The position numbers and the translations under genes were made by a program. Positions 1-64,000 of a DNA stretch of 64,000 nucleotides are shown piece after piece. The stretch is from Marchantia polymorpha subsp. ruderalis. Taxonomy: Eukaryota; Streptophyta; Marchantiopsida; Marchantiales; Marchantiaceae. Where the stretch lies: positions 12,174,501 to 12,238,500 of the forward strand of contig AP031356.1 of NCBI GenBank assembly GCA_037833965.1, in the 5' to 3' direction. Numbering within the stretch: position 1 is the first letter of the stretch; each line of letters opens with the position of its first letter. The notes beneath the pieces are model-generated. The model worked only from the letters and a program-made list of their open reading frames with translations. It was not told the origin of the DNA and made no database searches.

Positions 1-3000
1 AAATCCAGCACAGATGAGAGCTATGTCTTCATTTTATCCTTATGATGACAAATGACCATGATATCAATGTCAAATGCAGATTTTAATCTGCAAAGAGCCA
101 AAATACCAACAATCTGTATGCAGCCCGTAGTTAATAAGGTTTTTCCCCTTTCTATCACAATTAATTTTGAATTCGTTCTCTAGAAGTTAAATTAAATATC
201 TATTTTATGACATTAATATTATTATTTACATACATATATAATGGATTTTCACATCTAATTTATACTGATCCTGAAAACTTTTGGTTTGGTTAACATTTGC
301 AAGTAACAACAAACTCGTATGAAATTCATACCCTCTTAACTACACATGAAACCTTAGAGCTATTCTAAGAAACATAAATAAACAAGTCAAAGTGTGAAAA
401 AAATCAGAGTTAAATTATAGCTTCAAAATGTATAGATATTTTAAAATGTAGAACTAAACATGTCGTTGTTCACAACTATTAAGTCACTGTCGTCATTATT
501 GTGACACAATCACTTCTTCACACAAGATCATTGTCTTTCAATCGCGAGAAAAACTTTCCTCGCGTAAAAGCAATCGGGTAGCTAAAGTATCTAAGTCTAC
601 AAACTATTTACTTGTACTAATAACTGCACGAACATAAGCGAAGCATTTTCATTCTATTTTCTATGAACCGAGGAAAAGGGAGCAGGTGCAATCGATTCTG
701 GAGCTATGACGATTCTGGAGATGCACGCCAATCGGGAGGCTTACGTCGTCTACTTACTTCAGAACTCTGAGATGAAAAATACCGACAAGATAGACCGTGG
801 AGGCCCTCTCGGGTGCATCAGCGGAGGCACGCAATCCTAGAAACAAAGTAGTTACAGAATTCAAAAATAAAATTGGAAATGACACCGTGTAATATTGACA
901 AAAAAAACGGGAGGACACTATCCAGTGATACATGTATGAAACCAAACAGGGAACATAGGGTAGCTTCTAATATGTTCTACTAACTATCTAAGACATCCTA
1001 ACTATTCAGGTCAATGAGATACAAGAACAAAATTGAAGGGATACTTCTTGGCGTAAGATGGATTCAATATTGCCCCAAGCAGAAAGATAGAATAGGGAGT
1101 GGGAAGAAGATTCCAGAAATCCACGTTATGATTGGAATTCGTGGTGGCTGTGCATTTTGTCGAGTCGTGGATGACATTTGCAACTTCGCGTCATGTTTGC
1201 TTCTCTGTTAACGTGGTCGCTAAATATAGAACGGTGTATGACCATGGCCATGGGGAAAAGTCATGCAAACTGCGCAAGTCAACCAGCGTCGCCTCCATCT
1301 TTCCGCATGGCAGCGTCCAACAAGGAGCAGCGGTGGCTGTTCGGTGTCATATCTGATCGGACGCCTAACTATGAAAGTTGTGGGTTGAAATTCTCAATCG
1401 AGCTTATCTACATTTGGTCGAATTGGACTCTTTCTCGTGGACTTTTTCTCCGGGGGGTGTATTATTGTTGAGGTCCAACATCAGCCGAGCACTCGGTCCA
1501 TGCCCCAGTAATAATGAGATTTAGTCGAGTCCTTCTACAATCAAGTGACAATCAATGTGGAACTAAAGCAACCACATCCAAGATTCTTCTCTGGCAGACT
1601 CAACGCTGAGAGCCCTGAGAGAATATTCCGATACAAACTGTCATGAAACATGTAAGGCCCATTCAAGCGTAAAGGGTTGAATTGGTTTGAGATCAGTGTT
1701 GGACATTGGTCGATGGTCTTCAACGCCACTTGCATACAACGGTCAATTGGCATATGGATCTAATCCTCCTGTTATCGACGTAATATTCATGAAACGAGAA
1801 ATAGTAGTCTTGAGAATGTGTTTATTGGGCATGACATCAAGTAGGCTTTGGACTAAGACTTTTCAGCCGATTCTAACATAAAGCCTCTACAAGACCAGGA
1901 GAGTAAGATCAGTCATGAGACAGCACATTTCCGTTCTTAAGGATTCCTATGTGATCCAAGTAGGATAATAGTAAATTCTCAATTATACCATTAAAAAAAA
2001 AAATCACTGTTCTTACTCTGCCAATTGTAATGCAAACGTTGTGAAGGATTTGATAAATAGAGAGTGTGAGATAGTGAATGAAACAACGAATAGTGTAATT
2101 TTTATGTGAAATGAGATCATACTAATTTTTCTTTAACTTAAATTTTTGAATTCAAGAAGTGATCATTGTACAAATTATAAATTGAGAGTGGTTAGTTATA
2201 ACTCAATTTGGGCTAATGTGCACTATTTCTCTCTTTTTCTGACTTGAAAACTAAACCAGTTATAAATGTATCTGTATGCTATAGTAGGGTGAAGGATAAT
2301 TAGCCTATAGATATATCTGTATTCTATAGTAGGGTGAAGTATAATTAACCTATAGATATATCTGTATGCTATAGAAGGGTGAGGAATAATTAACCTAAAC
2401 TAAGGGATAACTAGCACTTCCCTATAAATTTTGATTAAATAAAAAATAAAATTATAATTTTACATCAATCAGATATATATGAAATAATACATGATATATG
2501 AAAATCAACTTCAACTTAGAATTCTAATCATTAAATCTTGAACTTAAGTTAGAAAATTATTTTGAATTCTTATAAGCTTGTCAACAAACATTTTTGTAAA
2601 AAAGTTGGAACATATTCATACTCATTGCATATCAAGATAATCACCTTGATATGACATTAGTCATATAATTTAGCAATGATAAGAAAGTTGATATTCAAAA
2701 GAGTTTTTCTAAAAAAAATATTTGTTACATATCTCTTATATTAAAATTATATATGCATATATGTATAATACAGCATTTATTATATTTCAATTATTAAACC
2801 AACTGATTGATAAGCTATATGAACATCACTTAATAATAATTAATGTGATAATAAAGTTGATAAAGGCCACAGAGTTGAATGTGATTACCCTCATACTTAT
2901 GACGTTGATTAGTAATTTTTCTGTAGTTGTACATATGGTTTACAATAAAATGTATAGTAGAAACAAATTATGATAATCATTCCGCTTTAGATAATATGCT

Positions 3001-5329
3001 CTCGTGTCTCGTAGATCTATTGAAAATTTGCATGTTCATGCAAATTCTAGAATGCATTTCCAGAATCATAAAGAATGAAGTACCAAGTAATATAGCAAGA
3101 TGTATGATAACCAAAGACAGCAAAGCCAAATAATCAAAGATGTGAACTCTATGCATGGCTTCCTAATCTATTAAAAATAAATTAGTAGTAATGAGTTGGA
3201 AAAAAGTTGAGTTCATATTTGTCTTGAAACATCTTTATAAAAGATTAATATCAGTTATGAGTTCCACATATGAACATAAAAAGTCATGAAAAAAATGAAA
3301 GAAGAGATATGAATGCTTTGAAATTATATGTCAAACATTAAAAAAGCACCTGTTTAGAGCATAAATAAATTGAAATGAATAAGTAGACACTTTAAGTGAT
3401 CACCGATGAAAATTTTAAAAATTTTGAAAAGATAATAGAGTCAAAAATAGATTCAATATTGCATTGTGAAAAATATGCTTTTAGTTTGAAAATAATTTAT
3501 TTTCATATTATGATGAAAATTTATCCAAATTTTTTAAAAAAAAAAGATTATCAACTAAATTGTTGATAGTAATAACCTCAAAAATAAAAATAATAAATTG
3601 TAAATTTGTGAAGAAAATTGTCGTTTCTACAAACAAATGAAGCATCCTCAAAGTATTCACTCAGCACAACTTCTATTCAGCAAAGAATTGATAAGAATTA
3701 GTTGTAGAAATTTTTTTATTGATTAGATTAATTTTCAATTTATCTAAATTTTACACCGCAACTAACTCAAATTGTATTATTCTAAATACAAGTTCACTTA
3801 GCGAAATTTCAAACATGCATGACTGCTCTAATTATTATTTTTATACAGTAATTTTTTATTATTATTTGCACAAATTTCTAAGATATAATTTTTATCTCTT
3901 TATGTTCCATCTATTATTATCACATAGAATAAGTTATATACTTACAGAAAAATGAGTAAAAAAAAACATCATTTTTATATGATGATGTGTTTTCATATTT
4001 AACATCTCTGATATCTTTCCACTTTGTGCTTAAATGTATATTAGTCTTCAATATGTATGTAGAGGCTGGGGAGTCAATGATACATCTTTTACTATGTATT
4101 ACGTCGTATGACAGATCATTTGGATTTTCACATCACATACAACAAAAATTTTACTTTTATTTCTGTATGCATGATTGAAAACTCAAATTTTTATGTATTT
4201 GTAGTTTTAAATCTGTTAGGTACATTTTAAAAATTCAAGGTATTTTTTGCAATTTGAACATTTGCTTTTATTTTTTATTTGTAAGAGGCTAGACTTAAAG
4301 ATTTTGATTATATCATTCATTAAGTCGTAAAAATATTCATCTATTACTATTTAACAGCACTTTGCTTTCACATCCCTTTGTTACTATTCTACACTTAGTA
4401 GATTTCTACATGGCTGACCTTGAAATTCATGTTGTCATTTTGAATGTGATGACAAGTTCTCATATGACTATCACAAACATCATAAGCATAAAGATCTCTC
4501 ATGGAGAAAAACAACGTGGATATATGTGATGCAATAAATTTATTTCAAAAAAACATATTTGATTTCGAAATATTAAATTTCAAATTTGTCATAATTAGTA
4601 TCAATGTATCAAACGTTTTAATAAATGATATCGTATTCTTTTTTAGAATATTTTCATTAGTTATAGGTTTATCAAATATTGTTGGAAATTATTATTTGTC
4701 GTTCTGAATTGGCGGTGTGTGTGGCAATAACCTTCAAAGTATCTAAATTAATTTTTTTTAGAAATGCAAATAATCCATAATTGTTCTTTTGTGAAAGTCA
4801 CGATCCGTAAACGAATGGAACGAGTCACAAGTTCATGTTAATAACGAGCGGAATGAATTAGTAAGCAGCCATATAAATAACTTGGACAGACGGATTATGT
4901 CTCAGATTGACGTGGATGTTGTAGGCTGCAGGACAGAATGCAAAACCAAGTATGCACAGGATAGATGGAATGAAGGAAGCAAGTCGTTGTAATCACTACC
5001 ATGCTTCATACAGAGTTTGAGGGTAATGTACTCCTCATTCAATGTTTTACAACGATAATTGAATGATAAAGTCCTTTATGTGCTGCGATTGATCGACTTG
5101 TTCGATGCAAAATTTTCGTATATACAGATGTATACCAGAAATAAAATATAGCATTAATCCAAACCAAGATCAAGAGATCCAAACTCTCATCTAAACTCGA
5201 ATAAGATCATTCCATTTGGTAGTCTGCTAAGTGTGCTGATTCGATGAATGTGTACTGCTGTGATTCGAACCATGTAAGCTTTATTGATCGACCCGTAATC
5301 ATAGACATAGTGTAGCATGAATCCAAATT
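1..5329. other. AT-rich intergenic region, no recognisable gene
   Basis: This stretch is strongly AT-rich, with many A/T runs and stop codons in all frames. Open frames are short (at most about 100 codons) and lack domain-like composition or paired splice signals. A slightly GC-richer patch around 1130-1380 contains a 97-codon plus-strand frame (1178-1471); I see no motif in it and do not call it. Apart from a short tandem repeat near 2.27-2.40 kb I see nothing in this region. Composition changes sharply near 5330, where the leader of the next gene begins. Confidence 0.6.
2263..2398. repeat. 45-bp tandem repeat, three copies
   Basis: The heptamer TATCTGT recurs at 2269, 2314 and 2359, exactly 45 bases apart. 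Each occurrence is followed by a similar block (CTATAG-AGGGTGA-ATAATTA-CCTA). The three copies differ at a few positions, so this is a small diverged minisatellite. No function is suggested. Confidence 0.8.
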
Positions 5330-7531
5330 GCGGTCATGGTCACGCAGAGTGAATCATTACATGCCAGGCTCTGGGATCAAAAGGCATCGACCCTCAATTT
5401 AGTAGATTTGGCTTCTCGGCTCGCTCCAGGGAGGGCAGCCGTCGTCAGCCGACATGTCTCACGAAGGACCCTCCGAGAGGTTCTAGACCCTTCCTTCTGT
5501 TGCGCCGGGTCCGGCGCGTGGATCGCCTCGAGCGTAGGAGCCCTGCTCGACCGCTCGATCGCCGGGCAGCTCACCAAGCCTCGCATCCCATCGCCGGTGG
5601 CCGTCGACCGGATGACCGGCTCGGCGGGCCTCGCCTCCGTGGTTTCTTGAACCCGATTCGCGCGTAAAGAAGCTGCGAGGCGAATGGGTCGAGGTGCTGG
5701 GGGTCTGACGTGGGCATGCGAGGTGGTGGTGGAGGTCCGTCCATTCATTAGAGGGCACGCGATCCGAGTTGGCGGTCAGCCAGAGGTGCTGACCGCCGGA
5801 TGCGAATGGTGTCACTGGTGACTGGACTCCGGGCTTCTGCATTCCGAGGCCACTTCCTCCCTTGGGACCCGGTCTGCGCTCCTCGTCGTCGCTCGTCGTC
5901 GTCGTCTTCTTCGTCTTTTACCACCTGCGCCCGAGCGCTGGGCCCGGAGCTCGAGCTCCGCTTTCTTGATTGCAGATTTCGGGAATGTCGCGGTGAAAGT
6001 GAAAGTGAGAGAGAGTCGAGTGGCGAATGCTCGGTCTCTGCCGACAGACTTGCAGAAGAAGAAGAAAGAAAGAAAGAAGTCCAGCAGGCGAGAGATTGGT
6101 TGTTTGAGGCGAGCAGGGCAATCAATCTCTCGGGAATTAGAAGGGCCCGATAACGGGGGAGGTCAGATCGGATCGGGAGGTCTGGTCTCCGACACGGCAT
6201 TACCTGTAGTTTTCCCGCGAGCATTGACTGGGGGCGATTTTGTCGAAGGCAGTGAGGCAGGCAGGAGAAACCGACCTGGACTTGTAATTGGCTTTGTCAT
6301 TGACATCGCGGCGCGTTCTTCAGAGGGACATGACGAGCGGGAGCGGGAGGGAGGAACGTGACCACGGGATTTGACTTGCGTTTGGGGGTTGAGGTGTTGA
6401 GGTCTGATCGCAGCGGGAGTTGGTCAAGCCGACCAATTCCTTGCGGCTCCATGTGAGCGCTTTGGATAAGACATGTAGGGTGAAGTTCCTTTGCTGTCAG
6501 CCTTTGCATTTTGGGCAGAGTGTTTCGTAGTTTGTGGATGTCGACGGATTGCTCTTCCTCTTGTTGAAAATAGGGGCTGAAGTTGATTTGGAGATTAAGC
6601 AGGGCCCACGTTTCAGGAGAGACGTGCGAAATTTACCTGTTGTATCTGCTGCATTGTACCGTCGTCGAGAATTTCACGATTTTGCTTGTCGACGGCGTTC
6701 TTTCTTGCTATAGAAGAGGATCCGGGCGATTGTTGCGAGCATGTGGACTAGGACGTAGAAGTTTGAATTTGATCTTAAGCTCCCTCCCTCGTGACACCGC
6801 AGGTCCTTCGAGATCACCTTCGAGGATCAGGATAAAGGCGGAAAATGGACTGAACTACAAGATGTTGGCTCAGATTTGAGGCGGAGGAAGCTGAAATGCT
6901 GGTCCTTCTTTCAGCCTGCACAGCTTGCGCAGAGTAGTTGCAGATTTTGATGAGGTGAGTAGGCGGAAGCAGAGGAATTCGGGTGGTGTTGGTCTAGAGA
7001 TTGACACTGGAGTTCGTAGATTTGTTGCCATCAAGGCTGACAAAAGCGGATTCACGTTGTCTTTGGCAAGAGGTTTACCGCAAGGTTTTGGTGGACGACG
7101 GATGGAATTCCCTTGTGAACAGGTTTGGCGGCTAATATGAGGACATGGCGCAGAAAAGACCTCAAGCGTGCCATCAAAGTTTGGTTTCCGTGGTTCTAAG
7201 GCCTCGAACAGAGGCGAAGAAAGTAGACACTACTTCAATGTCCATACGTCAGGAACCTGTTATGTAGTTGGTAGGTCGAACGGGATGAGCGTTCTGTCCG
7301 CTGGACAAGGAGGACAGGGCAGCTGGCAGCGAACTCTTGCCTGTAACGTGCTTCCATCTTCCGTAGAATTTTGGAGAACCATATCCAAAGAGTCTGAAGA
7401 AACACCTTGTCTGAAGAGTTTTGAAATATTCTTGGTACTCAGTTGTCCACTTTTGTTTAGTTCGCAGATGCGATTAAAAAAAACTTTGTAATCAAAGTCA
7501 TACGATCAGAGACTAGGTCCTTTACGTGAGA
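5330..7531 (+). promoter_or_regulatory. GC-rich promoter and spliced 5' leader of the P4-ATPase gene
   Basis: From about 5360 to 6360 the DNA turns GC- and CpG-rich, with a GA-rich purine tract at about 5994-6080, unlike the AT-rich DNA to the left. Overlapping open frames on both strands reflect base composition and show no domain pattern. A consensus donor (GAG/GTGAGT) ends at 6954 and a pyrimidine-rich acceptor (TTCGCAG) ends at 7467. This suggests a 5'-UTR intron at 6955-7467. After the acceptor a 7-codon upstream ORF (7468-7491) precedes the main ATG at 7532. The transcription start is not resolved. Confidence 0.55.
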
Positions 7532-10500
7532 ATGTCTACCAGTGCACGTTTCCTCCTTGCCCCTTCTCCAGCTGGCCTCTTAACTCCTGCTGCTCCGACT
7601 CCCAGTGTGGTTGATCCAAATTCTGAAGTCTTTCAAGGATCGATACAATCTCGTCGTCCTCCAGTTATTCCTTCTAATCCCAGTGATGGAGAGCATCCCA
7701 AGAAGCACAGAAGAGTCGTGTCCTCTCACAAAGAGGAGAAAGGGGAACCAGGGTCACCAGTTCATCATTCTGGCGAGGATGTAAGCAAGGAGGCTTTCAG
7801 CGGATCAATAGCAGGTTCTCGAAGGGCTGGTTTGAAGGAGGACCCGAGAACCACCAGGGTAGTGTTTGTAAATGATTCCAGCAGAAGTACAGCAGATTCC
7901 GTAGCAGGGAATAAAGTGCGCACCAGCAAGTACACCCTTTTGACCTTCCTTCCTCGCAACCTCTTTGAGCAGTTTCAGAGGGTAGCCTACATTTACTTCT
8001 TAATTATCGTTGCTCTCAATCAAATTCCTGCCCTTGCTGTGTTCGGAAGAACGGCATCAATTTTTCCTCTCGCTTTTGTCCTCATTGCCACAGCCCTGAA
8101 GGATGCCTACGAGGACTGGGCTCGACACCGATCAGACATGGAGGAGAATAATAGGACTTCGTTGGTGTTTGATGGAGTTTCGTTTACGCCAAAGAAGTGG
8201 AAGCATATCAAAGTTGGAGAGATGGTTAAAGTTCTTGCCAATCAAATTGTCGCTGCCGACATGGTGCTCTGGGCTACCAGCGAAGCCAGTGGTTTGGCAT
8301 ACGTTGAGACAATGAATCTCGATGGTGAATCCAACCTCAAAACCAGATACGCAAAGCAGGAAACTGCGACAAAAAATCCAGAGGACGAAGCTGTTGGTGT
8401 GACACTCATCTGTGAGTTGCCTAACCGAAATATCTACGAGTTTCAGGCCTACCTAGATCTTCACGGCACGCATATACCATTAGGGCCCAATAACATTATC
8501 CTCAGAGGTTGTGAGCTGAAAAACACGTCCTGGATAATTGGAGTAGTTGTATATGCTGGGAAAGAAACCAAGGCCATGCTCAATAATTCAGGAGCCCAAT
8601 CGAAAAGAAGTAGACTGGAGCGGCAAATGAATCGGGAGACAATGTGGTTGGTGATTTTCCTCTTGGTACTCTGCTCCGTTGGAGGTATCGGAATGGGAGT
8701 TTGGGTTCAAGCTCATCATGATGATCTCAACACTTTACCATATTACAGGAAGAAGGATTTTGAAGATAATGAAGACTATAGATACTATGGTGTATTCGGG
8801 GAGGCGGTGGTCGCATTTCTGAGTTGTGTTATCGTGTTCCAAGTTATGGTGCCCATTGCTCTGTACATCTCGTTGGAGCTAGTCCGCCTGTGGCAGTCAC
8901 GATTTATGACCAGAGATATGGAAATGTTTCATAGTACCTCCAACTCGCGATTTCAGTGCCGTGCACTGAACATCAATGAGGATCTGGGGCAAGTGAAGTA
9001 TGTCTTCTCAGACAAAACAGGGACCCTGACCGAGAACAAGATGGAGTTTCACTCTGCCAGTGTGTTCGGATATGATTACGACAATGCGCAGGTTACTATA
9101 GACCCAGTAGGAGCTGGTGAGGGCATGATCACTCATGATGACAATGCAGGTTAGTCATCAAGGGTATAAGCACATGTTTGATTTTGTTTGACCTTTTTGA
9201 GTTTTTTTGTGAGTTTCATGCGTTCGGTGCGATTAGATCTGACGAATTGCTTTACTGCGTTCTATTTGTAACTTGGAAAAGATGGACAATTGTTCACATT
9301 TAGGGACATTGGGAACCTTTGTTCATGATAACTATGCATTTTAGACGTCAAGAACCATGATATCCAATATTGACTAGTAATTATGATTATCTAGCGTGAT
9401 TAATGTGAGTACTTGGACGTGAATCCCTAAGCTTTCGTCTTAGTGATTTACATCCAAGTAATCACATTGTTCACTCGAGGTGTAGACGTTGTGTAGCTTA
9501 TATCTTTCGTTTGGGGGAAAGGCTTTGTCTTTATTCTGAGAATCTCTATTTCTTCGCAGTTGTCCTTGGAGATCAGAAGTGGAAACCAAAAGTAGGTGCC
9601 AAAGTCGATCCACAGCTTTTTAGGCTGCTCCAAGGTCCTGCCGACACTGCCGAGAGTAAGGCAGCTCACGAGTATATGCTTGTGCTGGCTGCATGCAATA
9701 CAGTAGTCCCGACTAGAGTGCAGTTGGCAGCCAACGGTGAAATAACGATGAAAGCAGCATCCAATGACTCAGGTCCTGGACTTTCTGGATTCATCGAATA
9801 CCAGGGTGAATCTCCTGATGAACAAGCTCTTGTTGCAGCAGCCGCATCTTACGGCTATGTCCTGCTCGAGAGAAATTTTGACAATATTTTGATAAATGTT
9901 ATGGGCAAGCCTAAGAGGTACTGCAGTCTTCCTCCTTGTGTGGTCTTGATTTACAAGTACTTGAGGTCCGAGGGGATGTTGAATAGTCACGGTAACGTGG
10001 ATTTAGCCGGGGTTAATGCTTGAAGTCGTGAGTGGCGCTTTTCATTTTGTTCATTTATTTGGTACAGCACCAATAATTTTGTTAGTGTATTCTTATTTTT
10101 TGTATATAGGTATCAGATCCTTGGAGTTCACGAGTTCGACAGTGTTCGCAAACGCATGTCTGTGATCATCCGAATGCCTGATGGGACCATCAAGCTCTTT
10201 GTGAAAGGTGCCGACAATGCTGTGATGGACATAGTGAAGACAGAGGATGATGAGATTTCGCAGTCTGAAGTGCATACTGGTATTGTTGGTATAACGAATC
10301 AGCACCTGGAAAGCTACTCCAGGAAAGGGTTGCGGACTCTTGTAATTGCATCAAGAGAGCTTGATTCCAAGTTGTTTGAAAACTGGCGTTACAAGTACGA
10401 TATAGCCAGTACTGATCTTCATAATAGGGCCGGGCTCTTACGAGATACTTCACAAATGGTGGAAACTTCACTTACTCTGCTCGGAGCCACTGCAATTGAA

Positions 10501-12858
10501 GACAGATTACAGGATGGAGTTCCTGAGACCATCGCTTTACTAAGAGAGGCTGGAATCAAGGTATGGGTTTTGACCGGTGACAAGCAGGAGACAGCAATAT
10601 CAATTGGATACTCATGCAGATTGCTCACACACGACATGCACAAACTTATAGTGCATGAGTCTACCAAAGAGGGCGCTTTAGAGACTCTTGTAAGCATGAA
10701 AGCAAAATATGGTATTTCTGCAGAGCAAGATGAGCATTCTATACAGAATGGAGGCTCTACAAAGTCTGGAAACGGTGACAGCTCTCATAGATATAGTGGG
10801 AGTTACGACAATATGAATGGGTCTTTCTCATCTTTTGGCGATAATCTTTTGGCGGACAAGAACAACTCGCGAAAACAATTAGCTTTGATAATCGATGGCA
10901 ACAGCCTGGTTCATGCTCTCCATCCAGACGTGGAACAGGAGGTATGTTTACTTCTCTTTTGCTGTTTGAGTTTGATGTTCTCCTATATGGGGCGTGCTAT
11001 TTGTCTACTGTCATGCAACAGTTGCTCTGTATTTTAGTTGGCCCTTGGGTACCTAGTCAATCTTATCATAGAATCACTGAACACATTCGATTCTTCCATA
11101 CATAAGTACATAGATGTGTTGTGTGTTTGAAGAAAGATTGTATCTTAGTGCGTATTGATGATAGTCCGGACTCTCGCTGAAGCTACTCATCACCTTTGTA
11201 TGAATAATGTGATTGATTTGACATTGTGTTGCATGTTATTACAGCTCTTCGAAGTTGCACGGGCGTGTAAAGTGGTCATCTGCTGCAGAGTGGCACCTTT
11301 GCAAAAGGCGGCTGTAGTCAATCTCATTAAGAGTAAAACTGGAGAACTCACATTAGCTATCGGTGATGGTGAGTAATTTTCTCATTTTGCTCAAGTTTCT
11401 TCTAAATCTGAACCCTTTTATCTAGGACAGAATTTTTTTTCAGAGGGTTTTGTTCTTAGAAGAAACACTTTGACATTTGACCTTTCGTATCTGACAGCAT
11501 TTTTCGCACCAACTGATTAAGTATTCTGAATGCTGTAGGGGCGAACGACGTATCTATGATACAAATGGCAGATGTAGGTGTAGGACTTAGTGGCCAAGAA
11601 GGGCGGCAAGCAGTTATGGCGTCAGACTTCTCAATGGGCCAATTTAGATTCTTAAAACGTCTACTGCTCGTGCATGGACACTGGAATTATCAGCGACTTA
11701 GCTATATGATTCTTTACAACTTCTATCGGAATGCAGTGTTCGTGCTCATGCTCTTTTGGTGAGTTCACGTGCATATCTTATTTAAGTTTCTGGCTGCAGT
11801 TCGTTCGTTATTAACTATCATATTGTGATCATATCTTTCTCATCCAGACTGTCTTTGCGTGAAGGATGTAGAGCCCGCGCCCTAGCTCAGCCGTGCTGAA
11901 ATTTGTGCGTTGTCGCTTAACGATAATCTTATAAATTTGCTTGGTGATGAACTTCGTCTTTTGCAGGTTTATTTTATACACGGCATTTTCTCCTCAAAAT
12001 GCTGTCACCGATTGGAGTCTTGTTTTCTATTCTCTGATATATACTTCCATACCCACCATAGTTGTAGCAACCTTGGACAAGAATCTTAGTAGTAGGACCT
12101 TGTTCAAGTTCCCGGCCCTATATGGCGCTGGTCAGAGAGAACAAAGCTACAACCAGCGTCTATTTTGGATAACCATGCTGGATACAATATGGCAGAGTTT
12201 GGTACTTTTCTACGTTCCCTACATGTCGTATCGGCAGAGTGATGTCGATCTTTACGGATTGGGGAGTATATGGACGTTCGGGGTGGTGCTTTTAGTCAAC
12301 TTACACCTGGCCATGGATGTACAAAGGTGGAACTGGCTTGCCCACGCATCGATCTGGGGTTCTATCGTGGCAACCTTCGTCGTAATGCTTGTTCTTGATT
12401 CACTAGCAGTGGAGGCTTTCCTCCCGAATTTGGGGTAAGCATGCTGAAGGACCCAAGTATTTTCCGTTTTAGTTTTCTTCTCTTTTGGGTGCTGATGTGC
12501 AGATCAGTTTAATGTATCCAATCCATTTACGATTCTGTGATACCAAAGGATGTAGGCTTTGTGAGGATATATGTAAGCAAAATTAAATATTCTATATCTT
12601 AACTCTCTACCAAACGTGGTTAATTTGTTTTGCAGGACAATGAAGCACATCATGGGGCAGGTTGCGTTTTGGCTGGATCTTGTTCTCATCATCCCCATCG
12701 CGTTGTTACCACGGTTTTGTGTTATAGTCATGAAGCAGCGATTTTGGCCCTCTGACATCCAAATTGCTCGTGAGGGAGAAATCAGGGGAACTCTTAATTT
12801 CAGTAGAACTGAGAGACAACCCCCGGCTGTGGAGCTCAACAAACTTCCACCCGCGTAG
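7532..12858 (+). CDS. ALA1: P4-type phospholipid-transporting ATPase (flippase), ALA1-like, 7 exons
   Basis: The product is a P4-ATPase that flips aminophospholipids to the cytosolic leaflet of plasma or endomembranes, usually with a CDC50/ALIS beta subunit. Exons by conserved frame and GT-AG borders: 7532-9149, 9560-9917, 10110-10941, 11245-11368, 11539-11758, 11967-12434, 12636-12858. They join in frame to 1,280 aa, close to the family size. Residues 1-125 are a Ser/Pro-rich cytosolic tail. The family N-terminal signature ([19 protein letters not shown] region) starts near residue 138. The actuator loop DGES begins at residue 264, and the phosphorylated Asp of DKTGT is residue 494. Exon 2 carries [10 protein letters not shown], exon 3 KGAD and TGDKQETA, and GDGAND (about 976-981) spans the exon 4/5 border. 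Several C-terminal membrane helices follow. The C-terminal segments match plant ALA1 better than the ALA3-12 group. ATG 7532 is the first in-frame ATG. Nothing is broken. The substrate is inferred from the family. Confidence 0.95.
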
Positions 12859-13620
12859 AGCCATGGGTTTGTGAGCTTGTCAAACCTATATCTTCCACCT
12901 TATTTCTGCTATCGATCTTGAATAAGCCCGAATTTTGTCACTGCAGAAAGATCTTACATTCAAATTCCACAAACCCATTTTCTACTGAGAGAATTCTGTG
13001 TACAGGTCACAGCCGATTACAGGCTTCACAGTTGTCATACTTCTTGAAGTAGATTCTTGTATCTAGCATTATTTTTCAATCCCTGGCCCTGTATAGCGAG
13101 TGACCTGGTAAGCGCAAGCCTTTGCCATTGAGGGGTAGTGCAGGGGACCGATGAGTTCAATAAGCATGCACATTGCGTGCACGAGTAGAGTCGTAGCAAA
13201 AATTGTGTGAAAGGTGGATAACCACCTTTCATCAAAGTTAATGTGGATAGCAAGGATCTGAGAACATTATACACGGAGTGCAGGACATTGACTTGTATGT
13301 CCAGCCTAAAGATCTTTAGTTTCACTAGTTTTGTACTATAATTGGAATTTCAGCTTGCAGCAGCGCTTTTGCCTCTCTTCAGATTCCTACTGATTCAGAT
13401 TGGCCCTAGAACTGTGTGGTCTTCTTCCCCACTTGTGAAGCACATTTTGAGTATGAGCTCCAGACCGAGGACTGCGTCGCTATGGAAACTGCAATGTCTT
13501 GCTCCGAGTACTCTCGATTGCCGTCGCAGTTTTTACAAGATACTTTATTTTGCCAGCGTGCAATTGTTATTTCTGTCACCTAGCTGGGGTTGATTTGTCG
13601 GAGTACTACATAATTCTTAT
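12859..13620 (+). other. Probable 3' UTR of the P4-ATPase gene
   Basis: The sequence after the TAG stop is of moderate composition and holds only short frames. Acceptor-like TTGCAG sequences near 13,360 may mean that the 3' UTR is spliced, but no clear polyadenylation site can be fixed by eye. An 83-codon frame at 13342-13593 shows no domain and is treated as chance. Confidence 0.35.
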
Positions 13621-15748
13621 ACCCAGTCTATAGGGAACCTTCCCTACTGAGTTGGAACTATTGTACATAGAAATATCATGGAAGTACGCATGTTCTTATG
13701 CAATTCGCGTCTTACTTTTCATGTTTAATCCCGTATCGGAATTACTCCCACCTTTTGTCAACTCTTTCATGAGTTCAAGATTCGGTTGCGTGTTTTTATG
13801 ATCGGTTTGTTCAACTTTTTGCACCAACAAATCTCACACTGATATCCCGCTTGTACTGGAACTTCAGTAGTAGGTAAGTGAAACTTAAGGTTCAAATCAG
13901 ACAAAGGGCTAAAATCGTCCAGGCTGCATCTCACAATCGGGACTGGTCCAACGTGAAGCGAGAGAACGGAGGATCAAGAGTAAAGCACGGATGGTGTAAG
14001 AGCATCGTCCAAATCAACAGCAAAGGTGGGCCAACAAGGGGTTCAGAGTAGCCCTGACACTAAATCGAGGAAGATGGGCCGGGCCTAACTAGAAGCAGGC
14101 ATTGACGACATTGATGACTTCAGAAAGCTTTATGAGTTTACGAGAAAGGCTAGCCACGAAGGAAGTGATTATGGTTTACACCATTCACCGTCTACTTTAC
14201 TCCTTTAACGATTCTACAATGAAAAATACTTACATGCGCGAACATCGCATAGGTAATTGTTGAGTGGGTTGAGTCGTAACCACTATTGTGAAGGCTTATA
14301 CATAGAGTTTGAATAAAATTTCTTGGGACGCAGGCGGGTTGAATAAGTCGTTACGCGAGGGAGTTAACTTATTTACCCAACATCCTCTACATCATTCAAG
14401 AGGTATTTATTTAACCAGCATAAATAGTTTCGGATACCTGGATTATATAGTACAGTTACATGTAATTTCTTCGGAGATATGATGTTTTTTATCGCTGTTA
14501 ATTGTGGCTATTGGTATGTGTTGAAGGAGGTGAAAATATTGTGTGTATATATATATATATCTATCTATCTATCTATCTATCGAGAGAAAGAGGTTACGGT
14601 TGTAGGTATGATTTATCTTACTTGTGACAGAGTATTTAAAATATAAAAATATGTAGGTTTTGGAAATTTGTGTACATGTATATAGAGAGGTAAATCTTTA
14701 TTTTCTTGGCATTGGAATAATATGGAACTATATGTAATGTAATATTTCGTAAGATATAAGACGAAAATTATACTATATCTAGCAACAAAGTGTCTCATAT
14801 TTTCTAGGTTATTTGAAAGAATATATTTTAGCTGCTCCACAGTGAATACTAGCCCATACTATTTATCAATGTCCAATTAATACAATGGATGATGCAACAT
14901 AAATGTTGTGTGTTTGTAGATTATAATAACTAATTAAGATATAGTCAAGATATAGTATGTTCTGTATGACATTTTTCATAACAACACTTTTGGGTTCTAG
15001 CCCCTTAATTTCCATTTATATTGTTCATTTACAGTTTGAAAGATTCTTCTGACCAGTAATATCCATTTTGCACATATATATCCAGAACATTTTTAAATTG
15101 TGATTGTCCGACTTCCATTTGGATTAAATATAAAACACACATCTGAGACGATTATCTGCATATGTGGGTTTTCATGTAAATATAATGTTCATTCACAGTA
15201 TTTCAAAATTTTATCTAAAAAATAAAATAAGTTCAAAGTATTGAAAAGGATTTTAATTCTTCACAATGAAGGTAAATTTGTTTTTAATTGTTAAATTTCA
15301 TACGAAGATGAGGTACAATCTTGAATATTGATGATACAACTTACTATTAAAGTAACTGATATCAATATTCAATCATCATATGTAACTTTTCACATAAAAA
15401 ATGATGTCTTTGTAATGTTGCAAACGAGTGATGGATATATTTTATTTACAAACCATAGCGTTAAATTTGAGAACTCCACATATAGCTGTTTTCATAGTTT
15501 GATCAAGCTACTCACGGGAAGTTGAGAGATAGTAAAATTTCTTGAACATCAGATTGCTATACTCGTATCGGATGTGTTCCCAAAAAATGTAATTCGATAG
15601 ACGTAATTCGATATAAATTATAATATACCGAATGCCATAACCGTGCAGACATGAGAGTAGCAACATCTTGGATGAACTTGAGAGGTGAATGACGACATTG
15701 TGGTGTCATTGTATTCACATCGTAACTGCACAATATAGCCATCTTACA
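13621..15748. other. AT-rich intergenic region
   Basis: No coding signal is visible: open frames are short and have no domain-like content. The stretch contains one microsatellite (14541-14580) and ends at the 3' tail of a minus-strand LINE. Confidence 0.55.
14541..14580. repeat. Compound microsatellite (TG)n(TA)n(CTAT)n
   Basis: A short GTGTG run passes into an alternating TA run and then into about five CTAT units. It is a simple-sequence repeat in intergenic DNA and likely to be length-polymorphic. Confidence 0.9.
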
Positions 15749-18188
15749 TGGTAAATGGTAAATGGTAAATAGATCAAGCCCGTGGGACCCAAAGGGTCAA
15801 AAGGCTAAAAAACACAATACAAACAATCCAACTCCAAACTAGGAGAGAACCAAAAGAACCCCCTAGCTAGTGCCCAAAGCACTAGAACGGTAACTAATAA
15901 TATCTCTAATGTAACAACCTAAATCATAAGGCTCGAGTTGAAGTAGAGAAAAGAAATTCTCGACATCAACTTTATGCGCCACTCGAATCTCTATATATCT
16001 AGTACAAGTAATAAACACATGCTCTTCATCCTCAACATTTCTCTCATCACATAGCCTACAAATCCGTTCACTCCTATCAATATTCAACCAACGTACTTGC
16101 TCAATTCCAAGCCTATGAGATCCTGTTCTATGCCTTGCAATAATATGACGTAAAGATGTAGCGATCTCTGCAACAAGGTACCCTTGCTCACAATAAATAA
16201 GCATAGGATTCACATGAAGTTGATAGAACTGCATTTTAGTGCCTCCTCTCCTCCAAATGATGTTGAGAAACTCCTCCTTAATACACTCGCGAAGGGCCAT
16301 AGTTTGCAGATCCCAATCCAATTCCGTCACATTCCACCTCAAAGACCAAGTCATCACATCTGCAAACCATCCCTTGGAACGTGTGGCACGCAAAGCATGA
16401 AGAGGAAGTCGAGAAGCATCAAGAGATCTCAACCTTCTAATATAAGTGATGGTCAAGTAGAGAGCTTCAGCCTCAAGAGGTAGACAACCTGTTTCCGCAA
16501 GAAGAATAGCATAAGGAGTTTGGTTCATTACACCTAACTCTTCTTGTAAGAAGATCTTTTGCACCCTCTCCACACGCTCCCAACTTGTCTTCTTACTGCC
16601 AGGACCTCACACTTGTGTCCCATATAAAACCACCGGCGACACTAAACTCCTAAATAAAAATTTCCTAAGACTCCAAGATACTAGATGAGCTCCTCTACAT
16701 CGATTTAACAATGAATATAGAGCTTTGTAACCAGCTTCTACTCTCTTTTGTACACAAAGTGCCCGACTATAATTCTGAGAAAAATCAATGCCTAAATATT
16801 TGTAACTCTTCACTTGTTCCAATTCTAGTCCCTTGTAAAAGAGAGAGAACTTGGATCTAGTGCCCACAAGAATGATCTTTGATTTTTCCAGATTGATCTC
16901 CATCTGATTTCGAGTACAAAAGCTAGCCAAAGTATCAAGGTGTTTCTGTAAACTAATTGCATCACGTGCTAGTAATATGATATCATCTGCATACAAAAGA
17001 GCTTTGATCACAAAGTCTCCAAGTTTGACTCCTTCACTCTCACAATCATCCAACCATCTTTCTATATCATCTATGAATATTCCGAATAGAGTAGGAGAGA
17101 GAGGACAACCTTGAATAACTCCAATGGTGCTCGAGATTTCTTGAGGCTGAGAGGCATCAATCTTAGCTTGAACTGAAGTGTATAAAGTGGCCACAGCTCC
17201 GAGTATATTAGCCGGTACTCCAATGTCTTGTAATCTTTCCCATAAAAGCTTTCGAGGAACAATATCAAAAGCTTTCTTCAAATCGATGAAGGCACAAAAT
17301 AAAGCTTTCCCATTGCACTTGGATTTCTCCCATAAAACACGTAAGGCCAAAATATGGTCAATAGTGTTGTATGTAGGACGAAAACCGGCTTGAGCCTTTG
17401 CTCTCTTCTGAAAATCCTCTGTCCATGTGCTCAACTTCGATTCTACCAACTTCCCAAACAACTTGGCAAAAACACTACCAACCATGATGGTGCGATAGTT
17501 TCTCACCACGTCCTTCCTTCCTGATTTATGAATAGGAACAATCTTCCGCATGGACCAAGTTGATGGAAAACCATGAACCATAGCATCTTCCAAAAGCTTA
17601 GTGAGAACCGGTCCAATACAATCTCCTCCCCACTTGATAAGTTCAATGGACAAGCCATCTAAATCCTCACATTTGCCATTTGCTAATTTTCGGAGAATAG
17701 TCATCACCTCTCCTTCCGAAAATAATCCAGGTGTTGCTTCGCAATATGGCATAGATGTGGCTTCTGGAAAGAAATAGAGCTTTTCGGCAAAAGCTACCAA
17801 AGACTCGGAATCAAGAGAAGGTTTTGACGATGGTGTAGCTAATCGTCTCCAAAAGGACTTGGGATCATTCATCAGGTCCTTTGTCAAGGATTCTTGCTTT
17901 CGTCTTAAGAAAGCTCGTTTCTTAGACTTCACCAAGTCTTTGTATATCCTTGTCAAAAGAAGCCGACTTTGAATATCCAAAGACCTATCAACAGACCTTG
18001 CCCTTGCTAGCTTGCATTCGGAGTCAAACCATCCATTGCAAGGTAGCCCCTTAGCAATCCTAGTGCTATGCCTCAAAAAGAACTTTGATGCAGAAGTTTT
18101 GAGCAATTCTATGAGCTGTAAACTAGCGGTATGCGAATCTGGACTCCATATGGTTTGAGTCAAAAGATCTTGTAGATGTTCTGCATAA
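15749..18188 (-). mobile_element. 5'-truncated LINE (non-LTR retrotransposon), copy 1
   Basis: The 3' end lies on the left and consists of about three TAAATGG units (plus-strand reading) followed by the conserved TAGATCAAGCCC. From there to 18188 the sequence is nearly identical to the longer copy at 41871-45205. Homology stops abruptly after CTGCATAA at 18188. The ORF1, endonuclease and 5' UTR are therefore missing, as expected from incomplete reverse transcription. I could not find a target-site duplication. The reverse transcriptase frame has only one nonsense codon, so this is a fairly young copy. Confidence 0.9.
15863..18188 (-). pseudogene. LINE ORF2 remnant: reverse transcriptase plus C-terminal zinc motif
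   Basis: In the source element this ORF copies element RNA into DNA at a nicked target. One minus-strand frame runs through the whole piece, in two parts. The first is the linker and RT domain, with an AFIDLKKAFD block, GVIQGCPLSPTLF and the catalytic YADD (codons near 16982-16993). The second, after a stop, is a C-terminal region with a CX2C...HX4C motif (CRLC...EEHVFITC, near 16021-16075), as in the zf-RVT region of plant LINEs. The only in-frame stop is TGA at 16607-16609, where the other copy has TGG. The ATG at 18223 lies in flanking DNA and is not the element's own start. The endonuclease is absent, so the copy is non-autonomous. Confidence 0.9.
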
Positions 18189-20393
18189 TGTAGGAGATTG
18201 CAACAGCACTGCATACCCTTCACTATTGCGCACTCCCCTTACGGCGTTATAGGCCCGATCAACGAACACTAGCTCTGCGTTTCCCAACTATCCATAAAAG
18301 TTTTCACAACCGACGTATATTTTGGGGGTCATTTTCCCCTTCTCATTTGATCACAGCTCCAATGAAGATGATATATTCCTAAACACTTGAAGTAAAGTTT
18401 TTAACATAAAATCAACTTCTAGAGTGTTTTAAGTTTGATTATGTATTTGGTATGACTTACGAGGTAGTTACCTGAGTGTACTATCAGACACGATTCTTAT
18501 CCTCTTGTTCATTTTAATTACTTTAAATAAAGTTTTAATTTTCTATCTTCTTTTATAAGTGACTAGAATGATATTTTACAACTAACTTTTCATTTCTCTA
18601 TAATAAATCCATTCATGATCAATAAGTTGATTAACTAATTCTTCAAGTTGACTAAATTGGGAACAATAATCATTTATAAAAAGGTCCGAATGCTGACTGG
18701 TGGCAACGTCAGGTTCAAGCAGAGAAATACAAGGAGCTTCTAGAATCGTTTCTTGTTCAACTTTGTAGATGCAGGAGCAATGAACTGGACATCATATAAA
18801 GCTTACTGAAACAACGTCTCTAGCATGATGGTCACAGTAAACCTCAATTCAAAGACCCGAAGTGGATGATACGAAATTGAAGTTCGGATCTTCCACTAGC
18901 ATAATGAAATTTCTTGTACTAACATGAATTTGATCAAAAGCGACCATTCCACTCCAATTACAATAATGAATAGAGTGAATCGGATAATCAATGTCCACAC
19001 TACTGTGAGGGAGAATGAACTTGAGAGCCTCTTGTAAGTTGGCTTAGAAATTAGAGATAACCTGATATTCAGTTTACGAAAACCTAATTTGTGCATCAAC
19101 TCAAAACAAATGTAAACCAAGGAACATAAAATTTGATTTGATTTGTAATGTGATTGCAAATTAAATTTCACAAGTTAAAACTAACGAACTAAAAATTATA
19201 AGTGTTAACCAATCATTTACTTACACGTTTCAGGCAGGCCGTTGGTCAAGTCACTTGGGCAAACGCCAAACTAGCTCTAGATTTTATTTCACGATTTACA
19301 TTCATGTTCGGTGCTTTCACAAATATATCGAGCAAGTGTTAATTGGTGTACATCAAGAGTGTGTACCATGTGTAGACTGGAAATCATCGCGAGAGTTTTC
19401 TGTGCAAAAAATCCTTATTTTCAGATTGTATTGTCTCTAAGGGAACCATCAGAAATCAGACATGTATCCAAATATTTCGGCACCCTAAGGTTTGCATCTT
19501 TTAGCTTAGAAGTTTTCAACAACTTTCGATTTTTCACTTTGTGAGATTTACCTCTCTTATTCATGACAGTGGCATTGTGGTCCTATCTTTTTACCCAGAA
19601 CAAATTTTTTTATTGTCCTGATCAGAGGAATTCCAATCTTCTTAGATAGATGAACACATCATAGCATTCCAGCGGCTACAAATTCAAATTCCAGAGATGT
19701 GAAGATTTTGAACCAGAACTCAAAACATGTTTTGATACGATCTTCCGAAATTAATTCTCCCGGAAAAGCAGCTGAATTTTTTATTGGAGTGGAGTTATGT
19801 ACAAGATTAGTCATAGTGGACCCCGTCTTAGTAGAACCGGAATCTCCATCGTCTTCCCCATGAAGCATACTACTTAGTCTGCTTTCCAAAGGTTTCACCT
19901 CAATGTATGGGGGAAGAGATCGGTGTAGTAATAAGCCGGTATTACTGCATGGTTACTCAAAGGAACGAGGGCATGTATTTGAGATGTCACAAACATGTTT
20001 GCATCCTAAACCACAGCTCCTGTTCGACGCTTAGATTGGTGTCGGCGCAACTTGTGCAGCTTGTATAGCGTATACTTCATCTGAGAATGAAGTCGGCACA
20101 GCTGGTGCAGACAATTATCTGGTGGTGGCTCTCTCCACTTTGTTCTCTTGCTTATCCTATTTTCTTCATTTTACAACGTAAAACAGTTGGAGGGGGATTA
20201 TTCTTCAACGACATTAGAGGATTCTTCTTCAACTACATCAGAAGTAGTAGGAGACGGAAACTCAGATACCGTCAAACCTCCCACCAATCACGACGAAAAA
20301 ACTAGCATTATTCTTCCATCTGCAACATAAACAAGGAATTAACAATCTCAATGTAGAGCATTACATAGATTCTTCGAAAGAAAATGAAATTGA

Positions 20394-20640
20394 GAACCAT
20401 GTACAGCACTACAAGGATGATACTAGAAGTTACATTTTGTAGCTTCATCAATAGTTTCGGAAGAGAAAGAAAATTAGAGCCATGTACAGGTACGGGAATG
20501 AACTGAGAAAATGTAGATTCTCTAGCTTCTCCAAAAGATTCTGTAGAGTAACAAATTCACAACAATGCACGGCAGTACGTGGATGTACTGAGAAGGAACG
20601 TAGATTTTCTACTGGCAGATGAAATTGAGAACGATTTCCA
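20394..20640. repeat. Imperfect tandem repeat, about 85-bp module, roughly three copies
   Basis: Blocks beginning ATGTACAG-, ATGTACAGG- and ATGCACGG-, each followed by an AGAT/GTAGATT-TCTA stretch, recur at roughly 80-90-bp spacing. Identity between the blocks is low, so this is an old tandem amplification. No function is visible. Confidence 0.4.
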
Positions 20641-20689
20641 CTTAGATGATGCAGGTGATGCTACACAGTTTTAGAATGAAGACTTACCA

Positions 20690-20856
20690 GGCGTGGCTGG
20701 TGCTACACTTTTGAAAGCAGAAATAAGACTAGATAAACTTTCCATTTCGTCTTGTATGGGAAGAAGTTTTGACAAGAGACTCGAATTACATCCTCGATAA
20801 ATCGATCCGGTAGTAGAACGGGGAGACAGAAGACTCCCTATCGAGAAATCTAACAT
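20690..20856 (-). CDS. Possible exon of an unrecognised minus-strand gene
   Basis: A minus-strand open stretch of about 55 codons, Ser- and Leu-rich, starts at an ATG (20856) and ends in a consensus splice donor (CCTG/GTAAGT, junction near 20690). A second minus-strand frame at 19659-19898, rich in Ser, Gly and Asp and ending in a stop, could be a later exon. No connecting exons can be fixed and I recognise no family. The plus strand is also open across parts of both, so this may be chance or a decayed gene. Confidence 0.25.
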
Positions 20857-23319
20857 ATCTAACCTTCAGACAAGGTTAGATCAATGGTTGAGACACTCCT
20901 CTCGTAAGGAAGTACACAACCAGTTCAAGTCAATCTATAAGTAATGTTTAAGAGTGTAGTGTTTTGCATCTGGAATAACATCACTTGTTCTTTCCTTGCA
21001 ATGAAGGAAAGAAACATATAAGAAAGAAGCGGCAAAGACCAACCAAGTCCAAAAGCAGCCTGGGCCCATGAAAGAAAGTAAAAAGCGCTCAAAGAAAGAA
21101 GTCTGACGAACATGAACTCTAATCTCCCACGGACGGATAGGACAAATCATGACCATGTATAAGCATCCGTTATCATATCAAGCTTGATGTCAATGGCCGA
21201 ATCTTATGCAGCCTGTAAAATGATACCAACATGAGCTTTAAAATATTCTTTCCAAATGACAATGTGCACCAAGTCAGCCATCATCAAATAGACGAGCATA
21301 GTCATAAAAAAATAAATATTCTCACGTAGAGGCGCTCTGTCTCTTAATGCTTGCCAGTCATTTTAATGTCATTCAGATTCCATCATCTAAATTCATTCAG
21401 AAGAAGAAACGATTAACGTTGTGCATGACTCACGGAAAGTGACACTGCGCAAAGGGTAGAAGCCAAAACTCCCTACTGCGTTAATGCCAGCGGGTGCTTC
21501 GAGTTGAACACTTCAAGGCATCACTACCGTTTCAGGGAAGCTATGTATATTAGGCTAGAACAAGATTCATGTGGCGCAGTCGCCAAGGGATCTGGACCAG
21601 TGTACTCTCCGCATACATCCACGCAAAGTCAAAGTCTTGACTTGGAGTCTGAATCCAGGCTTGATAGAGGGTTGTGTGTGTGTGTCATGGATGTGGCTTC
21701 ACATTTTCCAAACGGAACGTTAACCGGAGGTGGCTCATGATGAAAGTTACACTCTAGTATCGTCTTGTGTACCAGTGTATTCAATCAAGACCACCATCAT
21801 CCGGAAAAGGATTAAAGCCGTCTGTGGTTCCTTGCTATATTCCCTCCAGCGAGCGTACAAACTTTTGATCCTTGCCATTTTGTATAATTTACAAAGTATA
21901 CTTGCAAAGTTTCTAGTGAATTTCATTCATGTTTTCATTATAACAGTGCAGAAGATACGCCTTAATTTAAAATGCATTAGAGAATGTGAAATTAAAGTGC
22001 TGGGGAAATTTTATGAAAACGTATCAAATTAATTTTCTTGAAGATGAATGCCTAATTGCGATTTTATCACATATCGAAAATTGAGAACCGAATCCAGTAG
22101 TGGGACAAAGAGAACAATCAAAAGGTTGGCTTACATCCCAAACTTCATCTCATCGATTGAATCTAAAAAGTACCACAACATGGTTGGACGCAGCGATAAA
22201 GAACAGCTGAGTCTGATGATTGATGAGACGGACGGCTTCAGCAGGGCCCGCGAATCAAGTCAGTTCTCTGAAAGGCCTTTGGTCGGAGACGGCCCAATTT
22301 CGATTCATGTTTGAGGCCAGGTCCGCGTCCCCAAATCCCGAGTTCGCAAACAAATTGAAAGGGCCCTGTACCCGAGTCGCTCGCTCGGACGGGCCAGGTC
22401 CGTGACTTCGCTCCGTCGAGTTGGATTCTCGAGGAATTCGAGAGCTGTGAATGTGAAGGACGTACAGTCCACGCATGGGCACACCACAATTACGTGCTTG
22501 ATTGAAGCCCATGAGACGGTGCTCTTCGTTCCACGGGTGGTGGCTGAGCCTGCACTCCAATCGCCCCTAGCGCCGGTGCTGTCCTCCGCCCGACGACTCT
22601 GCCTTCGCCTCTCTCGGCCGCACCGGCAGAGCCCGCCGTTTCTCCGCCTGAAGCTTCGAGCGACCGGCTCGGAACGGTTTCTGGTACCGGACATGAGTTG
22701 GACAATTTTCAAGCCAGGTCCGTTCCCGAACCTCCGTCGACCTGCGCTGCTGTACTGTGATGTCTGACGGTGACCCGTACGTGGCGGGCGAAACGAGTGT
22801 GACTGGCCCGCCCGCCCACTCACTCACCACGTCACCGGTGAAGGGGAATCGAGGAGCGGGAGGAAGGACCGGCTGCGTCCGATTGGGAGGAATGGGCGTC
22901 GTGGGATGGCTATCGGCGGTGGATATTGATTCTGGCGCCGTGCCACGTGAGCGGAAACACGGCGATTGCAGAGCCGGGAGAAAAAGAACCCGCAGGGATG
23001 GGGGAATTCGAGACCCATAAAGCGAAAAGGACGCGAAGGGGAGGAGGAATCGGTAACGGAGCAAGGGATCGACCGGCGTCCGTCCGTCACCTTTGGCTAC
23101 TCCGTGACCAGCACCCGTCGGTGGGGAGAGGGGCGAGCTCGAGGGCTGGCACCGGCGTCCCCGGTGGCGGTCGAGCGTGGACTCGCGGGAAGGCACGGCA
23201 AGGCAGAGAGATCGACCGTCTGCGAGCCCTGCGGCGCAGGTCAAGCCAGTCACGGCACCGAGCAGCTCAGCTCACTGGAGCGCGCGAGTTCCGGTTCCGT
23301 GCCGGACGTTATCCCCCAG

Positions 23320-23409
23320 ACTGGTGGAGCGAGGCGCGCACTATTCCGGCGGCTCCCGCGCAGGGCCGAGCGCGGGGGCCGCCGGAATGGTGCGCCGTAA
23401 TCCGCCAGT
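23320..23409. repeat. Long inverted repeat / GC-rich hairpin
   Basis: Positions 23336-23360 pair with 23371-23395 over 25 base pairs: 23 Watson-Crick pairs plus two that become G-U wobbles in plus-strand RNA, around a 10-nt loop (23361-23370). After a 7/5-nt internal loop, 23320-23328 pairs with 23401-23409 (one G-U). If transcribed in the PHAF1 leader it would form a very stable stem. It could be a structured 5' UTR element, a small-RNA precursor or a chance feature of GC-rich DNA. Confidence 0.75.
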
Positions 23410-23570
23410 AGACTGCCGGAGACTGGGCCGTCCGGGCGGGAGCGCAAGCCCGAAGGAAGGCTCTGAGGAAAGCGAGCGAACCCGTGCAGTGCAGGCTGGC
23501 TCCCGCGCCCCCACCCGCTCGCTCGACTGGCGCACGTCTCTCTCTCTCTGCCCGGGGCTCTCTCTCGGTC

Positions 23571-23593
23571 TCCCTCCCTCCCTCCCTCCCTCG
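23571..23593. repeat. (CCCT)n microsatellite
   Basis: About five to six CCCT units end just before CGCTCTGAG, within the GC-rich leader. Such pyrimidine tracts often lie near plant transcription starts. Confidence 0.85.
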
Positions 23594-23763
23594 CTCTGAG
23601 TGTCTGTCTATGTGGTATCGTGTGCATTGCGCTTGCTCCATTGGCTGTTCTGTGGTCTCGACCTTCTGCGCTGATCCTGCTTCCTCCACCTTCTCCCATC
23701 ATCATCGACTCAAATGGAATGAATGTCAGGAGAGAGGATGTAAAGAAGTAGATAGGAGACACG

Positions 23764-23813
23764 GAGGGAGGGAGGAGGGAGGGAGAGAGATAGAGAGAGA
23801 GAGAGAGAGAGGA
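23764..23813. repeat. GA-rich microsatellite (GGGA)n(GA)n
   Basis: A run of GGGA units passes into about ten GA dinucleotides, downstream of the CCCT tract in the same leader. GA repeats are common in plant 5' UTRs and as GAGA-type sites. Only the sequence is seen; any role is inferred. Confidence 0.85.
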
Positions 23814-24286
23814 GAGTGGGGGATCAGTGATCAGAGGGGAGTGAGGGGGAGAGCTACGGTACATAATTCAGGTGGGGCGGGAGGGAAAGGGAAAGGGAAG
23901 GGAGGTTAGGAAGGGGAAGAGAATTATGGTCTGAACGAGAGGAAAACGAAACGAGACGAGACACGGAGGGAACCAGGAAGTTGGTCCGAGGTCCGTATGA
24001 ACTGGGACGAGTAATTGGTGTGCGGAGGAGGGGAAATTGTGGAGTAGGACGAGCAGGAGAAGCACGACGACGACGCGCGGTGCGAACCGTGGCAGGGAGT
24101 TTCGACGGATCTGCGAAGATAGGGGAAGGACTGGGGAATTGGGCGCAGGTTGGGGGCGGGGAGGGGAGGGGGCGGGAGGGTAGACAGAATTGAGTCCGAA
24201 GAAAGGGAGAAACGGTGGAGGTGGCACGGATTGCAGGAGGAGCGGGAGGAGCAGTACCGGAGTTCCGCGGTGTGGCCTTGGGGAAT

Positions 24287-28036
<3,750 letters not shown>

Positions 28037-29982
28037 CTGTACAATGGCTGTAAGTTGTTCTACGATGGAAGCTTTGTAAATTTGTAGATGTACATAGAGG
28101 ACTAGTTCAGGTGTTTAGGTTGTGCATAACCCTGGACTAAGGTGGCGTTCGCTCAAAGCACTGTGGTATCAACACGCAAGTAAGTTGCAACTTGGTGAGT
28201 GCTCCTCTGCTTTTCTGAAGATCGCACAGTGAAGAGGAGGATGCGCTCCACAGGACAGACACAGTATTGGGCTTCTGGTCAAAAATTACTCAGCCAGAAC
28301 TGTTGTTCTTGTGCAAAAATAGTGTTGTACAATATGAGAGGTTGAGTGTTAGGATTGACTTCAAATTGCAGAAAACAGCTAAGGTGAGCTCGTTCTTACT
28401 CTAATTTGACATTTATATTTCAAAGAAGACCAAGGGTACTCGATTTCTCCCTTACTTCTCTTGAGTTGTAATAAAAACCTGAGGTGTGCTGCAATGCACT
28501 TGGCTCGGTTCCACCTCGGGAAAGCATCTGTAAACATTATGTGTATTTGAAGGTCTTCTTGATATGGAGAAGTTTTTTTGTTGAATGCTATGCTTCTTTC
28601 TTTGTGCTTTGCCCTTACCTCATGATATTTGTGTGTTCTGCTTTTAGAATCGTATGCCATACCTGTGATAAGATCATATTTGATCGGCCCTCTGGAAGTT
28701 CGTTTACCCGTGATTAGCAACACTCAACCGTATGTGGGTAAGAAGTTCTGTACTGAATGACTGAAGGCCAGAGTCGCGAGCCGCTTGAGTTGAAAGCCTC
28801 ATGTACGGTTTTGAATGCGGCTTTGTTTTGTGACCTGATTGGTTCCTACTCTTAATAAAAGTTCTCACATTTCGAAGGTTTTTCCAGATGGTTAGGCCGG
28901 CAAAGATGGGTGTTTGGGGTATTGGTTTGCTCCTGTTCTTCCAGAGTAGACGTTCACAAATTATGTTTTGCTTATACAAATTATGTCTTGGTTATACGAG
29001 TAAGAACAAGGGTTCTTACTTTATGGGTTCCCTTGTTCCCTGGTGATGTAAGGATTTCCTCAGACGACTACTTTGGAAAATTTGGTCGATTGTTGCAAAT
29101 TGAATGTGAAGTAGACTGTTTTGGCTTGTACCGCGAAGAATGTACATGAAATATATTATGACTTGAACTGTCCGGGAGCCCCACCTTCCTACATGGAGTT
29201 AAGAAAGGCCGCCAGTCGTTCCGAATTTCTGTTCTGTACGTTTTAGACATTGGTCTGGACTCTCTACCGCCGTGCCCAAAAAAAAGAGAGAATCCGCAAC
29301 TTGTGCATGAGTTCCACGATTGTCCGCATGTTGATTCGAGTCAATGTTCTCACTGAATACTATCCCTACACTTGAATGCCTAACTTAAAAGGTAATTGCA
29401 AATTCCATCCAAGTTGTTCTTTACTAAGACGGTGGCTTTGAACTGGAGATTATGCCACTTGGGATAAGGATAACAGTTTTTCTGTCCTGGATCTTTTCTC
29501 ACCATCATGTCCTTTGAGTCTTGTCAAACTACGAATGTATAAGCAATTATTAAAAGTTCAGTTGCATTCAAGAAACTGTACATTGACTGTCATAAAAAGA
29601 GTATATAATCTTAAAAGAAAATAGCTACCAAACAACAATTGTATTAATTATTACTAGTAGATCATTCTCACAAATTGTGAAATATTATAAAAGATGTGAT
29701 ATTTGTTACTTCTGTTATAGAAAATTAATAAACTGGATACATATTAATGATCAAGTATCTTTGAAAAATTATACAAAGCCTTCATAAGAAACTTGAAACT
29801 TGATTCCCAAGGATACAAGACAACTATTGATTATTTTAAAAGTAGATTTGAAAACTGATTTTGAAAATAAATTGAATACCTTTCTCTATTCTATTTATTT
29901 TCAAGTGATTCCTTTTTCAATATCATAACTATTCCTAGATTTGTATTAATTCTTTAGAATTTATCATGCAGATTTGATGAAG
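28037..29982 (+). other. PHAF1 3' UTR and following intergenic DNA
   Basis: After the TAG at 28034-28036 the sequence has only short frames. AATAAA-like signals occur (for example near 28,853), but the true 3' end cannot be fixed. Positions 27107-29870 have no counterpart in duplication unit 2. No other gene is visible. Confidence 0.45.
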
Positions 29983-30443
29983 TAAATGGTAAATAGATCA
30001 AGCCCGTGGGACCCAAAGGGTCAAAAGGCTAAAAAACACAATACAAACAACCCAACTCCAAACTAGGAGAGAACCAAAAGAACCCCCTAGCTAGTGCCCA
30101 AAGCACTAGAACGGTAACTAATAATATCTCTAATGTAACAACCTAAATCATAAGGCTCAAGTTGAAGCAGAGAAAAGAAATTCTCGACATCAACTTTATG
30201 CGCCACTCGAATCTCTACATACCTAGAACAAGTAAGAAATACATGCTCTTCATCCTCAACTTTTCTTCCATCACATAGCCTACAAATACGTTCACTCCTA
30301 TCAATGTTCAACCAACGTACTTCTTCAATCCCAAGACTATGAGATCCAGTTCTATGTCTAGCAATAATATGACGTAAAGAAGTAGATATCTCTGCAAGTA
30401 AGTATCCTTGCTCACAATAAACAAGCATAGGATTCACATGAAA
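29983..30443 (-). mobile_element. LINE 3'-end fragment in unit 1
   Basis: This 461-bp insertion begins with TAAATGGTAAATAGATCAAG, the LINE 3' tail. It is about 93-95 percent identical to the 3' ends of the copies at 15.7 and 41.9 kb and carries the C-terminal zinc-motif codons (minus frame at 30087-30464). The matching locus in unit 2 (39140 region) reads straight through without it. This shows the empty site and defines both ends: GATGAAG on the left and TTGGTGG on the right, with no duplicated target bases. Confidence 0.92.
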
Positions 30444-30565
30444 TTGGTGGAAACATTGCATCATTGAAGATTATGTGTATTGCATGTGAACCTTGAGAGA
30501 TGCATCTTCATACAATTTGACTTGTAATTTTTCACATATCATTTTTTTTATCAAAATGATACTAA

Positions 30566-31365
30566 ATAAATGGTAATAAACCAAGCCCGGGATCCAAAGT
30601 ATCAAAAGTCTGAAAAACACAATACAAAAAAAATCACAAACAAGTGAAATGACCCCAAAGTCCAATCTCTAACTAGTTACAAGAGCACTAGAACGATAAT
30701 TAATAATGTCTCTAATATAACAACCTAAATTAACTATAATAAAGAATAGAAATTCTTCACACCTATATTATAAACAAGCTTAATATCTTGGTACCTAGAG
30801 CAAGTAGCAAATACATGCTCTTCGTACTCAATCTATCCATCGTCACATAATCTACAAATACATCCACTCCAATCAATATTAAGCTAATGTACTTACTCAT
30901 TCCGAACCTATGAGATACAATTCTATGCCTAGCAATAATATGACATAAGTACGTAGAGATTACTCCAAGTAAGTAATAATGTTCACAATAAACAAGCATA
31001 GGATTCACATGAAGTTGATAAAACTGCATCTTGATGCAATTTATTAAACATTATAAATAAACATATAACATTATAAACATAAACATTTTCTAAACATTAT
31101 TTGGAGCAAGCACGACATCTTGATGCCGCGCTTGCTCCAAATAATGTTCAGAAACTCTTACTTTAGACATTCACGTAGTGTTGTAGGTTGCAGGTCTCAA
31201 TCGCGTTCCGCTACATTCCACCTCAAAGATCAAGTTATCATATCCACGAAACATCCTTTGGAAGTGTGGCATTCAAAGCTTGCTTGAAGTTTCTAGCCCA
31301 AAGTTGAGATCCCTGCAAGATTCGACCTTCCCCTCTCAAAGATATCTCAACTTTGTACTTGGAAT
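30566..31365 (-). mobile_element. Older, diverged LINE 3' fragment in unit 1
   Basis: It starts with TAAATGGTAATAAACCAAGC and follows the same LINE 3' region, but with many substitutions and small gaps. It includes relics of the zinc-motif region (minus frame at 30763-31029) and reaches further upstream in the RT C-terminal part (to about 31.3 kb). Unit 2 lacks it near 39267, so it is also an insertion or a unit-2 loss. The right end is uncertain by some tens of bases. An inverted duplication (31093-31148) lies within it. Confidence 0.75.
31093..31148. repeat. Perfect 19-bp inverted repeat
   Basis: Positions 31093-31111 are the exact reverse complement of 31130-31148, with an 18-nt spacer. 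The right arm belongs to the LINE sequence (compare CTCCAAATGATGTTGAGAAACTC in the other copies). The left arm is an added reversed copy inside an AT-rich insertion, so the repeat probably arose by fold-back template switching. Confidence 0.85.
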
Positions 31366-34300
31366 TGTGTTGAAGACTCACAAGGATATAGTGAAACTAA
31401 TTTGAAAGATTTTTTCAGTTCACATTGTAAAATAATAGTAATATCGCACTTATGAATACAAAATTATCTATTTCAGAGTATGGAAATAAAGTATGATACA
31501 TTCGGACAACAGAAACTCTTACTTTATTTGACAAAGATTAATTGATATTGGGATGTTATCATCCCATATATTGCAATTGACCTTCATGTTTTACAAAACT
31601 ACAAACTTTTTTTGTTAAATCATATCATATTGACAACATTTTTAGTGTTGATGATGATATTCGGACAATAGATGGTGCTCAAATGATGAGATTAGCAACA
31701 AGGTCAACCAAGAAGACTACCTTGATATCAAAAAATACAATGATTTTAAGAATAAGAGAAATATCTTATATTTGGTTGGACTAACAATATATGTGTCAAC
31801 CTGAAAAAGTGTCTATTTCTATTGCATAATATCCTATATATTTAACTAATGTGCAATTGCTTGATTTTCATTTACATGTGGCCTTTGTGTAGAAAAGTGA
31901 ATTTCATTTTAAATCATATCTTGTGTTTTCTTGAATTATCAAAAAATATATCTCAATGTGGACAAGTGTTTGTGGATTCTATTTCATCGTCTATATCTAG
32001 AGTTAAAGCATACTTGCAACATCTACAAATATCTGATTTCAGTACCTAATCTCAAACAATTGTTCCAAACGGTAACCCTTCCAACAAAAGAATTTTTTAT
32101 AATGAAATCTTAACTACCTAAAATAAGTTATAAAACTATGATAACAAAAGATTACCAATTTCCTACATATTGTTTCAAGAAATTATCACACATGACAAAT
32201 TTTCATAAAAGCCAGGACAAAACACTATATGATTTATTTCACAAATCTGGGCGGTGCAAGTCTATGAGCAAGATGAGCATCCATTCCATTTCTTTACTCT
32301 TTGCGTCTAGATTGATTATCATGTATGATAAATCTAGTATGATATTTTGTGTAAAAGTACATATTAAAAGCCCTACTTTGTTAGAAGAACATAAACTGCA
32401 ACCTCCGAACACCCTCTAAAATGTAGAAAGAAGTGGATTTATGAAAAAATGGCACACATCTGTTCGTACAAGCTTCAAACACAGTACAAAAAATTAGATT
32501 ATGCAAGGCAAACAGCAAGAATATGATCCAAATCCATTTTTTACTTTCTCCAATTAGATTATCTACATACAATACAAAAGGCCTATTATACTATCACTTA
32601 ATGATTTATAAAGTACTCTTTCTTACCAAAAATTACTTGTGCTGTAAACTCTTAACATACTAATTCAAGAAGGAAATTATAACTTAATGGCAACTGCATT
32701 TAAAATGTTTGAGACATGTTTTCAAATTTTCATAATGCATTTGGAAGGATGCAGCTTGAATGCTTTTCCACTAATAGGTAATTATACGATAGCATGAGAT
32801 ATATTTATATAAACGTTGTTATCTCTTGTGTTAGTCCGCTTGAACTGCAACTGATACCACTTACTCCCCCGCCTAAAATGACCGGAAGTGAGTCAGAGTA
32901 ACTTCATAGTACATTTAGCAAGCAGTCAGTCTTGAAATCTTCTTCTATTTAGCGGGTTAGGATTTTTACCTTCTATTGGTGCATCTCTCAAGGTGCTACT
33001 TCCAGCACTGGTTCGAGAAATTTCCTCCAAGTCCACTTTCGGCTAATGTATGGTCGATAGGAGTGCGCATGAGCTGTCTCATAAGCTTGGGCTTATCAGA
33101 AGCTGATGCTTGGGGCCATTCAGGGGATGCCTATGTCGTAATATAGACCGGGATTCATGAAACAACTAATGAAATCCTTCCTCATGAATGAGGGTGTGAT
33201 CTCAGAACTGCAGACTGTCATCACGATACTCGGTTGAGTGCACTCACCGTCAATCAGGAAGTGCAGCAATATACGGAATAGAATTGAGTAAATGTGAATT
33301 AGCAGAGAACGAAAGTTGTGTACATGGCATTAAGAACTACTTGAAGCTGTACATGTAATAATTATGGAACTGCTTAGGAAATCCATGGTGCTCGAACCAG
33401 TTTCTTCAAAAGTCTTAGACTTTTGTCAGGCATGTGCTTCCAGCTACAAGCTTGACGTTGACGCATTTGTGGGATTGAAAACTGTAGGTTATATTCAAAT
33501 GCGCAAAATATATGCTCTGATAGCTCTGATCATATGTCGTTCAATTTCTCTGTAATTCATCTTTCAAGGAAATTTGGGACCGGAGAAGTGGCTACAGATA
33601 TGGATCTGTATTGATCGTCACCGTGTGAAATTACTTAACACTGCTTCTTCTCCAACTAACTGGTCCTGGTTAGATCATACATCAGGGACTGCAGCTTACT
33701 CATCTCAATCATGAAATTCGATTTCACGCTAGTATATCATCTAATTCATGCATCTGAGGTCACAGTCTTCAGATCTGTTGTAGGGCAAGATTGGCAGCTG
33801 GAAGTCCACCACATGGCTTCCGTTGAAGCCTACTCGCATACCATGAACCGGCGGCGCATTTAAGCGCAACGCAAGCTACAAAGACAACGATGCGCACTAC
33901 AAGAACAACAACCACCAGACGTCAATGACAAGTACGAGGAACATGATCACGACCACCGCAGACAAAGATGGCCTTTGCTGAGTAGAGCATCACGTGATTG
34001 TAGTGGGTAATTTCTTACGGTTCACCGTTTGTCCAATTCCGTTTGCCATCACAACACGTTAAGTAACAAATGAAGGTCCGAAATAATAATCTAGTAATCT
34101 TTTATGCATCCCAAGTTAAGAGAGGACCGCAGGCAGAGAAAGACGGCAATCCCTCCAAGCAATCAGGTCTGAATTTCCGGTGTAAACTCAGCGAAACTTC
34201 GTGTTACACCATCTTTCTTCCGGAATCAATCTCCAAGTAACGGGGCGAGGGAGTCGCAGGACGGTCGGTCGAAGCTCCGTGTCACCAGAAGATGTGTTGC

Positions 34301-34744
34301 TAATGCTTGCTTCGAAAGTTCTTGGAGTGTTAGCCTTCGACGGGAGCCCACGCCGCGCAGCTTGGAGACTTTCCAGTTGGTTTTTTGCATACACAGCCGC
34401 CGACTACGTGGCTCATTTGAGCCACGTAGCGCATGATGAGTTAGAACTCCAGTGTCGTTGGACCCAATTAGTTCTCTTCCCTCTTCAGATTATTTCTCTT
34501 CGGTTATATTCTAAAATCTGTAACATCCTAGAAAACATGTCGGTGCGACTACCAGATGTGAAGATGCTCACTAATGCTCGCTTGATGACTCTAACGCGGC
34601 TCGGAAACAAAGTTGGGACTGCAAATGGCACCTAAATTTGGGGCATTAGATCGCATTTTGATTTCACATTTAAGGGTTACAATGGTCACATACCTCAGAT
34701 TCTCAGATTGTCGACCCGCACGAGAGGTATCGCCAGTTCACCCG
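31366..34744. other. Intergenic DNA upstream of LBD copy 1
   Basis: This is AT-rich up to about 32.8 kb and more mixed after that. Most of it (except about 31.85-32.64 kb) has a counterpart at 39.27-41.80 kb in unit 2. A 144-codon frame at 34201-34635 is not preserved in unit 2 and the antisense frame is equally open, so neither is called. Clear features are few; the palindrome at 34404-34429 is listed separately. Confidence 0.5.
34404..34429. promoter_or_regulatory. Palindrome with paired ACGTGG/CCACGT cores upstream of LBD copy 1
   Basis: Perfect 12-bp arms (CTACGTGGCTCA and its reverse complement) flank TT. Each arm holds an ACGTGGC core, the recognition sequence of plant bZIP/ABF and some bHLH factors. 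It lies about 320 bp upstream of the LBD ATG and is kept in unit 2 (41474-41499). A regulatory role is inferred from motif and position only. Confidence 0.45.
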
Positions 34745-35160
34745 ATGTCCCACTCTGCGGAGGGAGCTCTTCGAGCTCGCTTTGTGCAGCATGCAAATTT
34801 CGACGACGGAAGTGCATGGCCGAGTGCATATTCGCACCGTACATTCCTGCAGATCAGCCTTTGAGGTTTGTGTATGTGCATAAAATGTACGGGGCCAGCA
34901 CTGTCACCAAGATTTTGCACGACATGCAAGAATCGAGCCGAGCAGATGCGGCGGCTTCGTTGGTATTCGCGGTCGAGGCAAGAGTGAAAGATTCGACTTA
35001 CGGATGTTGTGGCGCCGTCGTTTGGCGGATGAATCAAAGAATTGAGGAGTTGCGAAAACAAATTGCGGATCTGGATAAACAAGTATACTGGTTGGAGCTA
35101 AAAATGCGCGAGACACTGACTCAGTGGCCAGTGGTCCCCCAGTCCCTCATCTGTAGTTAA
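34745..35160 (+). pseudogene. LBD (LOB-domain) transcription factor, copy 1, frameshifted at the start
   Basis: LBD proteins are plant-specific DNA-binding regulators of organ boundaries and development. The frame ending at 35160 contains the class I signature. The zinc motif CX2CX6CX3C (CAACKFRRRKCMAEC) starts at 34783. The GAS block follows (VHKMYGAS through ARVKDSTYGC), then a Leu/Ile-spaced coiled coil (RIEELRKQIADLDKQVYWLE). Length is about 126 residues from the Cys motif. The matching start codon (ATG 34745) is one base out of frame: 38 nt separate it from the first Cys codon, against 39 in copy 2. The LOB frame has no other upstream ATG before a stop at 34633. Several normally conserved GAS residues have changed. 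An unseen upstream exon could rescue it, but a pseudogene is more likely. Confidence 0.8.
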
Positions 35161-36296
35161 TAGTCTTCGTTAGTAATGTAGTTGCATGGATGGTTACTGT
35201 ACAGCATGGCAAGGATTTCGTTTCCTTGACATGTTTTGTGTGTAATTAGTCAATCTGTAGTCAATAGCACGTTGCAGACTACAGTGGATCTCAGAAATAT
35301 AGTCTGTAGCCCTGTTATTAAATGCCCTTGCATCGCAGTCAACCGCGAGGCCTCTCGCCACTTTCGTGGCATATAATTCCAAAGTACAAAGTTAAATCTC
35401 CACATAGTGTTATTTCTTGTGAGTGACATATTACCATTAGTGATATAAAAATGAATAACCATTAGTTTCCAACGGGTAATTCTATTCTATTCTATTCTAT
35501 AATTCTAACAATACGTCATTATTGTTAATAATGTCAATAGATTTTTCAAGAATGACTATGTTGACATTTAATAGCCATCATAATTACCAAAAGTTTTTGT
35601 TAAAAGTTTATTGAGTGGTCTATCTCGATTCTTTTCAGTGGTTACAATATTCTCAGACTTTGAATCCGTGTCACTGATCAAATGTTTCGGGCGAAGAGGT
35701 CGAAGACATATCTCTATTCTCACTCGTTGCAATTTGGTGGTGCGATGTTTAAACCCTTGTGGGAAGAGTGCTGGAAGGAAATTGAGACAAATGGAGTGGA
35801 AAGAAGAACAGGTCTGTTCTGCCAGTGGGATATTTTCACACCTTTTCAACCTGGTCAGGATTGAGCCAAATCCATGATAGGGAAAACAAGTCGAAAGAAT
35901 AGATGGCGCACATAAAGTAGAGACAAATAAACCGAGTCTCCAATGCTGGAGTTGCGCTTGTAACTACTGTAAGGAGGACGATCATGACTTGTGCTGAAGA
36001 CAGAGATCGAGTATTTGTCGATGGGAAGTTTTTTTGAGTTTCTGTTGTCACATCAGACTGAAACAATCCAGTCTGAGAAGTTCTTTTGCGACCGAAGAAG
36101 GCAAGGCATTTAGTCTCAGATTATGCCAACGATGGCAGAAAAGCCGAAATCTATCATGGTTAACCGCGTCCGTGTGAATCCACGATCCATTTTCATGGCT
36201 TCGCAATATTTGTCGATGGGAATTTCTTCTGAATTTCTGTTGTCACATAACACTGAAAAATTCCAGTGGAGAAGATCTTCTGCGAACGAAGATTCT
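35161..36296. other. LBD copy 1 3' flank and unmatched DNA
   Basis: The first 210 bp match unit 2 and end at CGTGGCA (35369). The rest has no counterpart in unit 2. Short ATTCT repeats occur near 35,483. No gene is visible. Confidence 0.5.
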
Positions 36297-36299
36297 GTA
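36012..36299. repeat. 195-bp imperfect tandem duplication
   Basis: A block starting TATTTGTCGATGGGAA at 36012 recurs at 36207. Both are followed by TTCTGTTGTCACAT and a GAAGAT/GAAGTTCTTTTGCGA-type stretch. It is a local two-copy duplication with moderate divergence. Confidence 0.7.
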
Positions 36300-38141
36300 T
36301 ATGATAATAATTCCAAACGAAAAATTGTGAAAAAAAAATTACTTTTCTATTAGACATCCATAAGTAAGTAAGTTGTTTCAGTAGAAATATCGCCAAGTGA
36401 GCATTTTCCAAATTCTGTACAACAATTTTAGCAGCAGGATGTGTGTAGTGTAACTTCCGTTTGTCAGAATGCTAGGGCCTACATCAAATATGTATATTAT
36501 TACTCATGACAATCTCTTCCTAAGAGGCATTGGCTACATTGCTACATTCTGATAAAGGCTACTCACATCGTATTTCGTGACAAACAAAGTTTCTCAGGAT
36601 GTGTATGATCATAGATCAGTATGAAGTGGATGGATTCTAATTTGATACTAGCTGTTATCTTTTTATTTGTGGAATAGGTCAGCTTAATCTGTGCTCATCG
36701 GGATTCAGAAAGGGAGTCCTAATATTGCTGCAGGCTTTCACCTGTCAGCCAGAACTTGTTTCCAGACTTGGACCGAAGCCAGCGGGTTTGTAAATTTCTG
36801 TCCAACTTGAATTTCGTGCAACGAAAATCGCGTATACCAACTATGACTGGTCAACATGTATTACTGATGAAGCTGATCTCAACTAACAATAATCATGATA
36901 CCCTCTCTACACTCTAAACTACAATCAACTTCACAACAAGCTACTCAGATGCAGTCTTAGCGAGTAAAAACGTAAAGTACTAGGACGGTTTTGTATATCT
37001 TGTTGAAGTGTTCGAACTAATCATCAAGCTATCTGAACTCACCGGATGATCGGAATTCTCATTTCTTCCATATACCCTCCTCAACCAGTGGACCTTTCAT
37101 CGACTCTACTTCAAACGCCATCTTGAGTAGAAGCTACCATGTACTACATGGCGTCTGTTGGCGGCGCAACGATCTGGTTATGAACCTGTGTGGTGCTCAT
37201 GCATAATTGCACCTGAAAGAGAACTTTGAGTCCAGCTCAGTCATGCAGCTGGTACGAAATTTTGCGGGAATTTTTGAGAATGTATGGAAGAATTAGACTT
37301 CTGAAGATTATATGAGAAATCAGTATCAACTTGGCAGAAAACTCTTAGCCGTTGTTTTTACTTTCTGAAAACTGTACATCTGATTTGCTCTAGCAGACGC
37401 GAAACTTCCACGTTCTCTGCGGACCAATATCATCTTCTTTCTTCCTTCCTTTCAAATTCGACTGCTTTCACATTCAGATTCTGGTTATCATGAGCAGAAA
37501 TCATACTTCAATGACAATCAGTCACTCTCTGTCTCCGGAGTTTTTGAGCATATACAACACGTATAATCACGGCATTTTAATCTTATATAGAGAAGTTGGT
37601 TCCAGGTTAGAGGCAGAAAGGCCAAAGTTCATTCCTCGAAGGTGACGCTTTAGTTTAGGCCTGCTCATTCTATGATACAAATACGAACGAAGCTCTTTAC
37701 TGAAGTAAAATGAATGTTACACGAATTCAAAGTGGTCAAACGCAGAAGAAGAGAGGAGCAGGCTGAAGAATAATCGACAGGCTCCACCTGATGTAGAAAT
37801 TTTGATGGTTACAAATCCGTAATGGATATATATCTGACTCCGGCATTTCGATACACGTGATTACGTAAGACAGCTTGAACTACAAAGCTTGCAGATATAA
37901 GCTGGCTAGCAACATCTACTATTCATGGAGACTGCATATTGATCAACTGAAAGCTGTCTTTTATTCCTGCATCATTTTCATACAAATTTATCTTTCAGTT
38001 GAATGAAGAGGCAATGTGGTGATCTGACTATATCAACTTTATCCTTACATGATGCGTGGTTTCCACCAAACTCACAAAACCTGTTGTAGATAATATTGTG
38101 ATTGAATAGACAGATCCTACCGATTAACATATAGGTAGGAT
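36297..38141. other. Non-coding right part of duplication unit 1
   Basis: This block has no open frame worth calling, yet it is the best conserved part between the two units (36780-37600 against about 57420-58240 is nearly identical by eye). It may simply reflect recent homogenisation. I recognise no RNA gene or motif in it. Confidence 0.45.
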
Positions 38142-38378
38142 CTGATTCTATTCTCTTGTTCATGCCTCTTTGCCGCTTCTTTTACTACCTTGTGGGCTAT
38201 CTGGGCCTGGGAAGCTCCGAATTGTAGACATGTTGTGGCGACAAACTTGACTGAAGTTCTTGTCTCCATGTTGAGTGGCATTGACTGAGTTACACGTTAT
38301 GCTTGCATACTGAAGCACTCGTCTGAGAGGTGCATAGTATCCTCGGTAACCTGAGATAGTGTTTAATCTTCTGTGCAG

Positions 38379-38914
38379 CTAGCGAAGGGCCTGACTTTTC
38401 CTTCTGCTGAGCCTTCTGAGGAGAATGAACGGAAAATTATTTATCGGATCATCACCACAGGTTTTTTCTCGTCCCTTGAATTTATCGTGTATATACAGAC
38501 CAATCCAATGTATGGCATGCAAGCTTGAGTAAGCATTACGTACGTAATAGCTGACAGGTCATGAAGCTGGTATCTTATTGTTACAGGATGCATGGCTCGT
38601 ACTAGGTCGACCAGATGGCTGGCACAAAAACAGGTATGTCACTTAAATGTCGATATTCGTAAATTGAAGTGCACGCCGTCAACGAATCGAAAATAAGAAT
38701 GTAGGGCAGTAGTGTGATCACTTTGCGTTGTAGCAACCATCTCGTTCTGCAAGAATGCCTTGCATGATTGACATTGATCGTAAAGGTTACCGCAGTGCAG
38801 GTTGATCCGATGTTGATTCATTCTGCATCCGACCCAAGACCAAGAACAGCGCTGTGTGAAGACTATTTTTACAATTACTACAACCGTGGTCTTGATATAC
38901 TGTTTGACGGTCAG
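38379..38914 (+). pseudogene. PHAF1 fragment: copies of exons 8, 9 and 10 with introns
   Basis: Positions 38379-38460, 38587-38633 and 38801-38914 correspond to PHAF1 exons 8-10, with the introns retained, so this is a DNA-level duplicate and not a retrocopy. The exon 8 copy has 7 extra bases and the exon 9 copy has lost one A from a run (CAC then five As instead of six). Both are frameshifts. The exon 10 copy is intact. No upstream exons exist here, and the downstream exons were deleted at 39033. Confidence 0.93.
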
Positions 38915-39033
38915 GTACATCTGAAGATACGAATGTGTTCTTTTAGTATGTTCTGGTCGACTCTCTTCAAAGCTTCGATCATACAGTGGCAGAATGTCAT
39001 ACACTAATTATCATGTTTTCATATGAAGGCTAA

Positions 39034-41801
39034 ATTGAATACATTTCTCTACTCTTTTTATTTTCAAGTGATTTCCTTTTCAATATTATAATCTATTTCT
39101 AGATTTGTTATATTTCTGTTGAATTTACCATGCAGATTGGATGAAGTTGGTGGAAACATTGCTTCATTGAAGATTATGTATATTACATGTGAACCTTGAA
39201 AGATGCATCTGCATACACTTTTGACTTGTAATTTTTTACATATCATTTTTTTGATCAAGATGATGCTAGGAAAGTTAGAGTCACAATGATAAAGTGTACT
39301 AATTTGTAAGATTTTCTCAGTTCACATTGTAAATCACAAACAACATCTTGTTTATGAATACTAAATGATCTATTTGGAGTATGAAATTAAGTATGATACA
39401 CTTGGACAACAGAAACTATTACTTTATTTGACAAAGAGATATTGACGTTGAGATGTTATCATCCCATATATTGCAATTGATCTTCATGTTTTACAAAACT
39501 TCAAAAAAAATTTGTTAATCATATCATATTGACAACCTTTCTAGTGTTCATGATGATATTCGGACAATAGATGGTGCTCAAATGATGTGATTAGCAACGA
39601 GGTCAACCATGAAGACTACCTTGATATCATAAAATACATTGATTTTTAATACCAAGAGAAATATCTTATGTTTGGCTGGACCATCAATATATATGTGTCA
39701 ACCTGAAAAAGTGTTTGTGTTTCTATTGCATAATACCCTAAACTCAACCTGATTTTCATTACAAATGACCTTGTAAGCTCTTCACATCCTAAATCAAGCA
39801 GGAATTTTTAACTTAGTGGCAACTGCATTAAAAAAGTTTGACACACGTTTTCAACTTTTCATAATGTATACGGTAGGATGCAGCTTGAATGCTTTTCCAC
39901 TAATAGGTAAATTTACGATAGCATGACATATATTTATATAAATCCTTGTGATGTCTTGTGTTAGTCCGCTTGAACTGCAACTGATACCACTGACTCCCCC
40001 GCCTACAATGACCGAGAGTGAGTCAGAGTAACTTCATAGTACTTTTAGCAAGCAGTCAGTCTTGAAATCCTCTTCTATTTAGCGGGTTAGGATTTTTACT
40101 TTTTGCTATGGTGCATCTCTCATGGTGTTACTTCCAGCAATGGTTCGAGAAATTTCCTGCAAGTCCACTTTCGGCTCATGTATAGTCGATAGGAGTGCGC
40201 ATGAGCTTTCTCATAAGCTTGGGCTTATGAGAAGCTGATGATCGGGGCCATTCAGGGGATGCCTATGTCGTAATTTAGACAAGGATTCATAAAACAACTA
40301 ATGAAATCCTTCTTCATGAATGAGGGTGTGATCTCAGAACTGCAGACTGTCATCACGATACTCGGTTGAGTGCACTCACGTCAATCAGGAAGTGCAGCAA
40401 TATACGGAATAGAATTGAGTAAATGTGAATTAGCAGAGAACGAAAGTTGTGTACATGGCATTAAGAACTACTTGAAGCTGTACATGTAATAATTATGGAA
40501 CTGCTTAGGAAATCCATGGTGCTCGAACCAGTTTCTTCAATAGTCTTAGACTTTTGTCAGGCATGTGCTCCCAGCTACAGGCTTGACGTTGACGCATTTG
40601 TGGGATTGAAAACTGTAGGTTATATTCAAATGCGCAAAATATATGCTCTGATAGCTCTGATCATATGTCGTTCAATTTCTCTGTAATTCATCTTTCAAGG
40701 GAAATTGGGACCGGAGAAGTGGCTACAGATATGAATCCGTATTGATCGTCACCGTGTGAAATTACTTAGCATTGCTTCTTCTCCAACTAGTCCTGGCGTA
40801 GGATCATACATAGAGACTGCAGCTTACTCATCTGAATCATGAAATTCGATTTCACGCTTCAATCGCTCACAGTCTTCAGATCTGTTGTAAGGCAAGATGG
40901 GCAGCTGGAAGTCCACCACATGGCTTCTGTTGAAGCCTGCTCCGCATAATGAGCCGGCGGCGCCTGTAAGCGCAACTGCGCACTCCAAGAAGAACAACCC
41001 AGACGTCCATGACAAGGACGAGGACCGGAGAGAAAGATTGCGTTTGATTAGGAGAGCATGAATCACGCGATTTTAGTTCGCAATTCATTCCATGTTCATC
41101 TTTCGTCCAATTCCCTCTGCCATCACAACACTTTCCGTCACAAATGAAGGTGCGAAATTCTAATAACCTTTTATGCATCCCAAGTTAAGAGAGGACCGCG
41201 GGCAGAGAAAGACGGCAATCCCTCCAAGCTATCAGGTCTGAAACTTTCGATGTAAACTCAGCGAAACTTCGGGTTACACCATCTTTCTTCCGGAATCAAT
41301 CTCCAAGTAACGGGGCGAGGGAGTCGCAGGACGGTCGGTCGAAGCTCCGTGTCACCAGAAGATGCGTTGCTAATGCTTGCTTCGAAAGTTCTTAAAGTGT
41401 TAGCTCTCGACGGGAGCCCACGCCGCGCAGCTTGGAGACTTTCCAGTTTGTTTTTTGCATACACAGCCGCCGACCACGTGGCTCATTTGAGCCACGTAGC
41501 GCAAGATGAGTTAGACACTGGAGTTCTAACTCCAGTGTCGTTGGACCCAGATTAGTTCTCTTCGGTTATATTCTAAAATCTGTAACATCCTAGAAGACAT
41601 GTCAGTGCGACTACCAGATGTGAAGATGCTCACTACTGCTCGCTTGATGACTCTAAAGCGGCTACGAAACAAAATTGGGACCGCAAATGGTACCCACATT
41701 TGGGGCATTAGACCGCATTTTGATTTCACATATAAGGGTTACAATGGTCACAATATACCTCAGATTGTCGACCCGCACGAGAGGTATCGCCAGTTCACAC
41801 G
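39034..41801. other. Unit 2 intergenic DNA upstream of LBD copy 2
   Basis: This is collinear with 29.87-34.74 kb of unit 1 but lacks both LINE fragments and about 0.8 kb equivalent to 31.85-32.64 kb. It contains the palindrome at 41474-41499 (G-box CACGTG in its left arm) and a second palindrome at 41514-41539. No gene is called. Confidence 0.5.
41514..41539. repeat. Newly formed 12-bp-arm palindrome
   Basis: The arms GACACTGGAGTT and AACTCCAGTGTC flank CT. Unit 1 has only the right arm (TTAGAACTCCAGTGTC near 34441), so about 13 bases were added in unit 2 as a reversed copy of adjacent sequence. Confidence 0.85.
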
Positions 41802-42037
41802 ATGTCCCACTCTCGCGGAGAGAGCTCTTCGAGCTCGCCTTGTGCAGCATGTAAATTTCGACGACGGAAGTAAATGGTAAATAGTAAATAGATCAAGCCC
41901 GTGGGACCCAAAGGGTCAAAAGGCTAAAAAACACAACACAAACAATCCAACTCCAAACTAGGAGAGAACCAAAAGAACCCTCTAGCTAGTGTCCAAAGCA
42001 CTAGAACGGTAACTAATAATATCTCTAATGTAACAAC

Positions 42038-45000
42038 CTAAATCATAAGGCTCGAGTTGAAGCAGAAAAAATTCTGGACATCAACTTTATGCGCCACTCG
42101 AATCTCTATATATCTAGTACAAGTAATAAACACATGCTCTTCATCCTCAACATTTCTCCCATCACATAGCCTACAAATCCGTTCACTCCTATCAATATTC
42201 AACCGAAGTCCTTCCTCAATTCCAAGCCTATGAGATCCTGTTCTATGCCTGGCAATAATATGACGTAAAGATGAAGCAATCTCTGCAACAAGGTACCCTT
42301 GCTCACAATAAATAAGCATAGGATTCACATGAAGTTGATAAAACTGCATTTTAGTGCCTCCTCTCTTCCAAATGATGTTGAGAAACTCCTCCTTAATACG
42401 CTCGCGAAGGGCCATAGGTTGCAGATCCCAATCCAATTCCGTCACATTCCACCTCAAAGACCAAGTCATCACATTTGCAAACCATCCCTTGGAACGTGTG
42501 GCACGCAAAGCATGAAGAGGAAGTTGAGAAGCATCAAGAGATCTCACCCTTCTAATATAAGTGATGGTCAAGTAGAGAGCTTCAGCCTCAAGAGGTAGAC
42601 AACTGGTTTCCGCAAGAAGAATAGCATAAGGAGTTTGGTTCCTTACACCTAACTATTCTTGTAAGAAGATCTTTTGCACCCTCTCCACACGCTCCCAACT
42701 TGTCTTCTTACTGCCAGGACCCCACACTTGTGTCCCATATAGAACCACCGGCAACACTTAACTCCTAAATAAAAATTTCCTAAGACTCCAAGATACTAGA
42801 TGAGCTCTTCTACATCGATTTTACAATGAATATAGAGCTTTGTAACCAGCTTCTACTCTCTTTTGTACACAAAGTGCCCAACTATAATTCTGAGAAAAAT
42901 CAATGCCTAAATATTTGTAACTCTTCACTTGTTCCAATTCTGGTCCCTTGTAAAAGAGAGAGAACTTGGATCTAGTGCCCACAAGAATGATCTTTGATTT
43001 TTCCAGATTGACCTCCATCTGATTTCGAGTACAAAAGCTAGCCAAAGTATCAAGGTGTTTCTGTAAACTAATTGCATCACGTGCTAGTAATATGATATCA
43101 TCTGCATACAAAAGAGCTTTGATCACAAAGTCTCCAAGTTTAACTCCTTCACTCTCACAATCATCCAACCACCTTTCTATATCATCTATGAATATTCCGA
43201 ATAGAGTAGGAGAGAGAGGACAACCTTGAATAACTCCAATGGTGCTCGAGATTTCTTGAGGCTGAGAGGCATCAATCTTAGCTCGAACTGAAGTGTATAA
43301 AGTGGCCACAGCTCCGAGTAGATTAGCCTATACTCCAATGTCTTGTAGTCTTTCCCATAAAAGCTTTCGAGGAACAGTATCAAAAGCTTTCTTCAAATCG
43401 ATGAAGGCACAAAATAAAGCTTTCCCATTGCCCTTGGATTTCTCCCATAAAACACGTAAGGCCAAAATATGGTCAATAGTGTTGTATGTAGGACGAAAAC
43501 CGGCTTGAGCCTTTGCTCTCTTCTGAAAATCCTCTGTCCATGTGCTCAACTTCGATTCTACCAACTTCCCAAACAACTTGGCAAAAACACTACCAACCAT
43601 GATGGTGCGATAGTTTGTCACCACGTCCTTCCTTCCTGATTTATGAATAGAAACAATCTTCCGCATGGACCAAGTTGATGGAAAACCATGAACCATAGCA
43701 TCTTCCAAAAGCTTAGTGAGAACCGGTCCAATACAATCTCCTCCCCACTTGATAAGTTCAATGGACAAGCCATCTAAATCCTCACATTTGCCATTTGCTA
43801 ATTTTCGGAGAATAGTCATCACCTCTCCTTCCAAAAATAATCCAGGTGTTGCTTCGCAATATGGCATAGATGTGGCTTCTGGAAAGAAATAGAGCTTTTC
43901 GGCAAAAGCTACCAAAGACTCGGAATCAAGAGAAGGTTTTGACGATGGTGTAGCTAATCGTCTCCAAAAGGACTTGGGATACTTCATCAGGTCCTTTGTC
44001 AAGGATTCTTGCTTTCGTCTTAAGAAAGCTCGTTTCTTAGACTTCACCAAGTCTTTGTATATCCTTGTCAAAAGAAGCCGACTTTGAATATCCAAAGACC
44101 TATCAACAGACCTTGCCCTTGCTAGCTTGCATTCGGAGTCAAACCATCCATTGCAAGGTAGCCCCTTAGCAATCCTAGTACTATGCCTCAAAAAGAACTT
44201 CGATGCAGAAGTTTTGAGCAATTCTATGAGCTGTAAACTAGTGGTATGCGAATCTGGAGTCCATATGGTGTGAGTCAAAAGATCTTGTAGATGTTCTGCA
44301 TAAAGGTCTCTTTTACAAGGATCTAAGCGAAACTTGGGAGAAGCTAAAAGAGATTGGCAAGGTGAAGTAGAGATTGATTTTGACATTGAAAGTGTGAACA
44401 AAAGAGGTGCATGATCTGATTCAGGTTGAGGATCCAGAACATCAAAATTGGAGATCAGAGAGGTACTAACCAAGGAAGACAAGAGAAAATCTATTGTGCT
44501 AGCACCGGTAGGGGAAAAACAAGTATTGGACTGAGAGTTGGGAAAGCGAGAGGTTCCATTGAGAACCTTCAAGTTACAAGTGGCTCCAAATGTCAAAAAG
44601 TGCTCTATCAAAGAGTTTGTGGAAGGATCAAAAGAGGTTCTAGACCACAAACTATCGTAAATTTCTTCAAACATAGAAGAAGCCAAGGGATTACTAAATT
44701 GAGTAAATTGAGCACAACGTATAAGAGCATTGAAATCTCCAGCAAGAAAGACATCCCCTTTACTTTGGAATCTAAGAACATCTTCAATAAGCCGATGGAA
44801 TGGTTCACTTTGGTTGCAAAAGCGTGTTGAGTAGATACCCATGGACAATGGTGCAAAATAACAAATTGCCAAATAGCAATAAGATCCTCCAACCACCCCG
44901 AGACGTAGCAAATGATACTGTCCACCAACATCTTGAACTTTTAGATGTATGAGAGGTAGAAGATGAGACCTGATGAAAGTAGCAATACCTCCTTGACCCC

Positions 45001-45202
45001 TTCCCGCATGTTGTCTTCTCTGGTTCCATGTCGACCTCACCAAGGTAAACCCTTCCAACTTAGCAATAGTATTGCTTTCATGTTCCCAAGTCTCCACAAT
45101 GTTGATGACGTCAGCCATCTTCCAAATCGGAGCAGCACTCACATACTTTGTTGTTGAAAGTCCTCGGATATTCCACACCAACACCCTTATCTTTTCGGAT
45201 TG
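42038..45202 (-). pseudogene. LINE ORF2 (AP-endonuclease, reverse transcriptase, zinc motif), degraded
   Basis: The N-terminal part is an APE-type endonuclease: WNIRGL at the start, GGIATFIRSHL, AGDFNALI, and SDHAPLLFTL near its end. The RT follows, with YADD codons at 43097-43108, and then the CRLC...EEHVF zinc region. There is no ATG between the upstream stop (45203-45205) and the WNIRGL codons. In-frame stops are at 43328-43330, 42821-42823, 42758-42760 and 42653-42655; a small deletion near 42065 changes the C terminus. Copy 1 (15863-18188) is intact at the four stop positions, so these are lesions of this copy. Confidence 0.9.
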
Positions 45203-45226
45203 CTATGTTGACGACACCCTCCTCCT

Positions 45227-45933
45227 CTAGGTAACGATTGCTCTTCCATCGTGTAAATAAGCAACAAAACCCGATTCTTGAGCCTCTTTTACCTTCGCAA
45301 GCTCCTTTCTCCTAACTTCCACTTGTAGAGGAGTCAGATCAGGATCCAACCGTATTCTACGTCCCTTTAACATAGCCTTATTAGCCAAGGCAACATCACG
45401 TTGAGTTTGATTGACAAACTTCACTATAATACCACGAGGTTGAGCTCCCTTGTTTCCAATACGAAAAGCTTGAGCCAATTCCGCATTGGAAACCTGAAGT
45501 GTTTCATCCAAAAACTTGGTGACAACACTCTTGACATCTTCATTCTCTATTTCAGGTAAACTTGAAATTCTCACATTCTTCTTACGTGCAAGCTGGTTGG
45601 ACTTTTCAATCTCTTGTTCTTGACAAAAAGATATTTGAGCAGCCTTTGTAGCTTCAGCGTAGGATTTGATCTTCAAATCTAAGCTTTCCCACCTCATGCA
45701 ATCTACGACTATCCGCACTTGTCATCTGAGAGCATGCTTTCCCTTGGATGTCATCCACAGATTTAGATACATCCCACATCACAGACACAGTTCTTCTGTG
45801 ATCCCTTCAACTCTCGAATTTGATTATGTGCGAGAGTTAAAGCAGCCTGTTGCATCTTGAATTCATGTCAAAGTTCCTTCAATTCTTCGAAAATTGTTTG
45901 CAGAAGCTGAAAAATATCGTCTTGAGAAGCCAT
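45227..45933 (-). pseudogene. LINE ORF1 (nucleic-acid-binding protein), damaged N-terminal part
   Basis: The open C-terminal part (45227-45718) resembles LINE ORF1 proteins. It has a VRISSLPEIENEDVKSVVTK segment, then RPRG/QPRGIIVKF-type and KGRRIRLDPDLTP segments, the RRM-like and C-terminal RNA-binding layout. A likely start codon (ATG, complement of 45931-45933, MASQDD) lies upstream in another frame with stops between, so the N-terminal coiled-coil part is frameshifted. The stop at 45227 lies about 20 bases before the ORF2 frame opens. In LINEs this protein coats the element RNA. Confidence 0.7.
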
Positions 45934-45957
45934 ATCGTATCAACTTCCGTATCAACC

Positions 45958-48233
45958 GAAACACTCTAAATTCTAGGTCGAAACACCAAAAAATATCGTA
46001 ACTTCTCACTCAAGCGTCCATGCACCTTCAAACTTGATGAGCTTCTGCCTAATATCAATCCCCAAGTCCTCAAAAATTTTCAACCTCAGATCATGCTTCG
46101 TCAAAAAGAAAAAAACGTCTGAACATTTTTGTGACCACCTTAACACTTGAGATAAAAAGTCGAAACTCAAAATGGGCTGTAACTTCTGAATCAAGCGTCC
46201 GTTCACCTTCAAACTTTTTTTGCTACTGCCGAATATTGATCTCCAAGTCCCCAAAAATTTTCAGCCTCAAATCATGCTTCGTCAAAAAGATAAAAATGTC
46301 TGAACATTTTTGTGACCCCCGGAACACTCGAAACAAAAAGTCGAAACTCCAAATGGGCTGTAACTTCTGACTCAAGCGTCCGTTCACCTTCAAACGTTTT
46401 ATACTACTGCCGAATATTGATCTCCAAGTCTCCAAAACTTTTCAGGCTCAGATCATACTTCATCAAAAAGATAAAAATGTCTGAACATTTTTGTGACCAC
46501 AATTAACACTCTTCGCAGAAGAAATTCGTGAACTTCGGCGTCTCAACTAAAAAATGCGTGAAATTTCGTAGGCTGGAGCGCGCTACCCAACTCCACGCCC
46601 CTGCAAAATTTCAGCTTCCGTGGACACTCAAGCGCGAAGAAACTATCTCTGCAAGAAACGATCTCGACCCCAACACTCGAAAACTCCAACTCGAAACTTG
46701 AGAAATCCGTGAACTTCAGCGTCCCAACTCCAAAATGCGTGAAATTTTGCAGGCTGGAGCACGCTACCCAACATCACGCCCCTGCAAATTTTCAGCTTCC
46801 GTGGACACTCAGACGCGAAGAAACCATCTCTGCAAGAAACAATCTCGACCCCAACACTCGAAAACTCCAACTCGAAACTTGAGAAATCCGTGAACTTCAG
46901 CATCCAACTCTAAAATGCGTGAAATTTTGCAGGCTGGAGCGCGCTACCTAACTCCATGCCCCTGCAAATTTTCAGCTTCCGTGGACACTCAGACGCGAAG
47001 AAACAATCTCTGCAAGAAACAATCTCGACCCCAACACTCGAAAATTCCAACTCGAAACTTGAGAAATCCGTGAACTTCAGCACCCAACTCCAAAATGCGT
47101 GAAATTTTGCAGGCTGGAGCGCGCTACCCAACCACACGCCTCTGCAAATTTTCAGCTTCCGTGGACACTCAGACGCGAAGAAACGATCTCTGCAAGAAAC
47201 GATCTCGACCCCAACACTCGAAAACTCCAACTCGAAACTTGAGAAATCCGTGAACTTCGGCGTCCCAACTCCAAAATGAGTGAAATTTTGCAGGCTGGAG
47301 CGCGCTACCCAACTCCACGCCCTTGCAAATTTTCAGCTTCCGTGGACACTCAAACGCGAAGAAACAATCTCTGCAAGAAACGATCTCAATCCCAATACTC
47401 GAAAACTCCAACTCGAAACTTGAGAAATCCGTGAACTTCGGCGTCCCAACTCCAAAATGCGTGAAATTTTGCAGGCTAGAGCGCGCTACCCAACATCACG
47501 TCCCTGCAAATTTTCAGCTTCCGTTGACACTCAGACGCGAAGAAGCAATCTCTGCAAGAAACGATCTCGACCCAACACTCGAAAACTCCAACTCGAAACT
47601 TGAGAAATCCGTGAACTTCCGCGTCTCAACTCCAAAATGCGTGAAATTTTGCAGGCTGGAGCGTGCTACCCAACTTCACGCCCCTGCAAATTTTCAGCTT
47701 CCGTGGACACTCAGAGGCGAAGAAACGATCTCTGCAAGAAACGATCTCGACCTCAACACTCGAAAACTCCAACTCGAAACTTGAGAAATCCGTGAACTTC
47801 GGCGTCCCAACTCCAAAATGCGTGAAATTTTGCAGGCTAGAGCGCGCTACCCAACATCACGCCCCTGCAAATTTTCAGCTTCCGTGGACACTCAGACGCG
47901 AAGAAACCATCTCTGCAAGAAACGATCTTGACCCCAACACTCAAAAACTCCAACTCGAAACTTGAGAAATCCGTGAACTTCGGCGTCCCAACTTCAAAAT
48001 GCGTGAAATTTTGCAGGCTGGAGCGTGCTACCCAATTTCACGCCCCTGCAAATTTTCAGCTTCCGTGGACACTCAGACGCGAAGAAACGATCTCTGTAAG
48101 AAACGATCTCGACCCCAACACTCGAAAACTCCAACTCGAAACTTGAGAAATCCGTGAACTTCGGCGTCCCAACTCCAAAATGCGTGAAATTTTGCAGGCT
48201 GGAGCGCGCTACCCAACTCCACGCCCCTGCAAA
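45958..48233 (-). repeat. Tandem array of 180-181-bp monomers (A and B subfamilies), LINE 5' region
   Basis: Subfamily A (about 45958-46508) has CAAGCGTCC at 46011, 46192 and 46373, a period of 181. Subfamily B (about 46509-48233) has GGCTGGAG/GGCTAGAG at 46571, 46752, 46932, 47112, 47293, 47474, 47654, 47835, 48016 and 48197, a period of 180-181. B copies are over 90 percent alike and CpG-rich. A and B share the period and short blocks (CACTCGAAA, TTTTCAGC), so they may descend from one unit. Because 181 is not a multiple of 3, the open frames here (up to 153 codons) are repeat artefacts. The last monomer is cut after CTGCAAA, where LBD sequence resumes. Confidence 0.93.
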
Positions 48234-48557
48234 TGCATGGCCAAGTGCATATTCGCACCGTACTTTCCTGCAGATCAGCCTTTGAGGTTTTTGTATGTGC
48301 ATAAAATGTACGGGGCCAGCAATGTCACCAAGCTATTGCACGCCTTGCCAGAATCGAGCCGAGCAGATGCGGTGGCTTCGTTGGTCTACGAGGCCGAGGC
48401 GAGAGTGAAGTACAGTATTCGGGTTACAGATGTTATCGCGCCGTCCGGTGCACAAGAGAAGAGTTACGGAACGAGAGAAACAAGTAAACTATTTCGAGGA
48501 GAAGAAGCGCGAGAGACTGACTCAGGGCCAAGTGGTCCCCCAATCCCTCATCAGTAG

Positions 48558-49852
48558 TTAATATCTTCGTTAGTAATCTAGTTGCAAGGATGGTTACAGC
48601 ATGCCAAGGATTTCGTTTCCTGACATGTTTTGTGTGTAATAAGTCAAACCGTAGTCAATACCACGTTGCAGACTACAGTGGATCTCAGAAATATAGTCTG
48701 TAGCCCTGTAAGTAAATGCCTTTGCATCGCAGTAACCCGCGAGGCCTCCCGCCACCTTCGTGGCAAGCGCAACCCTGAGTTCACTCATGAGGGAAGAGTA
48801 ATTTTGCAAGATGGGGTGCTTCTAGAATGTACAACCTTTGGCTGCGCCAAGATTTTGGGAATAAATGTCTTATTGTAATTTTTGGAATAAATTTAAATAA
48901 ATTTTGCGAATTCTGGCACCAACTCGGGCCGAGTGGTCTGACTATCACAAGATTACTCAACGGCCACATAACAGTTCTTGACTTAGTCTTCACCACCGTT
49001 ATCAGAGCTCTTCTCACAGTTCTAGTGAGCAATCTCAATCTCACCGCTCTCATGTCGCAGCTCTGAAAATTGGCCCTGACTTCAACATGTTGGAATACTG
49101 ACTCAGTCAAGCGCCGGATGGGCAGTATTGCATTCGTGAGTTACATGCCGTCGAGATCCAACGTGTGAAAAGCATCACGTTTTGAGTCTCATGTGAATTG
49201 GACTGAGCACAAGCTTTCCACTACAAGTAAGTACATAGCACCAACGTGAAGAACCAATGGAGACGTGGGAGGAGTAGACTGAATCGGGAGACTAAGTATA
49301 GCAAGAGTTTCACCTCCAGTTTGTATAGCGTCAGACTTTGAGAGTTTAGTGAGTCAAGTGAAAAAATCGTCCGTATTCACACAGATAATTTGCTCCAATT
49401 TATTTCGAACTTGTGAAGGAGGTTGCAAATGCTATTCGAGGCCGAGGTATTTGGACCTTTTCTGGAGTCAGAAATTCCATAGGCCAGAATACGGCCTGTG
49501 AAGACTTTGGAAATTCATCTGCCAACTTTATCTGCTATGGAGGACCACGTTGGGTTCGGCACGTAGGTACGTATCGATATGCCAGCGCCTTGAAAGCCTT
49601 GACAGCGTTGGATGAAATACATGCATAAACCTTCATTTCGATTCATTGAACCTTGAGCAATTCTGTAAACTTCTATAAAACTATCAAATTTGAGCCGTGA
49701 AAGTATTCCTGATCTTGCCTGAATTATCATGTCCACTGTGTGTGGTTTCATAGCGAGAAACATCATTATTAAAACATTATTTCATTTGTACACATCAAGC
49801 TACTTATATATCTATCCAGATACAAATTGAATATTATCTTGAATGGAATGGT
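48558..49852. other. LBD copy 2 3' flank and unmatched DNA
   Basis: Homology to unit 1 ends at CGTGGCA (48764). The rest has no counterpart. A 71-codon frame at 49413-49628 has no recognisable domain. Nothing else is seen. Confidence 0.45.
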
Positions 49853-50047
49853 GAATAGAACAAGCATGTGAGACCCAAAGTGTCAAAATGTTAAAAAACA
49901 CAATACAAACAATCCAACGCCAACCTAGGAGAGAGCCAAAAGAACCACTAGTTAGTGCCCAAAACACTAGAACGATAACTAATAACATCCCTAATGTAAC
50001 AACCTAAAGCATAAGGCTCAAATTGAAACAAAGAATAAAAATTCTCA
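49853..50047 (-). mobile_element. Diverged LINE 3'-end remnant
   Basis: It begins with a degenerate tail (ATGGTGAATAGAACAAGC) and follows the LINE 3' UTR and last codons (AACACAATACAAACAATCCAAC, TAGTGCCCAAAACACTAGAACG) with scattered substitutions, fading out after about 195 bp. It is older than the copies at 15.7, 30.0 and 41.9 kb. Confidence 0.85.
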
Positions 50048-51135
50048 ACAACAGCTGAAAATGATGAAAGAAATTCTAATTATGAGACACATCTACAGAT
50101 TACCGATTACTTTAAATAAAGGAAAGTAATGTGGGAGAATATCTTTTAATATATTAATGAGTAAGTATTTTTAAGTATGTATAGCGATTATTACTCAATC
50201 CGTAGAGCAGCTCAGTAATACCGGTTTATACAGCAATCATCTCTCATAACAATTTTCACGTTTGGACTTTATTAAGATCCTTTTTCTCCGTCAACACCCG
50301 TGAAAAAGTATCCAGATCATGACATAAACTTTCACTACACGTTGCAAAACTTAACCTATGGACAAATTAATTTGCAAGGTAAATGTTCGTGGACGAGCAT
50401 CATCCTTGAAGTAACGATGACAGACTTTGCTAATCTTACTCGAATGAAAAAGATATGGAAGAGGGTGCCCAAAAATGCCAATATGTCTCGCAAGGCGCTA
50501 ACCTCCTACTTTTCAACGTTTCAGTGCGCAATGCTTTCGCAAATCTTTGAAAGATGGAGATGGAGGTGACTCAACACTTTTTCACTTTTCCTCAACACTT
50601 CAAATGACAAATCATGAGGATGAATGCTTTCTCATTTAGAAGTCTTTTCGCAACATGACGGATATTATAGAGTATTAAGCACATATATGCATCATTGCGA
50701 TATCTACAACAAAACTCTTCCTTCATTTCGTGATGCGGGTACCTTGTAAAATTTTGTTTGTAGTTCACATAGTTTCTTTATTAACATATCATATATAACT
50801 AAGTTATATAATTTGATAGTTTTGATGTACCTGCTATGTTTTGTATGTAAGAAGAAAGTAATGATATTCTGACGCAGTATTTCTTTCAAATTGTAATTAC
50901 GTGTGAGTCTTGTTCCCTTGCCACCATCCCGGGGATTCCTAATCCGTTTCGGTGAAGAGCTCTGCTTTCATTCGGTTTCCATTGTGGTACAGATTGTATG
51001 CACACGTTGAGGATAGAATATATATCACTGGGTCTAAGTCGGCAGCAAATTTATACATCTAATGTAAGTTCCCGAATTGCTTTATATAATATACCAAACA
51101 TATTATGTAACCTTTATGAAAGATATGAACAAGTA
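50048..51135. other. AT-rich intergenic region left of the copia element
   Basis: An 89-codon frame at 50300-50569 (GTG-initiated, Lys/Trp-rich end) has no supported family. Otherwise nothing is seen up to the target-site duplication. Confidence 0.45.
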
Positions 51136-51140
51136 AGCTC

Positions 51141-51435
51141 TGTTGGCAGTTTGGAGGCTGTCCAGGTGTCACTTTGAGTGACTCAGGTCCACAATGCTGA
51201 GATGGCCACTATCTAGCCGCTGAGAGTTTCACGGTAAGCTGGTGGGTAAGATTGGGGATGTGTTGGCTGAAAGCTGAGAATCTGATTGGCAAAGGTTAAG
51301 CTCACGTTATCAACAGTTGACACTCTAATTAGCAAACGAGGAAGTGGGCTACGCCCCACACTCATGTATATATTGTAGCTCGCATTTTGATTACAGTATC
51401 TGTTCTCATTGTGTCAATGACACCTCGTTACAACA
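51141..51435 (+). repeat. Copia 5' LTR (295 bp)
   Basis: It begins TGTTGG and ends TACAACA, the expected TG...CA ends. A TATA-like TATATATT lies at 51367-51374 and could be the U3 promoter. It matches the 3' LTR almost throughout. Confidence 0.95.
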
Positions 51436-51447
51436 TGGTATCAGAGC
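51436..51447 (+). promoter_or_regulatory. Primer-binding site for initiator-Met tRNA
   Basis: TGGTATCAGAGC follows the 5' LTR with no gap and is complementary to the 3' end of plant initiator methionine tRNA, the standard plant copia primer for minus-strand DNA synthesis. Confidence 0.95.
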
Positions 51448-51567
51448 GAGGTTACCTGAGTGATTGTTAGTCCGTGCCCAGCGAGGTCTCACATTGTTTG
51501 ACACCCTAGCAGGAACCGAGTCACTCACTTGACAACTGCAGCAGATCACGAGTAGCACTTGTTACCA

Positions 51568-54500
51568 ATGGCATCTAGAGACGCACTCATCGGAGAAGCT
51601 AGCAAGTTAGAGGGAATTCCAAACTACGCAGTTTGGAGTTTTAAGCTACGTAACATACTCAATAGAGATGACATCTGGAGAGTAGTTGACCCTTCCGCTG
51701 GGACAATGGCACCTATTGCTCAAGTTGATATAGATGTTTTGCAAGTATTAAAGAATAGAGCTCTAACATTGATAGCATTGTCTGTAAAGGATAATGTAAT
51801 TCCGTACATTGCTAACATTACAAAGCCTGACGAATGTTGGAAAGTTTTGAAGGACTTATACGCCACCGGATCCAACTCCAGAAAGCTTCTACTTTGGCAA
51901 AAACTTTCCAACCTAAGGATGGACGAAGGAGCTGCCATTCCCGAATTCCTGAAGCAAGTCAAAGAACTCGTTAATGAGTTTGCATCTATCGGAGAGATCA
52001 TCAATGATTTCGAGATCGTTGAACAAATCTTGATGGCCTTGCCATAAAGTTATGAAGGACTGATGAGTTCTGTCATGTACAAATCCACGCTGCCCACAGT
52101 TGCTGAGTTCACCGTCATCCTGTTACAAGATGACATACGAAGAGAGATCAAGGGTGGCAAGCGTAGCGATCAAGAAGCGCTGTTGACGAACAGCAAGAAA
52201 AGCTTTGGAGGACGCAGGTCAAGCTTAGCAACCAGCGATGCTCGACACAAGCACAAGAAGAATACGGCAAGCGAATGCCACTACTATGGTTCTAAGGAAC
52301 ACTGGATGAGAAACTGACCTACTTTGGCGGCTGACCTGAAGGCACGCAAGGCTAAACGACTGGAGAAGTTGACCTCCATCAACGTTGTTGATAATTTTGA
52401 CGGTACTAGCGAGGAAGAAGAATTTGTGGAAAGTGAGACTGATCTAGCAGTCAACATGTTAGAAGTAAACCTAGCAGAGAGCAGCAGCAATGAGTGGTTT
52501 ATTGATAGTGGAGCATCTAAACATGTTACTGGACAAAAAAGTCTACTAAGTGACTTGGATTCAAACTGCCGATCTAAGATCAGCACTACAGGAGGTCACA
52601 CACTGAATGTTGCAGGAAAGGGATCTGTGAAAGTTCCCACACCCTCTGGAGGAATACGAATTGACAATGTTCTGTATGTACCTGGTATAAGGAAGAACTT
52701 GTTGTCAGTTGGGTCGATTGCGGACGGAGAGGATCGCCCCAAGATTCTATTTGATTCAACGCATTGTTGGATACTTCGAGACTTTCCATTGCCAGCAGCA
52801 CACCAAGTCATCACCAAAGGGAAACGCGACCAGAAGAACGGCCTTTATAAATTTTGACCTCCAAATCAATCAGTCAACAGCATTGAGTTAAACTCAAAGG
52901 AACCTGTTACACTACTGTGGCACTACAGGTTTGCCCACGCCAGCCACAAGGTACTTTCTTTTATGAAGGAAGAAGGAAAGGTCCATGGCTTACCGTCTCT
53001 TTCAAAGTCAGTTTTGTTTTGCTCATCATGTTGCAGAGGGAAGCAATCACGCTCTCCCAAGCCTAGAATACTGCCTCCACGACCTGCTGGATTAGTTCGC
53101 AAAGTTGCCACACGTGCTCAACAACCTCTGGAGCTCCTTCATACTGATATATGCGGACCACTCAGTTCAAAATCTTTATCAGGCTCTAGGTATATACTTA
53201 CAATTACAGACGACTTTAGTAGATTTTCATGGCTTTATTTCCTCAAAAAGAAGTCTGAAACATTAGTAAAGTTCAAGCAATTCAAGTCTATGATTGAGTT
53301 GCAAACCTCTCACCGCATCAAGGCTATACGATCGGACAATGGAGAAGAGTACATTTCACAAGATTTCATAAGATTTTGCGATGAATCTGGCATCATCAGA
53401 CAGCTCACTCAGACCTACACACCGCATCAAAACGGCGTGGCGGAGCAAAAAAACCGAACCTTGCTCGACAAGGCTAGGTGTATGGCGTTTGCAAGTGGAA
53501 TTCCTAATCACCTTTGGACTGAAGCCGTGGCTACTGCCAATTACGTGACAAATAGAACTTCCACCAAGGCCAACAATGGAGTCACTCCCTTCGAGCGCCT
53601 GACAGGCAAGGTACCAGTTGTCGACCATCTTCGTGTGTTTGGATGCAGGAGCTTCGTACTAAACAACTCTCCAAAGCGCAAAAAATGAGCACCCCGATCT
53701 ACTGAATGTATTTTCCTTGGATATGATGATGTATCTAGAGGTTTCAGAAACTATCATCGACCATCACGCAAAATCTTTGTTTCAAAAGATGTTAGGTTTG
53801 ATGAACTTACCTTTCCATGCGTACAAGCTAGTGCTGCCTCACCCTCGCAACCATCTGCTAATATCAACTGGCAGTCTCTTTTGCCACTTGAGTCATACTC
53901 CAGCAACAACACGAGTCAAATATCAAATTTTCCAGCAGCCCCGGAGTCTTCTATTGAACGTTCAAGCACCGGTGTTCCTACTTCGGACCACTCAGACCCT
54001 TCTTTGATGCTCTCTCTTCAAGGAACCAGCATTGTTGCTTCCACTAGCTCACCTGCCGACTGCTCGGCTCCTAACTCTCACCACCAAGGAGTCCGCTCAA
54101 AGCTACAATTTTTGATGATGCTCCTTCAAACTCTCCTATCAGAGATATCATGGTAGATATTCCGCTTCAACCAGACATCTCGTCTAAGGCCCAGCTCCCG
54201 CTCTACGTTTATCGACGTCGCGAGCCTCCACCAAGTAGCAGCAGCATTGATGTTCCTTCATCAGATCCATTCGTCATCACAACTCGTAGCGGACGCGCTT
54301 CTCGTCCACCTGCTCGGTTAAGTGATTTTCATCTTAATATATTGGAGTCTCCAGAGCTCACCTGCCTTCCTGCCTCTGTAGAAGCAGCTTTACTCTATCC
54401 CGGATGGAAAACAGCAATGGAAGCAGAGTTAGAACCCATTTACGAAAATGATACCTGGAGCTTGGTTCCACTACCTCCTGATCAAAAAGTTATTTGCACA

Positions 54501-55942
54501 AAGTGGGTCTTCAGAGTGAAGACAAATGCAGATGGCACCACAGCAAAGCTCAAAGCTCGCCTTGTTACACGAGGTTTCCAACAACAAGCTAGTCAGGATT
54601 ACAACGAGACTTTTGCTCCTGTCGTCAAATGGAATACCCTCCGCAGCGTGGTGGCATTAGCAGGACATCAAGGCTGGTCAATCTACCATCTTGATGTAAA
54701 AACAGCTTTCCTCAACGGCGTCATCACTGAGTACATATATGTGTCTCCTCCACCAGGTTTCTCCAACTCACCACCGACTCATGCATGCAAGCTGAGAAAA
54801 GCACTGTATGGACTCAAACAAGCTCCGCGTGCCTAGTATAATAAAGTGGACAGCTACCTGCTATCACAAGGCCTGCACAAGTCCAAGGTAGACAATAATC
54901 TGTATTTCCATGAGGAGCACGGCAAGATCACATTGCTTATACTTTACGTCGACGACGTGTATCTTACTGGCAACAACACTGAGCGCATTTCCTCCATACG
55001 GGCAGAAATTCAAGAAGAATTTGAGATGTCAGACTTGGAATTGCTATCTTACAGTCTAGGACTTGAATTTCTATTTAAACCGGAGGGCATTCTAGTCACA
55101 CAGAGGCAATACATTAAGGAGATTCTTCATGAGTTTGGACTCAAGACTGCAAATCTGTCTCAACTCCCATGGTTGAGAAGCTCAAGTTGGCTCCAGATAT
55201 GCAAGCCCCCGCCACTGACATCACTCGCTACCAACGCATGGTGGGGAAACTCATATTTTTGTCTCACACTCGTTTAGACATATGCTATGCTGTAAGTGTT
55301 GTTAGTCGATTTATGTCAAAGCCACAGGAGCCACACCTCCAGGCTGTTAAGCATTTGTTCCGGTACTTGAAGGGCACTGCTGGATTAGCCTTGCTGTACC
55401 GGAGTGGAGAAACTAGCAAGCTTACCGGTTTCACTGATGCCGACTGGGCGGCTGATTCTTACGACAGGAAGTCCACCACCGGGTTCATCTTCCTGTAAGG
55501 AAGCACACCCATAACTTGGAATAGCCGCAAGCAACCTACTGTTGCACTTTTTTCGACAGAATCCGAATACATGGCGCTGTCTGAAGGCGCTAAGGAAGCT
55601 ACATGGTTGAGAAGGCTACTAGGAGAAATTCAAGTACAGGATTTGCTACAAGCAACAACAATCCATGGTGACAATCAGGGGAGTTTGAATCTCTCCCACA
55701 ATCCAGTATATCACGGGCGCACCAAACACATCGAGGTACGCCACCACTTCATTCATGAGAAGGTACAGTCCAATGAAATCAATTTGGAATATGTGAGTAC
55801 CACTGATCAGCTTGCCGACATCTTAACAAAGCCTCTAGGAAGAACCAGCTTTGAGAAAATTCGAAAGCAATCAGGTTTAGTAGAAATAGAGGTAGAGAAA
55901 GTTGATGAAAGAAATGTATTGCATAAGAGCTATAGCTCGTAG
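51568..55942 (+). pseudogene. Copia gag-pol polyprotein, degraded
   Basis: The first ATG is at 51568. Domains in order: gag (to about 52300, ending in a CCHC knuckle whose second Cys is changed and whose last Cys is replaced by a stop); aspartic protease (DSGA, Asp codon 52504); zinc-binding HHCC region and integrase core (HTDICGP, RSDNGEEY and a downstream E; about 52900-53700); reverse transcriptase (YVDD codons at 54945-54956); RNase H (DADW, TESEYMA, HGDNQG; about 55440-55850). In-frame stops: 52045-52047, 52315-52317, 52855-52857, 53686-53688, 54834-54836 and 55496-55498. Frame changes lie near 54090-54110 and 55130-55170. It cannot make a working polyprotein. Confidence 0.93.
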
Positions 55943-56540
55943 TAATCAGGGCAATCATTGCTCATCCAACTAGGAGAGCAATCTTGGAGTGATACATAGA
56001 TAGGCAGAGACATAGATCTAGTTCTAGTACATCAAAACTTTCTCTCAAATCTTTCCATGCTTTAAGAAACTAAAACCCTAAAAGGAGCTAGCTCACAGAG
56101 CAACAGCTGATTTGGAGTCAACCAAACAGTCTAGTGATGTAGCACAAAATCATTGTATCCCTATGTATCTAGCTCTAAACTTTCCATTCGAAAGTAATCC
56201 CCTATGAAGCTCCTCCACGACAAGTTCAAGCTATGGAGTCTCAGCAACAAGTTCACAGAAGGTGAACAAAACATAACCGGCCAAAGGAGCATCGTCAATT
56301 GACGGTAGAATCGTTGTAGAATCAGCACTCGACTCAGCTTCAAGAGAGCAGCAACAATCAAGAACGGAGTCGTTAAATTATCAACACTCGACTCAGCTTC
56401 CAAGGTTTTGTGTCGACTTTGAGGTCGATTCCCCGTTGAAGCTGCCAAGAAAGCGAAGCCAAACCGCTGCCTATCCACTGCTATTCGAGTGTTGCAATAG
56501 CCAGAAAGTTTTTTTCACTCAAATACCTGTGTATCCGAGC
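55943..56540 (+). other. Copia 3' untranslated internal region
   Basis: About 600 bp separate the end of pol from the polypurine tract. It contains a short direct repeat, CACTCGACTCAGCTTC at two places about 60 bases apart (near 56,325 and 56,386). A minus-strand 105-codon frame (56161-56478) has no domain and is not called. Confidence 0.6.
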
Positions 56541-56549
56541 GAGGAGGGG
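56541..56549 (+). promoter_or_regulatory. Polypurine tract
   Basis: GAGGAGGGG directly precedes the 3' LTR and is the expected primer site for plus-strand DNA synthesis. Confidence 0.9.
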
Positions 56550-56845
56550 TGTTGACAGTTTGGAGGCTGTCCAGGTGTCACTTTGAGTGACTCAGGTCCA
56601 CAATGCTGAGATGGCCACTATCTAGCCGTTGAGAGTTTCACGGTAAGCTGGTGGGTAAGATTGGGGATGTGTTGGCTGAAAGCTGAGAATATGATTGGCA
56701 AAGGTTAAGCTAACGTTATCAACAGTTGACACTCTAATTAGCAAACGAGGAAGTGGGCTACGCCCCACACTCATGTATATATTGTAGCTCGCATTTTGAT
56801 TACAGTATCTCTTCTCATTGTGTCAATGACACCTTGTTACCAACA
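56550..56845 (+). repeat. Copia 3' LTR (296 bp)
   Basis: It begins TGTTGA and ends TACCAACA. Compared with the 5' LTR there are six base changes and one extra C near the end. Confidence 0.95.
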
Positions 56846-56902
56846 AGCTCCTAATTGTAGAAAGCTTTAAATTCTATCTATCATTGGCCTAAATAGTAAA
56901 GT

Positions 56903-58807
56903 ATATATGATAATAATTCCCAACGAAATATTGTGAAAAAAGAATTACTTTTGTAATTTACATCCATAATCATGTAAGTTGTTTCAGTAGAAATATCGGC
57001 GAGTGAGCATTTTCCAAATTCTATACAACAGTTTTAGCAGCAGGATGTGTGTAGTGTAACTTCCTTTTGTCAGAATGCTAGGGCCTACATCAAATATGTA
57101 TATATGACAATATGTACATAAATATGTATACTCATGACAAACTCTTCCTAACAGGCATTGGCTACATTCTGATAAAGTCTACTCACATCTGATTCCGTGA
57201 CAAACAAAGTTTCTTAGATGTGTATGATCATAGATCATGATCAGTATGAAATGGATAGATTCCAATTTGATACTAGCTGTTATCTTCTCATTCATTTATT
57301 GTAGATACACATATTTGTGGAGTAAGTGAGGTTAATCTGTGCTCATCCTGATTCAGAAAGGGAGTCGTAATATTGCCGTAGGCTTTCACCTCTCAGCCAC
57401 AACTTGTTTCCAGACTTCTACCGAAGCCAGCGGGTTTGTAAATTTCTGTCCAACTTGAATTTCGTGCAACGAAAATCGCGTATACCAACTATGACCGGTC
57501 AACATGTATTACTGATGAAGCTGATCTCAACTAACAATAATCATGATACCCTCTCTACACTCTAAACTACAATCAACTTCACAACAAGCTACTCAAATGC
57601 AGTCTTAGCGAGTAAAACCGGAAGGTACTAGGACGGTTTTGTATATCTTGTTGAAGTGTTCGAACTAATCATCAAGCTCTCTGAACTCACCGGATGATCG
57701 GAATTCTCATTTCTTCCATATACCCTCCTCAACCAGTGGACCTTTCATCGACTCTACTTCAAACGCCATCTTGAGTAGAAAGCTACCATGTACTACATGG
57801 CGTCTGTTGGCGGCGCAACGATCTGGTTATGAACCTGTGTGGTGCTCATGCATAATTGCACCTGAAAGAGAACTTTGAGTCCAGCTCAGTCATGCAGCTG
57901 GTACGAAATTTTGCGGGCAGTTTTGAGAAGGTGTGGAAGAATTAGACTTCTGAAGATTATATGAGAAATCAGTATCAACTTGGCAGAAAACTCTTAGCCG
58001 TTGTTTTTACTTTCTGAAAACTGTACATCTGATTTGCTCTAGCAGACGCGAAACTTCCACGTTCTCTGCGGACCAATATCATGTTCTTTCTTCCTTCCTT
58101 TCAAATTCGACTGCTTTCACATTCAGATTCTGGTTATCATGAGCAGAAATCATACTTCAAATGACAATCAGTCACTCTGTCTCCGGAGTTTTTAAGCATA
58201 TACAACACGTATACTCACGGCATTTTAATTTTATATAGAGAAGTCGGTTCCAGGTTAGAGGCAGAACGGCCAAAGTTCATTCCTCGAAGGTGACGCTTTA
58301 ATTTAGGCCTGCTCATTCTATGATACAAATACGAACGGAGCTCTTTACTGAAGTAAAATGGATGTTACACGATTTCAAAGTGGTAAAACGCAGAAGAGAG
58401 GAGCAGGCTGAATAGTAATCGACAGGCTCCACCTATGCAGAAGCAGTGGAATCTGATGTAGAAATTTTGATAGTTACAAAGTCGTAATGGATATGTATCT
58501 GACTCCGGCACTTCGATACACGTGATCACGTAAGACAGCTTGAACTACAAAGCTTGCAGATCTAAGCTGGCTAACAACATCTACTATTCATGGAGACTGC
58601 ATATTGATCAACTGAAAGCTGTCTTTTATTCCTGCATCATTTTCCTAAAAAATATCTTTCAGTTGAATGAAGAGCCAATGTGGTGGTCTGACTATATCAA
58701 ATTTATCCCCACATGATGCGTGGTTTCCACCAAACTCACAAAACCTGTTGTAATAATATTGTGATTGAATAGACAGAACCTACCGATTAATATATCGGTA
58801 GGATCTG
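56903..58807. other. Non-coding right part of duplication unit 2
   Basis: This block matches 36297-38144. No open frame is worth calling. The match ends at GGATCTG (58807), the right border of the tandem duplication. Confidence 0.6.
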
Positions 58808-61800
58808 CCCTTGAGTATCTATCTGTTTTTATCAGAAATTTATGGGAGAACTGGTCGTGATTCGACAAGTAGGCCGCGGTCTGTGAACTTTTGTACTATA
58901 ATGTACGACCGTGGAATTGATATGGTCTTAAGGAAGACTTTATCTTCACCATGACTGTTCTGCCCACTTGACGTACGGAAGAATTGGAATCAAGTATAAG
59001 AAATCCTTGGTGTGGATCGTGGTAATAAGAGCAACGGGTCCTCGCGATACAGTGGAGTCACGTTCTCCTCGAAGTTTGTATTCTTAGATCTGCTCAGTAT
59101 ACCTCAATCTGCTTCTTCATGTGATGGAAGAATGTTCGACATGAATTTCACGGACTCGGTTGATTTAAGTCTCACCAAACTGAAGCCTGCCTCATTATTG
59201 TGTACACCACACGAACTCTGAGTACAACCTGAGGTAGCACGACTTTCGGGTCGACTCTAGAGGATTGTCGATGTGCACAGCCTGTGCTATACTCGTGACC
59301 CTCTGCAAGCGTACAAAGTTTTGGCAGGAAAGCTCGTTGTTATTCTCAGCTGATACCGAACAAATCTGTTCACCCCATCTTGTGATCATTTTAGCACAGT
59401 TTGAAGATGACTATAATGGCATATAGTTTGTTGTGAAAATCAAGCTGCTACTTCTCTGCAGTAAACATTTATCATGACAGCTTTGAAGAAGCCAGCGCCG
59501 ATATGAACGACAGTACATTTATGAGCTGCACCATACTATGGACAGTATGTAGAAAGTTCAAAAATGTACGTGTGTGGCCCTCGATTTGGGGCCAAACAGT
59601 ATCGCGTCATCATGATGAGATCACTGTGGAATAATGAAGAGAGTAACTGTTTGAATGGTTTTTAAAAAACGGTTTATGATCACCCTACGGTGCGTAGTCT
59701 GAAGCAATGACTAAGTCTTCAGAATACAGTACAAGCAGCAGTTGAATGTTCATTTGATCTGAAAGTGTACCTAAAATCAGCTAGAGAACTGATCGCCAGT
59801 TTCCGGTACGTAATCATAAAGACAATCCATAACAGCTACTTCCTTGATCACATTTTCGTATGAGAATAGCGCTAGTCTTCGCTGAACAAAATTAGTCTGC
59901 TGTCCAGACCTTGAAAATCTCAATAATTATAGTAAACTGTGTTCGAGCTCCAGCTGCTCTAAAATCTTGGGATTTCGTTCATTAAATTCTGCAGTTTCTT
60001 TGCAGTGCATATGTTAAGCAGATGCATGTATACAACGTTTGGATTTTCGTTGCAGTTTCGTGAGTAGGCTTTTCTTTTGACTGTTTTTCGAGTTTTTAGG
60101 GTACTCTTGCTTTCATGACTACTACGTCAGGTTCTCAAGCTAATGCAGAAGACGTTCTGCTGCCCATCTTCTCTCTTGGGAATAAAGACGAATACCCTCA
60201 GTCTAGCAACTGTGACGGAAAGTGGGTTTCTGCTTACAAGCTCGTCGATTGATTAAGGGATGGCATCTTATTTCTTCTTCTAGAAGTCAAGACCAGACCA
60301 GTCAAAACCTCCGTGGCTCCTCAAGATCTTGAAAGGCAATTAGTAGATGAATGACTGATGATACGTGTTCTCGGTAGAATATACATGTTAGTCGACAGAG
60401 CATGTCCGTGTCTTGGCTAATGAATATATACTTCCAGATTTTAAGGTGGACAGAATACAACTCCGTCAGGCCCATTAACTTTGCAGAGATTGCCTTATAT
60501 CGCAGTTGTATAATCAAGAAAGTGAAACCAGTACTCTCAGTACAAGACAGAGACAATCATAATCCAGGAAAATGCAGTGTACGGGATAATATCTCCTCAT
60601 ACTAGATATCTGAGAATTGTGCAATATGGGGACTGCAAAATCTTCTGATGGTATTTTGTAAGACTAAAGTTGGCGAGTTACAGGCACCCAGCATTGTGCA
60701 ATAACGTAGTATCCAATTTTCCAAGTGCGTGGACAACCGATGTGGATCGCCATTGTGCTGGAAAGTGAGGAACCCAATAGTTTTGACCAAGATTCTGCCA
60801 GCGAGAAAACCATGGCAAACGGCCTCAGTAAATTCTACAAAACTCTGATCTAAGCACGTGCAGTTTGGATCTAACAGCTGGATTCCTGCGTGGAGCCTTG
60901 CACCTGCTTCAAGATATACGATAAGAGCTTTGAGACGCGCTGTTGAGCACCGGTCCGATGACGGTAGAACACGCGCTGGACTGGGAAGAGCTGCATGATG
61001 ATCAGAAATCTGGAGATTCTGATGAACAAAGAAAAGAAAAGAAAAAGGTTCTACGAATGCGAAGATCCATCTGATGCCCACTCTGCCAAATTTTTCACCA
61101 ACTGCCTTTGCAACTTGTGGCGCACCGATCTGTCAACGATCGGGACTTTTGATGAGCTTCAAACTGTCCCACCTGTTATCTCGGTTGGCAGTACTCAGCC
61201 GCGCCGGGGAAGATAGAATCTGATTATTTCTTGAGATGGCTACTCTGTAGTGCGCTCGAGAGCCGTCGGACCTTCCTAAATAAGATGGCATCACGTGTCC
61301 CAAGACAAACACACTGACAGTGCATGAACTCAGAGTCGTCGCTTTCTTCCGCAGGGCAAGGGCGACGGCAGAGTGGGACAACTTGCAACTTTTTCAACAG
61401 TAAACCTGTGCTTGTTGAAAAGGCTATGGCCAACAGTGAGCGCTAGCAGATGTCAGTGGAGGGGTCTACCTAATGATGGACGGAGACATGTGAGTCACCA
61501 GTTCCAGAGGCCAGGACTTCTCACCAGAGAGAATCTACGACATGGCGCCACTGCTGCCTGTGCGAGGAACGATGATTGCTGCGCTGTCCACCATATACAG
61601 AACACCGTCGCCGGACACGTGAATGTGGTCAAGTGGAGATTCTAAATCCAACGCTGGATATAATCGCGATTCTTCTGTGGCTATTGCGATTTCCGATGTC
61701 GAGATCCATCGGATACGTCCTGTCACATTCGAGCATGTTACTCCGAGAGCAAATGGGAGGCTGGAATAAGCACCCTTCGCTCGCTTGCTCACACTGCTCC

Positions 61801-62780
61801 TGTCGGACAATGTGGATCCGATCGAGTCTCAAGTTCGGGAAAGTCAATCCTTCGCAGAGAACGCAAACCAGCAGAACGAGAAATCCCTGGCACCAGAAGC
61901 ACATCAGAAACGTGGTCATTATTACCGAGACGGCACATCTAGAGGTGCCTGTTGGAGCAATTTTACTGGTGACGAAGTTATACTGTACTTCGTAGCGAAT
62001 CTACTGGATATTAATCAATGTATTGCGAGATGGGACCTGAGTCCCTCCTTCTCACGATCAACTTCACTCCAATTGTTTACAATATCGTGCCTCGATGAAC
62101 TTCTCGTCCTCCGTCTCTTGATTTCTTTCTGATAAGAGGAGTAATTCCCCATTTTGACGGCTTCCTGCGGGCGAGTAAGTGCCTCTCGACGGCACGAAGG
62201 TGTCACATTAATGGTCACGATCTGTATATTCTACGATTTCAATATCTACATCAGTCGAGGATTGTTTAGTCCTCAAAACAGATCCGCACCTTCAAGCATG
62301 CTCAGATACGATCCACATAATAATGGATGTCCCCGACAAACCCATGACAAGAGTGAATGCTTAGGAGAACAAGAGCATAGTCCTCTACTCCTGTAAGTGA
62401 AAAGACAGGACAGTGCCGAAACATTTCTGAGCTGAATATAATGAAGTGAGCCAGAAATCTGCCTTGAGGAGTCTTTTCTGGCTCAGGAAACGCAACTGCA
62501 CATGGATCGTTCATAGGAGTCCGAGCACACAATTATTCTTCTTTTGCAGTTAGCGAGGTGAAGCCAGACCCAAGGCTTCCTGTGTGAATCACCGTATAAT
62601 TATCCCGCGATGGATCTTACAACTGAACGCTGTGGGCTACGTACATTGAAACGTCAAAGCTTTTCCTCTTTACACAAGTTGAGTTTCTAAAAGCTCACAA
62701 TTCCATTCTCAGACAGCAGCGCAGAAATTGCTGGGAACCAAATTAATATGAAGGACAGTAGAAGCAATTATCCCGTACAG
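58808..62780. other. Region with a possible unrecognised minus-strand gene
   Basis: Up to about 60.5 kb I see nothing beyond short frames. From 60.6 to 61.9 kb the minus strand has several longer open stretches: 60602-61081 (159 codons), 61133-61381, 61224-61433, 61535-61810 and 61629-61919. Some may be exons of a gene read leftwards from the GC-rich block at 62.8-63.3 kb. Frames overlap and no family is recognised, so no model is offered. The plus strand also has a 139-codon frame at 61576-61995. Confidence 0.3.
61629..61919 (-). CDS. Possible first exon encoding a signal peptide (unrecognised)
   Basis: The minus-strand frame from ATG 61919 starts with a hydrophobic stretch (about residues 4-22, rich in Phe, Leu, Val and Cys) and then a polar segment, as in a secreted or membrane-anchored protein. 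A possible donor (GTGAGC) lies near 61790, after about 43 codons. Another ATG upstream in a different frame is also open, which weakens the call. I recognise no family. Confidence 0.22.
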   Translation of the reverse strand: MTTFLMCFWCQGFLVLLVCVLCEGLTFPNLRLDRIHIVRQEQCEQASEGCLFQPPICSRSNMLECDRTYPMDLDIGNRNSHRRIAIISSVGFRIST

Positions 62781-63310
62781 AATGTTTGTGTGCCAAATTC
62801 TGGAGGCACGGTGGTACCGGCCGCCGTCTACCGCCTACCGACACCTAGATAGCGAGAGACTCAAAGACGTGAGTCAGCGGTTTGGGACGCCAACGAGGCG
62901 CGGCCAAGTCCACGTCAGCGGAGTTGGAGAGGACCTTTTCGGGGCTGCGTGTGCGTCAGAGACCACGGTGTCGGGCACTTGGAGAGAGGGCCAGACGAGA
63001 CCTTTCCGCAAAACGGATGCGCGCTTCTGTCTGTGAGTCAGTGGATCGAGGACCTCACCCTTTTCGAAGATTCTCTGCTCTGTGCTTGTGTACCGGTATC
63101 CGAAAGCAGTCTCCTTTATTTCTGGAAAAGTGCTCGTCTGTCTCTCCCTCGCTCTCCCTCAATCTCTCTCTTTCCCTCTCTTTCCCTCGAAGCCCCGTAC
63201 GAACTTCACAGTGGCTGCGCCGCGCCCGATTCCCAACTCCTCGGGATTTCCAACGAACGACCGCTGCCCAAAAGCTGCGATTAGCTTCGATCCTATAGTA
63301 TCGGGTTTAC
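62781..63310. promoter_or_regulatory. GC-rich block with pyrimidine tract, probable promoter or leader of a third gene
   Basis: Base composition and a CTCT/CCCTC tract (63136-63189) resemble the leaders of the P4-ATPase and PHAF1 genes. The pyrimidine-rich strand is plus, which would fit a gene reading rightward out of the window, but a minus-strand gene toward 61.9 kb is also possible. The overlapping plus frames here (up to 138 codons) look like composition artefacts. Confidence 0.4.
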
Positions 63311-64000
63311 AATATTATATAGTACTGTAATCATATTCTGTGCCTCCTCGTTCTTCTCGATTTTATTCAGTTGTTGATTGATATTATTGGATCCGACTGA
63401 CAGGACCCAAGCATGGGAAACAGAAAGTACCATTGTGGCGCAATGCACAACCTGCTCGTGTTTATGAGTGCGTGGTGGGTCTGGTTCTTCGATGATGTTT
63501 GTAGATCAGGGCTTTCAAGATTGGTCTACTCACGCAGTGAAACAGAATCATGCTTGAAGCCTTGACCTCATCATCGTCCACTACTTGCCTGCGCGGTGGA
63601 TACCCACAGGTGCATAGAAAGTGTACATTCCATTAGTCAACAACGAAACCATATCATGTGGTATCATTACTGGTGATACTGTATCAGGATCCCCGTCCCA
63701 CTTGGATGTGAACTGGAGTGAAGAAGCACTGACAGTGAGGAGTTTCAATGCTCGTTGAGTGTTTAATTTGCCCCGAGTTCACCCGCGTGTATTTACTCCA
63801 GAGATTACACACTAAGTGGCAGTTGTTCCCCATTGTTTTAGTTCATGACTGATTCCTTTCGGTATACTTTGCACGTATTCAAGCTTTTTAAACAAAGTGA
63901 ACGTTTGGATTCGGTAGTTAAATTCGTATGCTTCGCGGGATTCCTCACGAGAGGTTGCAGGAGGCTTTTGCATTTCTTTATCAGATGTCGATATCATTGG
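63311..64000. other. Window end, nothing recognised
   Basis: The sequence is moderately AT-rich with short frames only. It could be intron or leader of a gene continuing beyond the window. Confidence 0.4.

Follow-up and report, generated by a model that had tools for sequence, protein, structure and literature searches.

The insertion that splits an LBD gene of Marchantia polymorpha subsp. ruderalis was identified as a LINE with two open reading frames, an APE-type endonuclease and a leader of tandem monomers (type A, then type B, then ORF1). The reading that best accounts for the data, to which a probability of about 0.78 was assigned as a whole, is that such a leader is inserted with the element and supplies the start site of its RNA; the promoter role is suggested by the phase at which the 5' ends of the copies fall. 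Coordinates without a chromosome name refer to the window, i.e. the whole 64,000-nucleotide stretch of contig AP031356.1 that was analysed.

Structure of the inserted element

The LINE occupies 41872-48233 on the minus strand. The limits proposed from the sequence alone (41871..48233) were correct to within a base or so. Read from its 5' end at 48233, where HMM tiling placed the cut in the 5'-most unit at monomer position 106, the element consists of ten 181-bp A units (46520..48233, minus strand), three 181-bp B units of other sequence (45956..46511, minus strand), ORF1 (45227..45933, minus strand), ORF2 (42038..45184, minus strand), and a 3' untranslated region with a heptamer-type tail (41872..42037, minus strand). 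TRF reported a period of 181 for the A array at 46520-48234 (9.5 copies, 93% match, score 2996) and for the B array at 45998-46511 (2.8 copies, score 781). No similarity between A and B monomers was detected by nhmmer, and the interpretation of B as diverged A was rejected on this ground. The array had been described as a single 181-bp repeat; the period was upheld, and the single monomer type gave way to two different ones.

The two halves of the interrupted LBD copy 2 lie at 41548..41871 and 48234..48640 (both given without strand), the right one encoding a LOB/LBD domain (PF03195, E 7.8e-22). A paralogue at 34438..35246 (also without strand) served as the empty site; its junction lies between 34813 and 34814, with GGAAGT on one side and GCATGG on the other. 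The filled site rejoined at 41871 and 48234 with 0 bases lost or duplicated relative to the paralogue, and comparison of filled and empty sites revealed no target-site duplication at the LBD insertion. TRF, HMM tiling and the paralogue comparison thus bore out the view that a LINE bounded by its 3' tail and by an array cut in mid-monomer splits this gene, and that the gene rejoins exactly across it.

ORF2 matched an APE-type endonuclease (PF03372, E 7e-11) and the reverse transcriptase profile RVT_1 (E 1.8e-8 and 4.8e-19), which together place the element among the non-LTR retrotransposons (LINEs) with an APE endonuclease. In the PDB the reverse transcriptase was about equally weakly matched to R2 proteins and to 8c8j. 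The ORF1 protein gave nothing above cut-off against Pfam. Among other weak profile matches was 2ldy (E 1), a named ORF1 product that we take to be that of mouse L1. The structure model of ORF1 (pLDDT 52) was too poor for searching, but helices and strands follow one another in it as would suit an L1-type ORF1 (coiled coil, RRM, CTD); a search with PF02994 found no match in ORF1 and none in the controls either, and was therefore uninformative. In this family the 3' tail consists of (ATTTACC)n heptamers, and a run of 8 A within 60 nt was absent at 53 of 53 3' ends.

Comparison with other copies, whose frame has 251 codons, puts the start codon of ORF1 at 45933. The ORF1 of the window copy is ~25 bp shorter than these and out of frame, and its ORF2 is in three broken frames, so that both are broken here; other copies of this family (family 1) include ORF1s open over 251 codons.

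Insertion of the array with the LINE body

Within the genomic stretches examined, monomers directly preceded ORF1 in 31 of 31 family 1 copies, with 3-7 B and 0-19 A units and with constant order and strand throughout. Six further ORF1-like matches (76-81% identity) in these stretches were sister families or fragments. Since most of the stretches had been fetched by a query containing B, a search with ORF1 only was the fairer test. A monomer array lay upstream, by sequence or by coordinates, in 35 of its 40 matches; three showed just the end of the last B unit, and two were partial copies outside the check. The A monomer was found at 601 sites genome-wide (control pattern, 0), at least 100 of which are known by place, and there was no long LINE-free A array in the stretches examined or at the 100 of 601 A sites listed. 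The single A array seen whole without ORF1 in those stretches results from an internal deletion joining the array to ORF2.

Target flanks were read in family 1. Of 13 elements, nine had flanks that rejoined across array and body with a discrepancy of 0 to about 19 bp (three did not rejoin, and one had no known target). Where read, target-site duplications were absent or very short; some junctions bear filler bases, including a run of T. Arrays are carried by the insertion in the LBD gene and also by insertions outside the genomic clusters described below (C2 17.53 Mb and C3 17.78 Mb). Array and body are shown by these data to be a single inserted unit in unrelated targets.

The sequence-only reading had taken the array to have arrived with the LINE as its 5' leader, and the 31 copies together with the nine rejoined elements sustain this. 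It expected copies to differ in monomer number and to begin in mid-monomer; both were confirmed, and the architecture proved general, as the copies in the examined stretches, the ORF1-only search and two sister families indicate. An intact ORF1 lacking monomers, and monomers forming free satellites, had been named as evidence against it; neither was seen in the stretches examined or the ORF1-only search.

Sister families and genomic placement

Two sister LINE families have arrays of their own before their own ORF1, made of 165-bp units (family 2) and 348-bp dimers (family 3), and in both the array leads straight into the ORF1 ATG. These different but related arrays are new here. Both families were searched with array and ORF1 together, so that array-ORF1 pairings are biased in them; ORF1 alone was used as a query for family 1 only. 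The A, 165-bp and 348-bp monomers are related to one another (A-348, E 5e-23; 165-348, E 8e-28; A-165, E 5e-8), which implies that the leader design is older than the three families. Matches cluster at one spot per chromosome, presumably the centromeres. Neither this clustering nor the sister families figured in the sequence-only reading. At up to 3 mismatches the genome holds 601 A, 513 165-type and 218 348-type sites, together about 0.27 Mb.

Phase of the 5' ends

Family 1 junctions were read base by base. From 37 junctions, L069 and L070 (identical flanks) and likewise L079 and L080 were each counted once, giving 35; three further pairs with similar flanks, near-same target base and different phases were kept. 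The count leaves out four B-ending copies, arrays truncated by a locus edge, and the repeat instances of a single C5 copy and a single C9 copy. One 10-bp stretch of the 181 held 14 of the 35 ends, a count that none of 2000 uniform simulations reached (Rayleigh p about 0.003); a stricter count with one member of each similar-flank pair removed gave 13/32 (0 of 10000 simulations). Over half of the family 1 ends fall off the peak, as does that of the window's own copy at phase 106, and these off-peak ends may be either ordinary truncations or looser starts.

For family 3, phases were taken from row coordinates at face value, interrupted arrays possibly included, in 37 of 40 scored rows; C9:10471182 was removed as a duplicate, and C9:10560223 and C9:10428493 were removed because a family 1 insertion interrupts their 5' end. 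Twenty of the 37 ends fell in 25 of 348 bp (0 of 2000 simulations; Rayleigh p about 5e-6). For the row C4:20105390 phase 38 was used; a small additional fragment points to 127 instead, and with that value the count would be 21/37. Among the 20 peak members, array length runs from about 1.6 to 22.6 units and takes 18 different values.

The family 2 set comprised 25 of 40 rows; the query's own row, C9 duplicates, rows with interrupted arrays and those starting at query base 1-3 were removed. Nine of these 25 ends lay within 10 of 165 bp (0 of 2000 simulations), although the phase is weaker than this suggests (Rayleigh p about 0.07; for a 25-bp stretch, 44 of 2000 simulations reached the observed count), and the peak is at another monomer position than in the other families. 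No TATA-like or common motif was obvious by eye at the three start phases.

Monomer order is unconserved between copies. In 18 arrays, 191 of 1080 best matches were at the same index (186 expected), and a colinear monomer register was rejected because such matches are at chance. With order unconserved, these data agree equally with a promoter in every unit and with one in the first unit alone.

Proposed mechanism and alternatives

Under the preferred reading, RNA would begin at a preferred phase inside a monomer, predicted at 5-15 of A, 121-145 of the 348-unit and 79-90 of the 165-unit, and the array would act as an internal promoter that is copied and inserted together with the LINE body. A copy starting at a downstream unit, or truncated within the array, would still retain promoter units, and unequal exchange may alter their number. 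Reverse transcription would start from the heptamer tail of the RNA at breaks or nicks, which would often lie within other LINE copies of the centromere-like clusters.

An autonomous LINE requires an internal start site. This, together with one dominant phase in each of three families despite their different sequences, argues against an array that is a genuine part of the element with a chromatin, packaging or translation role, the common phase then marking a point where the reverse transcriptase stops or jumps and not the RNA start. Such a role would suit the differing peak position of family 2 and the filler bases, including the T run, at some junctions, which suggest that end processing matters; the same pattern in mouse L1 is nevertheless taken as the start site in the cited passages of PMC6454616 and PMC9022269, and we judge the explanation unlikely. 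Somewhat more credible, though still doubtful, is descent from one or a few masters with a fixed 5' end, in which the first unit alone starts transcription and unit number shifts later by unequal exchange. The lost monomer register fits this, and so do two C9 copies with identical 5' flanks and arrays of about 14 and 9 units, which show that arrays change after insertion. By itself, however, it leaves the ends at other phases unexplained, and it is compatible with the main reading in that the start site still lies inside a monomer.

That the monomers are host centromeric satellite, with the LINE just adjacent or having acquired the satellite once, is very improbable. Monomers and LINE do share the same centromere-like clusters, and PMC12885004 cites a report of a 162-bp satellite at M. 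polymorpha centromeres; yet arrays stand in the same order and strand before all family 1 ORF1 copies in the stretches examined, the LBD insertion and the C2 and C3 insertions outside the clusters carry them too, and the total of monomer sites is too small to make up a megabase satellite, barring diverged units that escaped the count. A satellite merely beside the LINE was rejected, as the monomers accompany the element in unrelated targets. Least probable of all is spread by segmental duplication in place of retrotransposition, the shared architecture going back to one event. On C9 there are matches that repeat about 131 kb apart, C5 copies lie 6,514 bp from each other, and there are two identical flank pairs and three pairs similar at a near-same target base; the remaining 5' flanks differ and targets rejoin as described, so duplication was rejected as the main source, though retained for some of the C9 and C5 copies and for the few similar-flank pairs.

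Centromeric repeats

According to Montgomery et al. 2020, as cited in PMC12885004, one specific LINE family flanks the 162-bp satellites at M. polymorpha centromeres; it is probably the same as the elements described here. The 162-bp satellite was sought with three 170-bp probes in centromere gaps, which turned up two pieces of LINE and a dispersed sequence present in four copies, and the tandem-repeat search of the stretches examined yielded no repeats of period 162. Tentatively, Marchantia centromeres might be built largely by a LINE clade with satellite-like promoter arrays, the 162-bp satellite being such a promoter monomer or its descendant. If so, what serves as the centromere repeat would be the promoter of a retrotransposon, altered through unequal exchange and renewed by each insertion. 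The concentration of the elements in likely centromeres would connect a type of promoter with centromere DNA in a plant amenable to genetics.

Comparison with known systems

The Zepp and ZeppL LINEs of green algae also cluster at centromeres; we know of no tandem promoter monomers in them. Celine, a LINE of poplar centromeres, is likewise a plant two-ORF element that crowds centromeres and nests in other elements, but the cited part of PMC11288735 gives it a 635-bp 5' UTR with no mention of monomers, a DUF4283 domain in ORF1, a poly(A) tail and TSDs that are 10-30 bp long. No plant precedent for a tandem-monomer LINE leader was found in a literature search, which did not reach Montgomery et al. 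2020.

The closest likeness is to mouse L1 (L1Md A, Gf, Tf). As described in the cited passages of PMC6454616 and PMC9022269, ORF1 is preceded in these elements by monomers of about 200 bp that vary in number, with a distinct sequence (a tether in mouse, the B units in Marchantia) next to it; monomer types differ by subfamily, and 5' ends fall in mid-monomer at a preferred phase, a pile-up interpreted there as the start site and set beside CAGE data. The Marchantia LINE differs in its plant host and its clustering at one centromere-like spot per chromosome, in an ORF1-proximal part that is itself tandem, in a heptamer tail rather than poly(A), and in target-site duplications that are absent or very short where read. 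The likeness lies in layout and 5'-end phase, both known from sequence, and the driving of transcription by monomers is putative in Marchantia. Convergence is assumed from the hosts, layouts rather than monomer sequences having been compared. In PMC6454616 tandem monomer promoters figure as peculiar to mouse L1, its background stating that only mouse has such repeats near the L1 5' end. The same layout in three related liverwort LINE families, with their own monomers and phases, would show a repeated origin of the design, presumably because an array shields the promoter from 5' truncation; plants seem to have reached it independently of mouse L1.

The window LINE and its target gene

The genome searched comprised 241,466,482 bases in nine contigs (C1 to C9), the window occupying C7:12174501-12238500. 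The LINE of the window, from which family 1 is defined, was placed at 41872-48233 on the minus strand by monomer tiling and empty-site comparison. In its ORF2 a domain search identified reverse transcriptase as well as APE endonuclease. ORF1 was preceded by ten A monomers and then three B monomers, each type with a period of 181 bp; no similarity between A and B was detectable by profile comparison. The target was a LBD gene (PF03195). As the sequence-only reading had stated, its halves join exactly across the LINE; comparison with the empty-site paralogue at 34438-35246 confirms this and shows no target duplication.

The two LBD (LOB-domain) genes form a tandem pair (34438-35246 and 41548-48640) near a LINE cluster, one being LINE-broken. 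Five more alignments to the same or related LINE bodies (75-98% identity) were located in the window at 15752-18188, 29982-31279 and 49842-50045, and none of the five reached the monomers.

The array as part of the element

The tandem-leader architecture is well supported by comparison of genomic copies. In the stretches examined a monomer array stood upstream of all 31 family 1 ORF1 copies, its order and strand unchanged throughout; B units numbered 3-7 and A units 0-19, a variability in number that had been anticipated. Six additional ORF1-like matches (76-81% identity) belonged to sister families or were fragments. Most stretches behind the 31/31 count were retrieved using a query containing B units, and an ORF1-only search was the fairer test. 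There the array lay upstream in 35 of the 40 copies scored (by sequence or coordinates); in another three (L089-L091) the terminal portion of the last B unit was visible, and the remaining two were partial ORF1 copies. Both flanks were known for 13 elements. At nine of these they adjoined at the target, which was another LINE body in eight cases and the LBD gene in one; three of the other four were without rejoined flanks and one was without a known target. The claim that the array arrived with the LINE as its 5' leader is upheld by these counts.

Free satellite arrays would have spoken for a separate origin of the monomers. Genome-wide, 601 A-monomer sites were located at ≤3 mismatches (control pattern, 0). 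Among the 100 sites listed, 99 fell in a chromosome cluster or at C2 17.53 or C3 17.78 Mb, places outside the clusters where ORF1 copies were also present; the remaining one was a lone site at C4 23.50 Mb. The sole A array seen whole without ORF1 was fused to ORF2 through an internal deletion, and is a deletion derivative. Free arrays were not seen among the sites listed.

Array turnover and phase of the 5' ends

Best-matching monomers kept their place in the array in 191 of 1080 cases against 186 expected (18 arrays), so position was not conserved, and array length differed between two C9 copies whose 5' flanks are identical. Unit number therefore changes in situ, by gain and by loss. Because of this turnover, a promoter in each unit and a promoter in the first unit only are not separable here. 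Larger duplications were also observed: at C9:10.41-10.68 Mb (L037/L038, L069/L070) many matches repeat at offsets of ~131 kb, and at C5:15971849-15989159 (L029-L031) three LINE copies lie exactly 6,514 bp apart, in a head-to-tail duplication.

Family 1 5' junctions (n=37) were read base by base and identical flanks merged, leaving 35. The predicted mid-monomer 5' ends were found: 14 of the 35 fell in monomer positions 6-15, a clustering reached by 0/2000 uniform simulations, and the window copy started at phase 106, off this peak. A stricter count, with one member dropped from each of three pairs having similar flanks and nearly the same target base, gave 13/32 in 10 bp (0/10000 simulations). 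In these pairs (L084 with the C5_15971849 patch; L082 with the C5_15913858 patch; the C5_16099238 and C7_11979522 patches) the insertions hit a LINE target at almost identical positions but with different 5' phases, which may reflect target preference or old duplicates.

Among family 3 (348-bp dimer array) 20 of 37 ends lay within 25 of 348 positions in alignment coordinates, in arrays of ~1.6 to 22.6 units with 18 distinct lengths among the 20. For family 2 (165-bp array) the figure was 9/25 within 10 of 165 positions, counting all 25 ends, any with shared flanks included; its phase signal was weak by the Rayleigh test (p ~0.07), and for a 25-bp stretch the observed count was reached in 44/2000 simulations. 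In mouse L1 such a 5'-end pile-up was interpreted as marking where transcription of the parent copy began and was compared with CAGE data, in which types G and T had sense peaks close to the pile-up (PMC6454616); tight 5' start peaks inside monomers were also reported (PMC9022269). On this analysis, the tandem leader as a promoter design is moderately supported.

Element ends

The 3' tails were built of a tandem heptamer, (ATTTACC)n; counting partial units along with whole ones, 48/53 ends had 3-5. Target-site duplications, where read, were none or very short, and filler bases occurred at some 5' junctions. At L072 (C3:15018681-15018800) the 5' junction, at phase 9, carried a run of ~37 T between the target and the element. 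In the C4_19876225 patch (L040), at ~2970, a family 1 3' tail directly borders the beginning of an ORF1 of family 3, the arrangement expected if a family 1 element had landed between the array and that ORF1.

Sister families

Family 2 is represented by L018:12-1183 (4.1 copies of the 165-bp unit, then a related ORF1 ATG) and family 3 by L052:1-1204 (348-bp array, then another related ORF1, its N-terminal part 69% identical to that of family 1). The 348-bp unit consists of two diverged halves of ~174 bp each. Array and ORF1 sequence were found in 40/40 scored copies of each family, using queries that themselves contained both. Genome-wide, 513 sites of the 165-bp type and 218 of the 348-bp type were located (controls, 0). 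The monomers proved related (A-348, E 5e-23; 165-348, E 8e-28; A-165, E 5e-8), and therefore the tandem leader probably predates the split of the three families. The monomers probably diverged along with them.

Genomic location

Locations were searched using the A array, ORF1 plus B, and the 3' end as queries, scoring the best 40 candidates per search. Among these, almost all family 1 matches fell in one spot of ~0.2-0.35 Mb on each of contigs C2-C9 (for example C2 14.17-14.34, C5 15.86-16.10 and C7 11.97-12.22 Mb), the outliers being C3 17.78 and C8 17.89 Mb; further searches added C2 17.53 and C5 23.76 Mb. Family 2 matched all nine contigs, on C1 chiefly at 3.39-3.50 Mb, and family 3 matched C2-C9; the matches lay mostly at the family 1 spots, with some on the arms. 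Since there is one main spot per chromosome, the distribution suggests candidate centromeres. A 162-bp centromeric satellite, flanked by one particular LINE family, has been reported for M. polymorpha (as cited in PMC12885004); the satellite was not found in the 0.32 Mb of stretches examined or with three probes (C2-C9 clusters).

Comparison with known elements

A full-text literature search, mainly of open-access papers, listed no tandem monomer leader for any plant LINE. Celine, a centromeric LINE of poplar, has a 635-bp leader for which the available text mentions no monomers. Tandem monomer promoters are already known from mouse L1 (PMC6454616, PMC9022269), and what would be new here is this layout in plant LINEs. 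The A, 165-bp and 348-bp monomers have probably diverged with their families in the same manner as the A, Gf and Tf monomer types of mouse L1.
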